This document shows, piece by piece, positions 1 through 64,000 of a stretch of DNA of 64,000 bases; positions within the stretch are counted from its first letter, which is position 1, and each line of letters opens with the position of its first letter. The position numbers and the translations under genes are program-made. The stretch comes from Aliiroseovarius sp. F20344 (GTDB lineage: Bacteria; Pseudomonadota; Alphaproteobacteria; Rhodobacterales; Rhodobacteraceae). A model generated the notes under the pieces. It ran no database searches. It was not told the DNA's origin and saw only the letters and a list, made by a program, of their open reading frames with translations. The DNA lies in assembly GCF_023016155.1 (NCBI RefSeq), contig NZ_JALKBG010000008.1, positions 2,501 through 66,500 on the forward strand. Direction: 5' to 3'.

Positions 1-87
1 AACGCAAGTTCGAACATGTGCTTCTTAACGGATCAAAGACCGACATCTGCGATCCAGTTCTTCGGAACAGTTAGGAAGCGCGGGAAA

Positions 88-3038
<2,951 letters not shown>

Positions 3039-3063
3039 ATCACAGTAGCACTTGACTTGGAAA

Positions 3064-3207
3064 TTGCTCTTTATTCGGTTTGGTGGTCACAGCACCAGTG
3101 AAACACCCGATCCCTTCCCGAACTCGGCCGTTAAGCACGGTTGCGCCAATGGTACTGCATCTTAAGGTGTGGGAGAGTAGGTCACCGCCAAACCTAATAA
3201 AGAGCAA
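3064..3207 (+). repeat. 12-bp inverted repeat flanking 5S rRNA
   Basis: TTGCTCTTTATT at 3064-3075 is the exact reverse complement of AATAAAGAGCAA at 3196-3207. The arms sit directly outside helix I of 5S, so the precursor can form a continuous stem of about 22 bp. A maturation signal is inferred. Confidence 0.85.
3077..3194 (+). rRNA. rrf: 5S ribosomal RNA
   Basis: About 118 nt, 80 nt after 23S. It is recognised from the internal block CCGATCCCTTCCCGAACTCGG and the closing helix, in which 3077-3086 pairs with 3185-3194 with one G-U pair. The gene is embedded in a perfect 12-bp flanking inverted repeat (3064-3075 with 3196-3207), which extends helix I and is probably the RNase processing stem. 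The tRNA-fMet often found after 5S in relatives was not seen here. Confidence 0.96.
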
Positions 3208-3246
3208 GAAAACGTATCCTCTCTAAACGATGATAAAAACAAACAA

Positions 3247-3277
3247 AACGCCGCCGAGCAGAAATGCCGGCGGCGTT
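3247..3277 (+). terminator. rRNA operon terminator
   Basis: A 10-bp perfect GC-rich stem (3247-3256 with 3268-3277) with an 11-nt loop, about 50 nt after 5S. The downstream T-run is weak (TTCTGCGTT), but the position and stability fit the end of the rrn operon. Confidence 0.75.
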
Positions 3278-3375
3278 CTGCGTTCAGGGGGGGAATGAGC
3301 GAAACTCACCTATAGGTGGTAAGCTCGGATCAATTGGGTTACAAACCATCGAGTTAAATTGGTGGCAGGTGCGCT

Positions 3376-3828
3376 ATGAAAACCACCCTTCTCACTACGA
3401 TATACCTTCTTACAATGTCTGTTGCTTACGGTGATGCACTAGGAAATCCGCCTCCTTATCATACCAAAGGAGTTGTAAGCTCCGTTAATGATGATGGAAG
3501 CTTTGAGTTTGCAGGCGATCCACAACTCTACAGATTGTGGGGAATCACGCCAAACGAAGGATTTGTTGATGAGTTTCGTAAACTTGTTACTGGGAATTGG
3601 ATCGGATGTTATGAACGTCAATCTTCGCGCTCATTGACTTCAGCGGAAGTCGCAAACCCGCAGCCAGTGGATTGCATGAGAGTAAAGTCCTACTATCGTA
3701 CCGGAATGTATTGGATAAAAGGTATCTCAAGCACATGGCTATATACCGGGAAGGCAGCGCCATATTGCCCGGAAGCTATCGAACTCTGGTGGGTTGCAGA
3801 TTGTAGTAAGCATGTGTGCTGCAACTAA
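3376..3828 (+). CDS. Secreted SNase-like protein, probably degenerate
   Basis: 150 residues with a probable N-terminal signal peptide (about 1-19, cleavage near YGDA), so likely periplasmic or exported. The segment around residues 32-68 (GVVSSVNDDGSFEFAG, RLWGI) resembles the first strands of staphylococcal-nuclease/OB-fold domains, which carry a vRLxGIDaPE motif. Here the acidic catalytic context is not preserved (GITPNEG). The C-terminal part is short and Cys-rich (CPEAIELWWVADCSKHVCCN), which suggests disulfides. There is no clear Shine-Dalgarno sequence. The surrounding 500 bases look more AT-rich than neighbouring genes, which hints at transfer or relaxed selection. The gene stands alone between the rrn terminator and a permease. 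Nuclease function is doubtful; the fold assignment is tentative. Confidence 0.6.
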   Translation: MKTTLLTTIYLLTMSVAYGDALGNPPPYHTKGVVSSVNDDGSFEFAGDPQLYRLWGITPNEGFVDEFRKLVTGNWIGCYERQSSRSLTSAEVANPQPVDCMRVKSYYRTGMYWIKGISSTWLYTGKAAPYCPEAIELWWVADCSKHVCCN

Positions 3829-4083
3829 CCCAAACTCGAAACTTTAATTACCGGATCTAGAGTTTAAGATTCGGTGAGGTGTATCCGAACACCGAGCCAT
3901 GCTCTGGGCCGGTTAGAACCAAGCCGTACGTTTTAGGTCGAATGGTCTATTGGGTATTGCTGTTTGGCAAAGTGCTGCTGGGAAGTGCCTCATGAAAGGT
4001 CAGCCGATAGTCTACTGATAAAGACGTGAGATGCGCTTGGATGCAAAACGCGTTAACAGGGCTTAATAAATCCCGGACCTAAT

Positions 4084-4920
4084 ATGCGCCTCTTCCTCCT
4101 CACACTCCTCACCATGACCGCTTTCGCGGCCAACTCTCTGCTTAACCGGGCTGGACTCGCTGATGGTGCCATTGGTCCCGCTGGATTTGCCGCAATCCGA
4201 GTGATCTCGGGCGCGGTGATGTTGTGGGTGTTGATGGTGTTGGGGAGGAAGGTCGCTTCCAAACGCCCCGCGCCGGATTGGATCTCGGCGGGAGCGTTGG
4301 CCACCTATCTTCTGGGCTTCTCGTTTGCCTATGTGGCGCTGGATGCGGGGCTGGGCGCGTTAGTGCTCTTCGCCATCGTGCAGGTCACGATGTTCGCGGG
4401 TGCGGTGCGGGCGGGGGATCGGATCCCGGGGCTGCGGTGGGGCGGTATGGCGGTGTCGATGCTCGGATTAGCCTATCTGGTCTGGCCGTCTGAGAAGGTC
4501 CAACTTCCTGCGCTCCCATTGATCCTGATGACAGCTGCGGCCATCGGTTGGGGCATCTACTCCTTGATCGGGCGACGTGCGGTCGAGCCACTTCAGGCAA
4601 CCGCGTGGAACTTTTTCTATGCCACACCCATTGTCCTAATCGTCACTCTTCCATTCATCTGGGGAGAGGCTCTCTCCATTCCGGGTATTCTTCTGGCCAT
4701 CACGTCGGGAGCCATCACATCGGGGCTTGGATATGCACTATGGTACCGCGTCTTGCCGCAATTGGCCGCCAGCACCGGCGCGCTGGTGCAGCTTTCGGTA
4801 CCGGTCATCGCAATGGGGGCAGGGGTCGCTCTGCTGGGTGAAACGGTAGGGCTTCGTGAGGTCACGGCTTCAGCTCTTGTGTTGGGCGGCATCGCCATCG
4901 GGCTTGTCGCGCGCAAATAG
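4084..4920 (+). CDS. DMT-superfamily permease (EamA domains)
   Basis: 278 residues with about ten hydrophobic segments arranged as two tandem five-helix EamA halves (roughly 1-130 and 140-278). This is the normal size for drug/metabolite transporters of the inner membrane that export amino acids, metabolites or drugs. The sequence does not show the substrate. The first residues ([22 protein letters not shown]) match the usual start of the family, so ATG 4084 is kept, although no strong ribosome-binding site is visible. It lies between the rRNA operon and rplO, a place where ribosomal genes would normally be expected, so it marks a break in the spc operon. Confidence 0.9.
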
Positions 4921-4930
4921 CCGAGAAGGC

Positions 4931-4959
4931 TTGCGTCGCAAAGGCAGCTCGTCTATACG
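4931..4959 (+). promoter_or_regulatory. Possible promoter for rplO-secY-adk
   Basis: TTGCGT at 4931-4936, a 17-bp spacer and TATACG at 4954-4959, about 95 bp upstream of the rplO start. Because the gene has lost its usual upstream operon partners, a local promoter is expected. The match to a sigma70 site is moderate. Confidence 0.4.
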
Positions 4960-5054
4960 CCCCCGGTGGCTTTACGTCACAGAATCAAAACCAAGAAAAG
5001 CCGTGTTTGGCCCCGTATCGCTTCTGGGGTCAGTTCCGGCAAAGGAGAAGCGAA

Positions 5055-5525
5055 ATGAAATTGCATGAACTGCGCGACAATCCTGGCGCAACCAAACCCC
5101 GCAAACGCATTGGTCGTGGTCCCGGTTCGGGCACTGGTAAAACCGGTGGCCGTGGTATCAAAGGTCAAAAGTCGCGTTCGGGTGTAGCCATCAACGGCTA
5201 CGAAGGCGGCCAAATGCCCCTCTACCAGCGTCTTCCTAAGCGTGGCTTCAACAAGCCGAACCGCAAGAAGTTCGCTGTGATCAACCTGGGCCTGATCCAG
5301 AAGTTCATCGACGAAAAGAAAATCGACGCCAAGAAGATCGACGAAGATACTCTGGTGGCTTCGGGTCTGGTCCGTCGCAAACTGGACGGTATTCGCGTTC
5401 TGGCCAAAGGCGAATTGACCGCCAAAGCCAACATCACCGTGACCGGTGCGTCGAAATCGGCCATCGAAGCTGTCGAGAAAGCTGGCGGTAAATTGACCGT
5501 GGCTGCTCCGGCTGCGGCTGAATAA
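5055..5525 (+). CDS. rplO: 50S ribosomal protein L15
   Basis: 156 residues, the usual length for alphaproteobacterial L15, a component of the large ribosomal subunit that assembles late around 23S rRNA. It has the diagnostic basic, Gly-rich N-terminus ([19 protein letters not shown]) and a globular C-terminal domain ending in an Ala-rich tail. ATG 5055 is chosen because it follows a good site (AAAGGAGA at about 5041-5048) and gives the canonical [12 protein letters not shown] start; an in-frame ATG at 5007 is upstream of this and unlikely. Normally rpsE and rpmD come immediately before it. Here the preceding gene is a permease. secY follows after a 106-bp gap that holds two hairpins. Confidence 0.97.
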
Positions 5526-5573
5526 GACCTTGTGAGGGGCGCGCCAGCCCCTTACATGTCTAATCACGTTTTC

Positions 5574-5610
5574 AAGCGCCGCCGGAGCCGGGAACGGTCC
5601 GGCGGCGCTT
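5574..5610 (+). promoter_or_regulatory. Strong hairpin between rplO and secY
   Basis: A perfect 13-bp stem (5574-5586 with 5598-5610) with an 11-nt loop, ending 21 nt before the secY start. A smaller hairpin (5535-5540 with 5547-5552) precedes it. There is no real T-run, so it may be a processing site, an mRNA stabiliser or a partial attenuator that lowers secY output relative to rplO. Confidence 0.6.
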
Positions 5611-5631
5611 TACTTGATCTAAGGGGGCCTT

Positions 5632-6987
5632 ATGGCATCTGCAGCAGAACAAATGGCGTCGAACATGAGCTGGAGCGCCTTCGGTAAGGCGACCGAGCTT
5701 CGCCAGCGCATCTTCTTCACGATCGGGCTTCTGATCATTTATCGGCTTGGCACATTCATCCCGGTTCCTGGGATTGACGCGGTTGCCTTGCGCGAATTCA
5801 TGGAGCAAGCCCAGTCGGGCATCGCGGGCGTACTTGGCATGTTTACCGGTGGTGCGCTCAGCCGTATGGGTGTCTTTGCCCTTGGCATTATGCCCTACAT
5901 CTCAGCTTCGATCATCGTGCAGCTAATGTCTTCGATGTGGGAGCCGCTGAAACAGCTGAAGAAAGAAGGCGAGCAAGGCCGCAAAAAGATCAACCAATAT
6001 ACCCGTTACGGCACCGTTCTGCTTGCCACGGGTCAGGCTTTTGCGCTCGCAAACTCGCTGCAAGCGGGTGATTTGGTGACAAATCCGGGTATGTTCTTCA
6101 TCGCAGCTTGCGTGATCACTCTTGTGGGTGGCACCATGTTCCTGATGTGGCTGGGTGAGCAAATCACCGCACGCGGCATCGGCAACGGTATCTCGCTGAT
6201 CATCTTCGTCGGCATCGTGGCCGAGATCCCTGCTGCCTTGGCACAGTTCCTGGCCTCGGGCCGTTCGGGTGCCATCAGCCCCGCCGTGATCATCGGTGTG
6301 ATTGTCATGATGGTTGCCGTGATTGCCTTTGTTGTGTTCATGGAACGCGCCCTTCGTAAGGTCCACATCCAATACCCGCGTCGTCAGGTCGGTATGAAGA
6401 TGTACGATGGTGGCTCAAGCCACCTGCCGATCAAAGTGAACCCGGCAGGCGTTATCCCAGCGATCTTCGCTTCGGCTCTTTTGCTGTTGCCAACCACGAT
6501 CTCGACCTTCTCGTCAGGACAAGCCGGCCCGATCATGTCTACCCTGCTTGCCTATTTTGGCCCCGGTCAGCCGCTTTATCTGCTGTTCTTCTCGGCCATG
6601 ATCATCTTCTTCACTTTCTTCTACACCAAGGAAGTTGCGTTCAAAACGGATGAGGTTGCTGATAACCTGAAAAGCCAGAACGGTTTTGTGCCAGGTATTC
6701 GCCCCGGCAAGAAAACCGCTGAGTATCTGGACTATGTTGTTACCCGCTTGCTGACGCTCGGCTCGATCTATCTGGCCGCAGTTTGCTTGATGCCTGAAAT
6801 CCTGCGCAATCAGCTGGCCATCCCGTTCTACTTTGGTGGCACCTCGGTACTGATTGTTGTGTCGGTGACCATGGATACGATCCAGCAAGTGCAGTCGCAT
6901 CTTCTGGCTCACCAGTATGAGGGCCTGATTGAGAAATCGCAGCTGCGCGGTAAGAAACGTGGCAAGAAGGGGCCTGCACGTCGATGA
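5632..6987 (+). CDS. secY: Preprotein translocase subunit SecY
   Basis: 451 residues with ten predicted transmembrane helices, the central channel of the Sec translocon in the inner membrane. It has family landmarks: the N-terminal [22 protein letters not shown] segment with the plug region after it, the cytoplasmic loop with [27 protein letters not shown], and a basic C-terminus ([11 protein letters not shown]). The start follows AAGGGGG with suitable spacing. Its stop overlaps the adk start by 4 bp (ATGA), indicating translational coupling, as is common in the alphaproteobacterial spc operon. Confidence 0.97.
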
Positions 6988-7562
6988 ACATTATTCTTCT
7001 TGGACCGCCGGGTGCCGGCAAAGGAACGCAAGCTGCCAAACTGGTGGAAGAGCGTGGCATGATCCAGCTGTCAACCGGTGACATGCTGCGGGAAGCCAAA
7101 GCCTCGGGCACTGAGATGGGCAAGAAGGTTGCTGCAATCATGGACGCAGGCGAGCTTGTCACTGACGAGATCGTTATCGGTCTGATCGAAGAGAAGCTGG
7201 AAGGCGACAATGGCGGAGGCTTCATCTTCGATGGTTTCCCCCGCACGCTGGCTCAAGCGGATGCGCTTGGCGCGCTTCTTGAAAAGCATGGCCAGTCTCT
7301 GGACACTGTTATCGAGATGCAGGTGAATGACGACGTGCTTGTTGGCCGTATCGTTGGCCGCGCCGAGGAAGCCCGCAAAGCCGGTCAACCCGTGCGCGCG
7401 GATGATAACGAGGAAAGCCTGAAGATCCGTCTGATGGAATACTACAAGAAAACCTCGCCGTTGATTGGGTATTACTACGCCAAGGGTGACCTGCAATCTG
7501 TCGACGGGCTGGGCACAATCGACGAAGTGCGGGCTGAGATCGCGGATGTATTGTCCCGATAA
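6984..7562 (+). CDS. adk: Adenylate kinase, short-LID form
   Basis: 192 residues. It catalyses ATP + AMP to 2 ADP in the cytoplasm. The P-loop GPPGAGKGT lies at residues 7-15, followed by the STGDMLR nucleotide motif and the FDGFPRT AMP-binding motif. Between the R-containing GRIVGRAEE segment and NEESLKIRL there is only a short loop, so the protein has the small LID rather than the long zinc or non-zinc LID of 214-residue enzymes. The start codon overlaps the secY stop. The operon appears to end after this gene, because a strong terminator follows. Confidence 0.96.
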
Positions 7563-7581
7563 GGCGAAAAGGTTTTGATTG

Positions 7582-7620
7582 GAAAACGCGTCGCAGTTGA
7601 TCTGCGGCGCGTTTTCTTTT
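7582..7620 (+). terminator. Rho-independent terminator after adk
   Basis: A 15-bp stem (7582-7596 with 7602-7616, one G-U pair) with a 5-nt loop, followed by CTTTT. It separates rplO-secY-adk from the rpsM-rpsK-rpoA-rplQ unit. Confidence 0.88.
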
Positions 7621-7663
7621 CCTGGTAAGAATTGGGGAATACCACCCCACGATCAAAGACGGG

Positions 7664-7692
7664 TTGACGGAGGCGGGAATCCCATCTAAGTC
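7664..7692 (+). promoter_or_regulatory. Possible rpsM operon promoter
   Basis: TTGACG at 7664-7669 with a weak -10 candidate (TAAGTC) 17 bp later. It lies in the 285-bp gap after the adk terminator, where an alpha-operon promoter must sit. The -10 match is poor. Confidence 0.35.
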
Positions 7693-7807
7693 ACCCCATC
7701 CCTTACGGGAATCGGTGTGTCTGCGGGGTCGCTCCCCTAGCTGCACCAGACCAAAGAATTCAGCGCGGCCCGCAGGAATGATCCGGCGGGCTTCCGTTGT
7801 GAAAAAA

Positions 7808-7827
7808 GGTTCCGGAGTTACGGAACC
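7808..7827 (+). promoter_or_regulatory. Leader hairpin before rpsM
   Basis: GGTTCCG (7808-7814) pairs with CGGAACC (7821-7827) with a 6-nt loop. It ends just before the rpsM ribosome-binding site (GAAAGGAAAG). A translation-control role is possible; ribosomal protein operons are often autoregulated in the leader. No specific ligand can be named from the sequence. Confidence 0.45.
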
Positions 7828-7847
7828 GCAACGAAAGGAAAGAATAC

Positions 7848-8216
7848 GTGGCACGTATTGCTGGCGTGAACATCCCGACCCATAAACGGGTCCCGATCGC
7901 CCTGACTTATATCACTGGTATTGGCCATACTTCGGCTGCTGCTATCTGCGAAGCTGTGAACATCGACGTAACCCGTCGCGTGAACGAACTGTCGGACGCT
8001 GAAGTTCTTGCTGTTCGTGAGCACATCGACGCCAACTACACCGTTGAAGGTGACCTGCGTCGTGACGTTCAGATGAACATCAAACGTTTGATGGATCTGG
8101 GCTGCTACCGCGGTCTTCGTCACCGTCGTAACCTTCCTGTTCGTGGTCAGCGTACCTCGACCAACGCACGTACTCGCAAAGGCCCTGCAAAGGCCATTGC
8201 TGGTAAGAAGAAATAA
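7848..8216 (+). CDS. rpsM: 30S ribosomal protein S13
   Basis: 122 residues, normal length. S13 sits in the head of the small subunit and contacts 5S/23S bridges and tRNA. Recognised from [15 protein letters not shown], the ITGIG helix-hairpin segment and the basic tail [18 protein letters not shown]. The start is a GTG at 7848, eight bases after a good AAAGGAAAG site; no upstream ATG in frame gives the canonical N-terminus. It is the first gene of the rpsM-rpsK-rpoA-rplQ unit. Confidence 0.97.
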
Positions 8217-8231
8217 GGGAGGGTTTGACCA

Positions 8232-8621
8232 ATGGCTCGCGATAAGACTCGTACCAAGCGTAAAGAGCGTAAGAACATCGCATCCGGTGTTGCTCACGTA
8301 AACTCTTCGTTCAACAACACCAAGATCCTGATCTCGGACGTGCAAGGCAACGCCATCTCGTGGTCGTCGGCTGGCACCATGGGGTTCAAAGGCTCGCGTA
8401 AGTCGACCCCGTATGCTGCTCAGATGGCTGCGGAAGACGCTGGCAAAAAAGCTCAGGAACACGGTGTTAAAACGCTGGAAGTTGAAGTTCAAGGCCCCGG
8501 TTCGGGTCGTGAATCGGCTCTGCGCGCCTTGGCTGCAATCGGCTTCAACATCACGTCGATCCGTGACGTGACACCGATGGCACATAACGGCTGCCGTCCG
8601 CCGAAGCGCCGCCGCGTCTAA
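8232..8621 (+). CDS. rpsK: 30S ribosomal protein S11
   Basis: 129 residues, normal length. S11 is a platform protein near the mRNA exit. Diagnostic segments are [32 protein letters not shown] and the C-terminal [18 protein letters not shown]. It starts 15 bp after rpsM behind GGGAGG. In alphaproteobacteria rpsD is usually not in this operon, and it is absent here too. Confidence 0.98.
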
Positions 8622-8636
8622 GGCAAGTTAATACCG

Positions 8637-8664
8637 CCGGGCCTCGCACAAACGCGTGGCCCGG
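8637..8664 (+). promoter_or_regulatory. Hairpin between rpsK and rpoA
   Basis: CCGGGCC (8637-8643) pairs with GGCCCGG (8658-8664) and TTTCCG follows. It could act as a partial terminator that adjusts ribosomal protein and RNA polymerase output. Confidence 0.5.
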
Positions 8665-8732
8665 TTTCCGTCATTTTAACCTCGGGCGTCCTGCCCTTTG
8701 GACATGGGGACAGGACTAGTATGGAGGGACGC

Positions 8733-9749
8733 ATGATCCACAAGAACTGGGCAGAATTGATCAAGCCGACACAGCTGGACGTAAAGCCGGGCAATGACCC
8801 AGCACGTCAAGCAACTGTGATCGCCGAACCGTTGGAACGCGGCTTTGGTCTGACACTGGGCAACGCCCTGCGCCGCGTGCTGATGAGCTCGCTGCAAGGT
8901 GCCGCCATCACGTCGGTTCAAATCGACAACGTACTGCACGAGTTCAGCTCGGTCGCCGGTGTGCGTGAAGACGTTACCGACATCGTTCTGAACCTCAAGG
9001 GTGTTGCTATTGCTATGGAAGTTGAAGGCCCCAAGCGCCTGTCGATTTCGGCCAAAGGCCCGATGGTTGTCACCGCTGGTGCAATCTCGGAAAGCGCTGG
9101 CATTGAGATCCTGAACAAAGATCACGTGATCTGTCACCTGGATGACGGCGCGGATCTGTTCATGGAGCTGACCGTGAATACGGGCAAGGGCTATGTTGCT
9201 TCGGACAAGAACAAGCCGGAAGATGCGCCGATTGGCCTGATCCCGGTTGATGCGATCTATTCGCCGGTCAAGAAAGTGTCGTATGACGTTCAGCCGACCC
9301 GTGAAGGTCAGGTTCTGGACTATGACAAGCTGACACTGAAGCTGGAAACAGATGGTTCGGTTACGCCGGAAGATGCCGTGGCTTTCGCTGCGCGTATTCT
9401 GCAAGACCAACTGTCGATCTTCGTGAACTTCGACGAGCCGGAAGCAGCTGGCCGTCAGGACGAAGACGATGGCCTCGAGTTCAACCCGCTTCTGCTGAAG
9501 AAAGTGGACGAGCTGGAACTGTCGGTCCGTTCGGCAAACTGCCTGAAGAACGACAACATCGTTTACATTGGCGATCTGATTCAGAAAACCGAAGCCGAGA
9601 TGCTCCGCACTCCGAACTTCGGCCGCAAGTCGCTGAACGAGATCAAAGAAGTGCTTTCGGGCATGGGTCTGCACCTCGGCATGGATGTCGAAGAATGGCC
9701 GCCTGAGAACATCGAAGAGCTCGCTAAGAAATTCGAAGATCAGTTCTGA
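8733..9749 (+). CDS. rpoA: RNA polymerase alpha subunit
   Basis: 338 residues. Alpha dimerises to start polymerase assembly, and its C-terminal domain contacts UP elements and activators. The N-terminal domain ([20 protein letters not shown], assembly motif) spans about 1-235. A linker rich in acidic residues is followed by the C-terminal domain with [21 protein letters not shown] and [14 protein letters not shown]. The ATG at 8733 ([12 protein letters not shown]) matches the family start and follows AGGGA; the ATG at 8721 is part of this leader. The next gene, rplQ, begins after a 150-bp gap with a GC-rich hairpin (9758-9764 with 9773-9779). Confidence 0.98.
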
Positions 9750-9899
9750 TCTTCACCGGGGGCCGGATCTCTGGCCCCCAACATGCCCGCCTGATGCGGG
9801 GAACATCCGGGCAATCCTGCCCCAAGGAGAGGGACCGACACGCATCGGTTCTCAGACAAAGCATCGCTCGTTCAAGAGCACCAAAGAAGGATTAAGAAA

Positions 9900-10328
9900 A
9901 TGCGTCACGCTCGTGGTTACCGCCGCCTGAATCGCACACACGAACACCGTAAAGCTATGTTCTCGAACATGGCTGGTTCGCTGATCGAACACGAACAAAT
10001 CAAAACCACACTGCCGAAGGCCAAAGAATTGCGCCCGATCATCGAAAAGATGATCACGCTGGCCAAACGTGGTGACCTGCACGCCCGTCGTCAGGCTTCG
10101 GCACGTCTGAAGCAAGAAGACCAAGTTGCAAAATTGTTCGAGGTTCTGGGACCGCGCTACAAAGACCGTCAAGGTGGCTATGTCCGCGTTCTGAAAGCTG
10201 GCTTCCGCTATGGCGACATGGCACCGATGGCCATCATCGAGTTCGTTGATCGCGACGTAGACGCCAAAGGCGCTGTAGATCGCGCACGTCTGGAAGCTGA
10301 AGAAGCTGCAGCGGACGCCGAAGAATAA
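9900..10328 (+). CDS. rplQ: 50S ribosomal protein L17
   Basis: 142 residues, longer than the 127 of E. coli because of an acidic Ala/Glu-rich tail typical of alphaproteobacteria. The core motif [20 protein letters not shown] at the start and the [18 protein letters not shown] segment identify it. It follows AAAGAAGG with good spacing and is the last gene of the operon, closed by two tandem hairpins. Confidence 0.97.
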
Positions 10329-10329
10329 G

Positions 10330-10380
10330 AACAGGTACATAACCTGTTCGAAAGCCCCGCATTTCGCGGGGCTTTTTCTT
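10330..10380 (+). terminator. Terminator after rplQ (two tandem hairpins)
   Basis: The first hairpin is AACAGGT (10330-10336) with ACCTGTT (10342-10348). The second is AAGCCCCGC (10352-10360) with GCGGGGCTT (10366-10374), followed by TTTCTT. The second is a canonical intrinsic terminator. Confidence 0.9.
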
Positions 10381-10420
10381 TTTGATGGGTTTACGGCAAA
10401 ATCAAGCAATCCTTGCCAAA

Positions 10421-10439
10421 AAGCAACCAGTGGTTGTTT
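10421..10439 (+). promoter_or_regulatory. lux-box-like inverted repeat upstream of luxR solo
   Basis: A 19-bp near-palindrome centred at 10430. The inner CAACCA-G-TGGTTG arms are perfect, one outer pair mismatches and the next two pairs match. It overlaps the TTGACT -35-like hexamer at 10438-10443. Size and placement resemble lux boxes at class II LuxR promoters. The regulator that binds it is inferred to be the downstream protein. Confidence 0.5.
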
Positions 10440-10501
10440 GACTTTGTGTGGCTAGTCTAAAAGGATAGTTTTGCGAACGCAGTCTAGGCGCCGATTGAGC
10501 G

Positions 10502-11113
10502 ATGAAGATAGACCAAAAAATAAGCCAACGCTTGGCACATCTGACCAATCTGTCGCCCTCGGGCTACGCAATAGGTCTGCACATCCGGCATGCCGTTCCT
10601 CACCTTGAGTACAAAACCTACGATCCTGAATGGGTCAAGCTGTACATGGAAAGTGGCTTTATGCTGGCTGATCCCGTGGTCTATTGGGGGTTTGGGAACG
10701 GGACAACTATTCGCTGGAGTGCGTTAAACCTGCCCGACCCACACGGGATTTTAAAGAAAGCAGAACGTTATGGCCTTAAGTATGGGGCGGTCGTTGCTGT
10801 GGGTCCGATGAAATCGCGCACAATTGCCGGTTTTTCACGACCCGATCGAGAGTTCACAGATGATGAAATCGATAAGCTGCAGGCCATCGTCGAAGAGCTG
10901 CACGTGATTTCAACGCCTCCTGAAATCCTGACTAAAGCGCAACAGGCGGCGCTTCAGCATGTTGCCAAGGGGCATCGCTATGCCAAGGCGGCGGCGCTTT
11001 TGGGAATTTCGGAAAGCGCGTTGAAGGCGCGATTGCGCAGCGCGCGTGATCGATTGGCGGCGCGCACGACCGCTGAAGCAATTCAGCGCGCGCAAGAACG
11101 ACGAATGCTGTAG
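10502..11113 (+). CDS. LuxR-family solo regulator with autoinducer-binding domain
   Basis: 203 residues, shorter than the usual 235-250. Residues about 15-125 form an autoinducer-binding domain. W44, Y48, D57, P58 and W72 reproduce the spacing of the invariant TraR residues W57, Y61, D70, P71 and W85, so it should bind an acyl-homoserine lactone or a similar ligand. Residues about 138-185 form a LuxR-type HTH (GISESALKARLRSARDRL), but the Glu that normally opens this domain is replaced by Gln (LTKAQQ). No luxI-type synthase lies in the window, so it is a solo. In related genomes a regulator of this kind commonly sits between rplQ and rarA. ATG 10502 is the only reasonable start. Confidence 0.85.
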   Translation: MKIDQKISQRLAHLTNLSPSGYAIGLHIRHAVPHLEYKTYDPEWVKLYMESGFMLADPVVYWGFGNGTTIRWSALNLPDPHGILKKAERYGLKYGAVVAVGPMKSRTIAGFSRPDREFTDDEIDKLQAIVEELHVISTPPEILTKAQQAALQHVAKGHRYAKAAALLGISESALKARLRSARDRLAARTTAEAIQRAQERRML

Positions 11114-11166
11114 GCCGCAGCGCTTTTCTTCTTTTCCCCGGCCCTTGAGGCGCATAGTTTCACCGC

Positions 11167-12483
11167 ATGGCCGATCTTTTTGACAGTTCCACAAATCGCA
11201 CGGATGCCACGCACGAGGCGCCTCGCCCACTTGCGGATCGATTGCGCCCGCAATTCTTGGATGAGGTGATCGGTCAGGAACAAGTTTTGGGCCCTGAGGC
11301 CCCGTTGGGCACGATGCTTGCCGCGGGAAGTCTTGGGTCGTTGATTTTCTGGGGACCGCCCGGCGTCGGGAAAACCACCATCGCCCGCCTTCTCGCCCGT
11401 GAAACCGACCTGCACTTCGTTCAGATCAGCGCGATTTTCTCGGGCGTGCCTGAACTGCGAAAAGTCTTTGAAGCCGCCAAGCATCGGTGCGCAAACGGGC
11501 AGGGGACGCTTCTGTTCGTGGACGAGATCCACCGCTTCAACAAAGCCCAGCAGGACGGGTTCTTGCCCTACATGGAAGATGGCACCATCCTATTGGTCGG
11601 GGCGACGACCGAAAATCCTTCTTTTGAGCTGAACGCCGCTGTGCTGTCTCGGTCTCAGGTTCTTGTGCTGACGCGCTTGTCATTGGCCGATTTGGAACGC
11701 CTCGTTCAGCGGGCCGAGCAAGAGCTGGGGAAAGCGCTTCCCCTGACCGGCGAGGCGCGCGAAGCGCTTTTGGAGATGGCGGATGGCGATGGCCGGGCGC
11801 TGCTAAACCTTGTTGAGCAGGTCGCCGCATGGAAGGTTGATGGCAAGCTGGATGTTGAAGGCCTGTCCTCGCGCCTGATGAAGCGCGCTGCGGTTTATGA
11901 CAAGTCCGGCGACGAGCATTACAACCTGATCTCAGCGCTGCATAAATCGGTGCGCGGGTCTGATCCGGACGCAGCCCTATATTGGTTTGCGCGCATGCTA
12001 AACGGCGGCGAAGATCCTCGTTTCTTGGCTCGTCGACTGACCCGCATGGCGGTCGAAGACATCGGGCTGGGTGACCCGCAGGCCCACCGGGTTTGCTTGG
12101 ACGCATGGGAAACTTACGAGCGGTTGGGGAGTCCGGAAGGTGAGCTGGCCCTGTCGCAGGCGGTAATATATCTGGCGCTTGCGCCGAAATCCAATGCCAA
12201 CTATGTGGCGTTCAAGGCCGCGATGACGGCGGCCAAGAAGACCGGATCGGCCCCTCCGCCCAAACATATCCTAAATGCCCCCACGCGCCTGATGGAGGAG
12301 CAAGGCTATGGCGATGGCTATGCCTATGATCACGATGCGCCGGATGGGTTTTCGGGCCAAAACTATTTCCCCGACGACATGAAACGTGGCGTTTATTACA
12401 TGCCGGTTGAACGTGGGTTCGAACGCGAGCTGAAAAAGCGCGTGGACTACTTCGCAAAGCTTCGCGCAAAGCGCCGGGATTAA
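11167..12483 (+). CDS. rarA: Replication-associated recombination protein A (RarA/MgsA)
   Basis: 438 residues, normal length for this AAA+ ATPase, which acts at stalled replication forks and interacts with SSB and the clamp-loader system. Walker A GPPGVGKT is at about 63-70, Walker B LLFVDE at 115-120, followed by the family-specific IHRFNKAQQD. Sensor segment ATTENPSFELN and the C-terminal KSVRGSDPDAALYW and GLGDPQA blocks are present. It starts 53 bp after the luxR stop with no clear terminator between them. Confidence 0.95.
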   Translation: MADLFDSSTNRTDATHEAPRPLADRLRPQFLDEVIGQEQVLGPEAPLGTMLAAGSLGSLIFWGPPGVGKTTIARLLARETDLHFVQISAIFSGVPELRKVFEAAKHRCANGQGTLLFVDEIHRFNKAQQDGFLPYMEDGTILLVGATTENPSFELNAAVLSRSQVLVLTRLSLADLERLVQRAEQELGKALPLTGEAREALLEMADGDGRALLNLVEQVAAWKVDGKLDVEGLSSRLMKRAAVYDKSGDEHYNLISALHKSVRGSDPDAALYWFARMLNGGEDPRFLARRLTRMAVEDIGLGDPQAHRVCLDAWETYERLGSPEGELALSQAVIYLALAPKSNANYVAFKAAMTAAKKTGSAPPPKHILNAPTRLMEEQGYGDGYAYDHDAPDGFSGQNYFPDDMKRGVYYMPVERGFERELKKRVDYFAKLRAKRRD

Positions 12484-12567
12484 TCGCGCTGGTCACAGTT
12501 TCGCAAGGCTGGCTCGAAAACGCTTATTTCTTATGTCAGAGTTCAGAAACCGAACCGAGGGACCAAC

Positions 12568-13173
12568 ATGTCGAAAGAGCATCAGATCCAAACAGAAACC
12601 GTGCGCTTATGGGACCCATTGCTGCGCGTCTTCCACTGGGCACTGGCTTTTTGTGTGATTGCCACGTTCCTGCTGGGCAAGTTCGGGCCAGATGCGATGA
12701 CACTGCATTTCTATCTGGGCTACGCGATCATTGGGCTATTGGTGTTTCGGATTGTCTGGGGCTTTGTCGGATCACGCACTGCGCGGTTCAGCCATTTCCT
12801 GTTCGGTCCTAGAAAGACACTCGCCTATATCGCCACGATGCCCAAACGACGCCCCAGTTTCTGGCCTGGTCACAACCCAGTTGGCGCATTGTCCGTGTTT
12901 GCTTTGATCGGAGTTCTGGCGCTTCAGGCAGGCACTGGGCTTTTCATCGACGCCGATGACTTCATCAACACCGGTCCTTTCGCTGACACGATCAGCTACG
13001 AAAACGCGCGCGAGGCTGCCAAGCTGCACTACAAGCTTTCCTTTGTCGTGCTTGGCCTTACCCTCGTACATCTGGGAGCCATTCTGTTTTATCGGTTTTG
13101 GAAGAGTGAAAACCTTGTGAAACCGATGATCACCGGTATGAAAGAGGTGGCGAAAGACCACCCCGACACCTGA
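12568..13173 (+). CDS. Cytochrome b561/Ni-Fe hydrogenase-type b subunit family protein
   Basis: 201 residues with four predicted membrane helices. It belongs to the cytochrome b561 (bacterial/Ni-hydrogenase) family, which binds b-type haem and moves electrons across or within the inner membrane. The candidate haem-ligand histidines are H23, H47, H154 and H168, located in helices 1, 2 and 4. The N-terminus VRLWDPLLRVFHW is the usual family signature. No dehydrogenase or soluble cytochrome partner is adjacent, so the electron donor is unknown. The ATG follows GAGGGACC. Confidence 0.85.
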   Translation: MSKEHQIQTETVRLWDPLLRVFHWALAFCVIATFLLGKFGPDAMTLHFYLGYAIIGLLVFRIVWGFVGSRTARFSHFLFGPRKTLAYIATMPKRRPSFWPGHNPVGALSVFALIGVLALQAGTGLFIDADDFINTGPFADTISYENAREAAKLHYKLSFVVLGLTLVHLGAILFYRFWKSENLVKPMITGMKEVAKDHPDT

Positions 13174-13216
13174 CTGGGCGCTTGACAATAAAGGCGCTTG
13201 GCCTCAGTCAGACGCC

Positions 13217-13594
13217 ATGATGACACCCCTTTTGCAAGTTGCCCTTGGTGGCGCGCTTGGCGCCTCGGCCCGCTATCTTAGCGTGAACGCATATATCCGT
13301 GCGTTTGGCGCTGGATTTCCTGCGGGCACGATGATCGTGAATGTGCTGGGCTCGTTCCTGATTGGCGTCATCGTGGTGTTTCTGGCGCGAAAGGACGTAA
13401 CGCATATGTCGCCTTTGTTGATGACCGGCTTTCTGGGCGGGTTCACGACCTTCTCGGCCTATTCGCTGGAAGCGTACACATTGTTTGAACGCGGACAGGT
13501 TGGCTCCGCCGCGATTTATGTGATCGGGACGGTTGTCCTGTCGATTGCTGCCCTGGTTGCAGGTGTAATGCTAGCCCGGATGGTGCTGGCATGA
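13217..13594 (+). CDS. crcB: Fluoride exporter CrcB/Fluc
   Basis: 125 residues with four membrane helices. It forms dual-topology dimeric fluoride channels in the inner membrane. Family motifs are GGALGASARY at the start, GTMIVNVLGSFLIG in helix 2 and the GFLGGFTTFSAYS segment that carries the Phe-box and the TFSt motif. Start at the first of two adjacent ATGs is tentative (13217 or 13220). No crcB-type fluoride riboswitch fits in the 43-bp upstream gap. The stop overlaps the next start by 4 bp, so it is translated together with the pseudouridine synthase. Confidence 0.93.
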   Translation: MMTPLLQVALGGALGASARYLSVNAYIRAFGAGFPAGTMIVNVLGSFLIGVIVVFLARKDVTHMSPLLMTGFLGGFTTFSAYSLEAYTLFERGQVGSAAIYVIGTVVLSIAALVAGVMLARMVLA

Positions 13595-14634
13595 GCGGCG
13601 TTCAGGTAATTACTATCGGCCCGGATGAGGCAGAGCAGCGGCTGGACCGTTGGGTCAAGCGCATGTTTCCGCATGCAGGGCAAGGCCGGATCGAGAAGGG
13701 CTGCCGCAAGGGCGAATTCCGCGTAAACGGAGCCAAGGTCAAAACCTCGACCCGTGTGGGCCCCGGGGATGAAGTGCGTGTGCCGCCGCTTCCAACCACC
13801 AAGGACGATCGCTCGGAACCAAAAGCCAAGGCGCGCGTGTCAGATGCGGATGCGAAACTGATCCAGTCTTGCGTGATCTATCGCGATGATCACGTGATTG
13901 CACTGAACAAGCCCGCGGGTCTGCCCACGCAGGGCGGTTCGAAACAGACCCGCCATGTGGACGGTCTTGCCGAGGCGTTGAAGTTTGATCGTGACGAAAA
14001 GCCCCGCCTTGTGCACCGGTTGGACAAAGACACATCGGGTGTTTTGCTTTTGGCACGTACGCAGGCCGCAGCCTCTGGGCTGACAGCTGCAATGCGCCAC
14101 AAAGAAACCCGCAAGATTTACTGGGCCGTCGTCGCAGGCGTTCCCACCCCGTATCTGGGTGAGATCCGCTATGGGCTGTTCAAAGCCCCCGGCGGAGGGC
14201 GCGGGGCTGGCGAAAAGATGATCTGCGTCCATCCGCGCGCGATGGACGAATACCCTGAGGCCAAACGCGCCCATACGCTTTATGCCACGCTTTATCGCGT
14301 GGCGAGCCGCGCAGCGTGGGTTGCAATGGAGCCGATTACCGGGCGCACCCACCAACTGCGCGCCCATATGGCCGAAATCGGGCACCCGATTATTGGGGAT
14401 GGCAAATATGGTGGGTCTTCGCAGGACAATATGGGCGACGGCTGGGGCGCTATGATTGGCGGAGAGATTTCGCGCAAACTGCACCTGCACGCGCGCTCGA
14501 TGACCTTTGAGCATCCCGTGACGAAAGAACCCATTACTGTGACCGCTGAACTGCCGCCCCATATGGCGGACACGTTCAAGACCTTCGGCTGGACGCCTGA
14601 TCTGGCCGCCGATGACCCGTTCGAGGCGCTCTGA
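13591..14634 (+). CDS. RluA/RluC-family pseudouridine synthase
   Basis: 347 residues. It isomerises uridine to pseudouridine, probably in 23S rRNA. An S4-like RNA-binding domain occupies about 13-75 (QRLDRWVKRMF, GEFRVNGAKVK). The catalytic domain has RLVHRLDKDTSG with the nucleophile at D145, followed by the RTHQLRAHMA motif. The fusion of S4 and synthase domains and the length match RluC or RluD subgroups; the exact target site cannot be decided here. It overlaps crcB by 4 bp, and the HAD gene begins directly after its stop. Confidence 0.9.
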   Translation: MSGVQVITIGPDEAEQRLDRWVKRMFPHAGQGRIEKGCRKGEFRVNGAKVKTSTRVGPGDEVRVPPLPTTKDDRSEPKAKARVSDADAKLIQSCVIYRDDHVIALNKPAGLPTQGGSKQTRHVDGLAEALKFDRDEKPRLVHRLDKDTSGVLLLARTQAAASGLTAAMRHKETRKIYWAVVAGVPTPYLGEIRYGLFKAPGGGRGAGEKMICVHPRAMDEYPEAKRAHTLYATLYRVASRAAWVAMEPITGRTHQLRAHMAEIGHPIIGDGKYGGSSQDNMGDGWGAMIGGEISRKLHLHARSMTFEHPVTKEPITVTAELPPHMADTFKTFGWTPDLAADDPFEAL

Positions 14635-15318
14635 ATGACCACACTGAAACTTGCTGTTTTCGACGTGGATGGCACGCTTATCGACAGTCAGGATTTTATT
14701 GTCGAGGCGATGAACCGCGCCTTTGGTGAGATGGGCGTGGCCCTGCCCACTCGGGCCGAGGTTCTTTCGATTGTCGGGCTGTCCCTGCACGACGCCATCG
14801 CACGTTTGGTGCCATCAATGTCCGAACCGGATGTGGCGGAAGCGGCGCAGCAGTATAAGAACATGTTTATCCAACTGCGCGCCGAAAAGGGTGGCGAAGC
14901 TGCTGCACCATTATATCCCGGTGCGCGTGACGCCCTTGAGGCGCTATATCCACGCGATGAAGTTCTGTTGGGCGTTGCCACAGGCAAGGCGCGGCGTGGC
15001 TTGGAACACGCTTATGACGCCCATGATCTGCGCGAGTTTTTCGTGACTCACCAGACCGCAGATGATCACCCATCAAAGCCGCACCCTTCGATGCTGAAAC
15101 GCGCGTTGGTCGAAACCGGTGCTGACGCCGCGCAGGCGGTTATGATTGGGGATACCAGCTTTGACATGGACATGGGCAAAGCGGCCGGATTCCGCACCAT
15201 CGGTGTAACGTGGGGCTATCATCCGCGCGAAGCGTTGGTTGCGGCTGGTGCAGATATTTTGATTGAAGCGTTCGCGGATTTGCCCGCAGCGCTGGACGAG
15301 CTATGGGGGCAAGCATGA
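14635..15318 (+). CDS. HAD-IA family hydrolase, phosphoglycolate-phosphatase-like
   Basis: 227 residues. Motif I is DVDGTLID at 10-17, with nucleophile D10 and general acid D12; motif II is in VATGKAR; motif III K is in SKPHP; motif IV is in MIGDTSFDMDM. The helical cap lies between motifs I and II. It probably hydrolyses small phosphate esters such as phosphoglycolate; substrate identity is not shown. The ATG follows the pseudouridine-synthase TGA with no gap, and its own stop overlaps the ATP12-like start by 4 bp, so crcB to ATP12 forms one translationally coupled string. Confidence 0.88.
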   Translation: MTTLKLAVFDVDGTLIDSQDFIVEAMNRAFGEMGVALPTRAEVLSIVGLSLHDAIARLVPSMSEPDVAEAAQQYKNMFIQLRAEKGGEAAAPLYPGARDALEALYPRDEVLLGVATGKARRGLEHAYDAHDLREFFVTHQTADDHPSKPHPSMLKRALVETGADAAQAVMIGDTSFDMDMGKAAGFRTIGVTWGYHPREALVAAGADILIEAFADLPAALDELWGQA

Positions 15319-16031
15319 GCGGTTGGGCTGCGAAACGGTTCTGGAAAGAAACCTCGGTCAGTGAGACCGATGGCGGATATCAGGTGCTGCTCGATGGTCG
15401 CGCTGTGAAGACCCCAGCGAAGTCATCCTTGGTTGTTCCGACCAAAGCTTTGGCGGAGGCGATGGCAGCCGAATGGGATGCGCAGGATGAAGCGATTGAT
15501 CCCAACACCATGCCCGTTACACGCATGGCAAATTCGGCAATCGACAAAGTTTCCGTGCAACATGCTGCGGTCGCAGACATGCTCGCGGCGTATGGGGACA
15601 GTGACCTTTTGTGTTACCGAGCCACTGACCCGCGTGAGCTTGTCACGCGTCAGGCTGATAAATGGGATCCGATTCTTGACTGGGCGGTCGATTCTCTAGG
15701 AGTGCGGCTGAAATCCGTGTCCGGGATCATGCACGAAGCACAGGATGCGCATTCCCTTCGGAAAATGTCGGATTTGGTTCACGCCCTTTCGCCGTTTGAA
15801 CTGACAGCTTTTCATGACCTCGTTTCGATTTCCGGGTCTCTCATTTTGGCGTTTTCGGTAACGCACCAGTATTTGGATGCAGGTGCAGCATTGGAATTGT
15901 CCCGTCTTGACGAGCTTTGGCAGGAAGAATTGTGGGGAAAAGACGAAGAAGCACAGGAAATGGTTGAAAAGAAGAGCAAGGATTTCGCAGTGGCAGCATG
16001 GTTTTATACCGCTGCCCAGCGTGAAACTTAA
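15315..16031 (+). CDS. ATP12-family F1-ATPase assembly chaperone
   Basis: 238 residues. The family binds the F1 alpha subunit during assembly in mitochondria and is conserved in alphaproteobacteria. Supporting segments are WAAKRFWKETSV at the start, VLLDGRAVKTPAKSSLVVPT, AAEWDAQ and the DLLCYRATDPRELV block. The start is taken at 15315, where ATGA overlaps the HAD stop and gives the family-like MSGWAAKRFW; an ATG at 15303 would only add four residues. It is the last gene before the aap operon. Confidence 0.92.
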   Translation: MSGWAAKRFWKETSVSETDGGYQVLLDGRAVKTPAKSSLVVPTKALAEAMAAEWDAQDEAIDPNTMPVTRMANSAIDKVSVQHAAVADMLAAYGDSDLLCYRATDPRELVTRQADKWDPILDWAVDSLGVRLKSVSGIMHEAQDAHSLRKMSDLVHALSPFELTAFHDLVSISGSLILAFSVTHQYLDAGAALELSRLDELWQEELWGKDEEAQEMVEKKSKDFAVAAWFYTAAQRET

Positions 16032-16106
16032 TTCTGCCAAACCGTTAGTCGACGCTAATTATCTTACTTTCCCCTAGGTTAAGTATCGCAATTCTCAATG
16101 TTGCCC

Positions 16107-16136
16107 TTGACGAATTCTGATCAATCCTTTCAAAAT
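16107..16136 (+). promoter_or_regulatory. Candidate aapJ promoter
   Basis: TTGACG at 16107-16112, an 18-bp spacer and CAAAAT at 16131-16136, about 104 bp upstream of aapJ. The remainder of the 208-bp gap has no other clear element apart from GGGTACCC followed by a run of T near 16154-16170. Confidence 0.5.
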
Positions 16137-16239
16137 CCTAGGCAGTCGAAGAGGGTACCCCCCTTTTTTGCATCACTCACTGCGGCCAGATGGTCGCTAA
16201 AAAAGCCCTAAAAATGGGTAAAATCAGGAAGAGGTAAAA

Positions 16240-17268
16240 ATGAAGAAAACCGCTTTTCTTGGCGCACTCACTGTTGCCAGCATTGCCGCAAGCGCTGCTG
16301 TTGCTCAGGACGTGTCGACCGTTGATCAGATCAAAGAGCGCGGCAAACTGAACTGTGGCGTGACCACCGGTCTGGTTGGGTTCGCAGCACCGGATGCAAA
16401 CGGAACCTGGAATGGTTTCGACGTTGGCGTCTGCCGTGCTGTTGCAGCTGCAGTTCTGGGCGATGCAAACGCAGTCGAGTTCGTGCCGACCACCGGTAAG
16501 ACCCGCTTCACCGCTCTTGCTTCGGGCGAGATCGATATGCTGGCCCGTAACACCACTTGGACCTTCTCGCGCGATGTCGACCTGAAGTTCGAATTTGTTG
16601 GCGTGAACTACTATGACGGTCAAGGCTTCATGGTTTCCAAGGATCTGGGCGCAAGCTCGGCCAAGGAACTGGACGGCGCTACCGTTTGTATCCAAACCGG
16701 CACCACAACAGAGCTGAACTTGGCCGACTTCTTCCGCGCCAACGACATGAGCTACGAGCCGGTTCCGATCGAAACCAACGCAGAAGCTCAGCAACAGTAT
16801 CTTGCTGGCGCATGTGACGTGTACACCACCGACGCTTCGGGTCTGGCTGCCACACGTGCAACCTTTGAAGATCCGGCTGGCCACGTTCTGCTGCCCGAGA
16901 TCATCTCGAAAGAGCCTCTGGGCCCGCTGGTTCGTCACGGCGACAACAACTGGGGCGACGTTGTTCGTTGGACCCTGAACGCACTGGTTTCGGCTGAAGA
17001 GCTGGGCGTAACCTCGGCAAACATCGGTGAACTGGGCGCGTCGGCTGGCGACAACCCGGAAATCAACCGTCTGCTGGGCACCGAAGGCAACCTGGGCGAA
17101 ATGCTGGGTCTGGACGCCGAATGGGCTAAGCGCGCCATCATGGCGGGCGGCAACTACGGTGAGCTGTTTGCCAAGAACATCGGTGAAGATACCCCGATCG
17201 CTCTGGCACGTGGCCTGAACGCTCAATGGACCGAAGGCGGCCTGCTGTACTCGCCGCCCTTCCGTTAA
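16240..17268 (+). CDS. aapJ: General L-amino acid ABC transporter, substrate-binding protein AapJ
   Basis: 342 residues with a clear signal peptide (about 1-22, hydrophobic core then AVAQD), so periplasmic. It belongs to the solute-binding family 3 (KLNCGVTTGLVGFAAPD, GFDVGVCRAVAAAVLGD, TTWTFSRDVDLKFEF). It captures amino acids for the AapQMP transporter, which in Rhizobium handles a broad range of L-amino acids. The ATG follows AGGAAGAGG. A strong terminator directly downstream should make this gene more abundant than the permease genes, as is usual for binding proteins. Confidence 0.96.
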   Translation: MKKTAFLGALTVASIAASAAVAQDVSTVDQIKERGKLNCGVTTGLVGFAAPDANGTWNGFDVGVCRAVAAAVLGDANAVEFVPTTGKTRFTALASGEIDMLARNTTWTFSRDVDLKFEFVGVNYYDGQGFMVSKDLGASSAKELDGATVCIQTGTTTELNLADFFRANDMSYEPVPIETNAEAQQQYLAGACDVYTTDASGLAATRATFEDPAGHVLLPEIISKEPLGPLVRHGDNNWGDVVRWTLNALVSAEELGVTSANIGELGASAGDNPEINRLLGTEGNLGEMLGLDAEWAKRAIMAGGNYGELFAKNIGEDTPIALARGLNAQWTEGGLLYSPPFR

Positions 17269-17280
17269 GAAACTCATGAA

Positions 17281-17310
17281 AAGGGCGTGGTTCGACCACG
17301 CCCTTTTTCT
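17281..17310 (+). terminator. Terminator between aapJ and aapQ
   Basis: A perfect 10-bp stem (17281-17290 with 17296-17305) with a 5-nt loop and T-rich tail. It is expected to reduce read-through into aapQMP. Confidence 0.92.
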
Positions 17311-17387
17311 TTCCATCTGAACGCACCTTGGCACCGCGGCCCAAGCCGCCACCACATAACAAGCCAAGGGCAACGGGGATGTACCAC

Positions 17388-18650
17388 ATGACATCTATGA
17401 CCGACCCTCATCAGGGCCAGTTCCGGCTATCCATGCTGTTGTATGACAGCCGGTACCGCTCGATGACCATTCAGATCGTCGCCTTGATCGGCTTCTTGAT
17501 CTTGGTCTTCTGGCTAATTTCGAACACTGCTCAAAACCTTGCAGAACTGGGTAAAGAACCCAGCTTCGGGTTCATGAGCGAACCTGCAGGCTATGACATC
17601 AACCAGCGCCTGCTGGAATATAACTCTCAGGATACGCACCTACGTGCGTCCTTGATGGGACTTCTCAACACGTTACTTGTGGCCGTAATGGGCTGTATTG
17701 CGGCAACGATTATCGGAGTTATCGTGGGCGTTCTTCGCCTGTCGCCGAACTGGATCGTTTCTCGCCTTGCTGCAGTCTATGTTGAGATGTTCCGCAACGT
17801 GCCAGTCCTTTTGTGGATCGTGTTTATCATGGCGGTCTTGATCGAGACCTTGCCAGCACCAAGCGCATTCAGGAAAGGCGAGGCGTCAATGGCGCTTTGG
17901 GATTCCGTTGCGATTACCAATCGTGGCGTCTACATTCCCGAACCGCTCTTCTCAAACAGCTTGGGCAATATTCATCTGCTTGGCCAATCCAGCCTGCGAT
18001 TTGACGTAAGCCTTGATCTGCTGGCTATTGCTGCGGTCTTCCTTGCGGGTATCCTGACGTCGATGCTGATCAAGCGTCGCGCGGATGCCATTCAAGAAAG
18101 CACCGGTGATCGCCCAGCGACATGGTACTGGCGTTTGGGCGTGGTCGTGATCCCGACAGTGATCGTGCTGACCATCCTTGGCCTGCACTGGGGTTATCCA
18201 GAGCTTAAGGGCTTTAACTTCAAGGGTGGCACATACATGCGCAATTCGCTGATTGCGCTTTGGTTGGCCCTGTCGTTGTATACAGGCGCCTTTATCGCCG
18301 AGATCGTCCGTGCGGGCATCCTGGCGGTTTCTAAAGGCCAAAGTGAAGCAGCGGGTGCGCTGGGCTTGCGTCCGAACCGGACCATGAGCCTTGTTATTCT
18401 GCCGCAAGCTCTGCGGGTTATCATCCCGCCGTTGATCTCGAATTACCTGAACCTCACCAAAAACAGCTCTCTGGCGATTGCCGTGGGCTATATGGACATC
18501 ACGGGGACGTTGGGGGGCATCACGATGAACCAAACCGGGCGCGAGCTTGAGACGGTTCTGCTTTTGATGGCCGTGTATCTGGCAATCTCGCTGACGATTT
18601 CAAGCGTGATGAACTGGTACAACGAATCCGTGAAGCTGAAGGAGCGCTGA
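17388..18650 (+). CDS. aapQ: Amino acid ABC transporter permease AapQ
   Basis: 420 residues from the chosen start. It is the first inner-membrane permease of the Aap system, with multiple helices and a C-terminal permease domain that carries the EAA-type loop (EAAGALGLRPNRTMSLVILPQALR) that docks on the ATPase. The central segment with PAPSAF and GLHWGYPELKGFNF is typical of this subgroup of His/Glu/Gln permeases. The ATG at 17388 has GGGG at suitable distance; in-frame ATGs at 17379 and 17397 are alternatives. It is followed by aapM after one base. Confidence 0.93.
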   Translation: MTSMTDPHQGQFRLSMLLYDSRYRSMTIQIVALIGFLILVFWLISNTAQNLAELGKEPSFGFMSEPAGYDINQRLLEYNSQDTHLRASLMGLLNTLLVAVMGCIAATIIGVIVGVLRLSPNWIVSRLAAVYVEMFRNVPVLLWIVFIMAVLIETLPAPSAFRKGEASMALWDSVAITNRGVYIPEPLFSNSLGNIHLLGQSSLRFDVSLDLLAIAAVFLAGILTSMLIKRRADAIQESTGDRPATWYWRLGVVVIPTVIVLTILGLHWGYPELKGFNFKGGTYMRNSLIALWLALSLYTGAFIAEIVRAGILAVSKGQSEAAGALGLRPNRTMSLVILPQALRVIIPPLISNYLNLTKNSSLAIAVGYMDITGTLGGITMNQTGRELETVLLLMAVYLAISLTISSVMNWYNESVKLKER

Positions 18651-18651
18651 T

Positions 18652-20145
18652 ATGTCTGATATGTCTTACGTCCGCTCTGAAATGCTGCCTGAACGCGCAC
18701 CGCCCGCTTCGTCGGTCGGGTTCGTCGGGTGGATGCGGCAAAACCTATTCAACGGGATTGTGAATTCGATCCTTACCATCGTCTCGCTGGTGCTGATTGC
18801 TATGGTCGCCATGGCCATCGTACCTTGGATATTCTCACCGACCTGGAACGGTACATCACAAAATGATTGCCGTGAAATCATCGGTGCAGGGCATCATGCC
18901 GCTTGTTGGGGTGTGATCAATGACCGTTGGGAGCAGCTACTGTTTGGCTTCTATCCCAATGGCACAGAAGGTGACACTACCGATCAACGTTGGCGTCCGA
19001 TCGTAGCCTTTGCGCTTCTGTTTGTGGCGGTGACCCCGGTCCTGTTCAGCATGATCTCGCGCCGCATGAACTGGGTGCTTCTGCTGGCCGTTCTGGGCCT
19101 GACAGGTCTCTACCTTGGTGGTGCCGCTGGCATGATCCTTGGGCTGGCTCTTCTGGCCGGTGCTGCCTTCGTCGGCTTCAAAGCTTTGTCGACCGATAAA
19201 GATGCACGGGCTGCCGAGATCGAGGCGGGGGCGAAACGCTTGCCCAATCCGCTGATCTTCTCGGCGATCTTCCCGTTCATTGCGCCCTGGCTGTTGTGGG
19301 GTGGCTCCATTTGGTTGCCAGTCGGTGCCGCACTTGGCTTTGTGATCGGTTACTTTGCCTACAGCATCTTGTCGAAGATCGTCGGAAGCCTTGCAGGGAT
19401 CATCCTTGCCGTTGTGGCTTCGATTGTCTGGTGGCTGTTCCTGACAGGTGGTTTCGCCAGTCTGATGGATGCCATTCTGCCAATTGGTCTTGAGCCAGTC
19501 GAAAGCCGCAAGTTCGGGGGCTTCATGCTGTCGATCACCATCGGTGTTGTCGCCATTGCCTGTTCGCTGCCAATCGGCATCGTGCTGGCGCTGGGCCGTC
19601 AATCCGACCTGATGATTGTCAAGGCGCTGTGCGTGGGCTTCATCGAGTTCATTCGCGGTGTGCCGCTGATCACGCTTCTGTTCGTGGCGTCTACGCTTCT
19701 GAACATCTTCATGCCGCCGGGCACGAACTTTGACATCATCCTTCGGGTGCTGATCATGGTGACGCTCTTCGCTTCAGCCTATATGGCCGAGGTGATCCGG
19801 GGCGGTTTGGCCGCGCTTCCGCGTGGACAGTATGAAGCCGCAGATGCGTTGGGGCTGGACTATTGGAAAGCCCAGCGACTGATCATCATGCCGCAGGCCC
19901 TTAAGATCTCGATCCCGGGTATCGTTTCGACGTTCATTGGCGTGTTTAAAGACACGGTTCTGGTGTCGATCATCGGCCTTCTGGACCCGCTGGGTCTTTC
20001 AAATGCCATCCGTGCAGACCAGGCGTGGAACGGTCTGGTGTGGGAGCTTTACGGCTTTATCGCACTTCTGTTCTTCGTCTTCTGTTTCTCGATGTCGCGC
20101 TACTCGATGTATCTCGAACGCCGGCTTCGTACGGACCACCGTTAA
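18652..20145 (+). CDS. aapM: Amino acid ABC transporter permease AapM
   Basis: 497 residues, larger than the Rhizobium AapM of under 400. The extra length is in the region of about residues 95-270, which contains several additional hydrophobic segments (for example PIVAFALLFVAVTPVLF and LVGAAAGM-type stretches). The C-terminal core is conserved, with FIEFIRGVPLITLLF and the EAA loop EAADALGLDYWKAQRLIIMPQALK. It works with AapQ as a heterodimeric channel. Start 18652 lies directly after the aapQ stop. Confidence 0.92.
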   Translation: MSDMSYVRSEMLPERAPPASSVGFVGWMRQNLFNGIVNSILTIVSLVLIAMVAMAIVPWIFSPTWNGTSQNDCREIIGAGHHAACWGVINDRWEQLLFGFYPNGTEGDTTDQRWRPIVAFALLFVAVTPVLFSMISRRMNWVLLLAVLGLTGLYLGGAAGMILGLALLAGAAFVGFKALSTDKDARAAEIEAGAKRLPNPLIFSAIFPFIAPWLLWGGSIWLPVGAALGFVIGYFAYSILSKIVGSLAGIILAVVASIVWWLFLTGGFASLMDAILPIGLEPVESRKFGGFMLSITIGVVAIACSLPIGIVLALGRQSDLMIVKALCVGFIEFIRGVPLITLLFVASTLLNIFMPPGTNFDIILRVLIMVTLFASAYMAEVIRGGLAALPRGQYEAADALGLDYWKAQRLIIMPQALKISIPGIVSTFIGVFKDTVLVSIIGLLDPLGLSNAIRADQAWNGLVWELYGFIALLFFVFCFSMSRYSMYLERRLRTDHR

Positions 20146-20157
20146 AGGAGAGACTAA

Positions 20158-20943
20158 ATGTCTTCGATTACTCTCGATCACCACGCTGATCGCAGCAAGA
20201 TGGCCGTCTCGGACGAGGTGGCAATTGAAATCCGCAACATGAACAAGTGGTATGGCTCGTTCCACGTGCTGCGCGACATTGATCTGACCGTCTATCAGGG
20301 CGAACGGATCGTTATCGCGGGGCCGTCGGGCTCGGGTAAATCCACCTTAATCCGGTGCATCAATCGTCTGGAAGAGCACCAGGAAGGTCAGATCATCGTT
20401 GACGGGACCGAACTGACCTCGGACCTGAAAAACGTCGACAAGGTGCGCTCGGAAGTGGGGATGGTGTTTCAGCACTTCAACCTCTTCCCGCACCTGACCA
20501 TTCTGGAGAACTGTACGCTGGCCCCCATCTGGGTGCGCAAAGAGCCCCGCAAAGAGGCCGAAGCGCGTGCGATGCATTTCCTTGAGAAGGTGAAGATCCC
20601 AGAACAGGCCCACAAATATCCGGGCATGCTTTCGGGTGGTCAGCAGCAGCGTGTGGCGATTGCCCGTTCGCTGTGCATGATGCCGCGCATCATGTTGTTC
20701 GACGAACCCACCTCGGCGCTTGACCCTGAGATGATCAAGGAAGTGCTGGAGACCATGGTGGAGCTTGCCGAAGAAGGTATGACCATGCTCTGCGTGACCC
20801 ACGAGATGGGCTTCGCGAAAGAGGTCGCCAACCGCGTGATCTTCATGGATGCCGGCCAGATTGTGGAGCAAAACGAACCGGAAGAGTTCTTCAACAACCC
20901 ACAATCGGAACGCACCAAGCTGTTCCTCAGCCAGATCCTCTGA
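20158..20943 (+). CDS. aapP: Amino acid ABC transporter ATP-binding protein AapP
   Basis: 261 residues. ABC ATPase of the polar amino acid uptake family, peripheral on the cytoplasmic side of the membrane. Walker [11 protein letters not shown]-loop [10 protein letters not shown], signature LSGGQQQR, Walker [13 protein letters not shown] and H-loop CVTHEMGF are all intact. It starts 12 bp after aapM behind AAAGGAGAG and is closed by an intrinsic terminator. Confidence 0.97.
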
Positions 20944-20963
20944 TTTTTCTGAACAGAACTTCA

Positions 20964-20995
20964 AAAGCCCCGCCATTTTGGTGGGGCTTTTTTGT
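20964..20995 (+). terminator. Terminator after aapP
   Basis: An 11-bp stem (20964-20974 with 20980-20990, one G-U pair) followed by TTTTTG. It closes the aap operon. Confidence 0.92.
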
Positions 20996-21049
20996 TGCGA
21001 GGGTGCTAGAAGGCGGCCAACACGGTCACCTTAATCACGGAATGACATC

Positions 21050-21499
21050 ATGACTGCCAACAAACGTATCGTTCTTTCAAGCGACCACGCTGCCATTGAT
21101 CTGCGCAATACCATCGCAGATCACATCACTGCAAAAGGGTACGAGGCAGTTGATATTGGTCCGACGACACCCGAAAGCACCCACTATCCGAAACATGGTG
21201 AAGCCGCGGCCCGCAAAGTGGCTTCGGGTGACTGCGCGCTGGGCATCATCCTGTGCGGCACTGGTCAGGGCATCATGATGTCTGCCAACCGTGTTGATGG
21301 CATCCGCTGCGGCGTTTGCTCTGAAGCATTTTCGGCCCGCATGATCCGCGAGCACAACAACGCCAACATGCTATCGATCGGCGCGCGTGTTGTTGGGCAG
21401 GATCTGGCCCTGCATATCGTTGACGCCTTCCTTGATGCCGAATTTGAAGGTGGACGTCATGCGACCCGTGTGGACATGATGGAAGCCATCGAAGGCTAA
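21050..21499 (+). CDS. rpiB: Ribose-5-phosphate isomerase B
   Basis: 149 residues, the RpiB/LacAB fold. It interconverts ribose 5-phosphate and ribulose 5-phosphate in the pentose phosphate pathway. SSDHAAIDLR at the N-terminus, the ILCGTGQGIMMSANR active-site stretch with the catalytic Cys, and REHNNANMLSIGARV identify it. The first base of the start lies after a short gap with no strong ribosome-binding site. A membrane-protein gene follows closely. Confidence 0.93.
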   Translation: MTANKRIVLSSDHAAIDLRNTIADHITAKGYEAVDIGPTTPESTHYPKHGEAAARKVASGDCALGIILCGTGQGIMMSANRVDGIRCGVCSEAFSARMIREHNNANMLSIGARVVGQDLALHIVDAFLDAEFEGGRHATRVDMMEAIEG

Positions 21500-21520
21500 G
21501 AACTCAAGGTGCAGTGGCCC

Positions 21521-22066
21521 ATGACATCGGCCCCAATCTTTGATCTGCGCAAATCCGTATCTAGACGCAATCTGGAGCGATTGATCATCATTCCAATTGT
21601 GGTGGCTGGATTTATTTGGCTGGGGTTCCGGTTGATTCCCGATGACGCAGTTTGGGCCTTGTCCTTTGAAGCGGTCGAGACGTGGAACCTTTGGGGCTTT
21701 CTTGGGCTCTTTCTGATTGTGACGGGCGTTGTCAATTTGCTGAAGCTTATGGTGTTTGTTTGGCGCGCCCGTGGCACCTCGGGCGAATGGCGGTTTCGAC
21801 TGACGCAGGACGATCTGCTTTGGAAGGTGCCAGTTCACGCCCATGGACCCGAGGAAGGCTTTCACGTGCCTCTTTCGGCGATCAAATCGCTCGAACGTCG
21901 AAGAATAGCGCGAGATGATGATCCGGATATGGTCGAGTACTGGGCGCATTTTCAGGACCGCCCATCGATACAGCTGCGCGAGTATACGGGCTATTCAATC
22001 TCGTCTCTTATGGAGCAGGTTCACCAAGCTGGCGTGCCATATGAGAACACGACAGTCGACGGGTAG
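21521..22066 (+). CDS. Uncharacterised membrane protein
   Basis: 181 residues with two predicted helices (about 21-41 and 58-80). A soluble region after them contains an FRLTQDDLLWKVPVHAHGPEEGFHVPLSAI segment that resembles PH-like or DUF-type regulatory domains, but I do not recognise the family. The ATG at 21521 follows AAGG; a GTG at 21509 in frame is an alternative. The gene lies just after rpiB and converges with the sixA-like gene 15 bp later. Confidence 0.7.
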   Translation: MTSAPIFDLRKSVSRRNLERLIIIPIVVAGFIWLGFRLIPDDAVWALSFEAVETWNLWGFLGLFLIVTGVVNLLKLMVFVWRARGTSGEWRFRLTQDDLLWKVPVHAHGPEEGFHVPLSAIKSLERRRIARDDDPDMVEYWAHFQDRPSIQLREYTGYSISSLMEQVHQAGVPYENTTVDG

Positions 22067-22081
22067 TCCTGAACTATGGTC

Positions 22082-22585
22082 TCAGATCAGCTCACGCGGG
22101 ACCACAAATTCGACGACACGGCCCTTGCCCCAATCCACATCGGCCCAGCTGGCAGCGTCAAATTCAATCACAGACGTCGCGGCTGTCGGGTAGTGATGAA
22201 ACTTTGGGTGCGGGTAGGGTTCTGCCGCCAGTCTGCGCGCCATATAGGCAGAACCAGGATTGTGGGCGACCATCATCACCCGCGATGTGGAGGCCTTTTT
22301 CAAAACCGCCAACATATCCTCGGGATCAGCCAGATACAACTCGGGCAGGTAAGAGACCTTAGGTGACCCTACGAGCTTGTCCGACACCAACGCCCAAGTC
22401 TCACGTGTGCGTGCAGCGTCCGAGCACAGAACCTCGTCCGGGGTGTCACCATGACCTGCCAGCCAACGCCCAATGGCCTTGGCTGATGCCCGACCACGTT
22501 TGTTTAACGGACGGGAATGGTCATCAAGGTCCGCGTCGCTCCAACTGGATTTTGCGTGTCGTGTCAGGATTAGGGTCAGGGTCAT
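22082..22585 (-). CDS. SixA-type histidine phosphatase family protein
   Basis: 167 residues in the histidine phosphatase superfamily. The catalytic RHA motif is at R9-H10, another conserved Arg lies in SDAARTRETW, and the second catalytic His is in the MVAHNPG motif. The lengths and motif order match SixA, which removes phosphate from phosphohistidine of phosphotransfer proteins. Its target is not evident. The start at 22585 is set by TTRHAKSSW alignment and by ATGA overlap with the upstream Fe-S protein gene; the longer reading from 22726 runs through that gene. Confidence 0.85.
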   Translation of the reverse strand: MTLTLILTRHAKSSWSDADLDDHSRPLNKRGRASAKAIGRWLAGHGDTPDEVLCSDAARTRETWALVSDKLVGSPKVSYLPELYLADPEDMLAVLKKASTSRVMMVAHNPGSAYMARRLAAEPYPHPKFHHYPTAATSVIEFDAASWADVDWGKGRVVEFVVPRELI

Positions 22586-23199
22586 GTCGGGTTGAATGCT
22601 TTCATGTGAAATGCGGATTGAGAAGGCAACCTGCCATAAGACTGGCCTGCAGGACAAGTGCGACGGACCGCACAGCCTTGCGTCATGCAATTGGCAAGAT
22701 CTTCGCCGTTCAAGTGCTCTTTGCACTTAGAAACATCATACGCTTTTGGGCCCAGAGCTGAAACAGGGCAGGCCTTTAGACAAGGCGCATCGCAATTTAA
22801 GCAGGGTTTGTCGCCGGTAGAGGGCAGAGGGCGCAAACCTGGTACACGCACGGCTCCCCGATAGCTGATCCAAAGCCCTGTAGTGTCATGAACCAACATG
22901 CCCACGGGACTGTCCCACGCCCGACCAGACGCACGCGCCCAAGCCTGAAACGGGGGATAGGGCGGTCCGTCAGATGGAAAAATCGCTGTACCGCCCCAGC
23001 TTTCAGCCAGCTCTCCGATCACGCGTTTGGACCATCGATCCAGCGGATCAGGTGCTCCGACCCAATACTCATCACTTTCGGTGAATACCTGCCAAAACCC
23101 CGGCTCATGTGGGCCTAACAGATAGATTGTGTCATCACCCTCGTGAAGTGTGCCCAGCACTTCCAGCTGCAGGTCCTCTGCAGCGGGTTTAAGGGTCAT
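22582..23199 (-). CDS. 4Fe-4S ferredoxin-like protein
   Basis: 205 residues. The C-terminal half has a ferredoxin-type cluster motif C133-x2-C136-x3-C140-x3-C144-P and four more Cys (C159, C171, C176, C182), compatible with one or two Fe-S clusters. The layout recalls the cluster domain of epoxyqueuosine reductase, but the corrinoid-binding part of that enzyme is missing. The N-terminal half looks like a small globular domain of unknown function. Its start overlaps the end of the sterol-desaturase-family gene by 4 bp, and its end overlaps the SixA-like gene by 4 bp, so the three are translated together. Confidence 0.8.
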   Translation of the reverse strand: MTLKPAAEDLQLEVLGTLHEGDDTIYLLGPHEPGFWQVFTESDEYWVGAPDPLDRWSKRVIGELAESWGGTAIFPSDGPPYPPFQAWARASGRAWDSPVGMLVHDTTGLWISYRGAVRVPGLRPLPSTGDKPCLNCDAPCLKACPVSALGPKAYDVSKCKEHLNGEDLANCMTQGCAVRRTCPAGQSYGRLPSQSAFHMKAFNPT

Positions 23200-23990
23200 T
23201 TTCGTCGAAAGGGAAGCATCAGGCTCCAGCCCAGTTTCATCGGTTTTTCGTCCTGCCATTCCAGTCCTATCACCATGTCGCCATGCCCGTCGCTTGGTTG
23301 GTCCGTGTAGGTTCCAAACCACCGGTCCCAAACAGACAGGCAGAAGCCATAATTGCTGTCAGTCTCATTTCGATAGACCGAATGATGCACACGATGCATG
23401 TCAGGTGTAACAAGCACAAGTCTTAGCGCGCGATCCAGAGGCAGGGGCAATCGCCAATTGGCATGGTTGAACATGGCCGATCCGTTCAGCACCACTTCGA
23501 ACAAGACCACAGCCATCGCGGGGGCACCTATCACATAGACCAGCCCGATTTTGATAAGCATTGAGGCTGCAATCTCGATTGGGTGGAACCTGAGCGCGGT
23601 CGACACATCAATATCCCGGTCCGCATGGTGTACGCGATGAAGGCGCCATAAGGCTGGAACTTTGTGAAACACAAGGTGCTGGGCCCAGATGGCAAAATCG
23701 AGGATCAGGAAAGACAACAGAACTGTTAGCCAAAGGGGCAACTCGAACTGGTTGAACAGCCCCCAGCCTTGGCGCGTAGCATCCATCGCCGCGCCCACCG
23801 CCAAAAGCGGCAACAGAAGGCTCAGCAGACGCAATGTGACGCTGTCGATGACGACAAGGGCCAGATTGGTGAACCAACGGCCCGAACGGGGCTGCACTCG
23901 CGCACGACGTGGGGCCAGTGCCTCTGCCACCGCGAAAACGATGAAGAGCACCAGAAAACTGCCCAATCGGATCAGAACTTCATATTCCAT
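23196..23990 (-). CDS. Sterol desaturase / fatty acid hydroxylase family protein
   Basis: 264 residues, integral membrane. It carries the histidine boxes of the di-iron membrane hydroxylase superfamily: HLVFH (105-109), HRVHH (118-122) and HRVHH (199-203), with H136 and H176 between them. The family hydroxylates or desaturates lipids such as carotenoids, sterols and ceramides; the true substrate is unknown. It is first of a tightly overlapping three-gene minus-strand unit with a ferredoxin-like protein that could feed electrons to the di-iron centre. Confidence 0.88.
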   Translation of the reverse strand: MEYEVLIRLGSFLVLFIVFAVAEALAPRRARVQPRSGRWFTNLALVVIDSVTLRLLSLLLPLLAVGAAMDATRQGWGLFNQFELPLWLTVLLSFLILDFAIWAQHLVFHKVPALWRLHRVHHADRDIDVSTALRFHPIEIAASMLIKIGLVYVIGAPAMAVVLFEVVLNGSAMFNHANWRLPLPLDRALRLVLVTPDMHRVHHSVYRNETDSNYGFCLSVWDRWFGTYTDQPSDGHGDMVIGLEWQDEKPMKLGWSLMLPFRRK

Positions 23991-24042
23991 GTGGGGAATT
24001 TATGGGTTCCTGCCGGATCTGCAAGACACGAAAACGCGAGGC

Positions 24043-24903
24043 TTAGGCGCGGATCAGCGACCCTGCACCGTGATCGGTGTAAAGCTCCAACAAACAGGCA
24101 TTTGGGGCACGCCCGTCAAGGATGACCACTGCACGCACGCCGCCTTCGATGGCAGCCAACGCGGTCTCGGTCTTCGGAATCATCCCACCCGCAATCACGC
24201 CCGTCGCGGTCATGTCGCGGATTTGCGTGGGTGTCAGCTCGGTCAAAACCTCGCCATCTGCCCCTTTCACACCTTCCACATCGGTCAGCAGCAGCAGGCG
24301 ATCGGCCTTTAGGGCTGCTGCTATTGCGCCCGCCATCGTATCGCCGTTGATGTTGAAGGTTTCGCCATTACGGCCCGCACCCAAGGGGGCAATCACTGGG
24401 ATCGCTTCGGCATTTGCAAGGTCGTGCAGCACCGATACGTCCACATCTGAAGGCGTGCCGACAAACCCCAAATCCGGGTTCGTCTGGTCACAGGTCACAA
24501 GCCCGGCATCCTTGCCGGACAGGCCAACGGCTTTGCCGCCTTCAGCATTGATTGCCTGAACGATCCGCTTGTTTACGCGGCCTGACAGGACCATCTCGAC
24601 CACTTCGACCGTGGCTTTGTCAGTCACACGTTTGCCGTTCACGAACTCGCTTTTGATCTGAAGCTTGTCCAACATCGCGTTGATCATCGGCCCACCGCCA
24701 TGAACGACAACCGGCTTCACACCGACCTGCCGCATCAGGACGATATCACGTGCGAAGCTGGCCATTTCTTCGTCGCTGCCCATGGCGTTGCCGCCGAACT
24801 TGATGACAACGGTCGCACCGGTATAGCGCTGAAGGTACGGCAAAGCCTGAGAAAGTGTACGTGCGGTGGCGATCCAATCGCGGTTCATGTCCTGGGTCTT
24901 CAT
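24043..24903 (-). CDS. argB: Acetylglutamate kinase
   Basis: 286 residues. It phosphorylates N-acetylglutamate in arginine biosynthesis. The family start IKFGGNAMG, the [15 protein letters not shown] glycine-rich loop, LSGKDAGL and the [12 protein letters not shown]-terminus are intact. The N-terminal extension [19 protein letters not shown] contains a helix of the sort that supports hexameric, arginine-inhibited enzymes; feedback inhibition is therefore likely but not proven. It is a single gene on this strand, separated from engB by the opposite-strand SDR. Confidence 0.96.
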
Positions 24904-25039
24904 ATGCTGGTCCTCGTTCCCATCCTGTTACGCGCTTGCGCCGCGCCTGCCAAGAGGCATTGCAGTACCCGCTGGCCCTGCTAGGGTGCGCGGGCAAGCA
25001 GAAGTCAGCCCTTTCCCCACCTAACCTTACGAGGCTCTG

Positions 25040-25774
25040 ATGAGTGACGACCGTAAAACCCTGCTTCTCACCGGTGCAAGCCGAGGCATTGGCCACGCGA
25101 CCGTGCGCAAGTTTAACCGCGAAGGCTGGCGCGTGATCACCTGTTCCCGCCACCCGTTTCCTGATGAATGCCCGTGGGGCGGCGGCGAGGATAACCACGT
25201 GCAACTGGACCTTTCAGACCCAGCGGACACGATCAACGCGGTCGGCGTCATTCAGGAACGTCTGAACGGGCGTTTGGATGCGCTTGTGAACAACGCGGGC
25301 ATCTCGCCCAAGGGGTCCGGAGGTTCGCGTCTGAATACGCTGAACACGGACCTTATGGATTGGGGTAAGGTCTTTCACGTTAACTTCTTTGCATCCGTGG
25401 TTCTGGCCCGCGGTCTGCGCGAGGAACTGGCGGCAGCCAAAGGCGCTGTGGTCAACGTGACGTCGATCGCCGGGTCGCGCGTTCACCCGTTTGCAGGTGC
25501 TGCTTACGCAACCTCGAAGGCAGCACTTGCTGCGTTAACGCGGGAAATGGCGCACGATTTCGGCCCGATGGGCGTGCGTGTGAATGCCATCGCCCCGGGC
25601 GAAGTCGAGACCGCCATCCTATCCCCCGGAACCGAAGAGATTGTCGAGAAGCTGCCGCTCAAACGGCTTGGTCAACCCGAGGAAGTCGCCTCGGCCATCT
25701 ATTTCCTCTGCTCGGATGAAAGCTCGTATATCTCGGGTGCTGAGATTGAAGTGAACGGCGCGCAGCATGTGTGA
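25040..25774 (+). CDS. SDR-family oxidoreductase
   Basis: 244 residues, a classical short-chain dehydrogenase. The cofactor motif TGASRGIG is at 11-18, the NNAG motif at about 84-87, and the catalytic tetrad is N115-S142-Y156-K160. A C-terminal SGAEIEVNGAQHV closes the fold. It resembles FabG-type 3-oxoacyl reductases, but the neighbours do not point to a fatty acid pathway. The N-terminal Arg/Lys pattern leaves the NAD/NADP preference open. It sits on the plus strand between two minus-strand genes. Confidence 0.88.
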   Translation: MSDDRKTLLLTGASRGIGHATVRKFNREGWRVITCSRHPFPDECPWGGGEDNHVQLDLSDPADTINAVGVIQERLNGRLDALVNNAGISPKGSGGSRLNTLNTDLMDWGKVFHVNFFASVVLARGLREELAAAKGAVVNVTSIAGSRVHPFAGAAYATSKAALAALTREMAHDFGPMGVRVNAIAPGEVETAILSPGTEEIVEKLPLKRLGQPEEVASAIYFLCSDESSYISGAEIEVNGAQHV

Positions 25775-25803
25775 GTGTAAGGCTGAGGGCCGAACGCCCC
25801 AAG

Positions 25804-26457
25804 TTAGTCTAGGCCAGCGATGATTGCGCGCAACGTCTCAATTCCGTCGCCTTTTTCGGACGAGGTCAACACCAGTTCGGGATAGGCAGCCGGGTGTTTG
25901 GACAGCGCTTTGCGCACCTGTTCCATCACCTTCGCGCGGTCCTTTTCCTTCACTTTGTCAGCTTTGGTCATCACCACTTGAAAGGTCACAGCAGACTTGT
26001 CCAGAAGGCTCATGATCTCATCATCAACCTTCTTCACACCATGGCGGCTATCGATCAGAACAAACGCGCGACGCAGGTTCTGACGGCCGGACAAATAGTT
26101 CTTTAAAAGCCGCTGCCATTTCTCGACCACAGCCACGGGCGCGTTTGCATAACCATAGCCCGGAAGGTCGACCAGATAGGGGCCGCCAGTTGTGGTGAAA
26201 AAGTTGATCTCTTGCGTGCGGCCCGGCGTGTTTGACGCACGAGCCAGTTTGACGCGACCAGTTAAGGCATTGATCAAGCTGGATTTACCAACATTCGATC
26301 GCCCAGCAAAGCAAACCTCGATCCGGTCCGGGGCGGGCAGCCCATCCATCGCGACAACGCCTTTCAGAAAGTCGGTCGCCCCGGCAAACAGAAGACGTCC
26401 TTTTTCTTTCGACGCCTGGTCCGGCTCTTCAGCCATTGGAAAGGGAAGCATGGTCAT
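25804..26457 (-). CDS. engB: Ribosome biogenesis GTPase EngB/YsxC
   Basis: 217 residues. A TRAFAC-class GTPase needed for 50S assembly. G1 is GRSNVGKSS, followed by the G2-type NTPGRTQEINFF, G3 DLPGYG and G4 TKADK. The start at 26457 overlaps the stop of the MOSC gene by 4 bp. The yidC, MOSC and engB genes form one overlapping minus-strand unit. Confidence 0.95.
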   Translation of the reverse strand: MTMLPFPMAEEPDQASKEKGRLLFAGATDFLKGVVAMDGLPAPDRIEVCFAGRSNVGKSSLINALTGRVKLARASNTPGRTQEINFFTTTGGPYLVDLPGYGYANAPVAVVEKWQRLLKNYLSGRQNLRRAFVLIDSRHGVKKVDDEIMSLLDKSAVTFQVVMTKADKVKEKDRAKVMEQVRKALSKHPAAYPELVLTSSEKGDGIETLRAIIAGLD

Positions 26458-27209
26458 TCGATCACCTCAACGGGCTCATCCCGGACGACAACGCCGGGCT
26501 TCGTCACAACAGCATACACGCCGCAATCCTGATGGCCCCAGTTCTGGTTCAAGATGCCCAACGTATCTGCGTCCCGTTCACCGGTGCGGGTGCTGGCGGT
26601 CGTTGCCATACAGCGTTTGATATGTTCGCGGACCTCAAACTCTGCATCGCCAATCCGCAGCCGTTTTCCGATCCAGTTGCGCTCTTCCCACGGCTCAAAC
26701 CCATCAAGCAGAAAGTTCCCGCGCCAACGCAGTGGTGAGATCTCTTTCCCAAGTTGCTTTTGCACCTCGCGATGGGATGCAAGATTGATCAAAGATACGC
26801 TTTCAAATTCTGTGTCTGTCATTCCGCGGCCAACAGAAACCAGCTTTGACGGCTGGGCGCGGTTCTCGGGTGACAAGGGTGTAACCCAATCAAGGAAACT
26901 TTTCTGATCAGCGGACAGATCTGGATTGATCGTGATGCCGGGCTGTGCGGGGTGAGTCAGGGTTACGGTATTCGTTCCTTCATCCACCGCAGCCGAAATT
27001 GCCATTAGTTTGGGGGCTTTGGACCCTCGCGAGAAGTTTGTGCAAGGAACCCAGCGTTGACCGTCTTCCAGCTTGGCTGCTTCATGCGCGACAGCCCATT
27101 TTCGGTCGAAGGGAAGACAGCGCCCTTCGGTCAACTGGACGCGAAGAAGCTCCTCGCGTCCATGCGACTTGATCGGGTGCCGCCAGATGCCAGCGACAAC
27201 CCCGGTCAT
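26454..27209 (-). CDS. MOSC-domain protein
   Basis: 251 residues with an N-terminal MOSC beta-barrel (about 1-110) and the MOSC domain. The conserved Cys is C200 in HIKRCMATTA, and R163-x-N165 in LRWRGNFLLDG matches the usual RFRPN motif. Related proteins bind molybdenum cofactor and carry sulfur or act in N-hydroxylated substrate reduction (YcbX, mARC). Exact activity is unknown. ATGA overlaps with both neighbours show translational coupling with yidC and engB. Confidence 0.88.
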   Translation of the reverse strand: MTGVVAGIWRHPIKSHGREELLRVQLTEGRCLPFDRKWAVAHEAAKLEDGQRWVPCTNFSRGSKAPKLMAISAAVDEGTNTVTLTHPAQPGITINPDLSADQKSFLDWVTPLSPENRAQPSKLVSVGRGMTDTEFESVSLINLASHREVQKQLGKEISPLRWRGNFLLDGFEPWEERNWIGKRLRIGDAEFEVREHIKRCMATTASTRTGERDADTLGILNQNWGHQDCGVYAVVTKPGVVVRDEPVEVIE

Positions 27210-29017
27210 TTCGAGTCTTTCGGGCTTCTCTTGAAGCTTTTCAATACGTTACCCAGCACATCCGGTTTGTGTCCGTGGCTGCGCATGATCGTGTATTGCT
27301 GGATAAAAGTGATCGTGTTGTTCGCGATCCAGTAAACAACCAGACCCGATGCAAAGCCACCCAGCATGAACATGAAGACCCAAGGCATCCAAGCGAAAAT
27401 CATGGCTTGGGTTGCGTCCGTGGGTGCCGGGTTCAGCTTTTGTTGCAGCCACATCGAAATACCCAACAGGATCGGCAGCACACCAAGCGAGATGATGGCC
27501 AAGAAGCTTTCCGGGCTGGGGGCTGCATAGGGAAGCAGGCCAAACAGGTTCAGGATCGAGCTGGGGTCCGGCGCCGAGAGGTCGTTGATCCAACCAATCC
27601 ACGGGGCGTGACGCAGTTCAAGCGTGACGAAAATCACCTTATAGAGCGAGAAGAAGATCGGGATCTGCAACAGGATCGGCAGACAGCCAGAGGCAGGGTT
27701 CACCTTCTCGCGCTTATACAGCTCCATCATTTCTTGCTGCATCTTCTGACGATCATCGCCAGCGCGCTCTTTCAGCTTCTCCATTTCTGGCTGAAGCTCT
27801 TTCATCTTCGCCATAGAGACATAAGATTTATAGGCGAGCGGGAACAGGACTGCCTTGATCACAAGGGTCAGACCAATAATCGCCCACCCCATGTTCCCGA
27901 TCAGCGCGTTCAGCCAGTGCAGAACGGCAAAGATCGGTTTGGTCAGGAAGAAGAACCAACCCCAATCGATCGAGTCGATGAACTTGTCGATGCCATCTTC
28001 TTTTTGATAGGCGCGGATGGTTTCCCATTCTTTAGCACCTGCGAAGAAATGGGTCGTGGCGCTGGCGGTGGTACCGGGTGCTACATCCTGCGCACGAAGG
28101 CGGAACTGAGCTTGATAGATATCAGCTTTGTCAGCATAGCGCACGACCGATGTGAAAGGCTCACCAGGTTCGGGGATCAGCGTGGTCATCCAGTAGTGAT
28201 CTGTGAAGCCAAGCCAGCCGTTTTCTTCGACCTGCTGAACATCTGCCAATGCGCCCTCGCGGTCGTCATAACTCAGATCTGCGATGTCCGAATAATCACT
28301 TTCCTCAAGTTCACCATCCACTTCGCGGATCAGACCTTCGTGCAGGATGAAGAAACCTTTCTGGTCTTGCGGTTCACCGTGACGCGCGATCACGCCGTAG
28401 GGCGCCATGCGTTGGGCGGCGGCGCTGGTGTTTTCAACGGACTGATCAATTGAGAACATGAAGTTTTCATCAACCGACACCGTGCGCCGGAAGATCAGAC
28501 CCGATGGGCTGTCCCAACGCAGTGTAACTGGGGTGTTTGGCGTAAGGGTGCTGCCGTTCTCAACGTTCCAGACAGTTGTCGGACCGGGCACGTCTTCCAG
28601 CGCCGTCTGCCCGCCAGGTGTCCAGCCGTAAAGCGTGTAATACGCATTCTCTTCTCCGGCAGGACGCAGAAGCGTGACGATGTCGCTCTCTTTCGAGAGT
28701 TCGACGTGGTATTCCTTCAGCTTCAGATCGTCTATGCGACCACCCAGAAGCGAGATCGAGCCGGAGAGCTCGGGCGTGTCGATGTCAACACGGCCTGCCT
28801 GAGCTTGTTGTGTTGCGATATCTGCCGGGGCCGCCTCTGTCGTGGCTGCAGCTGCAGGGGCAACAGTATTATCGGTCGGCGACGATGACTGTGAAGCTTG
28901 CGCTGCCGGATCAGTTGTAACAGCAGGCTCCGGGGGCGGAAACATGATCAGCCAACCAGTGATGACAATAAAGCTTAGAACCATTGCCAGGATTAGGTTC
29001 TTATTCTGGTCGTCCAT
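27206..29017 (-). CDS. yidC: Membrane protein insertase YidC
   Basis: 603 residues. It inserts and folds inner-membrane proteins with or without SecYEG. The protein has an N-terminal membrane anchor (MDDQNKNLILAMVLSFIVITGWLIM region), a large periplasmic beta-domain from about 60 to 350, and the conserved five-helix core with KMKELQPEMEKLKERAGDDRQKMQQEMMELYKREKVNP-type loop and NPASGCLPILLQIPIFFSLYKV. The start at 29017 (MDDQ) is chosen rather than a start four codons upstream because it follows GTGGTGGG and has the family N-terminus. In many bacteria yidC follows yidD directly; here about 3.7 kb separates them. Confidence 0.96.
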   Translation of the reverse strand: MDDQNKNLILAMVLSFIVITGWLIMFPPPEPAVTTDPAAQASQSSSPTDNTVAPAAAATTEAAPADIATQQAQAGRVDIDTPELSGSISLLGGRIDDLKLKEYHVELSKESDIVTLLRPAGEENAYYTLYGWTPGGQTALEDVPGPTTVWNVENGSTLTPNTPVTLRWDSPSGLIFRRTVSVDENFMFSIDQSVENTSAAAQRMAPYGVIARHGEPQDQKGFFILHEGLIREVDGELEESDYSDIADLSYDDREGALADVQQVEENGWLGFTDHYWMTTLIPEPGEPFTSVVRYADKADIYQAQFRLRAQDVAPGTTASATTHFFAGAKEWETIRAYQKEDGIDKFIDSIDWGWFFFLTKPIFAVLHWLNALIGNMGWAIIGLTLVIKAVLFPLAYKSYVSMAKMKELQPEMEKLKERAGDDRQKMQQEMMELYKREKVNPASGCLPILLQIPIFFSLYKVIFVTLELRHAPWIGWINDLSAPDPSSILNLFGLLPYAAPSPESFLAIISLGVLPILLGISMWLQQKLNPAPTDATQAMIFAWMPWVFMFMLGGFASGLVVYWIANNTITFIQQYTIMRSHGHKPDVLGNVLKSFKRSPKDSK

Positions 29018-29084
29018 CGGGCCCACCACTCATAGATTTCGGTCAGAGTGGTTCAACAGGGCAGGGGGCAAAAGGTCAAGCAGT

Positions 29085-30656
29085 TTATCCCGATTTCCCA
29101 TGAATTGCTGGCGTTTGACTGTCCCAATTCGGTGAAGGGACAGCAGTGATGCGATCTGCAGAGGTCTTACAGTTGCGGATCCACATCGAAGCTGCATCCA
29201 TCGGCATGGGTTTGGCAATCGCGTAACCCTGAACATGCGTACAACCCAATTCGCCCAGTTTGGCGTATTCGCCATGCGTTTCAACGCCTTCGGCGATAAC
29301 CCCGACCTGAAGCTGGTCTGACATGGTTAGAATGGCGGATACCATGTTTTGCTGATTGGGGTCCGTGTCGATATGGGTAATGAAAGAGCGGTCAATCTTG
29401 ATCCGGTTCAGAGTGAACCGTCGAATGTGAGAGATTGAAGCGTGTCCCGTGCCGAAATCGTCCAGATCAATATTGCACCCCATACGGGCCAAGGCATTGA
29501 TATTGCGTGTGATTACGTCATCCTCGTTCTGAGTGATGACCGATTCCAGAATTTCCAGAGTCAATCGTTCGGGTGAGACATCAAATCGGTCCAGATCCCA
29601 GCGGATCTTTTCGAAAAGCTTGGGGTTTGAGAGTTCTGCGGATGACAGATTGATCGAGACTGTCGGAACCTCAAGCCCTTGCCGATCCCATTCGCAGATG
29701 CTGGTCAGGCATTCGAACAGCATCACTTCGCTCAGGCGTTCCAGAAGGCCAGCCTGCGTCAGCGCAGGCAGGAACGCTCCGGGGGCGATCCATCCAAGCT
29801 TGGGGTGGTGCCAACGTACCAAAGCCTCCATGCCCGTAAGTTGTCCGGTCTGAACGCAGATCTGTGGCTGGAACCACGGGGTCATCTGCCCGGATTCAAG
29901 CGCGTCGGACAGTTCTGCTTCGGAATGTTCCGAAGGTGCCGCGCGTGGTGCCATGCCGTTGGAAAAGGCACGAATGGATCCTGAACCTGCGGCTTGTGCG
30001 TTTTGCAACGCACTCTCAGCCGCTTGAAGAAGGGATTCCCCCGTAGCCTCGGGCGCGCGTTGGGGAAGTGCAAATCCGATGCAGGCGGTTAGGTGTAGCC
30101 GGGTTTGGTCAAGGTCGATCGGGTTTGCAATCACCGCCTGCAACCGCGATGCGATTTGCAACACAACTTCAAGATCCGCGCGTGTTGAACGGTCTATGGC
30201 GATGCCAAACTGGCCGCGCCCCAGCGAACAAATCAGATCGGTCGCGCGCAGCATTGACCTTAACGCTTCGCTCAGCTGTGCTTCGATCTTGTCCTGCGCA
30301 TCCAACCCGTAGTGGTCTTCAATTTGCGCGAAGTCATCAATTTCGACGACAAGGCAGGTTTTCTCTTTCACATCGGGAGTTTCAAACCCTGCATCCAAAA
30401 GTGTGGTCAGGCGTTGGCGTAGTGGCAGATCTGTGACGGGATCCGTTGGCCATCTGTCTTTTAAGGTCGATCTTGTGAGCGCGCCGCCTAATGCAAATGT
30501 GCCGGGGAAAACGATTGCGGCCAGCAACAAAAGCGGCTCCCCGCCCCACCAATAGGCGAAAAGCATCAGGGCTGGGATTAACGCCGTAAGGTGGGGGCTG
30601 GTCAGCAGATTTCGAACAGCAGTTTTAACGGATCTTTGACCAAAGCTGGCAGCCAT
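29085..30656 (-). CDS. EAL-domain c-di-GMP phosphodiesterase with degenerate GGDEF
   Basis: 523 residues. Two membrane helices lie near the N-terminus (about 21-60). A GGDEF-like domain follows (72-230), but the signature is GRGQF at 146-150, so cyclase activity is unlikely. The EAL domain (250-490) retains E277-A-L, N336, E368, D399-D400, K420, E456 and Q476, which are the metal-binding and catalytic positions of active enzymes. It should therefore hydrolyse c-di-GMP, with the N-terminal module as a possible regulator. No diguanylate cyclase is adjacent. Confidence 0.9.
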   Translation of the reverse strand: MAASFGQRSVKTAVRNLLTSPHLTALIPALMLFAYWWGGEPLLLLAAIVFPGTFALGGALTRSTLKDRWPTDPVTDLPLRQRLTTLLDAGFETPDVKEKTCLVVEIDDFAQIEDHYGLDAQDKIEAQLSEALRSMLRATDLICSLGRGQFGIAIDRSTRADLEVVLQIASRLQAVIANPIDLDQTRLHLTACIGFALPQRAPEATGESLLQAAESALQNAQAAGSGSIRAFSNGMAPRAAPSEHSEAELSDALESGQMTPWFQPQICVQTGQLTGMEALVRWHHPKLGWIAPGAFLPALTQAGLLERLSEVMLFECLTSICEWDRQGLEVPTVSINLSSAELSNPKLFEKIRWDLDRFDVSPERLTLEILESVITQNEDDVITRNINALARMGCNIDLDDFGTGHASISHIRRFTLNRIKIDRSFITHIDTDPNQQNMVSAILTMSDQLQVGVIAEGVETHGEYAKLGELGCTHVQGYAIAKPMPMDAASMWIRNCKTSADRITAVPSPNWDSQTPAIHGKSG

Positions 30657-30773
30657 GACGGGTTCCTAAATTGATACTCCAATCGCGTCCCGGTTGTCGG
30701 GGTCGCAAGGGACAAAGTAGGAACATGTGGTCAATCAGGTGTTAACGCGCCTAGAAAAACTGCCAAAAATTAT

Positions 30774-31622
30774 TCAGGAATCTTCGCTATTTACCGGTGT
30801 ATCGCGTGTAAGGCCTGCAAAATCAAACAGTTGCGGGTCCAGAAGGTGGCTGGGGCGTGTGTTCATCAGGGCTTTGAACATGATTTGGCGACGCCCGGGG
30901 AAGTTCGATTCCCACTGATCAATGATCTTTTTAACCTGCTGACGCTGCAGCCCGTCCTGCGATCCACAGAGGTCGCACGGGATGATGGGATAGTTCATCT
31001 GGGCAGCGAATCTTTCGCAGTCTTCTTCGGCGACATGGGCAAGAGGGCGATAAACAAGCAGATCGCCTTCTTCATTCACCAATTTCGGAGGCATCGTTGC
31101 AAGACGTCCACCGTGAAAGAGATTCATAAAAAACGTCTCTAAGATGTCGTCGCGGTGGTGTCCCAATACAACGGCCGAGCAGCCCTCCTCGCGGGCAATG
31201 CGATATAGATTGCCACGACGCAAGCGCGCGCAAAGAGAACAAAACGTGCGGCCCTGCGGGATCTTGTCCATGACGATCGAATAGGTGTCTTCGTATTCAA
31301 TCCGGTGCGGAACATGCATCTTTTCAAGGAATTCCGGCAGCACGGTGGCCGGAAATCCGGGTTGGCCCTGATCAAGGTTGCAGGCCAGAATCTCGACCGG
31401 CAACACGCCGCGCCACTGCAGTTCGTAAAGCGCGGCGAGCATCGTATAGCTGTCTTTGCCACCTGACAGGCAGACCAACCACTTCGCCCCACGTTCGACC
31501 ATGCCGTATTGGTCCAAGGCCTCGCGCACATTTCGCATGATGCGCTTACGCAGCTTCTTGAACTCGGTGGTCGAGGGCGCGCCGTGAAACAGCGGGTGGA
31601 TATCGTCTAGGTCGTCCAACAT
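30774..31622 (-). CDS. ttcA: tRNA 2-thiocytidine synthetase TtcA
   Basis: 282 residues. It thiolates C32 of certain tRNAs using ATP and a 4Fe-4S cluster. The PP-loop SGGKDS is at 53-58. Two Cys pairs are present, C128-x2-C131 (CSLC) and C216-x2-C219 (CDLC), which is diagnostic for TtcA in contrast to TilS. The start is at 31622 with the N-terminal [12 protein letters not shown]. The 189-bp gap upstream has no convincing gene. Confidence 0.94.
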
Positions 31623-31811
31623 GGGCGCGGCATAGGGGAAAACACCACGCCGGGCAAGGGTTCGTCTAACAGGTGGAGTAATAGGATTGTGCTGCCGAGG
31701 GGCAGTTTATTCTGTGCGCAGATGTGATCAGACGCAGCCCAAGTTTCTTGCAAAACAAAAGGCTGCGTCGAAGTCGGTGCGTTGGCTGCGATCTGGTTTA
31801 GGTCCATGAAA

Positions 31812-32042
31812 TTACAGCAGATGTGGTCGCTGAGATGGCAAAAGGCCGGGGTCCTCGGGTAAATTCAGATCCCGGCGCAGATGGGCGCTCAGGTCGTCCG
31901 CCTTAAGTGGCGCAGATGGACGTGCGAACAATGCCGCACGCAAAACGCGCCAGCGGCCATGACGTTCGATCAAGCCCAGAAGCGCGGATTGCAGCCGGAC
32001 AGATCTGCGCCGACGGGGTGGAAGGGTCAAAACATGGGTCAT
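31812..32042 (-). CDS. DUF1127-like small protein, copy 1
   Basis: 76 residues, basic. It is a paralogue of the next gene: both share LIxxHGxxRVLRA in the middle and DxLSxHLRRDxxLP near the end. The latter recalls the LxxDIGL-type C-terminus of DUF1127 proteins, of which the Rhodobacter representative CcaF1 is described as RNA-binding. The link is by resemblance only. It starts with MTHVLTLPPRRRR. No strong terminator or promoter separates it from the second copy. Confidence 0.7.
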   Translation of the reverse strand: MTHVLTLPPRRRRSVRLQSALLGLIERHGRWRVLRAALFARPSAPLKADDLSAHLRRDLNLPEDPGLLPSQRPHLL

Positions 32043-32154
32043 TTCCGTGTCTCCTTTTTCGCAGGTTTGAGCCTGTTGTCGGACCTCAAGTGAACTTTAG
32101 GTCAAGCGTTTTCTGACCCGCCCCGAAACAACGGGGCGGGTGCTTTGGAAAGGC

Positions 32155-32382
32155 TTACCAAAACCTGGGCCCCTCGAGGTCTGGCGGGGGGTGGCTTGGC
32201 GGAAGCCCTACGTCACGTCGCAGATGGTCGGACAGATGATCCACTTGCGGTCGTCTTGTCCGGCCTGACATGATGCGCAACGCCAGTGCACGCAGCACAC
32301 GCAGCGTTCCATGGTCGGCAATCAGATCATCCAGCAGATCGTTCAGCCGGACGGGATTGGAATGAATATTAGAGTCCATCAT
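32155..32382 (-). CDS. DUF1127-like small protein, copy 2
   Basis: 75 residues. It is similar to the 76-residue protein downstream (shared RVLRA and LSxHLRRDxGLP segments), so the two probably arose by tandem duplication. It is less basic at the N-terminus (MMDSNIHSNP). The 112-bp gap between the copies contains a GC-rich hairpin, CCGCCCCG with CGGGGCGG near 32118-32140, which may terminate or stabilise the upstream transcript. Function is not known. Confidence 0.7.
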   Translation of the reverse strand: MMDSNIHSNPVRLNDLLDDLIADHGTLRVLRALALRIMSGRTRRPQVDHLSDHLRRDVGLPPSHPPPDLEGPRFW

Positions 32383-32733
32383 GGGTTGGAAACCGGCACG
32401 GGGCCGGCCCTCTTTATATTGGGTTTGGTTAAATGAAAGCTGACGGGACGCGGAACCGCGGACGCACTGCGGCCGGGATCAGGGTTTATGTGTCAGCTGT
32501 GGGATGGCCCGGCATGCGGGCGGATCGGGGCGGTTAAGCGCGGGACAAATAAGTCACGCGGTAAGATAACCCCAAGGAGCCGCAACGTGGCATGGGCGGA
32601 GAGCGCTGATATTCGTCATGTAACGCCTCCTTCTGCTTGTGCGTTGCGATGGCGCTTGTTTAGCGCAAACGAAATGAAGCTCAAGCTTCGTGTTCAGGTT
32701 GTGGAGGGATGTGGCCCTTCGGGCACGATTGTA
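32383..32733 (-). other. 351-bp intergenic region between yidD and DUF1127-like gene
   Basis: No large gene is visible on either strand. It contains a candidate 21-codon ORF (32554-32619, minus strand), a long-range complement AGCTGAC (32438-32444) with GTCAGCT (32492-32498), and several GC-rich palindromic tracts around 32440-32465. The plus-strand ORF that crosses it runs antisense to yidD and is not credible. Confidence 0.7.
32554..32619 (-). CDS. Candidate 21-residue small ORF with ideal ribosome-binding site
   Basis: The reading frame encodes a 21-residue peptide beginning MTNISALRPCHV and ending GYLTA. It is preceded by AAGGAGG (complement of 32626-32632) with a 6-nt spacing, the strongest Shine-Dalgarno match in the region. 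It lies downstream of yidD and upstream of the DUF1127-like genes on the same strand, so it could be a leader peptide or a short independent protein. The sequence gives no function. Chance occurrence cannot be excluded. Confidence 0.35.
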   Translation of the reverse strand: MTNISALRPCHVAAPWGYLTA

Positions 32734-32982
32734 TCAGTCGTGAGTGTTACAATCGTGATCCGTGCCAGGCACAGGGTCGTAGCCACAGGACCCCCAGGGA
32801 TTGCAGCGTGCGATGCGCTTGGCGGCTATCCAGCCACCTTTAAAGGCGCCGTGTTTCTGCAAGGCTTCCAGCGCATAGGCGCTGCATGTGGGTTGATAGC
32901 GGCAGTTCCACCCCACCCACGGGCTGAAGATCAGGCGATAGGCCCGGATAGGCAGGGATAGGATGAAGGCTGCGGGGCTCAT
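32734..32982 (-). CDS. yidD: Membrane protein insertion efficiency factor YidD
   Basis: 82 residues. Small membrane-associated protein that helps YidC-dependent insertion. It has the family signature [27 protein letters not shown] and the [16 protein letters not shown] segment. Its start overlaps the rnpA stop by 4 bp. The gene order rpmH-rnpA-yidD is the normal one, but yidC is several kilobases away. Confidence 0.95.
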
Positions 32983-33419
32983 GATTTCTTTCGCGGGGCG
33001 TGGATCTGTTCAATGGCGCGGGCAAGGTCCGCTTTCATATCCATATAGTCACGCGACACGGTCTTTTCAGCGCGACCGATCAACACATAGTCCCAGCCGG
33101 GCTTGCCCAATCCGGGCAGAACCTCACGTGCGATGGCACGCAGACGGCGCTTGGCTCGGTTGCGAACAACCGCATTGCCGACTTTTTTCGAGCAGGTGTA
33201 CCCGATGCGGGTTTGTTCGGGTGGGGCAGTTTCGCCTTCACGTCGTTTACGTGCTTGAAGCAAGAAGGCAGGTGCAGGTGCCCGGCGGGCGCGGGCGGCG
33301 GCCAAAAAATCGCGCCGCTCTGTCAGCGTGATTAGCTTGCGATCAGGCGCGCAAACGGAAACCGCCGCAGACCCTTCGGTCTCGGCGGTTTTCATTTTGT
33401 CAGCTTTGGGCGCAGTCAT
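32979..33419 (-). CDS. rnpA: Ribonuclease P protein component
   Basis: 146 residues from the chosen start. Protein subunit of RNase P, which matures tRNA 5' ends. The signature [30 protein letters not shown] contains the RNR motif. The N-terminal 30 residues before [17 protein letters not shown] are unusual for the family; an internal start at 33395 gives a shorter protein and is equally possible. It lies 17 bp after rpmH and overlaps yidD by 4 bp. Confidence 0.93.
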
Positions 33420-33436
33420 GTCTGCGACCCGAGCGC

Positions 33437-33571
33437 TTATGCGCTCAGCGACTTCCGGCCACGTGCGCGGCGGGCATTCAGGATCTTGCGACCGGCTTTG
33501 GTGGCCATGCGTGAGCGAAAGCCGTGGCGGCGTTTGCGAACCAGGTTCGAAGGTTGGTATGTGCGTTTCAT
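33437..33571 (-). CDS. rpmH: 50S ribosomal protein L34
   Basis: 44 residues, the canonical length. Sequence begins [19 protein letters not shown] and ends GRKSLSA. It follows GGAGA with good spacing. It is the first gene of the rpmH-rnpA-yidD unit and has a near-consensus promoter about 65 bp upstream of the start codon. Confidence 0.98.
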
Positions 33572-33634
33572 CGCCCGTCTCCGTTAATGCTCCCAATCCC
33601 GGTGGATTCGGAGCGTGAGTTATTCGAAGCCCGG

Positions 33635-33663
33635 TCTATAGGGGTCATTCGGGGGCAAGTCAA
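33635..33663 (-). promoter_or_regulatory. rpmH promoter
   Basis: On the minus strand: TTGACT (complement of 33658-33663), 17-bp spacer, TATAGA (complement of 33635-33640). It lies about 64 bp upstream of the rpmH start in the 260-bp gap toward the divergently arranged TVP38 gene. This is the best sigma70-type match noticed in the window. Confidence 0.8.
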
Positions 33664-33832
33664 ATGCCTGATGAAATATTTTCGCCCCTTTTGTTACATC
33701 GATATCCGTTTTCTTCACCACCGTTCAAGCAAGCGTGAGGTGGGTGGGCAAGGCAGGTCTTTGCGCTCATGTTGCTGGCAACCCAACGCGGCTTTGCTGC
33801 CTCTATGCCAAACCGGCACGGAAAGATACTTG

Positions 33833-34573
33833 ATGATGACCGAACCCGATGCGGATATCCAGAAGCCTGCGCAAAACGCGCTTCTTCGCCGCCTGCCCCT
33901 GATTGCGATTCTAAGCGTTGCCGTAATCGGAGCCTTTACACTGCGTGACTATCTGAGTTTCGAGACCTTGGCGCAAAACCGCGAGGCGTTGTTGGCCTTC
34001 CGGGATGCAAACTACCTGCTGACGGTTGGCGCGTTCATCGCGGCCTATGTCGTCATCGTCGGCTTCTCGCTGCCGGGCGCGACCATTGCGACGCTGACCG
34101 GAGGCTTCCTGTTTGCGACCTTTCCGGGCGTGCTCTTTAACGTGACCGCAGCCACGATTGGCGCGACGATCATCTTTCTGGCCGCCCGCTGGGGGCTGGG
34201 CGAGAAGCTGGCCGCCAAAATGGAAGGCAGCGAAGGCGCGGTGAAGAATATCAAAGACGGGATCGACGAAAATCAGTGGTCGGTTCTGTTCCTCATCCGC
34301 CTTGTGCCAGCCGTGCCGTTCTTCGTGGCCAACCTGATCCCCGCTTTGGTCGGTGTGCCACTTCACCGTTTTGTGGTGTCCACCTTCCTTGGCATTATCC
34401 CCGGCGGGCTGGTCTATACATCTGTCGGTGCCGGATTGGGCGAGGTTTTTGCCCGTGGCGAAACCCCGGATCTGGGTATTATCTTTGAACCGCACATCCT
34501 GCTACCCATGCTGGGTTTGGCCGCGTTGGCTGCCCTGCCGATGGTGCTGAAGCTTTTCAAGAAGGACGCCTGA
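33833..34573 (+). CDS. TVP38/TMEM64 family membrane protein
   Basis: 246 residues, polytopic, related to DedA/SNARE-associated (VTT) proteins of the inner membrane. The characteristic block GFSLPGATIATLTGGFLFATFPGVLFNVTAATIGATIIFLAARW and the LIRLVPAVPFFVANLIPALVGVP motif (with conserved Pro-rich turns) are present. These proteins are linked to lipid scrambling or solute movement. The long ORF from 33524 is rejected because its first 100 codons run through rpmH antisense; ATG 33833 (or 33836) follows GAAAG. The gene lies 1 bp from the next one. Confidence 0.87.
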   Translation: MMTEPDADIQKPAQNALLRRLPLIAILSVAVIGAFTLRDYLSFETLAQNREALLAFRDANYLLTVGAFIAAYVVIVGFSLPGATIATLTGGFLFATFPGVLFNVTAATIGATIIFLAARWGLGEKLAAKMEGSEGAVKNIKDGIDENQWSVLFLIRLVPAVPFFVANLIPALVGVPLHRFVVSTFLGIIPGGLVYTSVGAGLGEVFARGETPDLGIIFEPHILLPMLGLAALAALPMVLKLFKKDA

Positions 34574-34574
34574 T

Positions 34575-35945
34575 ATGGCCGAACGAATCAAAACAGATGT
34601 CTGCATCATTGGTGCGGGCTCAGGCGGGCTTTCGGTTGCAGCGGGGGCCGTTCAGATGGGGGCGTCCGTTGTGCTTCTTGAAGGTCACAAGATGGGCGGA
34701 GATTGCCTGAACTATGGCTGCGTGCCGTCAAAGGCGCTCTTGCACGCTGGTAAAACCGCGATGGGCTGGGATGAAGCACATGAGCATGTGCGCCAAACCA
34801 TCGCGACCATCGAGCCTCACGATTCAGTCGAACGGTTCGAGGGGTTGGGCGTGCGCGTCATCACGGAATACGGTCAGTTCATCTCGCCCAAGGAAGTACG
34901 AGCTGGCAACTATGTCATCGAGGCACGCCGTTTCGTAATCTCGACGGGCTCGTCCCCCTTCGTACCCCCTATCCCGGGGATCGAGAACGTGCCCTATGAG
35001 ACAAATGAAACGATTTTTGAGCTGAAGGAAAAGCCGGATCATCTTTTGATTATCGGCGGTGGTCCCATTGGCATGGAAATGGCGCAGGCGCACCGTCGTC
35101 TGGGTTGTGAGGTCACCGTAATCGAGGGCATGAAGGCGCTGGGCCGGGATGATCTCGAGATGGCAGCGCAGGTGCTCGACGCGCTACGAGGTGAAGGCAT
35201 CGCCATTGAAGAAGACGCAATGGCCGCCGAAATCCGCGGCAAAGCCGGTGCGATCGAGGTCGAGGCCAAGGATGGCCGTATCTTCAAAGGCACGCATCTT
35301 CTGATGGCCGTGGGGCGCAAAGCCAATACGGACAAACTGAACCTTGAAGTGGCAGGGATTGAACCCACCCGAACTGGCATCAAGGTCGACGCCAGCCTGC
35401 GCACGACGAACAAGAAAGTTTACGCCATCGGGGACGTCGCGGGCGGACTGCAATTTACCCATGTGGCGGGCTACCATGCAGGCGTGATCATCCGATCTAT
35501 GCTGTTTGGACTGCCGTCGAAACAACGCACGGATCACATTCCTTGGGCCACTTATACATCGCCCGAGATGGCGCAGATCGGTCTGACTGAAGAACAAGCC
35601 AAGGACGCCCATGGTGACAAGATGGAGGTGGCGCGTTTCGACTTTGCGGGCAATGACCGCGCGATTGCGACCCAGCAAACAAAGGGCTTGATCAAGGTGA
35701 TGATCGTCAAAGGTCGCCCGGTGGGGGTCTCGATTATCGGTCCCGGCGCAGGCGAGATGATCACTTTGTGGGCGCTTGCCATGGCCAACCGTTTGAAAAT
35801 GGGGCAGATTGCAGCGATGGTTGCGCCATATCCGACGATGGCGGAAATCAGCAAACGGGCGGCGGGGGCCTATTTCTCGCCTCGGCTCTTTGATAGTCCT
35901 ATGGTGAAGCGGGTCGTGGGTTTCGTGCAGAAATTCATCCCGTGA
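34575..35945 (+). CDS. FAD-dependent pyridine nucleotide-disulfide oxidoreductase, MerA-like
   Basis: 456 residues. FAD-binding motif IIGAGSGGLSVA at the start, redox-active pair C-x4-C in GGDCLNYGCVPSKALLH, NAD-binding GGGPIGMEMA, and a C-terminal dimerisation domain. The usual HxxxxE of dihydrolipoamide dehydrogenase is APYPTMAE: Tyr replaces the catalytic His, as in mercuric reductase. The C-terminal CysCys pair of MerA is absent, as is a MerA N-terminal HMA domain. So it is a MerA/lipoamide-type enzyme with an unknown substrate. It is coupled to the TVP38 gene by a 1-bp gap; this pairing is recurrent and suggests a joint role at the membrane. Confidence 0.85.
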   Translation: MAERIKTDVCIIGAGSGGLSVAAGAVQMGASVVLLEGHKMGGDCLNYGCVPSKALLHAGKTAMGWDEAHEHVRQTIATIEPHDSVERFEGLGVRVITEYGQFISPKEVRAGNYVIEARRFVISTGSSPFVPPIPGIENVPYETNETIFELKEKPDHLLIIGGGPIGMEMAQAHRRLGCEVTVIEGMKALGRDDLEMAAQVLDALRGEGIAIEEDAMAAEIRGKAGAIEVEAKDGRIFKGTHLLMAVGRKANTDKLNLEVAGIEPTRTGIKVDASLRTTNKKVYAIGDVAGGLQFTHVAGYHAGVIIRSMLFGLPSKQRTDHIPWATYTSPEMAQIGLTEEQAKDAHGDKMEVARFDFAGNDRAIATQQTKGLIKVMIVKGRPVGVSIIGPGAGEMITLWALAMANRLKMGQIAAMVAPYPTMAEISKRAAGAYFSPRLFDSPMVKRVVGFVQKFIP

Positions 35946-35968
35946 TGTGAACTGGCGAGGACGCAGCG

Positions 35969-37351
35969 GTGTTCAATACTCTTTCCGGCCGTTTTTTGAT
36001 CCTGACGACCCTGTTCGTCATGCTGGCCGAGATTTTGATCTTCGTGCCTTCCGTCGCGCGTTTCCGCGCCGATTATCTGCAAGACCGTTTGGAACGGGCG
36101 CAGATTGCATCGCTGGCCCTGTTGGCCGATGACATGATCGCACCAGAGCTGGAAGCCGAGCTTCTGGAAAACGCCGAGGTCTATAACGTCGTGTTGCGCC
36201 GCGATGAAATGCGCGAACTGATGTTGTCGTCGACGCCACCTGGGGCTGTCACCCACGACTTTGATCTGCGTGATGCATCCGCAATGACGCTGATCCGGGA
36301 CGCCATGATGCGGCTTTTCAACACCGAGCCCGAGGTTATTCGGATCATCGGTGATCCGGTGCGCGAAGGCGGGTTGGTGATCGAAGTTACCATGTGGACC
36401 GCCAAGCTGCGCGCTGCGATGATCGATTATGGTCTGAACATCCTACTACTGTCGGCTGTCATCTCGGTTATTACGGCATTGTTGTTGTTCCTTGCGGTGC
36501 AGCGCCTGATCGTACGACCGATCAAGGGCGTCGTAGGCAATATGAAAGCTTATGCAGCCGATCCCGAGGATGCGCGCCGCATCATCTCGCCCGACACAAA
36601 TGTGACCGAGCTACGCGAGGCGGAACTGACGCTACGCTCTCTGCAAACTGATTTGACGGGCGCGTTGCGCCAAAAGGAACGGTTGGCGCAATTGGGCGGG
36701 GCCGTTGCGCGGATCAGCCATGACTTGCGCAACGTTCTGACCACGGCACAGCTTTTCGCGGACCGAATGGAAGGCAGCAACGATCCAATGGTGAAGCGGG
36801 TGGTGCCGAAGCTTTTGAACTCGATCAGTCGTGCCGTTAGCCTGTGTGAAAACACGCTTGCTTTTGGCAAGGCCGAGGAACCTGCGCCGTCGCTTGGATG
36901 GGTTAATCTGGCTGATTTGGCGGGTGACATCTTTGACAGCGAACGTCTGTCAGCAGGCGAACATGATCTGTCCTTCGCCGAAGACATTCCCATGGGGCTG
37001 ACCCTGCGTGCAGATCCCGAGCAGCTGTATCGCGTCTTATCAAACCTCGTGCGCAATGCACGCCAGGCAATTGTTGCATCCGGCAAACCCGGCGAGATCG
37101 CATTGCAAGCATTCGAGACAGATGCGGATTGGCAAATTCGCGTTGTCGATACCGGACCGGGATTGCCCAAAAATGCGCGCGAACATCTGTTCCAACCTTT
37201 TGCGGGGACCAACCGCAAGGGCGGCTCGGGCCTTGGCATGGCGATTGCCGCTGAACTGGTACGCGGCCACGGCGGCACACTGGACTTAGAGCGGACGGAT
37301 GAAGATGGAACAGCTTTTCTAGTGACCTTGCCGAAATCAATCGAAGAATAG
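35969..37351 (+). CDS. Sensor histidine kinase (orphan)
   Basis: 460 residues. Membrane helices at about 7-29 and 153-178 flank a periplasmic sensor domain of about 120 residues. A HAMP-like region follows, then HisKA with phosphoacceptor H251 in ARISHDLRN, and the ATPase domain with N363 (N-box), DTGPGL at 394-399 and GGSGLGMA at about 418-425. The start is a GTG at 35969 behind GGCGAGG. No response regulator gene is near, so the partner is elsewhere. It follows the MerA-like gene after 23 bp. Confidence 0.9.
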   Translation: MFNTLSGRFLILTTLFVMLAEILIFVPSVARFRADYLQDRLERAQIASLALLADDMIAPELEAELLENAEVYNVVLRRDEMRELMLSSTPPGAVTHDFDLRDASAMTLIRDAMMRLFNTEPEVIRIIGDPVREGGLVIEVTMWTAKLRAAMIDYGLNILLLSAVISVITALLLFLAVQRLIVRPIKGVVGNMKAYAADPEDARRIISPDTNVTELREAELTLRSLQTDLTGALRQKERLAQLGGAVARISHDLRNVLTTAQLFADRMEGSNDPMVKRVVPKLLNSISRAVSLCENTLAFGKAEEPAPSLGWVNLADLAGDIFDSERLSAGEHDLSFAEDIPMGLTLRADPEQLYRVLSNLVRNARQAIVASGKPGEIALQAFETDADWQIRVVDTGPGLPKNAREHLFQPFAGTNRKGGSGLGMAIAAELVRGHGGTLDLERTDEDGTAFLVTLPKSIEE

Positions 37352-37362
37352 TCTTCAACGAA

Positions 37363-37386
37363 AAGGGGCCGCGTGAGCGACCCCTT
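37363..37386. terminator. Bidirectional terminator between histidine kinase and fasciclin genes
   Basis: A 10-bp stem with one mismatch (37363-37372 with 37377-37386) and a GTGA loop, located between two converging genes. A second small hairpin (CCCAC with GTGGG) follows near 37389-37406. Confidence 0.65.
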
Positions 37387-37416
37387 ACCTGCCCACCGTG
37401 AGTGGGGGACTAAGTT

Positions 37417-37902
37417 TTAGCTTTCCGGAGGCAGGTTCACGCTGTCGATGACGTGGATAACGCCATTTGACGTTTCGATGTCTGCTGACACCACATTTGC
37501 ACCTTGGACAGTGACACCCGACATGGTGCCGATTTTGACTTCGGACCCTTGTACGGTTGCGGCCATCATGCCGTCAGACAGATCGCCTGACATTACTTTG
37601 CCCGGGACTACGTGATAGGTCAGGATCGACACGAGTTTGTCTTTGTTCTCGGGCATCAGCAGTGTTTCGACGGTACCTTCCGGAAGCGCGGCGAACGCGT
37701 CATCGGTTGGGGCGAAAACTGTGAACGGGCCCTCACCCTTCAGGGTGTCGACAAGGCCTGCAGCTTGAACCGCTGCAACAAGAGTGGTGAAGCTACCAGC
37801 AGCAACGGCTGTGTCCACAATGTCTTTCGAATGACCATCTGCGAATGCGGGGGCACTGAATGCAGCGGTGGCGGCGAGGGCAATAAATGTACGACGAAGC
37901 AT
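37417..37902 (-). CDS. Fasciclin (FAS1) domain secreted protein
   Basis: 161 residues. A signal peptide covers about 1-21 (ends FADGHS). One FAS1 domain follows, with the [15 protein letters not shown] motif and the conserved [13 protein letters not shown] and [12 protein letters not shown] blocks. FAS1 proteins are adhesion-type or stress-related extracytoplasmic proteins; the specific role is unknown. The start at 37902 ([10 protein letters not shown]) follows GGAGA; a start four codons upstream is possible but less likely. Confidence 0.9.
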
Positions 37903-37984
37903 AACGTTCTCCATGTTGTTTGATACAAGGAGTACGCGTGCCCTCTTAGGTCAGATCACTACAGCCGATGACGTTTCCGTGATC

Positions 37985-40900
37985 TTACAAATCCACAGTG
38001 ATTTCACCGCCCGGTTCCGCAGCCCGGCTTTGGCACAGGATCATCGCGCCCTCGCGCTGGGCATTGGACAGAACAAAATCCCGATGTTCCACATCGCCCG
38101 AGATCAAACCGCATTTGCACACGCCGCAAATCCCGTCAGAGCATTTCACATCCACATGCACTCCGGCAGCATTCAGCGCGTCTGCGGCCGTTTGGTCCGC
38201 CGAGACCTCGATGCGGCGCCCATCTTTCAGCTGCAATTTGAATGGGTGGTTTTCATAGTCTGGCTGTTCGGGCACCGAGAAATACTCTAGATGCCGCGCT
38301 TCTTCCGGGAAATCTTGGCGCGCCGCGGCTTCCATCACCGCGTCCATGTAGCGGTCCGCGCCACAGGCATAGACATGTGCGCCCTCCGGCGCATCCGCCA
38401 ACACCGTGTCGAAATCCGCCCGAGTGTCTTCATCCGAGATATGCAGATGCACCCGATCTGCCCAAGGCATCGCGGCCAGATCTTCAAGGAATCCGGCCTC
38501 ATCCCGACGACCGACCGAATAGTGCAGCGCGAAGTCTTTCCCCAGCGCGTGAAGCCGGTGGGCGAAGGCGATCATTGGCGTGATGCCAATGCCGCCACCC
38601 ATCAGGAAGCTTTTGGGGGCGTCTTCGACCAGTTCGAAATGGTTGATGGGTTTTGAGACGAAGACTTTGCGCCCCTCAGTGAAAATGCGGTGCAGAAGGG
38701 CCGATCCGCCGCGCCCACCTTCCTCGCGCAGGACGCCTATTTGATAGCTGTTGCGATCTGACGGATCGCCAGACAGCGAATACTGACGCAGGAAATCAGG
38801 GGACACCAGCACATCAAGATGCGCCCCAGCGGTCCAAGCGGGCAAACGCGATCCATCCTGCGCGGAGAGTTCGTATTTGGCGATGCCCGGTGTCATTTGT
38901 TCGACCTTGGACACTGCCAGTTGCAAGACCGGGCTGTCTTCCGGCACCGTATAGCGATGTACCATCGACAGGTCGCCGCGTGCCTTGCGGTCGCGATATT
39001 CGCCCGCCGTGATCATCGCGTCATAGGCCGTTATCCCGGCCTCGCGATCCATAGGGAAGGGATAGGGATAGGGCGGCGGCGCAAGATCAGCTGGATATGC
39101 CGCAAGGGTCTGGCTTTCCGGATCAAGTTTGATCTCGCGTTGAAGGTCGCGGCGGTTCACCGGGTCATCTGTGGGGTGATAACCGCCGTCTTCGCCAAGC
39201 TTCAGATCCCACCACCATTTTTTGACATCATTCAATCCGCCATTGCCGACGGCGTCATCAAGTTTCGCCAGTACCGGTGCAGCCCCCGGAATGGTCGATG
39301 CTGCCCATCTCATGGGCGCCTGCGCAAAAAGCCCCTCAAGATTCCAGGGGCACGTCTTCATACAGCGACCACACATCGCGCCACCGGGTTGAGTCACACG
39401 GTAGGTGGTGCATTTTTGGCTGTCAGATTTCCAGATCTCATAGCCGTTGAACATCTTCTTTGGCCCGGCAGTGATTGCACCGGACGGGCATTCGCGCGCG
39501 CATTTGTTACACGCTTCGCAGAACCGCTGCAGACCGAAATCAATTGGCTTGTCATGCGATAGGGGCATGTCGGTTGTTACTACACCTGACTTAAGGCGTG
39601 GCCCCAGATAGGGGTGCAGGATCACGTCTCCGATCCGCGAAATCTCACCCAAGCCAGCCAGTAGAAGCAGTGGAGGCTGCAGCACCGTGCCATCCATCAC
39701 CGTATGGGCCTTGGCCGAGTATCCAAGATTGCGGATTTGTTGTGCGATGACGCCCCCGATCAGCGAGAACCTTAAATAAGCGCGCATGGATTGGCTGACG
39801 GCGATCCAATCATCGCCTGACGCGCCCTCCATAGTTTCGAACCCCTGATCGACGATCATGGAAATGGCCTGATCATGTGGCGGAGTGATTTCTTCCCCCG
39901 CCGCATCATGGCTGTACCATGCCCAATCGGGACAACGGCTGGTGCCCGCGGCGTCAATGCCCAGAAAGTAACTGGCGGCCCGGATTGCGGCAGCGTTCTG
40001 CTTGGCATCCGCAGGGCTTATACCGTTGGCAACGGGTCCATCCTGTAGCAACGTGAAAACACCAAGCGCGCGCCGTTGCGCATAGCTGGGTGCAGCCTTG
40101 CGCACATACATCCCCCCGGACGAGCCTTCGTGCAGGTTCTTCCCCATGTCCCCAAACTGTGCACGTGCGAACATGTCCGAGCGTTTCGGGACGCGTGCGA
40201 CGTTTTCTTCGTCGATGTAAGATGTGGGGGTGTCGACGCGCTTCAGACGCTCAAAAGGAAGCGGACCCATTGTGTAGTCGCGTTTCGTATACGGATCTTG
40301 GTTTAGGCCTGACTTGGCGCTGTCCTTGCCCAACCACCACCGCAACCCGGTTAGATTTGGTTGGTCAGGTTCTGGGGCAAGGGGACGATCTGGTGTCATC
40401 TCAAGATTGGTGGTGACGACTGCCAAACCAAAACCTTCACCAAGCCAGGGCGCACGCGCACCGTTTGGGGTTGCCCATGTCAGCCCAGCTTGGACCGAAA
40501 GACGCGAAAGCCAGACGTCGCTCGCAGCCCCAGTGTGCGCTTTGGCATCATGGCCTAAAAGACGCAAGTAGTTCGCAATGACGATGGCAGTTTCGGCGGA
40601 CAGCAAACAGGCCCGTTGAGCCTGCGCATCCATGATCCAGCTTGCGCCGGGTTCGTCCTGTCTTGGGGCGCGGTGATGTTCGTAAAGGAAGACAATCGCG
40701 TGGGTGTGATCCGTGATCGCACGGTTCTTTGTTGCAAGGCTTTCCTTAAGCTCTGCCATCAGGACATCGATACCAGCGGCCAGCGTTTTCACCTCGCGCG
40801 TTTCAAGCGCGCTCACAAGCTCTTGTATGCCGGGGTTTTCAACGGATGTCTTAAGATGGGCGGTCGCGTCGAGCCGCGTGATGCCAACCATGGACGCATC

Positions 40901-41182
40901 TGAAAAATACCCAAATGCCTTTAGGTGTCGCGCGCGTTCATCTGGATCTGTGGGGATAGTGGAGGGCGCTGGATTGATTTGACCGTCGCGAATGGCGTCC
41001 AAGGCTGCCTGATAGGGCGTCATGGCATTAACGATGCTGTCCGGCTGATCATGTCGGTGAAAGCTGATTGGCGCATCCATTGGTAACTGGTCGACAGCGG
41101 TGGGTTGATCCACGCGTCGGAGCCGTTCAAGCGGATAGGGGCCCAAATCCACAGGCCGATTGCGGGTCGAAAACAAGCGCAT
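37985..41182 (-). CDS. Reductive dehalogenase-like protein fused to flavin/2Fe-2S reductase
   Basis: 1065 residues, cytoplasmic (no Tat signal). The N-terminal ~700 residues resemble the catabolic, self-sufficient reductive dehalogenases such as BhbA of Comamonas and NpRdhA of Nitratireductor. Two 4Fe-4S motifs are present: C555-x2-C558-x2-C561-x3-C565 and C591-x12-C604-x2-C607-x3-C611. The C-terminal ~330 residues form a phthalate-dioxygenase-reductase-like unit with the flavin motif RQYSLSG (799-805), the nucleotide motif GGGIGITPM (862-870) and a plant-type 2Fe-2S centre (C1014, C1019, C1022, C1050). Thus NAD(P)H, flavin, 2Fe-2S, 4Fe-4S and cobalamin could be on one chain. Residues 14-268 look like an internal repeat of 306-547. 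Halogenated substrate use is inferred only; neighbours point to methylated compounds. Confidence 0.85.
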   Translation of the reverse strand: MRLFSTRNRPVDLGPYPLERLRRVDQPTAVDQLPMDAPISFHRHDQPDSIVNAMTPYQAALDAIRDGQINPAPSTIPTDPDERARHLKAFGYFSDASMVGITRLDATAHLKTSVENPGIQELVSALETREVKTLAAGIDVLMAELKESLATKNRAITDHTHAIVFLYEHHRAPRQDEPGASWIMDAQAQRACLLSAETAIVIANYLRLLGHDAKAHTGAASDVWLSRLSVQAGLTWATPNGARAPWLGEGFGLAVVTTNLEMTPDRPLAPEPDQPNLTGLRWWLGKDSAKSGLNQDPYTKRDYTMGPLPFERLKRVDTPTSYIDEENVARVPKRSDMFARAQFGDMGKNLHEGSSGGMYVRKAAPSYAQRRALGVFTLLQDGPVANGISPADAKQNAAAIRAASYFLGIDAAGTSRCPDWAWYSHDAAGEEITPPHDQAISMIVDQGFETMEGASGDDWIAVSQSMRAYLRFSLIGGVIAQQIRNLGYSAKAHTVMDGTVLQPPLLLLAGLGEISRIGDVILHPYLGPRLKSGVVTTDMPLSHDKPIDFGLQRFCEACNKCARECPSGAITAGPKKMFNGYEIWKSDSQKCTTYRVTQPGGAMCGRCMKTCPWNLEGLFAQAPMRWAASTIPGAAPVLAKLDDAVGNGGLNDVKKWWWDLKLGEDGGYHPTDDPVNRRDLQREIKLDPESQTLAAYPADLAPPPYPYPFPMDREAGITAYDAMITAGEYRDRKARGDLSMVHRYTVPEDSPVLQLAVSKVEQMTPGIAKYELSAQDGSRLPAWTAGAHLDVLVSPDFLRQYSLSGDPSDRNSYQIGVLREEGGRGGSALLHRIFTEGRKVFVSKPINHFELVEDAPKSFLMGGGIGITPMIAFAHRLHALGKDFALHYSVGRRDEAGFLEDLAAMPWADRVHLHISDEDTRADFDTVLADAPEGAHVYACGADRYMDAVMEAAARQDFPEEARHLEYFSVPEQPDYENHPFKLQLKDGRRIEVSADQTAADALNAAGVHVDVKCSDGICGVCKCGLISGDVEHRDFVLSNAQREGAMILCQSRAAEPGGEITVDL

Positions 41183-41277
41183 CTTTGTCTTTCAGCTTGG
41201 CGAGTTATCGGCGTAACAGCGCGCTCATGCGGCTTTTCCGACCCTCCCACCATGGTCGAATACTTATGACTGTTAAA

Positions 41278-41295
41278 TGATCATATTCGTGATCA
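41278..41295 (-). promoter_or_regulatory. TGATCA repeat upstream of dehalogenase-like gene
   Basis: TGATCA occurs at 41278-41283 and 41290-41295 with a 6-bp centre, so the 18-bp element is symmetrical at its ends. It lies about 96 bp upstream of the dehalogenase-like start and 22 bp after the TetR gene stop. It could be an operator for a regulator other than TetR. No standard -10/-35 pair is evident beside it. Confidence 0.35.
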
Positions 41296-41316
41296 CAGTG
41301 CCAGCTTAAATTGGAT

Positions 41317-41934
41317 TCAATATCCATTCCGTGCGCGGAATCGGCTAATCTCGTGCTTTGTGGGGGTTTTTCCCGTGAAAAGCTCAACGTACAGAGGGAC
41401 GCGATTCACACGGGCGGCATGATCTTCTTTGATCTCCATGGCGATATAGCCAACCTGCGTGAACAGAATGGTCATCGTCCTGATTTCGGCGTCTGTTGGG
41501 GGATAGCCGAACCGCTCGAACATTCCTTGAATTGCGGTTTTGCGCTTGGCATCTGCCGCATCGACCCGCGCTTTCAGCTTCCGATCATGATCGGCCCAAT
41601 TTCGAATGGCACGGTCCAGTTGGGCATCAAACAGCTTGGATTGGAACCAGCAATCCTGAAGGTTGAACATCGCCTCGCAAATCGTCTCGGCATATAGGTC
41701 ACATTGGGCAACCAGATTGCCGCTGTTTTTGCGTTCCCACCGTTCAATCATCGCGTCCAGCAGAGCATCGCGATCGCGGAAATGATGGTAGAAACCGGTA
41801 CGTGTCAGACCCAGACGCTCAGCCAAAGGCATGATCTTCACACCGTCAGCGCCGGTTTTAATCAACAGCTCTATTGCGGCGTCTAGCCAAAGTTTTTTGG
41901 TCGCGCGTGGGCGGTTTTGTCGTTTTTGGGTCAT
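41317..41934 (-). CDS. TetR-family transcriptional regulator
   Basis: 205 residues. N-terminal HTH of the TetR type (PLAERLGLTRTGFYHHFRDRDALLDAM, about 37-62) and a helical ligand-binding region. It starts at 41934 (MTQKRQNRPRATKK); the longer reading from 42069 enters the divergent mttB-like gene and its operators. It is upstream of and on the same strand as the dehalogenase-like gene and divergent from the mttB-like gene, so it probably controls both. Two palindromes in the divergent gap are likely its operators. The effector is unknown. Confidence 0.9.
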   Translation of the reverse strand: MTQKRQNRPRATKKLWLDAAIELLIKTGADGVKIMPLAERLGLTRTGFYHHFRDRDALLDAMIERWERKNSGNLVAQCDLYAETICEAMFNLQDCWFQSKLFDAQLDRAIRNWADHDRKLKARVDAADAKRKTAIQGMFERFGYPPTDAEIRTMTILFTQVGYIAMEIKEDHAARVNRVPLYVELFTGKTPTKHEISRFRARNGY

Positions 41935-41953
41935 GCGGGGCACTCTAGAGAAC

Positions 41954-41969
41954 TTGACACATGTGTCAA
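41954..41969. promoter_or_regulatory. TetR operator 1
   Basis: TTGACACATGTGTCAA, a perfect 16-bp palindrome in the 83-bp divergent gap between the TetR gene and the mttB-like gene. Each half contains a TTGACA -35-like hexamer, so binding would block both directions. Confidence 0.75.
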
Positions 41970-41974
41970 ACCTC

Positions 41975-41990
41975 CTGACGCTAGTGTCAA
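41975..41990. promoter_or_regulatory. TetR operator 2
   Basis: CTGACGCTAGTGTCAA matches operator 1 at 12 of 16 positions. TGACGCTAGTGTCA within it is an almost perfect palindrome (one mismatched pair). Its centre lies 21 bp from the centre of operator 1, two helical turns, which suggests two dimers bound on the same DNA face. Confidence 0.65.
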
Positions 41991-42017
41991 TGGCGACTCG
42001 CAATGGAGGAGAATGCG

Positions 42018-43577
42018 ATGAGCGAAACTGCGGTGAAGCGGCGGCGTAGCCGAGGTGGACGTCAAGCAAGGGACGGCTCGCCCGGACAGAATCCCCATTT
42101 GGAACGCCCCTATATCAAACGAAACATCCCCACCTATGACCTTCTGGGCGATGAAGCGTTAGAACAGATCGAGGCGACAGCCGATCGCATCATGGCTGAG
42201 ATTGGCATCGAATTTCGAGATGACCCTGAAACGGTTGAGATGTTTCGAATGGCAGGCGGTGAAGTCACCCAGCTCGATCCCACACGATGGAACATCAAAT
42301 TCGCACCGGGCATGATCCGCGAGATATTGAAGACTGCTCCGGCAGTGTTCACCCAACACGCCCGCAACCTGGCCAACAACGTCGAGATTGGCGGCGATAA
42401 CGTGGTTTTTGCGCCTTCTTACGGCAGCCCGTTTGTCATGGATCTGGACAAGGGGCGGCGCTATGGCACGCTTGAGGATTTCCAGAACTTCGTAAAGCTG
42501 GGACAGATGAGCCCATGGCTGCATCACTCGGGCGGAACGGTTTGCGAGCCCACAGATATCCCGGTGAACAAACGCCATCTGGATATGGTCTATGCCCACA
42601 TGCGCTATTCTGATCGCGCCTTCCTTGGGTCCGTTACAGCCCCCGAACGTGCGGCCGATAGCGTCGAGATGTGCCGCATCTTGTTTGGCACTGATTTTGT
42701 CGATCAGAACTGCGTGATTATGGGCAATTTCAACACCACCAGCCCGTTGGTAATTGATGGGATCACGTCAAAAGGCATTCGCGAATATGCGAAGGCAGGG
42801 CAGGGGTCCATTCACCTTCCTTTCTTGCTGGGTGGGGCCGTGTCACCGCTGACCCTTGCAGGATCAGCCGCGCAATGTTTGGCCGAAAGCATGGTGTCTT
42901 GCGCAATTACGCAATTGGAACGCCCGGGATCTCCTGCTGTTCTGGCGAGCTTCATCAGCTCAATGTCGCTGAGATCTGGATCGCCAACATTTGGGACGGC
43001 GGAACCGGCGCTGGGCAGTCTTGTGTTTGGGCAGCTGGCACGTCGCCTGAATATGCCGCTGCGCTGTGCGGGCAACTTCTCGACCTCTAAACTGCCGGAT
43101 GCGCAAGCCATGCAGCAAAGCATGATGTCGATGATGTCAGCGGTGCAATGTGGGGCAAACTATTTGCTACATTCTGCAGGCTTCCTCGATGGGCTGTTGT
43201 CGATGTCTTACGAGAAGTTCATGCTTGATCTGGACCTCTGCGGTGCGTTGCATGCGTATTACGATGGGGTGCAGGTGAACGAGGATACTTTGGGCTTCGA
43301 TGCCTTGGCCGAAAAAGGACCGGGGGAGCACCTGTTTTCGACCGCACATACGATGCGCCACTATAAGACCGCCTATTACGACAGTGCGCTGGACGACAAC
43401 CAACCGTGGGAAACATGGGACGAGCAGGGCGAGGTCGATATGGCCACCCGCGCTAACCTGCGCTGGAAGGCACAACTGGCGGCTTATGAAGCGCCGGGCA
43501 TGGATCCGGTGAAGGATGCAGAACTGAAAGACTTCGTGGCGCGAAAGAAAGCCTCGATGGAAGACGCCTGGTACTGA
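42018..43577 (+). CDS. MttB-family (non-pyrrolysine) methyltransferase-like protein
   Basis: 519 residues in the trimethylamine methyltransferase (MttB) superfamily, a TIM-barrel enzyme that moves a methyl group from a quaternary or tertiary amine to a corrinoid protein. The reading frame has no internal amber codon, so it is a non-pyrrolysine member. Members of this group are known or proposed to act on glycine betaine and similar compounds. Supporting features are LERPYIKRNIPTYDLL near the start, the FAPSYGSPFV and PLVIDGITSKGIREYA blocks. The start at 42018 follows GGAGGAG; an ATG at 42003 precedes this site. No corrinoid-protein gene (MtbC type) is adjacent. Confidence 0.88.
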   Translation: MSETAVKRRRSRGGRQARDGSPGQNPHLERPYIKRNIPTYDLLGDEALEQIEATADRIMAEIGIEFRDDPETVEMFRMAGGEVTQLDPTRWNIKFAPGMIREILKTAPAVFTQHARNLANNVEIGGDNVVFAPSYGSPFVMDLDKGRRYGTLEDFQNFVKLGQMSPWLHHSGGTVCEPTDIPVNKRHLDMVYAHMRYSDRAFLGSVTAPERAADSVEMCRILFGTDFVDQNCVIMGNFNTTSPLVIDGITSKGIREYAKAGQGSIHLPFLLGGAVSPLTLAGSAAQCLAESMVSCAITQLERPGSPAVLASFISSMSLRSGSPTFGTAEPALGSLVFGQLARRLNMPLRCAGNFSTSKLPDAQAMQQSMMSMMSAVQCGANYLLHSAGFLDGLLSMSYEKFMLDLDLCGALHAYYDGVQVNEDTLGFDALAEKGPGEHLFSTAHTMRHYKTAYYDSALDDNQPWETWDEQGEVDMATRANLRWKAQLAAYEAPGMDPVKDAELKDFVARKKASMEDAWY

Positions 43578-43585
43578 CGGAGAAG

Positions 43586-45631
43586 ATGATGTCGAACGAT
43601 CCCCTTTTGCAGCCCTACCAGCTGGGACACCTGACTTTAAGAAACCGGATCATGACCACCAGTCACGAGCCCGCGTATCCTGAAGATGGCATGCCGAAAG
43701 AGCGCTATGCGGCCTACCATGCCGAACGGGCCAAGGCAGGCGTCGCGATGGCAATGACGGCCGGATCGGCGGCTGTGTCGAAAAACAGCCCGCCCGTCTT
43801 CAACAACATCCTCGCCTATAAGGACGAGGTGGTGCCGTGGATCAAGAACCTGACCGATGCAGTGCATGAACATGGTGCGGCCTGCATGATCCAGTTAACC
43901 CATCTGGGGCGGCGCACTGGATGGAACAAAGGCGATTGGCTGCCACCGGTCTGTTCGACACCGCATCGCGAACCAGCCCACCGGGCGTTCCCGAAATTGG
44001 CCGAGGACTGGGATATTTCGCGGATCATCTCGGATTTTGCGGACGCGGCCGAGCGGATGCAAGCAGGCGGAATGGATGGGGTCGAGATTATGACCCATGG
44101 GCACTTGCTGGATCAGTTCATTTCCCCGCTGACCAACCATCTTGAGGGTCCCTATGGCGGAGATTTGGCTGCGCGGATGAAGCTGACGCTGGAAATCATA
44201 GATGCCGTACGCAAGCGTGTGGGTGACGAGTTTGTCCTTGGAGTGCGTTTCGCCCCGGACGAGGTGGAAGATGGGGGTATCGACCCGGATATGGGTATGG
44301 AGATCGCCAAAATGCTGCGCGATTGTGGGCAGGTCCAGTATCTAAACATCAACCGCGGGCGCATTCACACGGATCCAGCTTTGACGGATATGATCCCCAT
44401 TCAGGGCGCGCCATCTTCACCGCATCTGGATTTCGCAGGGCGTGTGCGGGCTGAGGTTGGAATGCCGACTTTCCACGCCGCCCGCATCCCCGATGTCGCA
44501 ACCGCGCGCCACGCCATTGCCTCGGGTCAATTGGATATGGTCGGGATGACCCGCGCCCATATGGCGGACCCGCATATCGTGCAAAAGATCGTGGAGGGGC
44601 GCGAAGAGGATATTCGCCCCTGCGTGGGCGCAACCTACTGTCTGGATCGCATCTATCAGGCAGGTGATGCGCTATGCATGCACAATGCCGCCACCGGTCG
44701 CGAGCTGACCATGCCGCATGTGGCTGAACCAGCGGGCGAGAAACGAAAGGTGGTTGTTGTGGGCGCTGGCCCTGCAGGGCTGGAAGCAGCGCGTGTCGCG
44801 GCCGAGCGTGGGCATGATGTGACCGTGTTCGAAGCGCAACCTGATCCGGGCGGGCAGCTGCGGTTAGCAGCACAAACCCCACGTCGTCGCGAGATGATTG
44901 GCATCGTTGACTGGCGTATGTCCCAATGCGCCGCCCGCGATGTGACCTTCCATTTCAACACATGGGCTGAAGCCTCAGACGTGACTGCGCTGAATCCAGA
45001 CGTGGTGATTGTTGCGACAGGCGGTCTGCCCAATCTGACGCTTTTCGAAACCAAAACCGATCAGGATTTGGCGATCAGCGCGTGGGATGTGATCGCGGGG
45101 GACGTGAAATGCGCAGGCGATGTGCTGATCTATGACGAAAGCGGTGATCACCCGGCAATGCAAGCCGCCGAAATCGCGGCCGAAGCTGGTGCAAATGTTG
45201 AAGTGATGACCCCTGACCGCACTTTCGCCCCTGACATCATGGCGATGAACCTTGTGCCTTACATGCGGTCACTACAGCCCAAAGGGGTGAAGTTCACCGT
45301 TACCGAACGCCTTAAGAGTGTCGCGCGTGATGGCAATCGCTTGAAGGTTACCCTTGGCACCGATTACTCTGATTTCACCCGCGAGGCGACATACGATCAA
45401 GTGGTGGTGAACTATGGCACACTGCCGATGGATGATCTGTATTTTGAGCTGAAAGAGCTATCGTCAAACCGCGGTGAGGTCGATCAAGAGGCCCTGATCA
45501 CGGGCAAGCCGCAGACGATCAACACAAATGCGGATGGAAATTTTCAGCTGTTCCGGATTGGGGATGCCGTGAACGCACGCAATACGCATGCGGCAATCTA
45601 TGACGCGTTAAGGCTGGTGAAAGACCTGTAA
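43586..45631 (+). CDS. DgcA/trimethylamine-dehydrogenase-like NADH:flavin oxidoreductase
   Basis: 681 residues with three parts: an FMN-binding old-yellow-enzyme barrel (1-345), a Fe-S segment, and FAD/NAD-binding C-terminal domains (VVVVGAGPAGLEAARVAAERG at about 390). The family includes trimethylamine dehydrogenase and the dimethylglycine or N-methylproline demethylases (DgcA, Stc2 type). The cluster Cys are C346, C352 and C364; the second Cys of trimethylamine dehydrogenase (C348 there) is replaced by Ala349 (CVGATYC). It begins 9 bp after the MttB-like gene and is probably co-transcribed with it. The substrate is not shown by the sequence. Confidence 0.88.
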   Translation: MMSNDPLLQPYQLGHLTLRNRIMTTSHEPAYPEDGMPKERYAAYHAERAKAGVAMAMTAGSAAVSKNSPPVFNNILAYKDEVVPWIKNLTDAVHEHGAACMIQLTHLGRRTGWNKGDWLPPVCSTPHREPAHRAFPKLAEDWDISRIISDFADAAERMQAGGMDGVEIMTHGHLLDQFISPLTNHLEGPYGGDLAARMKLTLEIIDAVRKRVGDEFVLGVRFAPDEVEDGGIDPDMGMEIAKMLRDCGQVQYLNINRGRIHTDPALTDMIPIQGAPSSPHLDFAGRVRAEVGMPTFHAARIPDVATARHAIASGQLDMVGMTRAHMADPHIVQKIVEGREEDIRPCVGATYCLDRIYQAGDALCMHNAATGRELTMPHVAEPAGEKRKVVVVGAGPAGLEAARVAAERGHDVTVFEAQPDPGGQLRLAAQTPRRREMIGIVDWRMSQCAARDVTFHFNTWAEASDVTALNPDVVIVATGGLPNLTLFETKTDQDLAISAWDVIAGDVKCAGDVLIYDESGDHPAMQAAEIAAEAGANVEVMTPDRTFAPDIMAMNLVPYMRSLQPKGVKFTVTERLKSVARDGNRLKVTLGTDYSDFTREATYDQVVVNYGTLPMDDLYFELKELSSNRGEVDQEALITGKPQTINTNADGNFQLFRIGDAVNARNTHAAIYDALRLVKDL

Positions 45632-45634
45632 AAC

Positions 45635-45961
45635 TTACCCCTGCTGCGTGCGTTCGATATACGCGCGCAGCTCTTCCGCTTCGTGGCGGGCATCGCGCAA
45701 TCCATCCATTGCAGCGCGCAGTTCCGCCTCGGTCTGGTGCAGCTGGTTCGACATCTCGGCTTCGCGCGATTGCAGATAGGTGATGGCTTCGTCACGTGTC
45801 TCTTCCGCGTCGTGCAGCGCTTGCGCCATCTTGTCCAGCTCGCTCATTTCGCTGCCTTGCACCTGAACGAAGCGGTGGATCAGCCAATGGGCGAACCAGC
45901 CCAGAACAAAGGCCACAAAAAGAATGATCGCGGTGACGATGATAAACTCGGTTCTGTTCAT
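45635..45961 (-). CDS. Membrane-anchored coiled-coil protein
   Basis: 108 residues. One N-terminal membrane helix (about 7-29), then a predicted long coiled coil (SELDKMAQALHDAEETRDEAI...). I do not recognise the family. It is 21 bp downstream of the OmpA-like gene on the same strand and may work with it at the envelope. It converges with the flavoprotein gene 3 bp away. Confidence 0.75.
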   Translation of the reverse strand: MNRTEFIIVTAIILFVAFVLGWFAHWLIHRFVQVQGSEMSELDKMAQALHDAEETRDEAITYLQSREAEMSNQLHQTEAELRAAMDGLRDARHEAEELRAYIERTQQG

Positions 45962-45982
45962 CGGGCTGTCCTTTGGTGTCTA

Positions 45983-48277
45983 TCAGCGTTCCGGGCGCGG
46001 AGCCGGACGGGTGTCGTTTGCGTCAGGGGCGAAGACTTCGGGCCCACTATAGGGCGGTTCCGAGGGTTCATCACCAGATTCGGTGTCGGGCGTGCTGGCG
46101 GCAGAGCCTTGGCTGGCTTCCGGACTTGTTGCGTTTGGCGCAGCGATGTCGGTCGTGCTGGGCTCTTCCACTGGGCCTGCAGGGTCTGATTCTGGGGCGG
46201 GTTCAGCATCAGCTACTGGGGCCGTTTCCGGGGCGCTTTCGGTATCTTCTACCGAATTGGCTTCGGGTTCGGATGCTGTGGTCTCGGCATCTGGTTCGCT
46301 AACGGTTTCTTCCGTTTCAGATGCAGGATCGACCGGCGGTTCATCGGCGTTCGTTACCTCAGCCTCGGGTGTCGCTTCGGCATCTGTTGTAGTAGAGCTT
46401 TCGCCTTCAGCCGTTTCACCGGAAGCCTCGCCTGTTTCCTCACCACTTTCCTGCGTCGCGCCTTCCAGAAGGCGGAACTCAATTCGGCGATTGGCTTCAC
46501 GGCCATCCTCGGTCCCGTTATCTGCGATCGGGTTCTCTTCGCCATAGCCAACGGCGGACAGATTCGAGGTAAGGATGCGGCGCGACAGAAGGGCGCTTAG
46601 AACCGCCTGTGCGCGGTTTTGCGACAACGCCAGGTTCATTTCTTCACGACCCTGGCTGTCAGTATATCCAGAGATTTCCATCCGCACGTCCGAACATTGG
46701 CGCATGATCTCGGCGATCTTGTCGACCGTATCGGCGGCAGAGGCTTCAATATTGGCCGAGCCGGGTGCAAAGGTGATTTTCTTTGCTGCCAGAACCGCGT
46801 TGATGTCAGCTGCACATTGTTCCGGGCTAGGCAGGTTAAGGGTCGGGTTCAGGCTTTCCTCATAGGTGACGTTGACCTGAAAGTTCTCGGAAGCCCCTAG
46901 TTTCTCGCCCAAAAGGCGCGAGATCTCGGCGCTGGCTTCTGGATCGCCGGTGCGTCCGCGAATGTCCACGATGTCGGGCTGCACGACGACCACGCCGTTG
47001 GCGACCAGAGACAGTGCTTCCAGACCTGCCAGAACGCGTGTAGGCCAGTTGCCTGGCAGTTCGGGATCAAGCCGCGTTGCCGGGTAGACCGAGCGTGATC
47101 CAAACTTCGCCCGTGCAAAGCTTTCTGCCGCGCTACGCAAAGCTTCATCGGACAATCTTCCGCGCAATTGGACTTGCCCTTCAGGACTTAGCGTGGCGAC
47201 AAATTCGGGAACTGCGTCGCCTTCGCCGGTACCATCGATTTTTACTGGTTCGGGCAATACCGAATGCAGCGAATACAGATCAGGAAGGTTGCTTTCCAGC
47301 TCGCCGACGACGCGGTCAAACGTTGCTTGTGGGGTCGTGTCTTGTGCAACCAGCGTTACGTCTGCGTCCGAAAAAGTTACCGACCCGCCGCCAAGGGCGG
47401 CAACGGCATTGATGCCCATTTCGGCGGCTTCGGCCCAATCTGGCGAAGGGACACCCAAGCCGATAATGCAATTGGCAACCCCGTCTAATCCCGCCTCGGT
47501 TGCGGCCGAGATGATCTTGGCGCGCCCCACAGCATCATGCGCCGAACAGGCATCGAAGCGAGCCCCTTTGTCGTCGATCAGGAACCGCAGCGTGAAGGGG
47601 GTGATCACGGGGCGCGGCGCTGAGATGTCGATGGACAGAAGAATAGAACGCGGGGCTTTGCGTTTCAGGTTGCGTGCCCAGTCTTGCTGTTGTTCCGCAC
47701 TGTCGGCCACAGCAGTGATCGAAACCTTGTCTGCATCCATTGAAATTTTCGATCGTGGCAACTGGGATAGAGCGTAGAGCACATAGTCCAGCGTTGCGTC
47801 CCAATTGGCAGGGACCGCGTAATCGGCAACTTCCAGCAGGTCCGTGACGTCCGTTTCCCCTGCGATGTCACCAACTTCTTCAACCAGCTCGTCGCGGTCG
47901 GTTTTTGCAGGGATCAAGCCGATCATCGAGATACCGGCATCGTTGCGCAGAACCTCGATCGAGAAACGTGGAGGCTGAACTACTTCTGCTTCCGGGATTG
48001 CCATGTTGTCGATGACACGCGCCGCGTCAACTTCGCCGCCCGCGACGGACAAGGCACGGAATCGCATGGCTTCGCTTGGGGCAACACCAGACAAAACAAC
48101 TTGCAACCCATCAGACTGGACCTGTGCCCATTCATGTCCGCGCAAAGTCAAAGCATCCCGCACGGCATCTTCCGAGCTTTTTTCGATCACATTGACCGAA
48201 ATAATGGCCGCGAACAGGGCCAGAAAAGCGCCGACCACAAGCGAGGCCGGGACCAGAAGAATTTGCGATGGGCGCAT
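45983..48277 (-). CDS. OmpA-family protein with BON-like repeats and acidic tail
   Basis: 764 residues. A hydrophobic anchor or uncleaved signal lies at about 7-30. The following ~460 residues contain repeated BON-like segments (for example GLIPAKTDRDELVEEVGDIAG and GRLSDEALRSAAESFARA). An OmpA-type peptidoglycan-binding domain covers about 497-608 (ITFAPGSANIEASAADTV, ISGYTDSQGREEMNLALSQNRA). Residues 610-764 form a low-complexity Glu/Pro/Ala/Thr tail. It is probably an inner-membrane-anchored periplasmic protein that reaches the cell wall. Function unknown. Confidence 0.85.
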   Translation of the reverse strand: MRPSQILLVPASLVVGAFLALFAAIISVNVIEKSSEDAVRDALTLRGHEWAQVQSDGLQVVLSGVAPSEAMRFRALSVAGGEVDAARVIDNMAIPEAEVVQPPRFSIEVLRNDAGISMIGLIPAKTDRDELVEEVGDIAGETDVTDLLEVADYAVPANWDATLDYVLYALSQLPRSKISMDADKVSITAVADSAEQQQDWARNLKRKAPRSILLSIDISAPRPVITPFTLRFLIDDKGARFDACSAHDAVGRAKIISAATEAGLDGVANCIIGLGVPSPDWAEAAEMGINAVAALGGGSVTFSDADVTLVAQDTTPQATFDRVVGELESNLPDLYSLHSVLPEPVKIDGTGEGDAVPEFVATLSPEGQVQLRGRLSDEALRSAAESFARAKFGSRSVYPATRLDPELPGNWPTRVLAGLEALSLVANGVVVVQPDIVDIRGRTGDPEASAEISRLLGEKLGASENFQVNVTYEESLNPTLNLPSPEQCAADINAVLAAKKITFAPGSANIEASAADTVDKIAEIMRQCSDVRMEISGYTDSQGREEMNLALSQNRAQAVLSALLSRRILTSNLSAVGYGEENPIADNGTEDGREANRRIEFRLLEGATQESGEETGEASGETAEGESSTTTDAEATPEAEVTNADEPPVDPASETEETVSEPDAETTASEPEANSVEDTESAPETAPVADAEPAPESDPAGPVEEPSTTDIAAPNATSPEASQGSAASTPDTESGDEPSEPPYSGPEVFAPDANDTRPAPRPER

Positions 48278-48341
48278 ACGAAAGTGGGTCCGTTATCTCT
48301 TTGGTTTCAAGCTTCTTATGGGGTGTTGGGGCAGGGTGCAA

Positions 48342-49310
48342 TCATACGATCTGGCTTACGGCAAGAAAAAGCACAAAAATCAGCCCGGCATCCCGGTTGG
48401 ATCGAAACAGTTTCAAACAATTCTCAGGGCTGTCGGTGTCCAGCTTTCTAAGCTGCCAGGCCAGATGCCATCCCATGAACCACACGCCGCCTAGGGCGAT
48501 GACCAAGGTTAGCACATTGGCCAGCGGAACAAGCGCGAAAATCGTGGCCACGGCGAACAGAGCGACTGTTAACATCAGGAACAATTTCAGCCACTTGCGG
48601 CTGTTTTTGCCAAACAGGCGGGCGGTGGATTTCACACCAATCAACGCGTCGTCTTCAGTATCCTGATAGGCATAAATTGTATCATAAAATAGCGTCCATG
48701 CGATGCCAGCGACATAAAGAATGACCGGGGGAAGTTCCAGCGAACCCGTATGCGCAACCCAGCCCAGCAATGCGCCCCAATTGAAAGCGATTCCCAGAAA
48801 CGCCTGTGGCCACCACGTGAAGCGCTTGGCGAAGGGATAGACCGCGACGGGCAGCAGGGCCACAATACCAATGATGATCGCAGCGGTGTTGAATGTCAGC
48901 AGAATTCCAAAGGCAACAAGCGCCTGTAGCCCCATCCAGATCACAGCTTGCTTTACACCCACCTGACCCGAGGGGATCGGGCGACTTCTGGTGCGTTCAA
49001 CCTGCCCATCGAAGTCTCGGTCGGTGATGTCATTCCATGTGCAGCCCGCGCCGCGCATTAGCCAAGCACCTATGGCACAACCCAGCATGATCCATGCGTC
49101 GTAAAGACCAAATTTTCCGGTGCTGGCGGTGGCAAGCAGCACCCCCCACCAACAGGGGATCAGCAAAAGCCACGTGCCAATCGGACGGTCCGCCCGGCTT
49201 AGACGCAAATAGGGGCGCGACCATGCAGGCGCACGGTGATCCACCCAGTTGCCCTGATATGCATCAGAAACCTGTCCGGTTGGGTCTGGCAAATCGGTGT
49301 TCGGGGTCAT
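48342..49310 (-). CDS. ubiA: 4-hydroxybenzoate octaprenyltransferase
   Basis: 322 residues, polytopic membrane enzyme of ubiquinone biosynthesis that attaches the polyprenyl chain to 4-hydroxybenzoate. Both Asp-rich motifs are present: NDITDRDFDGQVERTRSRP and DTIYAYQDTEDDALIGVKST. The ATG at 49310 is 11 bp from the divergent rsmE start, so the two promoters must overlap the opposite gene or its 5' end. Confidence 0.95.
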   Translation of the reverse strand: MTPNTDLPDPTGQVSDAYQGNWVDHRAPAWSRPYLRLSRADRPIGTWLLLIPCWWGVLLATASTGKFGLYDAWIMLGCAIGAWLMRGAGCTWNDITDRDFDGQVERTRSRPIPSGQVGVKQAVIWMGLQALVAFGILLTFNTAAIIIGIVALLPVAVYPFAKRFTWWPQAFLGIAFNWGALLGWVAHTGSLELPPVILYVAGIAWTLFYDTIYAYQDTEDDALIGVKSTARLFGKNSRKWLKLFLMLTVALFAVATIFALVPLANVLTLVIALGGVWFMGWHLAWQLRKLDTDSPENCLKLFRSNRDAGLIFVLFLAVSQIV

Positions 49311-49321
49311 AGGTTTCCCTC

Positions 49322-50047
49322 ATGAAACAGGCAAAAGTCCGGCTCTATGTAGATCACCCTTTGGCCGAGGGGCAAACCGTTTCGCTGGAACGCGACCAAG
49401 CGCATTACCTTTTTGGGGTGATGCGGCTGGGCGAAGGCGGCCGCGTGGCGCTGTTCAACGGGCGGGACGGAGAGTTTCCGGCCCGTGTGATCGAGGCAGG
49501 GAAACGCAAGGGCGTGTTGGAATGCGAGGCGCAGTCCAAACCGCTGCACATGCCGCCGGACCTTTGGCTGTGCTTTGCGCCGATCAAAAAAGCGCGCACG
49601 GATTTTATTGTCGAGAAAGCTGCCGAAATGGGCGCGGCGTTGATCCAACCCATGTCGACGGAGTTTACCAATTCCGAACGAATCCGCCGCGACCGCCTGC
49701 AAGCACATGCAGTTGAAGCCGCAGAGCAATGCGGCGGCACCTATGTGCCCGAGGTCGTGGATCTGATGCGTATGGACAAGCTTTTGGATGCATGGCCCGA
49801 CGACCGCCAGATCATGTTCTGTGACGAAGCGCTGGTGGGTGCGGCCGAGACGCTCAATGCGGCAAGCGGTCATCGATGGGCGATCTTCATTGGCCCTGAA
49901 GGCGGGTTCTCTGACCGCGAGCGCGCGCGGCTTCATGCGATGGAGAACGCGCATGCCGTCAGCCTCGGCCCGCGCGTTTTACGTGCCGACACCGCGGCCG
50001 TCGCCGCCATGACCATGTGGCAGCAGGTCTTGGGGGATTGGGGATGA
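49322..50047 (+). CDS. rsmE: 16S rRNA m3U1498 methyltransferase RsmE
   Basis: 241 residues, SPOUT-family methyltransferase with a PUA-like N-terminal domain. The signature GPEGGFSDRERARL and the SLGPRVLRADTAAVAAM knot at the C-terminus are conserved. It methylates U1498 of 16S rRNA. Its stop overlaps the next gene by 4 bp. A weak Shine-Dalgarno (GGTTTCCCTC region) is consistent with the small divergent gap. Confidence 0.94.
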   Translation: MKQAKVRLYVDHPLAEGQTVSLERDQAHYLFGVMRLGEGGRVALFNGRDGEFPARVIEAGKRKGVLECEAQSKPLHMPPDLWLCFAPIKKARTDFIVEKAAEMGAALIQPMSTEFTNSERIRRDRLQAHAVEAAEQCGGTYVPEVVDLMRMDKLLDAWPDDRQIMFCDEALVGAAETLNAASGHRWAIFIGPEGGFSDRERARLHAMENAHAVSLGPRVLRADTAAVAAMTMWQQVLGDWG

Positions 50048-50904
50048 TCCGCCTTGCCCAAGCGGGGGATGAACCTGCGATCGAGGCGTTTCTGGCCCGT
50101 CATGCCGAAACCAGCATGTTCCTGCGCTCGAACCTTCTGAATTTGGGGCTGGGACAGGGCGCGTCACCGCGCTCGACCGACTTTTGGCTGGTGGAAGGGG
50201 CGGGCCTTGAAGGTGTTGTCGGCTACAGCAAAGCCGGGTTCGTCATGTGCCAGATGCCAAATGCGACTTTCGAGGCGTGGCAAGCCATCGCTCAGGTTCT
50301 GAACGGACGGGACGTTGGCGGCATCATGGGCACGTCAGAGCAAGTTGCGTTGGGAAAGCGCGGTTTGGGGATCGATGCTGGGCTCTATTCCACGGATCGT
50401 GAAGAGCCGCTTTATCGGCTGTCTCTGGATCAGTTGATCTTCCCAGAAATCACCGGCAAGCTGCGCGCCGCTGACGACGTTGATCTGGACCTACTGATCA
50501 ACTGGATCATCGACTATGATAAGACCGCCTTTGGTTTGGAACTGACGGAGGATGTCCGTAACCGCGCAGTCGAAACGGCCAAGGTCCATATCGGATCGGA
50601 TATACACCGCATTCTTGAAACCGATGGCACGCCGGTTGCGAAAACGGCCTTTAACGCAAGTCTTCCGGACATGGTGCAAATTGGCGGGGTCTATACACCG
50701 CCGGAACTGCGATCAAAGGGTTATGCACGCCAGGCCGTCGCGCTGCATCTTCTGGAAGCAAAGACAAATGGTGTGGAAACGGCGATCCTTTTCGCATCGG
50801 GGCCCCCGGCTTGTCGCGCGTATGAAGCCATTGGGTTCACCAAGATTGGGTCCTATCAGCTTTCCCTTTTGACCGAGCCTCAGACCATCGGAGGCTCGTT
50901 ATGA
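50044..50904 (+). CDS. GNAT-family N-acetyltransferase
   Basis: 286 residues with a C-terminal GNAT domain (VYTPPELRSKGYARQAVALHLLEA contains the Q/R-x-x-G-x-G/A acetyl-CoA motif). The N-terminal half is larger than in simple acetyltransferases and may be a second, degenerate GNAT fold. Start 50044 overlaps the rsmE stop (ATGA). Substrate unknown. Confidence 0.82.
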   Translation: MIRLAQAGDEPAIEAFLARHAETSMFLRSNLLNLGLGQGASPRSTDFWLVEGAGLEGVVGYSKAGFVMCQMPNATFEAWQAIAQVLNGRDVGGIMGTSEQVALGKRGLGIDAGLYSTDREEPLYRLSLDQLIFPEITGKLRAADDVDLDLLINWIIDYDKTAFGLELTEDVRNRAVETAKVHIGSDIHRILETDGTPVAKTAFNASLPDMVQIGGVYTPPELRSKGYARQAVALHLLEAKTNGVETAILFASGPPACRAYEAIGFTKIGSYQLSLLTEPQTIGGSL

Positions 50905-51428
50905 GCATCGTTCGTCCAGATGCCTCTCAGATCCTAAGCCGCTTTCGGGATGCGTTGATCGGCGCGGGCATCATGTTGCTGGGCCTGTGGTGGGCGTGGG
51001 GGTCGCTTGGGTTGATCAAATGGATGGGGGTCGCCTTGGCAATCCTTGGTGCAGGCTTGACTTGGGCTGGTATCCAGCGGGGCCGGGTCTTGCCACGAAA
51101 AGGCGGTGCCGGAGTGATTGAGCTGGATGAAGGCCAATTGACCTATCTGCACCCCGATGGCGGCGCGATCGTGCCGCTTGAGTCCGTGATACGGATCGAG
51201 ATTGAGACCACCGATGATGGGCCGCTGGAAGACGATCTGTTTTGGCTGTTTCACCTCTTGGGCGGCACATTAGTGCGCATTCCGGGATCGGCTGTCGGTG
51301 CGGAGTATCTGTTCGATGCGCTCGCCGGGTTTTCCGGTGCAAATTATGAACAGGTGATTGCCGCGTCAGGTTCGACTGCACAACACGTGTTCGTTATCTG
51401 GCAAAAACCACCAACGAAGCTGCATTGA
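50901..51428 (+). CDS. Uncharacterised membrane protein
   Basis: 175 residues. Two helices (about 20-60) are followed by a soluble domain (GVIELDEGQLTYLHPDGG...). The start overlaps the GNAT stop by 4 bp, so the rsmE-GNAT-this protein set is one coupled transcript. I do not recognise the family; the layout is similar to the rpiB-adjacent membrane protein in this window, but I did not find clear sequence identity. Confidence 0.75.
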   Translation: MSIVRPDASQILSRFRDALIGAGIMLLGLWWAWGSLGLIKWMGVALAILGAGLTWAGIQRGRVLPRKGGAGVIELDEGQLTYLHPDGGAIVPLESVIRIEIETTDDGPLEDDLFWLFHLLGGTLVRIPGSAVGAEYLFDALAGFSGANYEQVIAASGSTAQHVFVIWQKPPTKLH

Positions 51429-51491
51429 CACCGGGGGCCGCTTGCCCCACGACTGGAGCCCCCAAAAGGGCGTTTTCTATAGGAGCCGAAC

Positions 51492-52862
51492 ATGTCCATT
51501 CCTCAGTCCGGTGGTGGCCCAATCACCCATCACGATCAGCTGGCGCAGTTTCTGGAAAGCGGCTGTAAACCGCGTGATACATGGAAGATCGGCACCGAGC
51601 ACGAGAAGTTTGGATACTGTAAAGACACGCATAAACCACTGCCTTATGACGGGCCGCGTTCGATCCTGAAGATGCTGGAAGGCCTGCGCGACCGATACAA
51701 CTGGACCGAAGTGCGCGAGGCGGGCAACCTGATCGGGCTGGAACGCGACGGCGCGAACATCTCGCTGGAACCCGGTGGGCAGTTTGAGCTATCGGGCGCG
51801 CCCTTGGACAACATCCACCAGACCTGTGACGAGGTGAATGAACACCTGCGCGAAGTGCACGAGATCGCGGACGAGATCGGCGCGCGGTTCATCGGTCTGG
51901 GTGCGGCGCCCGAATGGACGCACGATCAAATGCCGGTGATGCCCAAGGGGCGTTACAAGCTGATGACCGACTATATGGACAAGGTCGGCACCCACGGCAA
52001 ACAGATGATGTATCGGACCTGCACGGTTCAGGTGAACCTCGACTTCGCGTCCGAGGCCGACATGGTGCAGAAGTTCCGCGTGGCGCTGGCGTTACAGCCG
52101 GTGGCGACCGCACTGTTTGCCAATTCTCCGTTCTTCGAGGGCAAACCCAACGGCCACAAGTCGTGGCGCTCGCGCATCTGGCGCGATCTGGATGGCGCCC
52201 GTACTGGCATGCTGCCCTTTGTTTTTGAAGACGGCATGGGGTTTGAACGCTACGTTCAATACGCGCTCGATGTACCGATGTATTTTGTCTATCGCGACGG
52301 CGAATACATTGACGCGCTGGGCCAGTCCTTCCGCGACTTCATGCAGGGCAAACTGCCCGCACTGCCCGGTGAAACACCGACCCTGTCTGACTGGGCCGAT
52401 CATCTGACCACGATCTTCCCCGAGGCGCGGATCAAACAATACATGGAGATGCGCGGCGCCGATGGCGGCCCATGGCGTCGCCTCTGCGCGCTGCCTGCTT
52501 TGTGGGTGGGTCTTATGTACGACCAATCCAGCCTCGATGCGGCGTGGGATCTGGCCAAGGGCTGGGACGCGGAAACCCGCGAGGCGCTGCGTGTCGCCGC
52601 GTCGGTCGAGGGGCTTCAGGCCGAGGTAAACGGCATCCGCATGCTGGATCTGGCGGGCGAGGTGGTGAAGATCGCCGAAGGCGGGTTGAAAGCCCGCGCC
52701 CGTGTTGGCAGCGGTGGCATGGTGCCCGATGAAACCCACTTCCTGAACGCGCTGCAGGAATGTGTTGAAGAAGGCCGTGCGCCTGCCTGTGAGCTTCTGG
52801 GCAAGTATCACGGCGAATGGGATGGTGATCTGAGCCGGATTTACGACGAGTATAGCTACTGA
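51492..52862 (+). CDS. gshA: Glutamate-cysteine ligase
   Basis: 456 residues. The alphaproteobacterial/plant-type enzyme that makes gamma-glutamylcysteine, the first step of glutathione synthesis. Characteristic segments: GTEHEKFGY, ISLEPGGQFELSGAPL, MPKGRYKLMTDYM, SWRSRIWRDLDGARTGMLPFVF. The ATG follows AGGAGCC. The 63-bp gap after the membrane protein contains a GGGGGC/GCCCCC hairpin that may be a weak terminator. Confidence 0.95.
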   Translation: MSIPQSGGGPITHHDQLAQFLESGCKPRDTWKIGTEHEKFGYCKDTHKPLPYDGPRSILKMLEGLRDRYNWTEVREAGNLIGLERDGANISLEPGGQFELSGAPLDNIHQTCDEVNEHLREVHEIADEIGARFIGLGAAPEWTHDQMPVMPKGRYKLMTDYMDKVGTHGKQMMYRTCTVQVNLDFASEADMVQKFRVALALQPVATALFANSPFFEGKPNGHKSWRSRIWRDLDGARTGMLPFVFEDGMGFERYVQYALDVPMYFVYRDGEYIDALGQSFRDFMQGKLPALPGETPTLSDWADHLTTIFPEARIKQYMEMRGADGGPWRRLCALPALWVGLMYDQSSLDAAWDLAKGWDAETREALRVAASVEGLQAEVNGIRMLDLAGEVVKIAEGGLKARARVGSGGMVPDETHFLNALQECVEEGRAPACELLGKYHGEWDGDLSRIYDEYSY

Positions 52863-52998
52863 CGTTCAGATTGCGGGAAAATTGCCCCCCGCCACGCAGA
52901 ACATCTGTGATCCAATCACCCCTAGTGATCGTGCTTGATCAGGTTCGCTTTTGCGATCATGCTCTTTCACGTGGACTTTTCACTCAGGATACAGGTGT

Positions 52999-53484
52999 AT
53001 GAGAAAACGCATTGCAGCACATCGTCATGCATTGCTTGTGTGGACCGTTTGTTTGTTTGCTCTGATGTTCGGGGCAGTTGCGACGACAGCGGTTCTCGAT
53101 CTCAACGGTCCGGGTTACGAGTACGCGCTGATCGCATTTGTTTGGCTCGTGGTTGTCCTCTTTGTCCACACAGCAGCCTCAACACCGATTTACACAGCGT
53201 TCCTTGAGCCGGATGGACGGGTTTCGTTTGTCTGGCAATACCCTCACAAGCGCGTTTCCAGAATCTTAGAGCCCGCGGCCATACCCGAGCCTGAAATTGT
53301 GACTTCCAGAGATAGCGATGGTGATCGCCGGGTTGTTGTTAAAATAACCTTTTCAGACGGGTTTGAATTCATTGTGGCTGAACCGTCAGTTCAGACGGGG
53401 CAGAGCCAAAAATCCGAGGATCGGAAGCTGCGCTATTGCGAACGCGCCTGCGCGCGATTTTCCGACGCTATTTCCCAATCGTGA
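52999..53484 (+). CDS. Uncharacterised two-helix membrane protein
   Basis: 161 residues from the likely start. Two membrane helices (about 12-35 and 44-66) precede a soluble region (EPDGRVSFVWQYPHKRV...). Start 52999 follows CAGG; a start at 52951 would add 16 residues. No family recognised. It has a convergent neighbour 72 bp downstream. Confidence 0.65.
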   Translation: MRKRIAAHRHALLVWTVCLFALMFGAVATTAVLDLNGPGYEYALIAFVWLVVVLFVHTAASTPIYTAFLEPDGRVSFVWQYPHKRVSRILEPAAIPEPEIVTSRDSDGDRRVVVKITFSDGFEFIVAEPSVQTGQSQKSEDRKLRYCERACARFSDAISQS

Positions 53485-53556
53485 ATGCCGTGGTGGGTTA
53501 AGGGAGCCTGCATAACTTCAGCACTCGCCGCTGTGCAAAGTAGGGCAAACTTGGTT

Positions 53557-54993
53557 TCAAAGCGGTAGTTCGTCATGTGTCTGGCTCAATCTTGGCAGCA
53601 CTTTTCCCGGGTTCATGATCCCCTTCGGGTCCAGTGCCCGCTTGATCTGACGCATCACAGTCAGCGCCACCGGGTCTTTGCGCCGCTGCATCGAGGGAAG
53701 CTTCGACAGCCCGATCCCGTGCTCGGCTGAGAAGCTGCCGCCCATGTCGCGCACCACATCCTCGACCCGTTCCATTATGGGATCGCACAACGCCGCATCG
53801 CTTGGGAAAACGGCATAGTGGATATTTCCATCTCCCAGATGGGCAACCTCTAACACCTCCGCATTCGGGTCCAGCTTGGCAAGCTCATCCCCCATCCGAT
53901 CCAGAAACGCTTCTACCCTGTCCAGTGGCAAGGCAATGTCGTTGTTGACGAGCGGTTGCCGCCCCAGAACCACCTCGGCGGCGGCCTCGCGGCGTTCCCA
54001 CATCTCGGTGCGTTGGGTGTCGTTATGGGCGATCACGGCGTCCAACACGGTGCCGTCCTCCATGAACCCTACCAGTACATCCTCAAGATAAGTGGTCAGG
54101 GGCTGGCTGCCATCCGCGGCCAAATTCACATCGCGCGGGGCGTTTGATGCGATCTCAGTCAGGATGTTGATTTGATGGTGATTCTCAAACGGCGGGCGGA
54201 GGTCGGGACGCTTTTCAACCAACGCGTCCAGATAGCTGCCCGGCATGTACTCAAACGCTTCAACACCGCTGCCGGTCACTTCTAGCAGACGGTTCAGCAC
54301 CGATAACGCTGTGCTAAGTTTGTCCACGGCGATCATGGCCGTGGCGCGCGCGCCCGGCTCAGGCACCAGTTTCAACACTGCGCCGGTGATCACTGCCAAC
54401 GTGCCTTCGGACCCGATCAGCAAATTACGCAGATCGTAGCCGGAATTGTCCTTATGCAGTTCGCTCATCAGGTCGAGAATTTCGCCCCCCGGCAATACGG
54501 CTTCGATCCCCAAACACAGTGCGCGCATATTGCCGAATTTCAGCACATTCGATCCGCCCGCATTGGTCGCAAGCATGCCGGCAATCATACAAGATCCCTT
54601 CGCGCCGAAGGTCATCGGGAACCGCAATCCGTGCTCTGCGGAGGCGTCATGAAGCGCTTCCAGCACCACGCCACCGTCCACCACGGCCAAGCGGGCATAA
54701 GATTTGATGTCGCGGATGCGGTTCATACGGGCGAGTGACAAAAGCAAACTACCGTCGCGTGCCTGCGCGCCGCCCGACAATCCTGTGTTGCCCGAAACCG
54801 GCACAACCGGCACGGCATGGTCTTGGGCCAGCGCCATGATCTGGCTGACTTCATGCGTTGATCCGGGGCGCAGCACGGCCAAAGGGGTGCTTTCGTATTT
54901 GCCCACCCAGTCGCGTGCCCAAGGGGCCGTATCATCACCTGTCAGCACATGTGCCGCGCCTATGGCTGCGCGCAATTCGTCCAGAATGCTCAT
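53557..54993 (-). CDS. FAD-binding oxidase, GlcD/D-lactate dehydrogenase type
   Basis: 478 residues in the FAD-linked oxidase family of the PCMH fold. It has VPVSGNTGLSGGAQ in the FAD-binding domain, the GTLAVITGAVLKLVPEP region, HLGDGNIHYAVF and the EHGIGLSKLPSM C-terminal motif. Such enzymes oxidise D-2-hydroxy acids such as D-lactate, glycolate or D-2-hydroxyglutarate; substrate cannot be chosen here. No GlcE or GlcF subunit genes are adjacent. Confidence 0.88.
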   Translation of the reverse strand: MSILDELRAAIGAAHVLTGDDTAPWARDWVGKYESTPLAVLRPGSTHEVSQIMALAQDHAVPVVPVSGNTGLSGGAQARDGSLLLSLARMNRIRDIKSYARLAVVDGGVVLEALHDASAEHGLRFPMTFGAKGSCMIAGMLATNAGGSNVLKFGNMRALCLGIEAVLPGGEILDLMSELHKDNSGYDLRNLLIGSEGTLAVITGAVLKLVPEPGARATAMIAVDKLSTALSVLNRLLEVTGSGVEAFEYMPGSYLDALVEKRPDLRPPFENHHQINILTEIASNAPRDVNLAADGSQPLTTYLEDVLVGFMEDGTVLDAVIAHNDTQRTEMWERREAAAEVVLGRQPLVNNDIALPLDRVEAFLDRMGDELAKLDPNAEVLEVAHLGDGNIHYAVFPSDAALCDPIMERVEDVVRDMGGSFSAEHGIGLSKLPSMQRRKDPVALTVMRQIKRALDPKGIMNPGKVLPRLSQTHDELPL

Positions 54994-55112
54994 TCTGCCC
55001 CCTTCTGCTTACGGGCAGTTTAGGGCGCTGGGCTGGCAAGGCAAGTTGATCAGGCGTGACATAAGGCCGGGGGGATGTTAGCGATATCTTTCAGAACATA
55101 CGGGAGGCCAAA

Positions 55113-56576
55113 TTGACCCATATCCTTGCCATTGATCAGGGCACCACTTCGTCGCGTGCCATTCTGTTTGATAAGGACATGCACCCTCTGCGGACTGCGC
55201 AACAGGAGTTCACCCAGCATTTCCCGAACTCGGGTTGGGTAGAGCATGACCCGGACGAGATCTGGGACAGTGTGGTCGCCACCTGCCGCGATGCGGTTGA
55301 GGGTAGGGACGTCACTGCCATCGGCATAACCAACCAACGCGAAACCACGCTGGTATGGGATCGTGTGACGGGCGCACCTATTCACAACGCGATTGTCTGG
55401 CAAGATCGTCGCACAGCTGAACGGTGTTCCGAGCTGAAAGCCCAAGGGCATGAGGCGTTGATCACCGAACGGACGGGGCTTTTGCTGGACCCCTATTTCT
55501 CGGCCACGAAACTGGCGTGGATTTTGGACAATGTTGAAGGGGCGCGGGCACGGGCAGAGGCCGGTGAGCTGGTATTTGGCACCGTTGATACGTTCCTGAT
55601 TTGGCGGCTCACCGATGGTGCATCCCATGTGACCGACGCCACCAATGCCGCGCGCACGATGCTTTACGACATCAAGTCCGGGCAATGGGACAAGGATATC
55701 TGCGGTCTGCTGAATATCCCGATGTCCATGTTGCCCGAGGTGAAGGATTGCGCTGCGAAATTCGGAGTAACCGACCTGTTCGGCGATCCCGTCCCGATTC
55801 TGGGCGTGGCAGGCGATCAGCAAGCCGCCACCATCGGTCAGGCTTGTTTCGAGCCTAGTATGTTGAAGTCAACATACGGCACCGGATGTTTCGCGCTTTT
55901 GAACACCGGTGACACACCTGTGACTTCACAAAACCGGCTGCTAACAACAATCGCCTATCAGCTTGATGGCAAACCGACCTATGCGCTTGAGGGATCGATC
56001 TTCATCGCGGGTGCGGCGGTGCAATGGCTGCGCGATGGGCTGGGCATTATCGACAATGCCGCTGAAACCACGTCTCTGGCTGACGCCGCTGATCCGGCGC
56101 AGGAAGTGATCCTTGTCCCTGCCTTCACGGGTATGGGCGCGCCCTATTGGGATGCCGACTGCCGCGGGGCCATCTTTGGGCTGACGCGTGGCTCGGGGCC
56201 AAAAGAATTCGCGCGCGCCGCTTTGGAAGCGGTAGGGTTCCAGACCAGAGATCTGCTTGAGGCCATGCAATCCGATATGGGGGCAGGCGGCAATGCCGTT
56301 TTGCGCGTCGATGGTGGAATGGCAGCGTCTGACTGGGCAATGCAATTCCTATCGGACATCAACGATGCGCAAGTAGATCGCCCAACCGTCTTAGAGACAA
56401 CAGCCTTGGGGGCGGCGTGGCTTGCAGGCATGAAAGCAGGTGTTTACCCCGATCAGGCAGGATTTGCGGAAGCCTGGGCGCTTGAACACCGTTTCACGCC
56501 AAAGATGGATGCGAACACGCGTGCCGCACGCTACGCAGGCTGGAAAGACGCAGTTTCACGCACGCTCAGCCAGTAG
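55113..56576 (+). CDS. glpK: Glycerol kinase
   Basis: 487 residues. It phosphorylates glycerol to glycerol 3-phosphate. DQGTTSSR at 8-15, [35 protein letters not shown] and [14 protein letters not shown] identify it. The start appears to be TTG at 55113, because it gives the family N-terminus [10 protein letters not shown] and follows GGGAGG with a 6-nt spacing. No glpF or glpD neighbours are seen. Confidence 0.95.
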
Positions 56577-56805
56577 GGTCCTTGGACTTATAAATCCCCT
56601 CGGGCAGGTTCAGCGCGGCTGTCAGGTCGCGTAATTGCGCGGGCGATAGAGAGATCCTGTGTACGATATCCGTGCGTGGGTCCCATTGCTCCAATGTCAC
56701 ACAGTCCTCAAAGGCGTTAATCGTAACGTCTTCATTCAAGTGTTCCTGCCCCTCGTCGACAAGGGTAACAACGGTCGCGTCAAAGTCGTGTTCTATGGTA
56801 AACAT
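56566..56805 (-). CDS. Small conserved-looking acidic protein
   Basis: 79 residues, acidic. It begins [19 protein letters not shown] and ends with a short helix [18 protein letters not shown]. No family named. It overlaps the glpK end by 11 bp on the opposite strand, and its start codon is directly back to back with that of the IMPACT-like gene (CATATG at 56803-56808). Confidence 0.72.
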
Positions 56806-57246
56806 ATGACCAGTTTAGCGCGCATGGCCGCAAAGGCCAGCGTGTTTGGCGGAAAGAAAAGGGTAAGCGCAGCAATGCAGCAATTCAGCGGATTCTTGAC
56901 CGACAGGGGATCTAAATACGCGGTGTCTGGTGGCCCCGTTCAATCGCGGGCGGATGTGAAAGCATTCTTGAAGGAACTCACACGCGACAAACGCTATGCA
57001 AAGGCAACACACAACACTTGGGCGGCCGTCTTGCCCGAAGGTGGCGGCGTCAAAGGCGATGACGGCGAAGCTGGCGCAGGCATGGTGATTCTGCGGATGC
57101 TGGAGCGCGAAGGGCTGGAAGGTCACGTGATAGTGGTCACGCGCTGGTTCGGTGGCACAAAGCTGGGCGGAGATCGGTTCAGGCGCGTGCAGGACGCGGT
57201 ATCACACTATTTGACGCATGCAGATGTAACGAGAGCAGAATGCTAA
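56806..57246 (+). CDS. IMPACT (UPF0029) family protein
   Basis: 146 residues. The IMPACT domain is present from about 28 to 132: DRGSKYAV, THNTWAAVLPEGGGVKGDDGEAGAG and VIVVTRWFGGTKLGGDRF. Bacterial members (YigZ-like) are linked to translation and nucleotide binding, but function is uncertain. The ATG at 56806 starts exactly beside the divergent small gene; internal starts at 56824 and later are alternatives. Its stop overlaps the dgkA start by 7 bp. Confidence 0.85.
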   Translation: MTSLARMAAKASVFGGKKRVSAAMQQFSGFLTDRGSKYAVSGGPVQSRADVKAFLKELTRDKRYAKATHNTWAAVLPEGGGVKGDDGEAGAGMVILRMLEREGLEGHVIVVTRWFGGTKLGGDRFRRVQDAVSHYLTHADVTRAEC

Positions 57247-57593
57247 AGACCCAGCTTCATCGCTTTTGGATGACCTGTGTTTGGTCATGGGCAGGTTGGA
57301 CAACCTCTTGGAAAACCGAAGCCTCGCTTAGGCAATGGAGCGCGGTGTGCGTGATCTCATCTGCTTTTGCATTGTGGATGGACCTGACACGCGGTGAAAC
57401 CGCTTTGATTTTGGCATTGGGTGTCTTGGTTGTGGCGTCCGAGCTGGCCAATACCGCCATCGAGCGAACCGTGGATCTAGTGACACGGGATGAGCACGAA
57501 TTGGCGCGGAACGCAAAAGACGCGGGCAGCGCTTTCGTCGCGCTGACTGCGACGGCAGGCGGCGTTGCTTGGTTGGCAATCTTACTGGGTTGA
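57240..57593 (+). CDS. dgkA: Diacylglycerol kinase
   Basis: 117 residues, three membrane helices. It phosphorylates diacylglycerol to phosphatidate in the inner membrane. Catalytic and lipid-contact residues match E. coli DgkA with an offset of one: E27-A28, E68, N71, E75, K93 and D94, within the motif ELANTAIERTVD and AKDAGSAFV. It is co-translated with the IMPACT-like gene. Confidence 0.93.
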   Translation: MLKTQLHRFWMTCVWSWAGWTTSWKTEASLRQWSAVCVISSAFALWMDLTRGETALILALGVLVVASELANTAIERTVDLVTRDEHELARNAKDAGSAFVALTATAGGVAWLAILLG

Positions 57594-58067
57594 TCAGGTG
57601 TGGCCGTTTCCGGCTTCTTCCTCGAGATGCAGTTTCATATCGATCAGAACATGCTGAAGCGCCAAGGTCTCGCGCAGAAGGCGCTTGGCTTCGTTGATCG
57701 TGATGATCCCATCTTCGATTGACTGCTGATACTCCGCCATGAGCATGGCGAAACGCTGTGACAGCGCAATGACGTCGCTGTTTACGCCACCGTCACCTTC
57801 GGGCGAGTTCTTACGCTCAGCATCATACGAGATCGTAATGCCGCGAAGCTCGGAAAGGGCGCTGGTCACATGAGGATAGCGGGCAGCTTCTTCCAAAGCC
57901 GCAACAGCGTCGATCGGCATGAAACGATCCGAGTGCTCTTCGCTGTCTGAATAATATCGCCCAAGCGTTGCTTTGGACTTGCCGGTGGCAGCACAAGCCG
58001 CTTCCAGCCCGACATCTTTTACCAAGGCCTCTGTGTGCTTTTTAAGATAACTTCCGACGCCAGCCAT
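57594..58067 (-). CDS. HTH-like regulator-type protein (conserved in related genomes)
   Basis: 157 residues. The N-terminus (MAGVGSYLKKHTEALVKDVGLEAACAATGKSKATLGRYYS) resembles a helix-turn-helix region, so DNA binding is likely. The C-terminal part is helical and may dimerise. No family can be named with certainty. The start at 58067 (MAGVGSYLKKH) is preferred; an ATG at 58109 is 14 codons upstream. Three phased CGAGT repeats lie 95-140 bp upstream of the start. Confidence 0.72.
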   Translation of the reverse strand: MAGVGSYLKKHTEALVKDVGLEAACAATGKSKATLGRYYSDSEEHSDRFMPIDAVAALEEAARYPHVTSALSELRGITISYDAERKNSPEGDGGVNSDVIALSQRFAMLMAEYQQSIEDGIITINEAKRLLRETLALQHVLIDMKLHLEEEAGNGHT

Positions 58068-58109
58068 ATTCCAATCCCTTTGCATTCCCAGTGGTGAGGG
58101 GAATTCCAC

Positions 58110-58455
58110 ACCCCTTTTCCCATTATTTTGCCGGTAAGGAAATGGCTTATTTGCTTTGTAACGAGTGATCTGTTGCTGTTTGCGAGTAAAAGAATTTGTT
58201 CACGAGTGCCCGAGGCATTGTGCATCGGTTTGGAAAGGCCCGTATTTGTAATCACGCGGGGTGCAGAAGAGGTGTCTGCATGAGAAAGCTGGACGTGGTT
58301 GTTTAATCAGTTGAACGGTCACTTCCATCCCCGGGCTTAGCCCACTGACCGAATGTTGTGTTCGCGCCAGCTTTCTCCTTTTCTTCCCGCCTCTCCGGAC
58401 TTCCGCGAATTGATTGATGTGGACGGTTGAACCTGATCGCGCCTCCGCGTAATTC
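58110..58455. other. 346-bp divergent intergenic region upstream of HTH-like and tdk genes
   Basis: No gene larger than short shadows is visible. The leftward side contains the three CGAGT repeats; the rightward side contains no evident promoter or riboswitch. A stem TGGTGAGGGGAATTCC-like GC run near 58090-58115 precedes the HTH-like gene. Confidence 0.65.
58162..58207 (-). repeat. Three CGAGT repeats at two-turn spacing
   Basis: CGAGT begins at 58162, 58183 and 58203, with distances of 21 and 20 bp. Each is preceded by TTTG within a few bases. The regular phase suggests binding sites for a protein on one face of the DNA, possibly the HTH-like protein encoded downstream on the minus strand. 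Confidence 0.5.
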
Positions 58456-59040
58456 ATGGATATGGCAAAGCTCTACTTCCACTACTCGACCATGAATGCA
58501 GGGAAATCGACCCTGCTTTTGCAAGCCAGCCACAACTATCGTGAGCGCGGCATGCAGACCTATTTGATCACCGCGCAGTTTGACAATCGGGCAGGGGATG
58601 CGCGAATTGGCAGTCGCATCGGCATTGGGTGCGAGGCGGACACGTTTGGGGTGGATGAGAATCTGTTTGCCAAGCTGGAGCGCAGGTTAAACGACGGCCC
58701 CTGTGCCTGTGTGTTCATTGATGAAGCTCAGTTCCTAAGCCACGAGCAGGTATGGCAGCTTGCGCGCGCCGTGGATGATCTGGGTGTGCCGATCATGTGC
58801 TATGGGCTGCGTGTCGATTTTCAGGGAAATCTGTTTCCGGGCTCGGCAGCGCTTTTGGCCTTGGCGGATGAGATGCGCGAAGTGCGCACCATTTGTCATT
58901 GCGGTAAGAAGGCCACGATGGTGGTGCGGCAGGATGATCAGGGGCGCGTTCTGACCGATGGGGATCAAGTCCAGATCGGCGGGAACGAGACCTATGTGTC
59001 GCTATGCCGCCGCCACTGGCGTGAAGCCACGGGCGGCTGA
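58456..59040 (+). CDS. tdk: Thymidine kinase
   Basis: 194 residues from this start (ATG 58462 is a near alternative). It phosphorylates thymidine with ATP. P-loop GKST within YSTMNAGKST, the CVFIDEAQF Walker B/DEAQ motif, a zinc-binding set with CHCGKKA and SLCRRHW, and the GLRVDFQGNLFPGS active-site block are all present. It is single-gene, with a 2-hydroxyacid dehydrogenase converging 14 bp downstream. Confidence 0.96.
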   Translation: MDMAKLYFHYSTMNAGKSTLLLQASHNYRERGMQTYLITAQFDNRAGDARIGSRIGIGCEADTFGVDENLFAKLERRLNDGPCACVFIDEAQFLSHEQVWQLARAVDDLGVPIMCYGLRVDFQGNLFPGSAALLALADEMREVRTICHCGKKATMVVRQDDQGRVLTDGDQVQIGGNETYVSLCRRHWREATGG

Positions 59041-59054
59041 GTTCAAACCAACCG

Positions 59055-60005
59055 TTAGACTTTAGACGGCAGCGGCTTTCCATTCACAAATGCTTCGATA
59101 TTATCCATCGCGAGCATGCCCATATCTGTGCGCACTTCCAATGTTGCGGTGCCCAAATGAGGTAGAAGTGTAACGTTTTCGCGGGTGATCAGCGCGTCTG
59201 GCACTTTCGGTTCGAACTCGTAGACATCCAATCCAGCCCCGGCAATCTGCCCCTTATCCAGAGCATTGATCAATGCGGCTTCATCCACAATTTCGCCGCG
59301 GGCGATGTTGATCAGGATGGCATGGGGTGGCATGGCGGCGAAGGTCTGTGCGTCGATCAGATGTCGGGTGTCAGCGCCGCCGGGCACTGCAACGACAAGG
59401 ATGTCGGCGCTCATCGCCACAGCCTCGATACTGTCAAGTTGGTTCGCGGGAACATCCGGCGTTTTGGGGGAGCGGTTGAAGAACACCACGTTCATGCCAA
59501 AGCCAAAATGACAACGCTTCGCGATGGCTTCACCGATGCGACCCATGCCGATGATGCCGACAGTTTTGCCCGAAACATGCTGACCCAGAAGCTGGGTTGG
59601 GTGCCAGCCCTCCCAGTTGCCAGCACGCAGAAGGCGCTCGCCTTCTCCGGCCCGGCGTGCTGTCATCAGGATCAGGGTCATGGCGGTGTCGGCGGTGGCA
59701 TCGGTGACAGCGCCCGGAGTGTTGGTGACCGTCAACCCATGGGTCTTCGCAGCGTCCACATCGATATGATTGTAGCCCACGCCGAAATTGGCCAGTAAGC
59801 GTGCGCGAATGGCAGTGGCATCGGTAAAGACGTCCGCAGAATAGAGATCCCCGAGCGTTGGGAGTACGATGTCGTAGTCCTGCAAGCTGGCAATCATCTC
59901 GTCCCGCGTCATCGGAGTCGTGATGTCGCGCACCGTTGCGTCAAAACCAGCACAGGCACGGGTCAGAACTGCATCGGGCAGAGGGCGCGAGATGAAGAGT
60001 TTCAT
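59055..60005 (-). CDS. D-2-hydroxyacid dehydrogenase, glyoxylate/hydroxypyruvate reductase type
   Basis: 316 residues. NAD-binding GMGRIG motif, catalytic Arg in NIARGEIVDE, the catalytic Glu-His pair with PHLGTAT, and the family loop NFGVGYNHID. This family reduces glyoxylate, hydroxypyruvate or similar 2-oxo acids. The start at 60005 (ATG) shares a TGATG overlap with the CsaA-like gene; a GTG two codons upstream is less likely. Confidence 0.9.
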   Translation of the reverse strand: MKLFISRPLPDAVLTRACAGFDATVRDITTPMTRDEMIASLQDYDIVLPTLGDLYSADVFTDATAIRARLLANFGVGYNHIDVDAAKTHGLTVTNTPGAVTDATADTAMTLILMTARRAGEGERLLRAGNWEGWHPTQLLGQHVSGKTVGIIGMGRIGEAIAKRCHFGFGMNVVFFNRSPKTPDVPANQLDSIEAVAMSADILVVAVPGGADTRHLIDAQTFAAMPPHAILINIARGEIVDEAALINALDKGQIAGAGLDVYEFEPKVPDALITRENVTLLPHLGTATLEVRTDMGMLAMDNIEAFVNGKPLPSKV

Positions 60006-60343
60006 CAGCACATCCGTGCGCCATTGGGGACATCGTGATCGGGGCTTAGCAGTACCACACCGTCATCGGCGTCATGCAGCCCAAGCACCAGTACCTCGCT
60101 GCGCATCGGGCCGATCTGGCGGGGCGGAAAGTTAACCACGGCGATGACGGCTTTGCCGACCAGAGTGTCAGGCGCGTAGTGCGCGGTAATCTGGGCCGAG
60201 CTTTTCTTCTCGCCGATCTCGCCTCCGAAATCGACCCACAGCTTGATAGCGGGCTTGCGGGCCTCGGGGAAAGGTTCGGCGCGCATTATGGTGCCCTTGC
60301 GAATGTCGACTTTCATGAAGTCGTCGAATGTGATCTCAGCCAT
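60005..60343 (-). CDS. CsaA-type tRNA-binding domain protein
   Basis: 112 residues, a small oligonucleotide-binding protein with the tRNA-binding (EMAP-II/Trbp111-like) fold. The motif VDIRKGTIMRAEPFPEARKPAIKLWVDFG and the PRQIGPMRSEVLVLG segment match CsaA, a chaperone-like protein in some bacteria. Function here is inferred. ATG 60343 follows AAGGAGC; it is coupled with the upstream proC by an 8-bp overlap and with the downstream dehydrogenase by 1 bp. Confidence 0.9.
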   Translation of the reverse strand: MAEITFDDFMKVDIRKGTIMRAEPFPEARKPAIKLWVDFGGEIGEKKSSAQITAHYAPDTLVGKAVIAVVNFPPRQIGPMRSEVLVLGLHDADDGVVLLSPDHDVPNGARMC

Positions 60344-61151
60344 TGGCAAGCTCCTTGGAACGGTCAGCTGCAGCCTTTACTGCGCGGGTTAGAAGGGTGG
60401 GGAAGCCGTTGGCGTCGTCCATTAAGACAGACAAGGCTGCGGCGGTGGTGCCTCCCGGACTGGTCACGTTCACACGCAGCTGGGCAGGGCTTTCCTCGGC
60501 CTCTTCGGCCAACGCGCCAGCGCCGCCCACAGTGGCTTTTGCTAGCTGCATGGACAATTTGGGCGGCAGCCCCTCGGCTACGCCCGCGGCGGCCAGCGTT
60601 TCGATCAGGTGGAACACATAGGCGGGGCCAGAGCCGGACACAGCCGTGACCGCATCCATCTGATGTTCGCCATCCAGCCGAACGACTTGCCCGACAGCCG
60701 ACAGCAAAGTTTCGGCCAGATCCATATCCGCATCCGAAGACTTCTTATTGCCGCAGATTGCGGTGATCCCCCGCCCTATCGCCGCTGGGGTGTTGGGCAT
60801 CGCGCGGATGATCGGAGTCTGTCCGCCCAGCAGGTCCTCGTAGGTGGAGATCGGCGTCCCGGCAGCAACGGAAAGGAACAAGGTGGTGCCGTTTCCAAAT
60901 GCCTTTAGCGAAGGCAAAGCATCAGCCATCATTTGGGGTTTCACAGCGATCAGCACGATCGCGGGATCATCCGGCAGTGTGGCGTTCAGGTTCAACCCGT
61001 CCAGAGATTTCAGCCAATCCGAAGGGTAGGGATCGTTCACCCACACAGAAGACGTAGGTAGCCCATCCGAAAGCCAGCCTTCCAGCATGGCCGATCCCAT
61101 CTTGCCACAGCCCAGCAACACCAGCCCGCGCGATTTTACCTGATCCATCAT
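60336..61151 (-). CDS. proC: Pyrroline-5-carboxylate reductase
   Basis: 271 residues. It reduces pyrroline-5-carboxylate to proline. The nucleotide-binding GCGKMGSAM at about 14-22, the AVKPQMM block, AMPNTPAAIGRG and the C-terminal SPAQLRVNVTSPGGTTAAAL motif are conserved. Starts at 61151 or 61148 (adjacent ATGs). It overlaps the csaA-like gene by 8 bp. Confidence 0.94.
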   Translation of the reverse strand: MMDQVKSRGLVLLGCGKMGSAMLEGWLSDGLPTSSVWVNDPYPSDWLKSLDGLNLNATLPDDPAIVLIAVKPQMMADALPSLKAFGNGTTLFLSVAAGTPISTYEDLLGGQTPIIRAMPNTPAAIGRGITAICGNKKSSDADMDLAETLLSAVGQVVRLDGEHQMDAVTAVSGSGPAYVFHLIETLAAAGVAEGLPPKLSMQLAKATVGGAGALAEEAEESPAQLRVNVTSPGGTTAAALSVLMDDANGFPTLLTRAVKAAADRSKELANG

Positions 61152-61234
61152 GATGACGCCCCGATCCAAAATCTCATTTGGGTGCGAGCTTAGAGCGCAG
61201 GGCGTGCGGCGCAAGCCGAAAGCGAAAGGCGGCG

Positions 61235-61738
61235 CTAGGCGCGGCCGTATGCCTCGGCGATGGCGACCTGAAGAGCGTCTTCGATGCTTCTGTCTGTCCA
61301 TGCGACCAGCTGGAACGCCGGATAGAAACGCTCGCTTGCAGACACTGCTGATGCGATCAGGCGGTCAATTTGTTCCGGCCCAGCGAATTGGCCGCCGGTC
61401 AAGGCCAAGCCATAGCGCCAGACCATCAGGCGCTGCTCTTCCCAATAGGTGAATGCGCCGGTCCAGCACTGATCGTTGATGCGGTTCAGGGCATCATAAA
61501 CGCGCGGCAGGCTGTCTTCAGGCGGCTCCATTTCGAAGGTACAGATCAGGCGAAGGGTCTCGTCGTAGGGTGACCATGCCAAGGTGATCGAATATGTGCG
61601 CCACTGTCCCTCGACCGCCATGGCGATCTGATCTTCGGCGACGCGGTCAAATTCCCACGCGTGGTGTTCGGCGATGGTTTCCACGATGTCGATCGGGTGA
61701 AGGTCTTCGCTTTCTATGAACTGCTCGGTTGCGGCCAT
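61235..61738 (-). CDS. YbjN domain protein
   Basis: 167 residues. The sequence resembles the YbjN (DUF1790) family of small acidic type III secretion chaperone-like folds: HPIDIVETIAEHHAWEFDRVAEDQIAM, LRLICTFEMEPPEDSLPRVYDALNRIND. Its function in alphaproteobacteria is unknown. It is the first gene of the ybjN-proC-csaA-dehydrogenase minus-strand run, with an 83-bp gap before proC. Confidence 0.85.
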   Translation of the reverse strand: MAATEQFIESEDLHPIDIVETIAEHHAWEFDRVAEDQIAMAVEGQWRTYSITLAWSPYDETLRLICTFEMEPPEDSLPRVYDALNRINDQCWTGAFTYWEEQRLMVWRYGLALTGGQFAGPEQIDRLIASAVSASERFYPAFQLVAWTDRSIEDALQVAIAEAYGRA

Positions 61739-61879
61739 GATATGCCCCCCTTGGTTTCAGCATTCGCGACGGGTTCGTGACAGCGACCCTTTAAGGCCAC
61801 AAATGCTTGATGCCTGTACTAGGTTCGGCGTTCGTTGCGCCTTGCCTTACTAGATATGGTGTCACCCCCATTGCGGGCT

Positions 61880-61896
61880 GTAAAGTGAAACTTTAC
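61880..61896. promoter_or_regulatory. Perfect inverted repeat upstream of lolC/E
   Basis: GTAAAGT and ACTTTAC (7 bp each) separated by GAA. It may be an operator or a small transcript hairpin. It is one of several signals packed in this region. Confidence 0.5.
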
Positions 61897-61908
61897 CTGT
61901 TCATCGAG

Positions 61909-61938
61909 TTGTCCACAGAAAACTTTGAGTTCTCCACA
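61909..61938 (+). promoter_or_regulatory. Pair of DnaA-box-like 9-mers
   Basis: TTGTCCACA (61909-61917) and TTCTCCACA (61930-61938) each differ from TTATCCACA at the third base. Their starts are 21 bp apart in the same orientation. DnaA binding is possible but unproven; no replication gene is adjacent. Confidence 0.4.
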
Positions 61939-62053
61939 ACTTAGCGTACGGGCGCTGAAGTGGCAGTTTAAAGCCACCTTCGGGTCTTGTGCTTGACCTT
62001 GCCGCTGAGACACACCAGTTTGGCGCAAATTCTTATCCCGTCAGGAGCCTCAG

Positions 62054-63340
62054 TTGCCCAAGCGTACAGCCCCGTTTTCTCGTTTCGAATGGCAGATTGC
62101 GTGGCGGTATCTGCGTGCACGCCGCGCCGAAGGTGGCGTCAGCACAATGACGTGGATCAGTCTGATCGGCATCACACTTGCTGTGGCCGCGCTGATCATC
62201 ACACTGGCCGTGCGCACCGGGTTCCGTGATGAATTCGTCGATACAATTCTGGGGTCAAATGCGCATGTCGAGGTTTTTGCTCAAAGCCGCGTCACCGCGA
62301 ATGGTGATCTGGACCGCACCATCCAGAACTACGAAGACTGGGCAGACCGCATCCTGACCGTGCCGGGTGTTATCCGTGCGGCACCCTTGGTGAAGGGGCA
62401 GGTCATGGCCAATCGCGGCCAATACAATGCCGGGGTCGAGGTGTTCGGGATCTCGTACGACGACATCCTGACCATCCCGCGTGTCGCGCGACCCGAAAGC
62501 TTCGCTGGCGACCTGTCCAGCTTTGAGCGCGGGGTGGCCATTGGGTCAGGCGTTGCGGCGGAACTGAATGTCGGTGTCGGTGACAAGATCAAGATCATCT
62601 CGCCCAATGGCGTCAAAACTGCCTTTGGAACCAGCCCGCGCGTCAATGCCTATGACGTCACCTATATCTTCACCGCTGGCCGCTGGGATATTGATCGCAC
62701 GCGGGTCTATCTTCCGATTGCCGAGGCGCAGAGCTTTTTCAACCGTGAAGGGCTGGCAGATGAAATCGAAGTGATGGTCGAGGATCCCGAGGAAATTGAC
62801 AAGCTGCTGATGCCGATCATGGAAGCCGTCGAAGACCCCAGCGGGGTGTGGACATGGCGCGACCGCTCTGGCGCGTTCTTGCGGGCGCTTGATATGGAGG
62901 ACAATGTGATGTTCATCATCCTGTCCGTTCTGGTGTTGATCGCTTCGATGAACATCACCTCTGGCCTGATCATGCTTGTGAAGAACAAGGGGCGCGACAT
63001 TGGCATCTTGCGCACGATGGGTCTGACCGAAGGCTCGATCCTACGGGTGTTTTTCCTGTGTGGCTCACTAACCGGGATTGTGGGTACGATTGCTGGCGTC
63101 ATCCTTGGATGCCTCTTTGCCCTGAACATCGATAGCGTATTTGCACTGGTGAACTATATCTCTGGCGGCGGGGTCTGGGACCCTTCCATCCGTGGTATCT
63201 ATCACTTACCTGCAAAACTTGAGTTTGCGGATGTAGCATCGGCGGTGGCCCTGTCGCTGACCCTTTCTTTTGTTGTGACCCTGTTCCCGGCCCGTAAAGC
63301 CGCACGGATGAACCCGGTAGAGGCACTGCGCTATGAGTGA
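62054..63340 (+). CDS. Lipoprotein-releasing ABC transporter permease LolC/LolE
   Basis: 428 residues. FtsX/MacB-like permease of the Lol system that lifts lipoproteins from the inner membrane. Four membrane helices: one near the N-terminus ([20 protein letters not shown]) and three in the C-terminal third ([56 protein letters not shown]), with a large periplasmic domain between. The start is probably TTG at 62054 following GGAG. It overlaps the lolD start by 8 bp. Confidence 0.93.
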
Positions 63341-64000
63341 CACAGTTCTGTCCCTGTCGGGGATCACCAAGACTTACAACGAAAACACGCCCGGCGAGAT
63401 CCGCGTGCTGCGTGGCGCCGATCTGTCGATTGCCAAGGGCGAGGTTGTAGCGCTGGTCGCCCCGTCCGGGTCGGGCAAGTCAACGCTTTTGCACATTGCC
63501 GGGCTTTTGGACACGGCGGACGCAGGCGAGGTGTCGATCAACGGCCAAACGATGGGCAACTTGTCTGACCGCCGCCGCACGGCCACCCGTCGCAACGAAG
63601 TTGGGTTCGTCTATCAGTTCCACCATTTGCTGCCCGAGTTTACCGCGCTGGAAAACATCGTTCTGCCTCAGCTGGCGAATGGTGTAAGCGACCGAGCCGC
63701 GCGGGATTATGCGATGGAGCTGATGGCCCGCGTGGGTGTCGACACCCGCACCAGCCACCGCCCGGCAGAGCTGTCAGGCGGCGAACAACAGCGCGTTGCG
63801 TTCTGCCGGGCGCTCGCCAACCGTCCAGCGCTTTTGCTTGCGGACGAACCCACGGGGAACCTTGACCCGGATACGGCCGAAACCGTCTTTGCAGCCCTCA
63901 TGGAACTGGTGCGTGACACCGGCCTGTCTGCCCTGATCGCCACGCATAACCTTGAGCTGGCCGCCCGCATGGACCGCACCTTGCGACTTGATGGCGGCGA
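63333..64000 (+). CDS. lolD: Lipoprotein-releasing ABC transporter ATPase LolD (partial)
   Basis: Open to the right end of the window (222 codons present). ABC ATPase that drives lipoprotein release with the LolC/E permease. Walker A is APSGSGKST (Ala instead of the more usual Gly before PSGSGKS), Q-loop [12 protein letters not shown], signature LSGGEQQR, Walker [13 protein letters not shown] and an H-loop ATHN. The ATG at 63333 sits inside the end of lolC/E (8-bp overlap), so the two are translationally coupled. The C-terminal few residues lie outside the window. Confidence 0.95.

Follow-up and report, generated by a model that had tools for sequence, protein, structure and literature searches.

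Reductive dehalogenases and MttB-type methyltransferases both depend on corrinoid chemistry. Among the self-sufficient catabolic dehalogenases, JtRdhA of Jhaorihella thermophila (an RdhA-PDOR protein) combines a duplicated cobalamin-binding domain and two 4Fe-4S motifs with a fused reductase and converts bromo- and iodophenols, whereas chlorinated analogues are only bound (PMC10463259). Among the methyltransferases, the MtgBCD system of Ruegeria pomeroyi uses pfam06253 proteins of the MtgB type that are served by MtgC/MtgD encoded elsewhere, with the corrinoid protein gene located next to DUF1638; the same source names MtpB of Eubacterium limosum, a proline betaine:corrinoid methyltransferase (PMC12478193). 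The stcD gene (N-methylproline demethylase) is located on pSymB of Sinorhizobium meliloti (PMC12239276), and the arylsulfatase SpAS2 of Silicibacter pomeroyi (4UPL) is active on p-nitrophenyl sulfate with 2.1 × 10^5 per M per s (PMC12421950).

An RdhA, an MttB-family protein and a candidate StcD relative are encoded side by side in Aliiroseovarius sp. F20344, within the 64,000-nucleotide stretch of contig NZ_JALKBG010000008.1 that was analysed (the window). The sequence-only reading of this locus had joined an RdhA fusion, a TetR regulator, an MttB-family protein and a flavoprotein into a single cobalamin/demethylation island. The four genes are instead two separately inherited modules, RdhA and TetR-MttB-OYE. 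That these are unrelated catabolic modules at one locus, RdhA acting on bromophenols (module A) and TetR-MttB-OYE on proline betaine (module B), is the reading we favour (probability roughly 0.7), with activities and substrates deduced from homology and gene context.

Results

Organization of the locus

All four ORFs are present at 37985-45631, and profile and structure-sequence matches confirmed their families, so that the gene identities first proposed (self-sufficient RdhA-like fusion, TetR, non-pyrrolysine MttB, DgcA/TMADH-like two-domain OYE flavoprotein) are upheld. The features are as follows.

35969..37351, + strand: sensor histidine kinase gene, left border of the locus, conserved in the genus, outside both modules
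37985..41182, - strand: self-sufficient catabolic reductive dehalogenase (RdhA fusion), 1065 aa, from profile and structure-sequence matches
41310..41321, - strand: candidate cis element of the RdhA unit, ATTGAATCCAAT inside GGATATTGAATCCAATTT, overlapping the TetR stop codon
41317..41934, - strand: TetR-family regulator, 205 aa (TetR_N, E 7.1e-11), start from a coding-score ORF caller
41954..41969, no strand assigned: operator O1, TTGACACATGTGTCAA, perfect palindrome (0 mismatches), overlapping a -35-like TTGACA
41975..41990, no strand assigned: operator O2, CTGACGCTAGTGTCAA, 2 mismatches, 21 bp from O1
42003..43577, + strand: MttB-superfamily, non-pyrrolysine, MtgB-like methyltransferase (PF06253, E 1.8e-208)
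43586..45631, + strand: two-domain OYE/TMADH-family flavoprotein (PF00724 plus a pyridine-nucleotide domain), candidate N-methylproline demethylase (StcD-like)
45635..48277, - strand: 108-aa gene and OmpA-family gene, right border, conserved in many genus genomes, outside both modules

The RdhA fusion and an arylsulfatase neighbour in sister species

The RdhA fusion consists of an RdhA domain with a degenerate N-terminal repeat, two [4Fe-4S] motifs, an FMN/NAD(P)H reductase and a 2Fe-2S domain, the profile search returning Fer2 and PDR-type matches. It scores 208.6 bits against the NCBIfam reductive dehalogenase profile TIGR02486 (cut-off 160.35) and matches the structures of NpRdhA from Nitratireductor pacificus (4ras, E 2.5e-159) and phthalate dioxygenase reductase (2pia, E 3.1e-51). 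Its catalytic residues are Y469, K531 and R595, with S465, M466 and F338 as further active-site residues; in an alignment whose named and unnamed locus sets overlap, the NpRdhA-equivalent S422, M423, Y426, K488 and R552 are kept in 157/157 loci covering them, and F291 in 156/156. Conserved cysteines lie at 555, 558, 561, 565, 604, 607 and 611, and at 1014, 1019, 1022 and 1050. With its catalytic Tyr/Lys/Arg, two [4Fe-4S] motifs and fused FMN/2Fe-2S reductase, the protein is by its sequence a member of the NpRdhA/JtRdhA class, an already known class of enzymes that remove bromine from phenols. Its resemblance to JtRdhA is one of features (the duplicated cobalamin-binding domain, motifs, reductase and catalytic residues; PMC10463259), and the sister-species gene differs in standing behind an arylsulfatase. 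A protein on plasmid pBHB of Comamonas sp. 7D-2, which we take to be BhbA, belongs to the same class and is 49% identical to the window RdhA; the pBHB and Nitratireductor OM-1 genes, however, are set among protocatechuate/4-hydroxybenzoate genes, none of which was seen beside the window RdhA. A respiratory, TAT-exported dehalogenase was rejected, since RdhA has no twin-arginine leader (N-terminus MRLFSTRNRPVDLG; alignment with NpRdhA begins at residue 1) and no rdhB-like membrane anchor gene was seen on reading the neighbouring ORFs. Electrons from NAD(P)H would reach base-off cobalamin via FMN, the 2Fe-2S cluster and the pair of 4Fe-4S clusters. Homology and catalytic residues suggest that the enzyme takes bromine (or iodine) off the ortho position of phenolic substrates.

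Ten of the 19 genus loci have an arylsulfatase gene ahead of RdhA, eight of them at a spacing of -1 to 2 bp; the window has no such linked gene. The nearest solved relative of the sister-species sulfatase is SpAS2 (4UPL, E 6.7e-237), which differs in that the accessible part of its description makes no link to dehalogenation (PMC12421950). Family-wide, among the matches listed and with one genome per genus, arylsulfatase and RdhA co-occur with an odds ratio of 6.8 (p 1.5e-13), against 2.2 for a control sulfatase (BetC), through which alone kinship and genome size enter the co-occurrence statistics. In at least six family genomes a sulfatase gene lies no more than 10 kb from RdhA, where 0.72 are expected if one assumes 1.45 sulfatase copies per genome and a genome of 4.1 Mb (P 1e-4). 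In sister species RdhA follows the arylsulfatase within one unit. Sulfated algal bromophenols are therefore its probable natural substrates, on evidence from relatives of the window species; the sulfatase would act first and RdhA would debrominate second. Among the papers listed in literature searches for reductive dehalogenases with sulfatases, none appeared to concern this pairing.

The TetR-MttB-OYE module

The methyltransferase probably starts at 42018, where GGAGGA lies just upstream and relatives align. It falls below the cut-off for the pyrrolysine MttB profile TIGR02369 (211.8 versus 525); its nearest solved structures are 4yyc (E 8.4e-158) and 2qne (E 1.9e-108), and it matches glycine betaine methyltransferase 9yce at E 6.6e-107 but TMA methyltransferase 7xcl at only E 1.2e-22. 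Its PF06253 domain, lack of an in-frame amber codon and greater closeness to MtgB than to pyrrolysine MttB identify it, on sequence grounds, as a non-pyrrolysine MtgB-type protein. The initial remark that no corrinoid protein lies nearby is correct for the window; elsewhere the genome encodes a B12-binding, MtgC-like corrinoid protein (277 aa, PF02310 + PF02607) beside a DUF1638 gene (G000:C8 near 999,700). The arrangement thus resembles that of R. pomeroyi (PMC12478193), from which it differs in the pairing of MttB with TetR and a StcD-like OYE. MtpB shares the superfamily and the proposed reaction (PMC12478193), but its host is an anaerobic acetogen.

The window OYE is 69% identical over 680 columns to the one OYE-family gene matched on S. 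meliloti pSymB, each of the 11 S. meliloti entries listed showing a single match; a TetR gene 49% identical to the window TetR lies divergently beside it. No record names the pSymB OYE gene stcD; from the location of stcD on pSymB we tentatively take the two to be one gene. The pSymB gene is not adjacent to MttB, and the first demethylation in S. meliloti is done by another enzyme, of the Rieske type. The TMADH 4Fe-4S motif has four Cys; the cluster motif of the window OYE is C-x5-C-x11-C (CVGATYC), one Cys short, as in the S. meliloti, TM1040 and Pseudosulfitobacter orthologues, and an identity with trimethylamine dehydrogenase was rejected on this basis.

For TetR, the ATG at 41934 is a more likely start than the TTG at 42069, which would overlap MttB; of the 19 family loci fetched, 14 have a relative of it next to MttB. 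TTGACA-N4-TGTCAA occurs with at most two mismatches in 30/31 TetR-MttB regions (0.12 loci in shuffles), this count excluding L112, where TetR and MttB are too far apart, and loci without a matched TetR. The best site has 0 mismatches in 25 regions, 1 in four, 2 in one and 3 in one, and two sites, each with at most three mismatches, are found in 26/31. TetR is predicted to bind such paired sites and to repress itself and the divergent MttB-OYE operon. No such site occurs in the 134-bp gap separating TetR from RdhA, and control of RdhA by TetR through its own operator was rejected. The RdhA element is present in 16/19 genus loci, including the TetR-less L064, L067, L070, L072 and L073, and in a further locus, L069, with one extra mismatch; it is absent, among the genus loci scanned, from L066, L068 and the RdhA-less L116. 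Outside the genus it was found (at most two mismatches) in 4/134 upstream regions against a shuffle mean of 0.55, and it is therefore treated as genus-specific. The predicted elements, an operator in the TetR-MttB gap and an RdhA element present without TetR in five loci, would place the modules under separate control. A divergent control region does exist as the TetR-MttB gap, but it is not common to all four genes, RdhA having its own conserved element at 41310-41321. Scans for sigma-70 promoters (1 site versus 3.9 in shuffles) and terminators (13 versus 7.8) were left unused.

Distribution of the modules

Co-travel of the four genes in other genomes, which the sequence-only reading had named among the conditions for its island, was checked, and the genes are separable. 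Of 21 genus genomes, 13 carry both modules at the locus, six RdhA without the cassette, one (G302) MttB-OYE without RdhA, and one is undecided; either module thus occurs there without the other in sister species. Outside the genus, the MttB orthologue or its OYE is found at 0/53 fetched RdhA loci (53 of 111 genomes, a non-random choice made on rank and contig position), and RdhA at 0/19 fetched MttB-orthologue loci (from 19 of the 54 family genomes that carry the orthologue, chiefly the top-ranked); by match coordinates the modules lie within 10 kb in 0/16 family genomes having both, genes on separate contigs of draft genomes being scored as non-adjacent. Family-wide there is no co-occurrence of RdhA and the MttB orthologue (16/111 versus 38/183, odds ratio 0.64, p 0.21), and the TetR-MttB-OYE cassette occurs in other genera without RdhA. 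Because genus patterns and family-wide loci both separate the modules, the one-island reading is unsupported and was rejected. The 13 side-by-side cases span RdhA divergence to about 72% identity, and a loose link between the modules is therefore possible. Transcripts from the TetR promoter could also read through and so couple the modules in the window clade, where the two genes run in the same direction and RdhA follows TetR at a distance of 103-134 bp. Outside the genus, G200 (L122) has another MttB-family gene (53%) at 186 bp from RdhA, and G007 (L129) a 34% MttB at 2.7 kb from it.

Discussion

A tempting but wrong island is thus removed, and two testable statements replace it. A single pathway through both modules, in which RdhA debrominates a quaternary-ammonium substrate such as a bromotyrosine-type betaine and MttB and OYE demethylate it under one TetR, would account for their adjacency in most genus genomes, for the shared direction of TetR and RdhA (TetR and sulfatase-RdhA in L065, L069 and L071) and for the MttB-family neighbour of RdhA in G200. 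It is nonetheless highly improbable, as either module is kept at the locus in genomes that lack the other there, co-location and co-occurrence fail outside the genus, the cis elements are separate, and OYE and TetR elsewhere accompany proline genes; nor was support found here for the halogenated and methylated substrate suggested earlier, which keeps a slight chance in this genus. The further suggestion that RdhA carries or reduces cobalamin for MttB is barely credible and was rejected. The two adjoin in the genus and share corrinoid chemistry, but cobalamin supply by RdhA is unneeded because the genome carries its own MtgC-like protein with DUF1638, MtgC/MtgD of R. pomeroyi act on MtgB proteins in trans (PMC12478193), G302 retains the cassette without RdhA, and the dehalogenase catalytic residues are strictly conserved. 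A role for RdhA on chlorinated or non-phenolic compounds, or as a redox protein without dehalogenase function, is left some room, dehalogenation being predicted from sequence; it is very unlikely, given that RdhA keeps every one of the six active-site residues singled out in NpRdhA/JtRdhA and that JtRdhA binds chlorinated analogues without converting them (PMC10463259).

For module B, the sequences are best read as a small operon for cobalamin-dependent demethylation, probably of proline betaine or another betaine of that type, with a corrinoid protein in trans. Action of MttB on proline betaine is suggested by its partner OYE and by proline genes in other clusters; proline racemase is present in some of these (L098, L117, L244) and was not seen in the window. 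The methyl donor for MttB would be a quaternary amine, with proline betaine (stachydrine) or a closely related compound as the likeliest choice, and MtgC would be the acceptor; OYE, by its StcD link, would then oxidatively demethylate N-methylproline to proline. The match to 9yce, and the induction of the same-family SPO2108 and SPO2134 on glycine betaine in R. pomeroyi (PMC12478193), would also fit glycine betaine/dimethylglycine as substrates of an MtgB and DgcA-like pair. We regard this as unlikely, since the genome has two other PF06253 proteins, one of them, of the ~49%-identical type to which most family matches belong, being a better candidate, and since the identity to the pSymB OYE and the proline genes of extended clusters point to proline betaine.

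Rhizobia use an oxygenase for proline-betaine demethylation. It is conceivable, though unlikely, that the Aliiroseovarius locus is a site for red-algal metabolites with two B12-dependent arms, sulfatase and RdhA for bromophenol sulfates and MttB with the StcD-like OYE for proline betaine, under partly shared TetR control; aerobic marine bacteria would then gain a cobalamin route to demethylate proline betaine, and co-location would reflect one common niche, possibly one signal. With the modules read as unrelated, the pairing of MttB with a StcD-like flavoprotein still leads one to expect that aerobic marine bacteria use proline betaine by way of cobalamin, and the sulfatase-RdhA pairing suggests what enzymes known chiefly from work on pollutants may act on in nature, namely sulfated bromophenols such as red-algal lanosol disulfate. 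The window MttB would be one of the unassigned MtgB paralogues to which work on R. pomeroyi has pointed (PMC12478193).

Distribution of the two modules

The four open reading frames named by the sequence-only reading are present as described, and their families are as stated there:

37985-41182, minus strand: RdhA, a reductive dehalogenase fused to a reductase (module A)
minus strand, between RdhA and MttB: TetR regulator (module B)
42003-43577, plus strand: MttB (module B)
43586-45631, plus strand: OYE (module B)

In the RdhA fusion, the dehalogenase part aligns with NpRdhA (4ras, E 2.5e-159) and the C-terminal part with phthalate dioxygenase reductase (2pia, E 3.1e-51). MttB belongs to the non-pyrrolysine proteins (211.8 with the pyrrolysine model versus a cut-off of 525) and among solved structures matches glycine betaine methyltransferase (9yce) at E 6.6e-107, whereas TMA methyltransferase (7xcl) is matched at only 1.2e-22. 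The window is part of contig C8 (1.44 Mb); the genome, 3.36 Mb in size, encodes three PF06253 proteins in all.

The proposal that these genes form a single island does not survive comparison with other genomes. Within Aliiroseovarius a histidine kinase gene marks one border of the locus; at the other, many genomes have a 108-aa gene plus one of the OmpA family. The RdhA fusion occurs in 20 of 21 genomes of the genus; both modules stand at the locus in 13 of the 21 (window counted), RdhA without TetR-MttB-OYE in six (G309, G310, G301, G306, G300 and G295), and the cassette without RdhA in one (G302, locus L116), with G311, whose locus lies at a contig end, unassigned to any pattern. In G301, G309, G306 and G295 an MttB-OYE cassette is found on a different contig, and these copies fall outside the 14-member clade made up of the copies at the bordered locus. 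Three of the off-clade cassettes, those of G301, G309 and G306 (loci L117, L118 and L119), are carried by contigs 177-202 kb long; the RdhA locus of these genomes lacks the cassette, an apparent replacement by transfer.

In a family sample of 295 genomes, one per genus, the RdhA fusion (E <= 1e-150) is present in 112, the window's own counted, and its presence shows no association with that of the MttB orthologue (>=62% identity), which occurs in 16/111 RdhA genomes versus 38/183 others (odds ratio 0.64, p 0.21). Outside the genus, RdhA lies within 10 kb of the MttB orthologue in none of the 16 genomes that have both, the nearest approach being ~92 kb (G110). The neighbourhood survey of Rhodobacteraceae by which the grouping was to be checked found neither the MttB orthologue nor OYE at any of 53 RdhA loci taken from non-Aliiroseovarius genomes, and RdhA at none of 19 MttB-centred loci of other genera, where OYE (65% or more) is present in 15 and TetR in 14. 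A different MttB-family gene occurs at two of the 53: at L122:7554-12434 (G200) it is 53% identical to that of the window and convergent with RdhA, 186 bp apart, and at L129 it is a 34% relative 2.7 kb away. Among 75 named loci outside Aliiroseovarius the MttB orthologue was found at none, with one 34% relative. The four genes are ordinary parts wrongly grouped, and they yield two useful leads.

Control elements

A divergent control region common to all four genes had also been proposed; it corresponds to the TetR-MttB gap, which holds two sites. The first site is

41954-41969: TetR operator-like site in the TetR-MttB gap, TTGACACATGTGTCAA

and a second lies 21 bp beyond it. Of 31 TetR-MttB regions sampled inside and outside the genus, 25 match perfectly at their best site, four with 1 mismatch, one with 2 and one with 3; the shuffle control gave 0.12 regions with <=2 mismatches. 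The TetR-OYE gap of Ruegeria TM1040 holds two sites, one of them perfect and the other with 1 mismatch; that of S. meliloti has one site with 2 mismatches, and that of Pseudosulfitobacter none. The 134 bp separating TetR from RdhA hold no such operator site. The RdhA unit has its own element, ATTG(A/G)ATCCAA, at 16 of 19 genus loci, TetR present or not; L069 has one additional mismatch, and among genus loci the element was not found in L066, L068 or the RdhA-less L116. Transcriptional read-through from TetR into RdhA is possible, because the two are co-directional in the window clade.

Predicted chemistry of the TetR-MttB-OYE cassette

Along its length the window OYE shares 69% identity with a protein of S. 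meliloti pSymB, next to which a TetR gene likewise stands in divergent orientation. All 11 S. meliloti records listed show a single OYE match. We infer the pSymB protein to be StcD, as the UniProt entry would also suggest; annotation naming it as such was sought and none was found. The stcD gene sits on pSymB, and its product is described as demethylating N-methylproline in the use of stachydrine (PMC12239276). Fuller cassette clusters elsewhere include a proline racemase (L098 and L117 by Pfam, L244 by annotation), a ProC-like reductase is present at 6 of 24 MttB loci and a second OYE at 13 of 24, and in TM1040 an oligopeptide-type ABC transporter adjoins TetR-OYE. Module B would most likely convert proline betaine to proline, with MttB and an MtgC-type corrinoid protein forming N-methylproline, which OYE would convert to proline. 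A corrinoid partner need not be encoded at the MttB locus, because R. pomeroyi is reported to encode MtgC and MtgD apart from several pfam06253 proteins, with DUF1638 close to MtgC as judged by locus number (PMC12478193), and because in the window genome a gene for a 277-aa B12-binding protein adjoins a DUF1638 gene (L157:521-2262; G000:C8 near 999,700). This MtgC-like protein is a likely partner of the genome's three PF06253 proteins. The TetR-MttB-StcD-like cassette is a variant without a name in the literature examined.

TMADH has four cysteines at its cluster motif. The motif of the window OYE is C-x5-C-x11-C, and since three orthologues have it too, this clade may have an altered Fe-S cluster.

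RdhA and the arylsulfatase linked to it in sister species

The equivalents of NpRdhA S422, M423, Y426, K488 and R552 and the cluster cysteines are kept in all aligned loci covering them (157 or 158, from named and unnamed locus sets with genomes in common), and that of F291 in 156 of 156. JtRdhA of Jhaorihella thermophila, which has the same architecture, is described as carrying out NADPH-driven debromination of phenols, chlorinated analogues merely inhibiting it (PMC10463259), and Ros_A3X954 of Roseobacter sp. MED193 is reported as a second marine debrominase (PMC13101508). The conserved residues and these precedents make a bromophenol reductive dehalogenase the best reading of the window RdhA, a new member of an already known class.

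The most interesting by-product of the analysis is an arylsulfatase-RdhA pair, exemplified by

L065:11604-13259: SpAS2-like arylsulfatase gene directly before RdhA

A sulfatase gene or its remains precedes RdhA at 10 of 19 genus loci (L063, L064, L065, L067 and L069-L074), with a gap of -1 to 2 bp in eight and of 62 bp, by the ORF caller's start, in L063; the copies in L070 and L074 are frameshifted. The closest solved structure is 4upl (E 6.7e-237), the arylsulfatase SpAS2 (PMC12421950); SpAS1 and SpAS2 are reported to have no choline-sulfatase activity (PMC5870055). Outside the genus the sulfatase lies within 10 kb of RdhA in at least 6 of 82 genomes with both, directly upstream (170 bp) in G064 and nearby in G251, G137, G176, G081 and G057, against 0.72 expected (P 1e-4) under an assumed sulfatase copy number and genome size. 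The presence of the two genes is associated (among the matches listed, 82/111 RdhA genomes versus 54/183 others; odds ratio 6.75, p 1.5e-13), in part as background, because choline sulfatase, the lifestyle control, is associated as well (93/111 versus 129/183; odds ratio 2.16, p 0.012). The red alga Vertebrata lanosa is reported to contain sulfated bromophenols, lanosol-4,7-disulfate among them (PMC9322897). What the sulfatase suggests of the window RdhA substrate we infer by carrying it over from relatives, because among the 19 genus loci the linked gene is absent in the window, L057-L062, L066 and L068, and the window genome's relative of it, among the matches listed, is a 69% match on contig C3.

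Just downstream of RdhA in the window (37417-37914) is a fasciclin-type gene, with tblastn matches in L057-L061 and L075 and none in L062 or the remaining genus loci fetched. Five RdhA loci outside the genus (L076, L080, L087, L088 and L092) have in common a divergent LysR gene just upstream, beyond which several show an SDR or FAD-oxidoreductase-like gene, another setting for RdhA.
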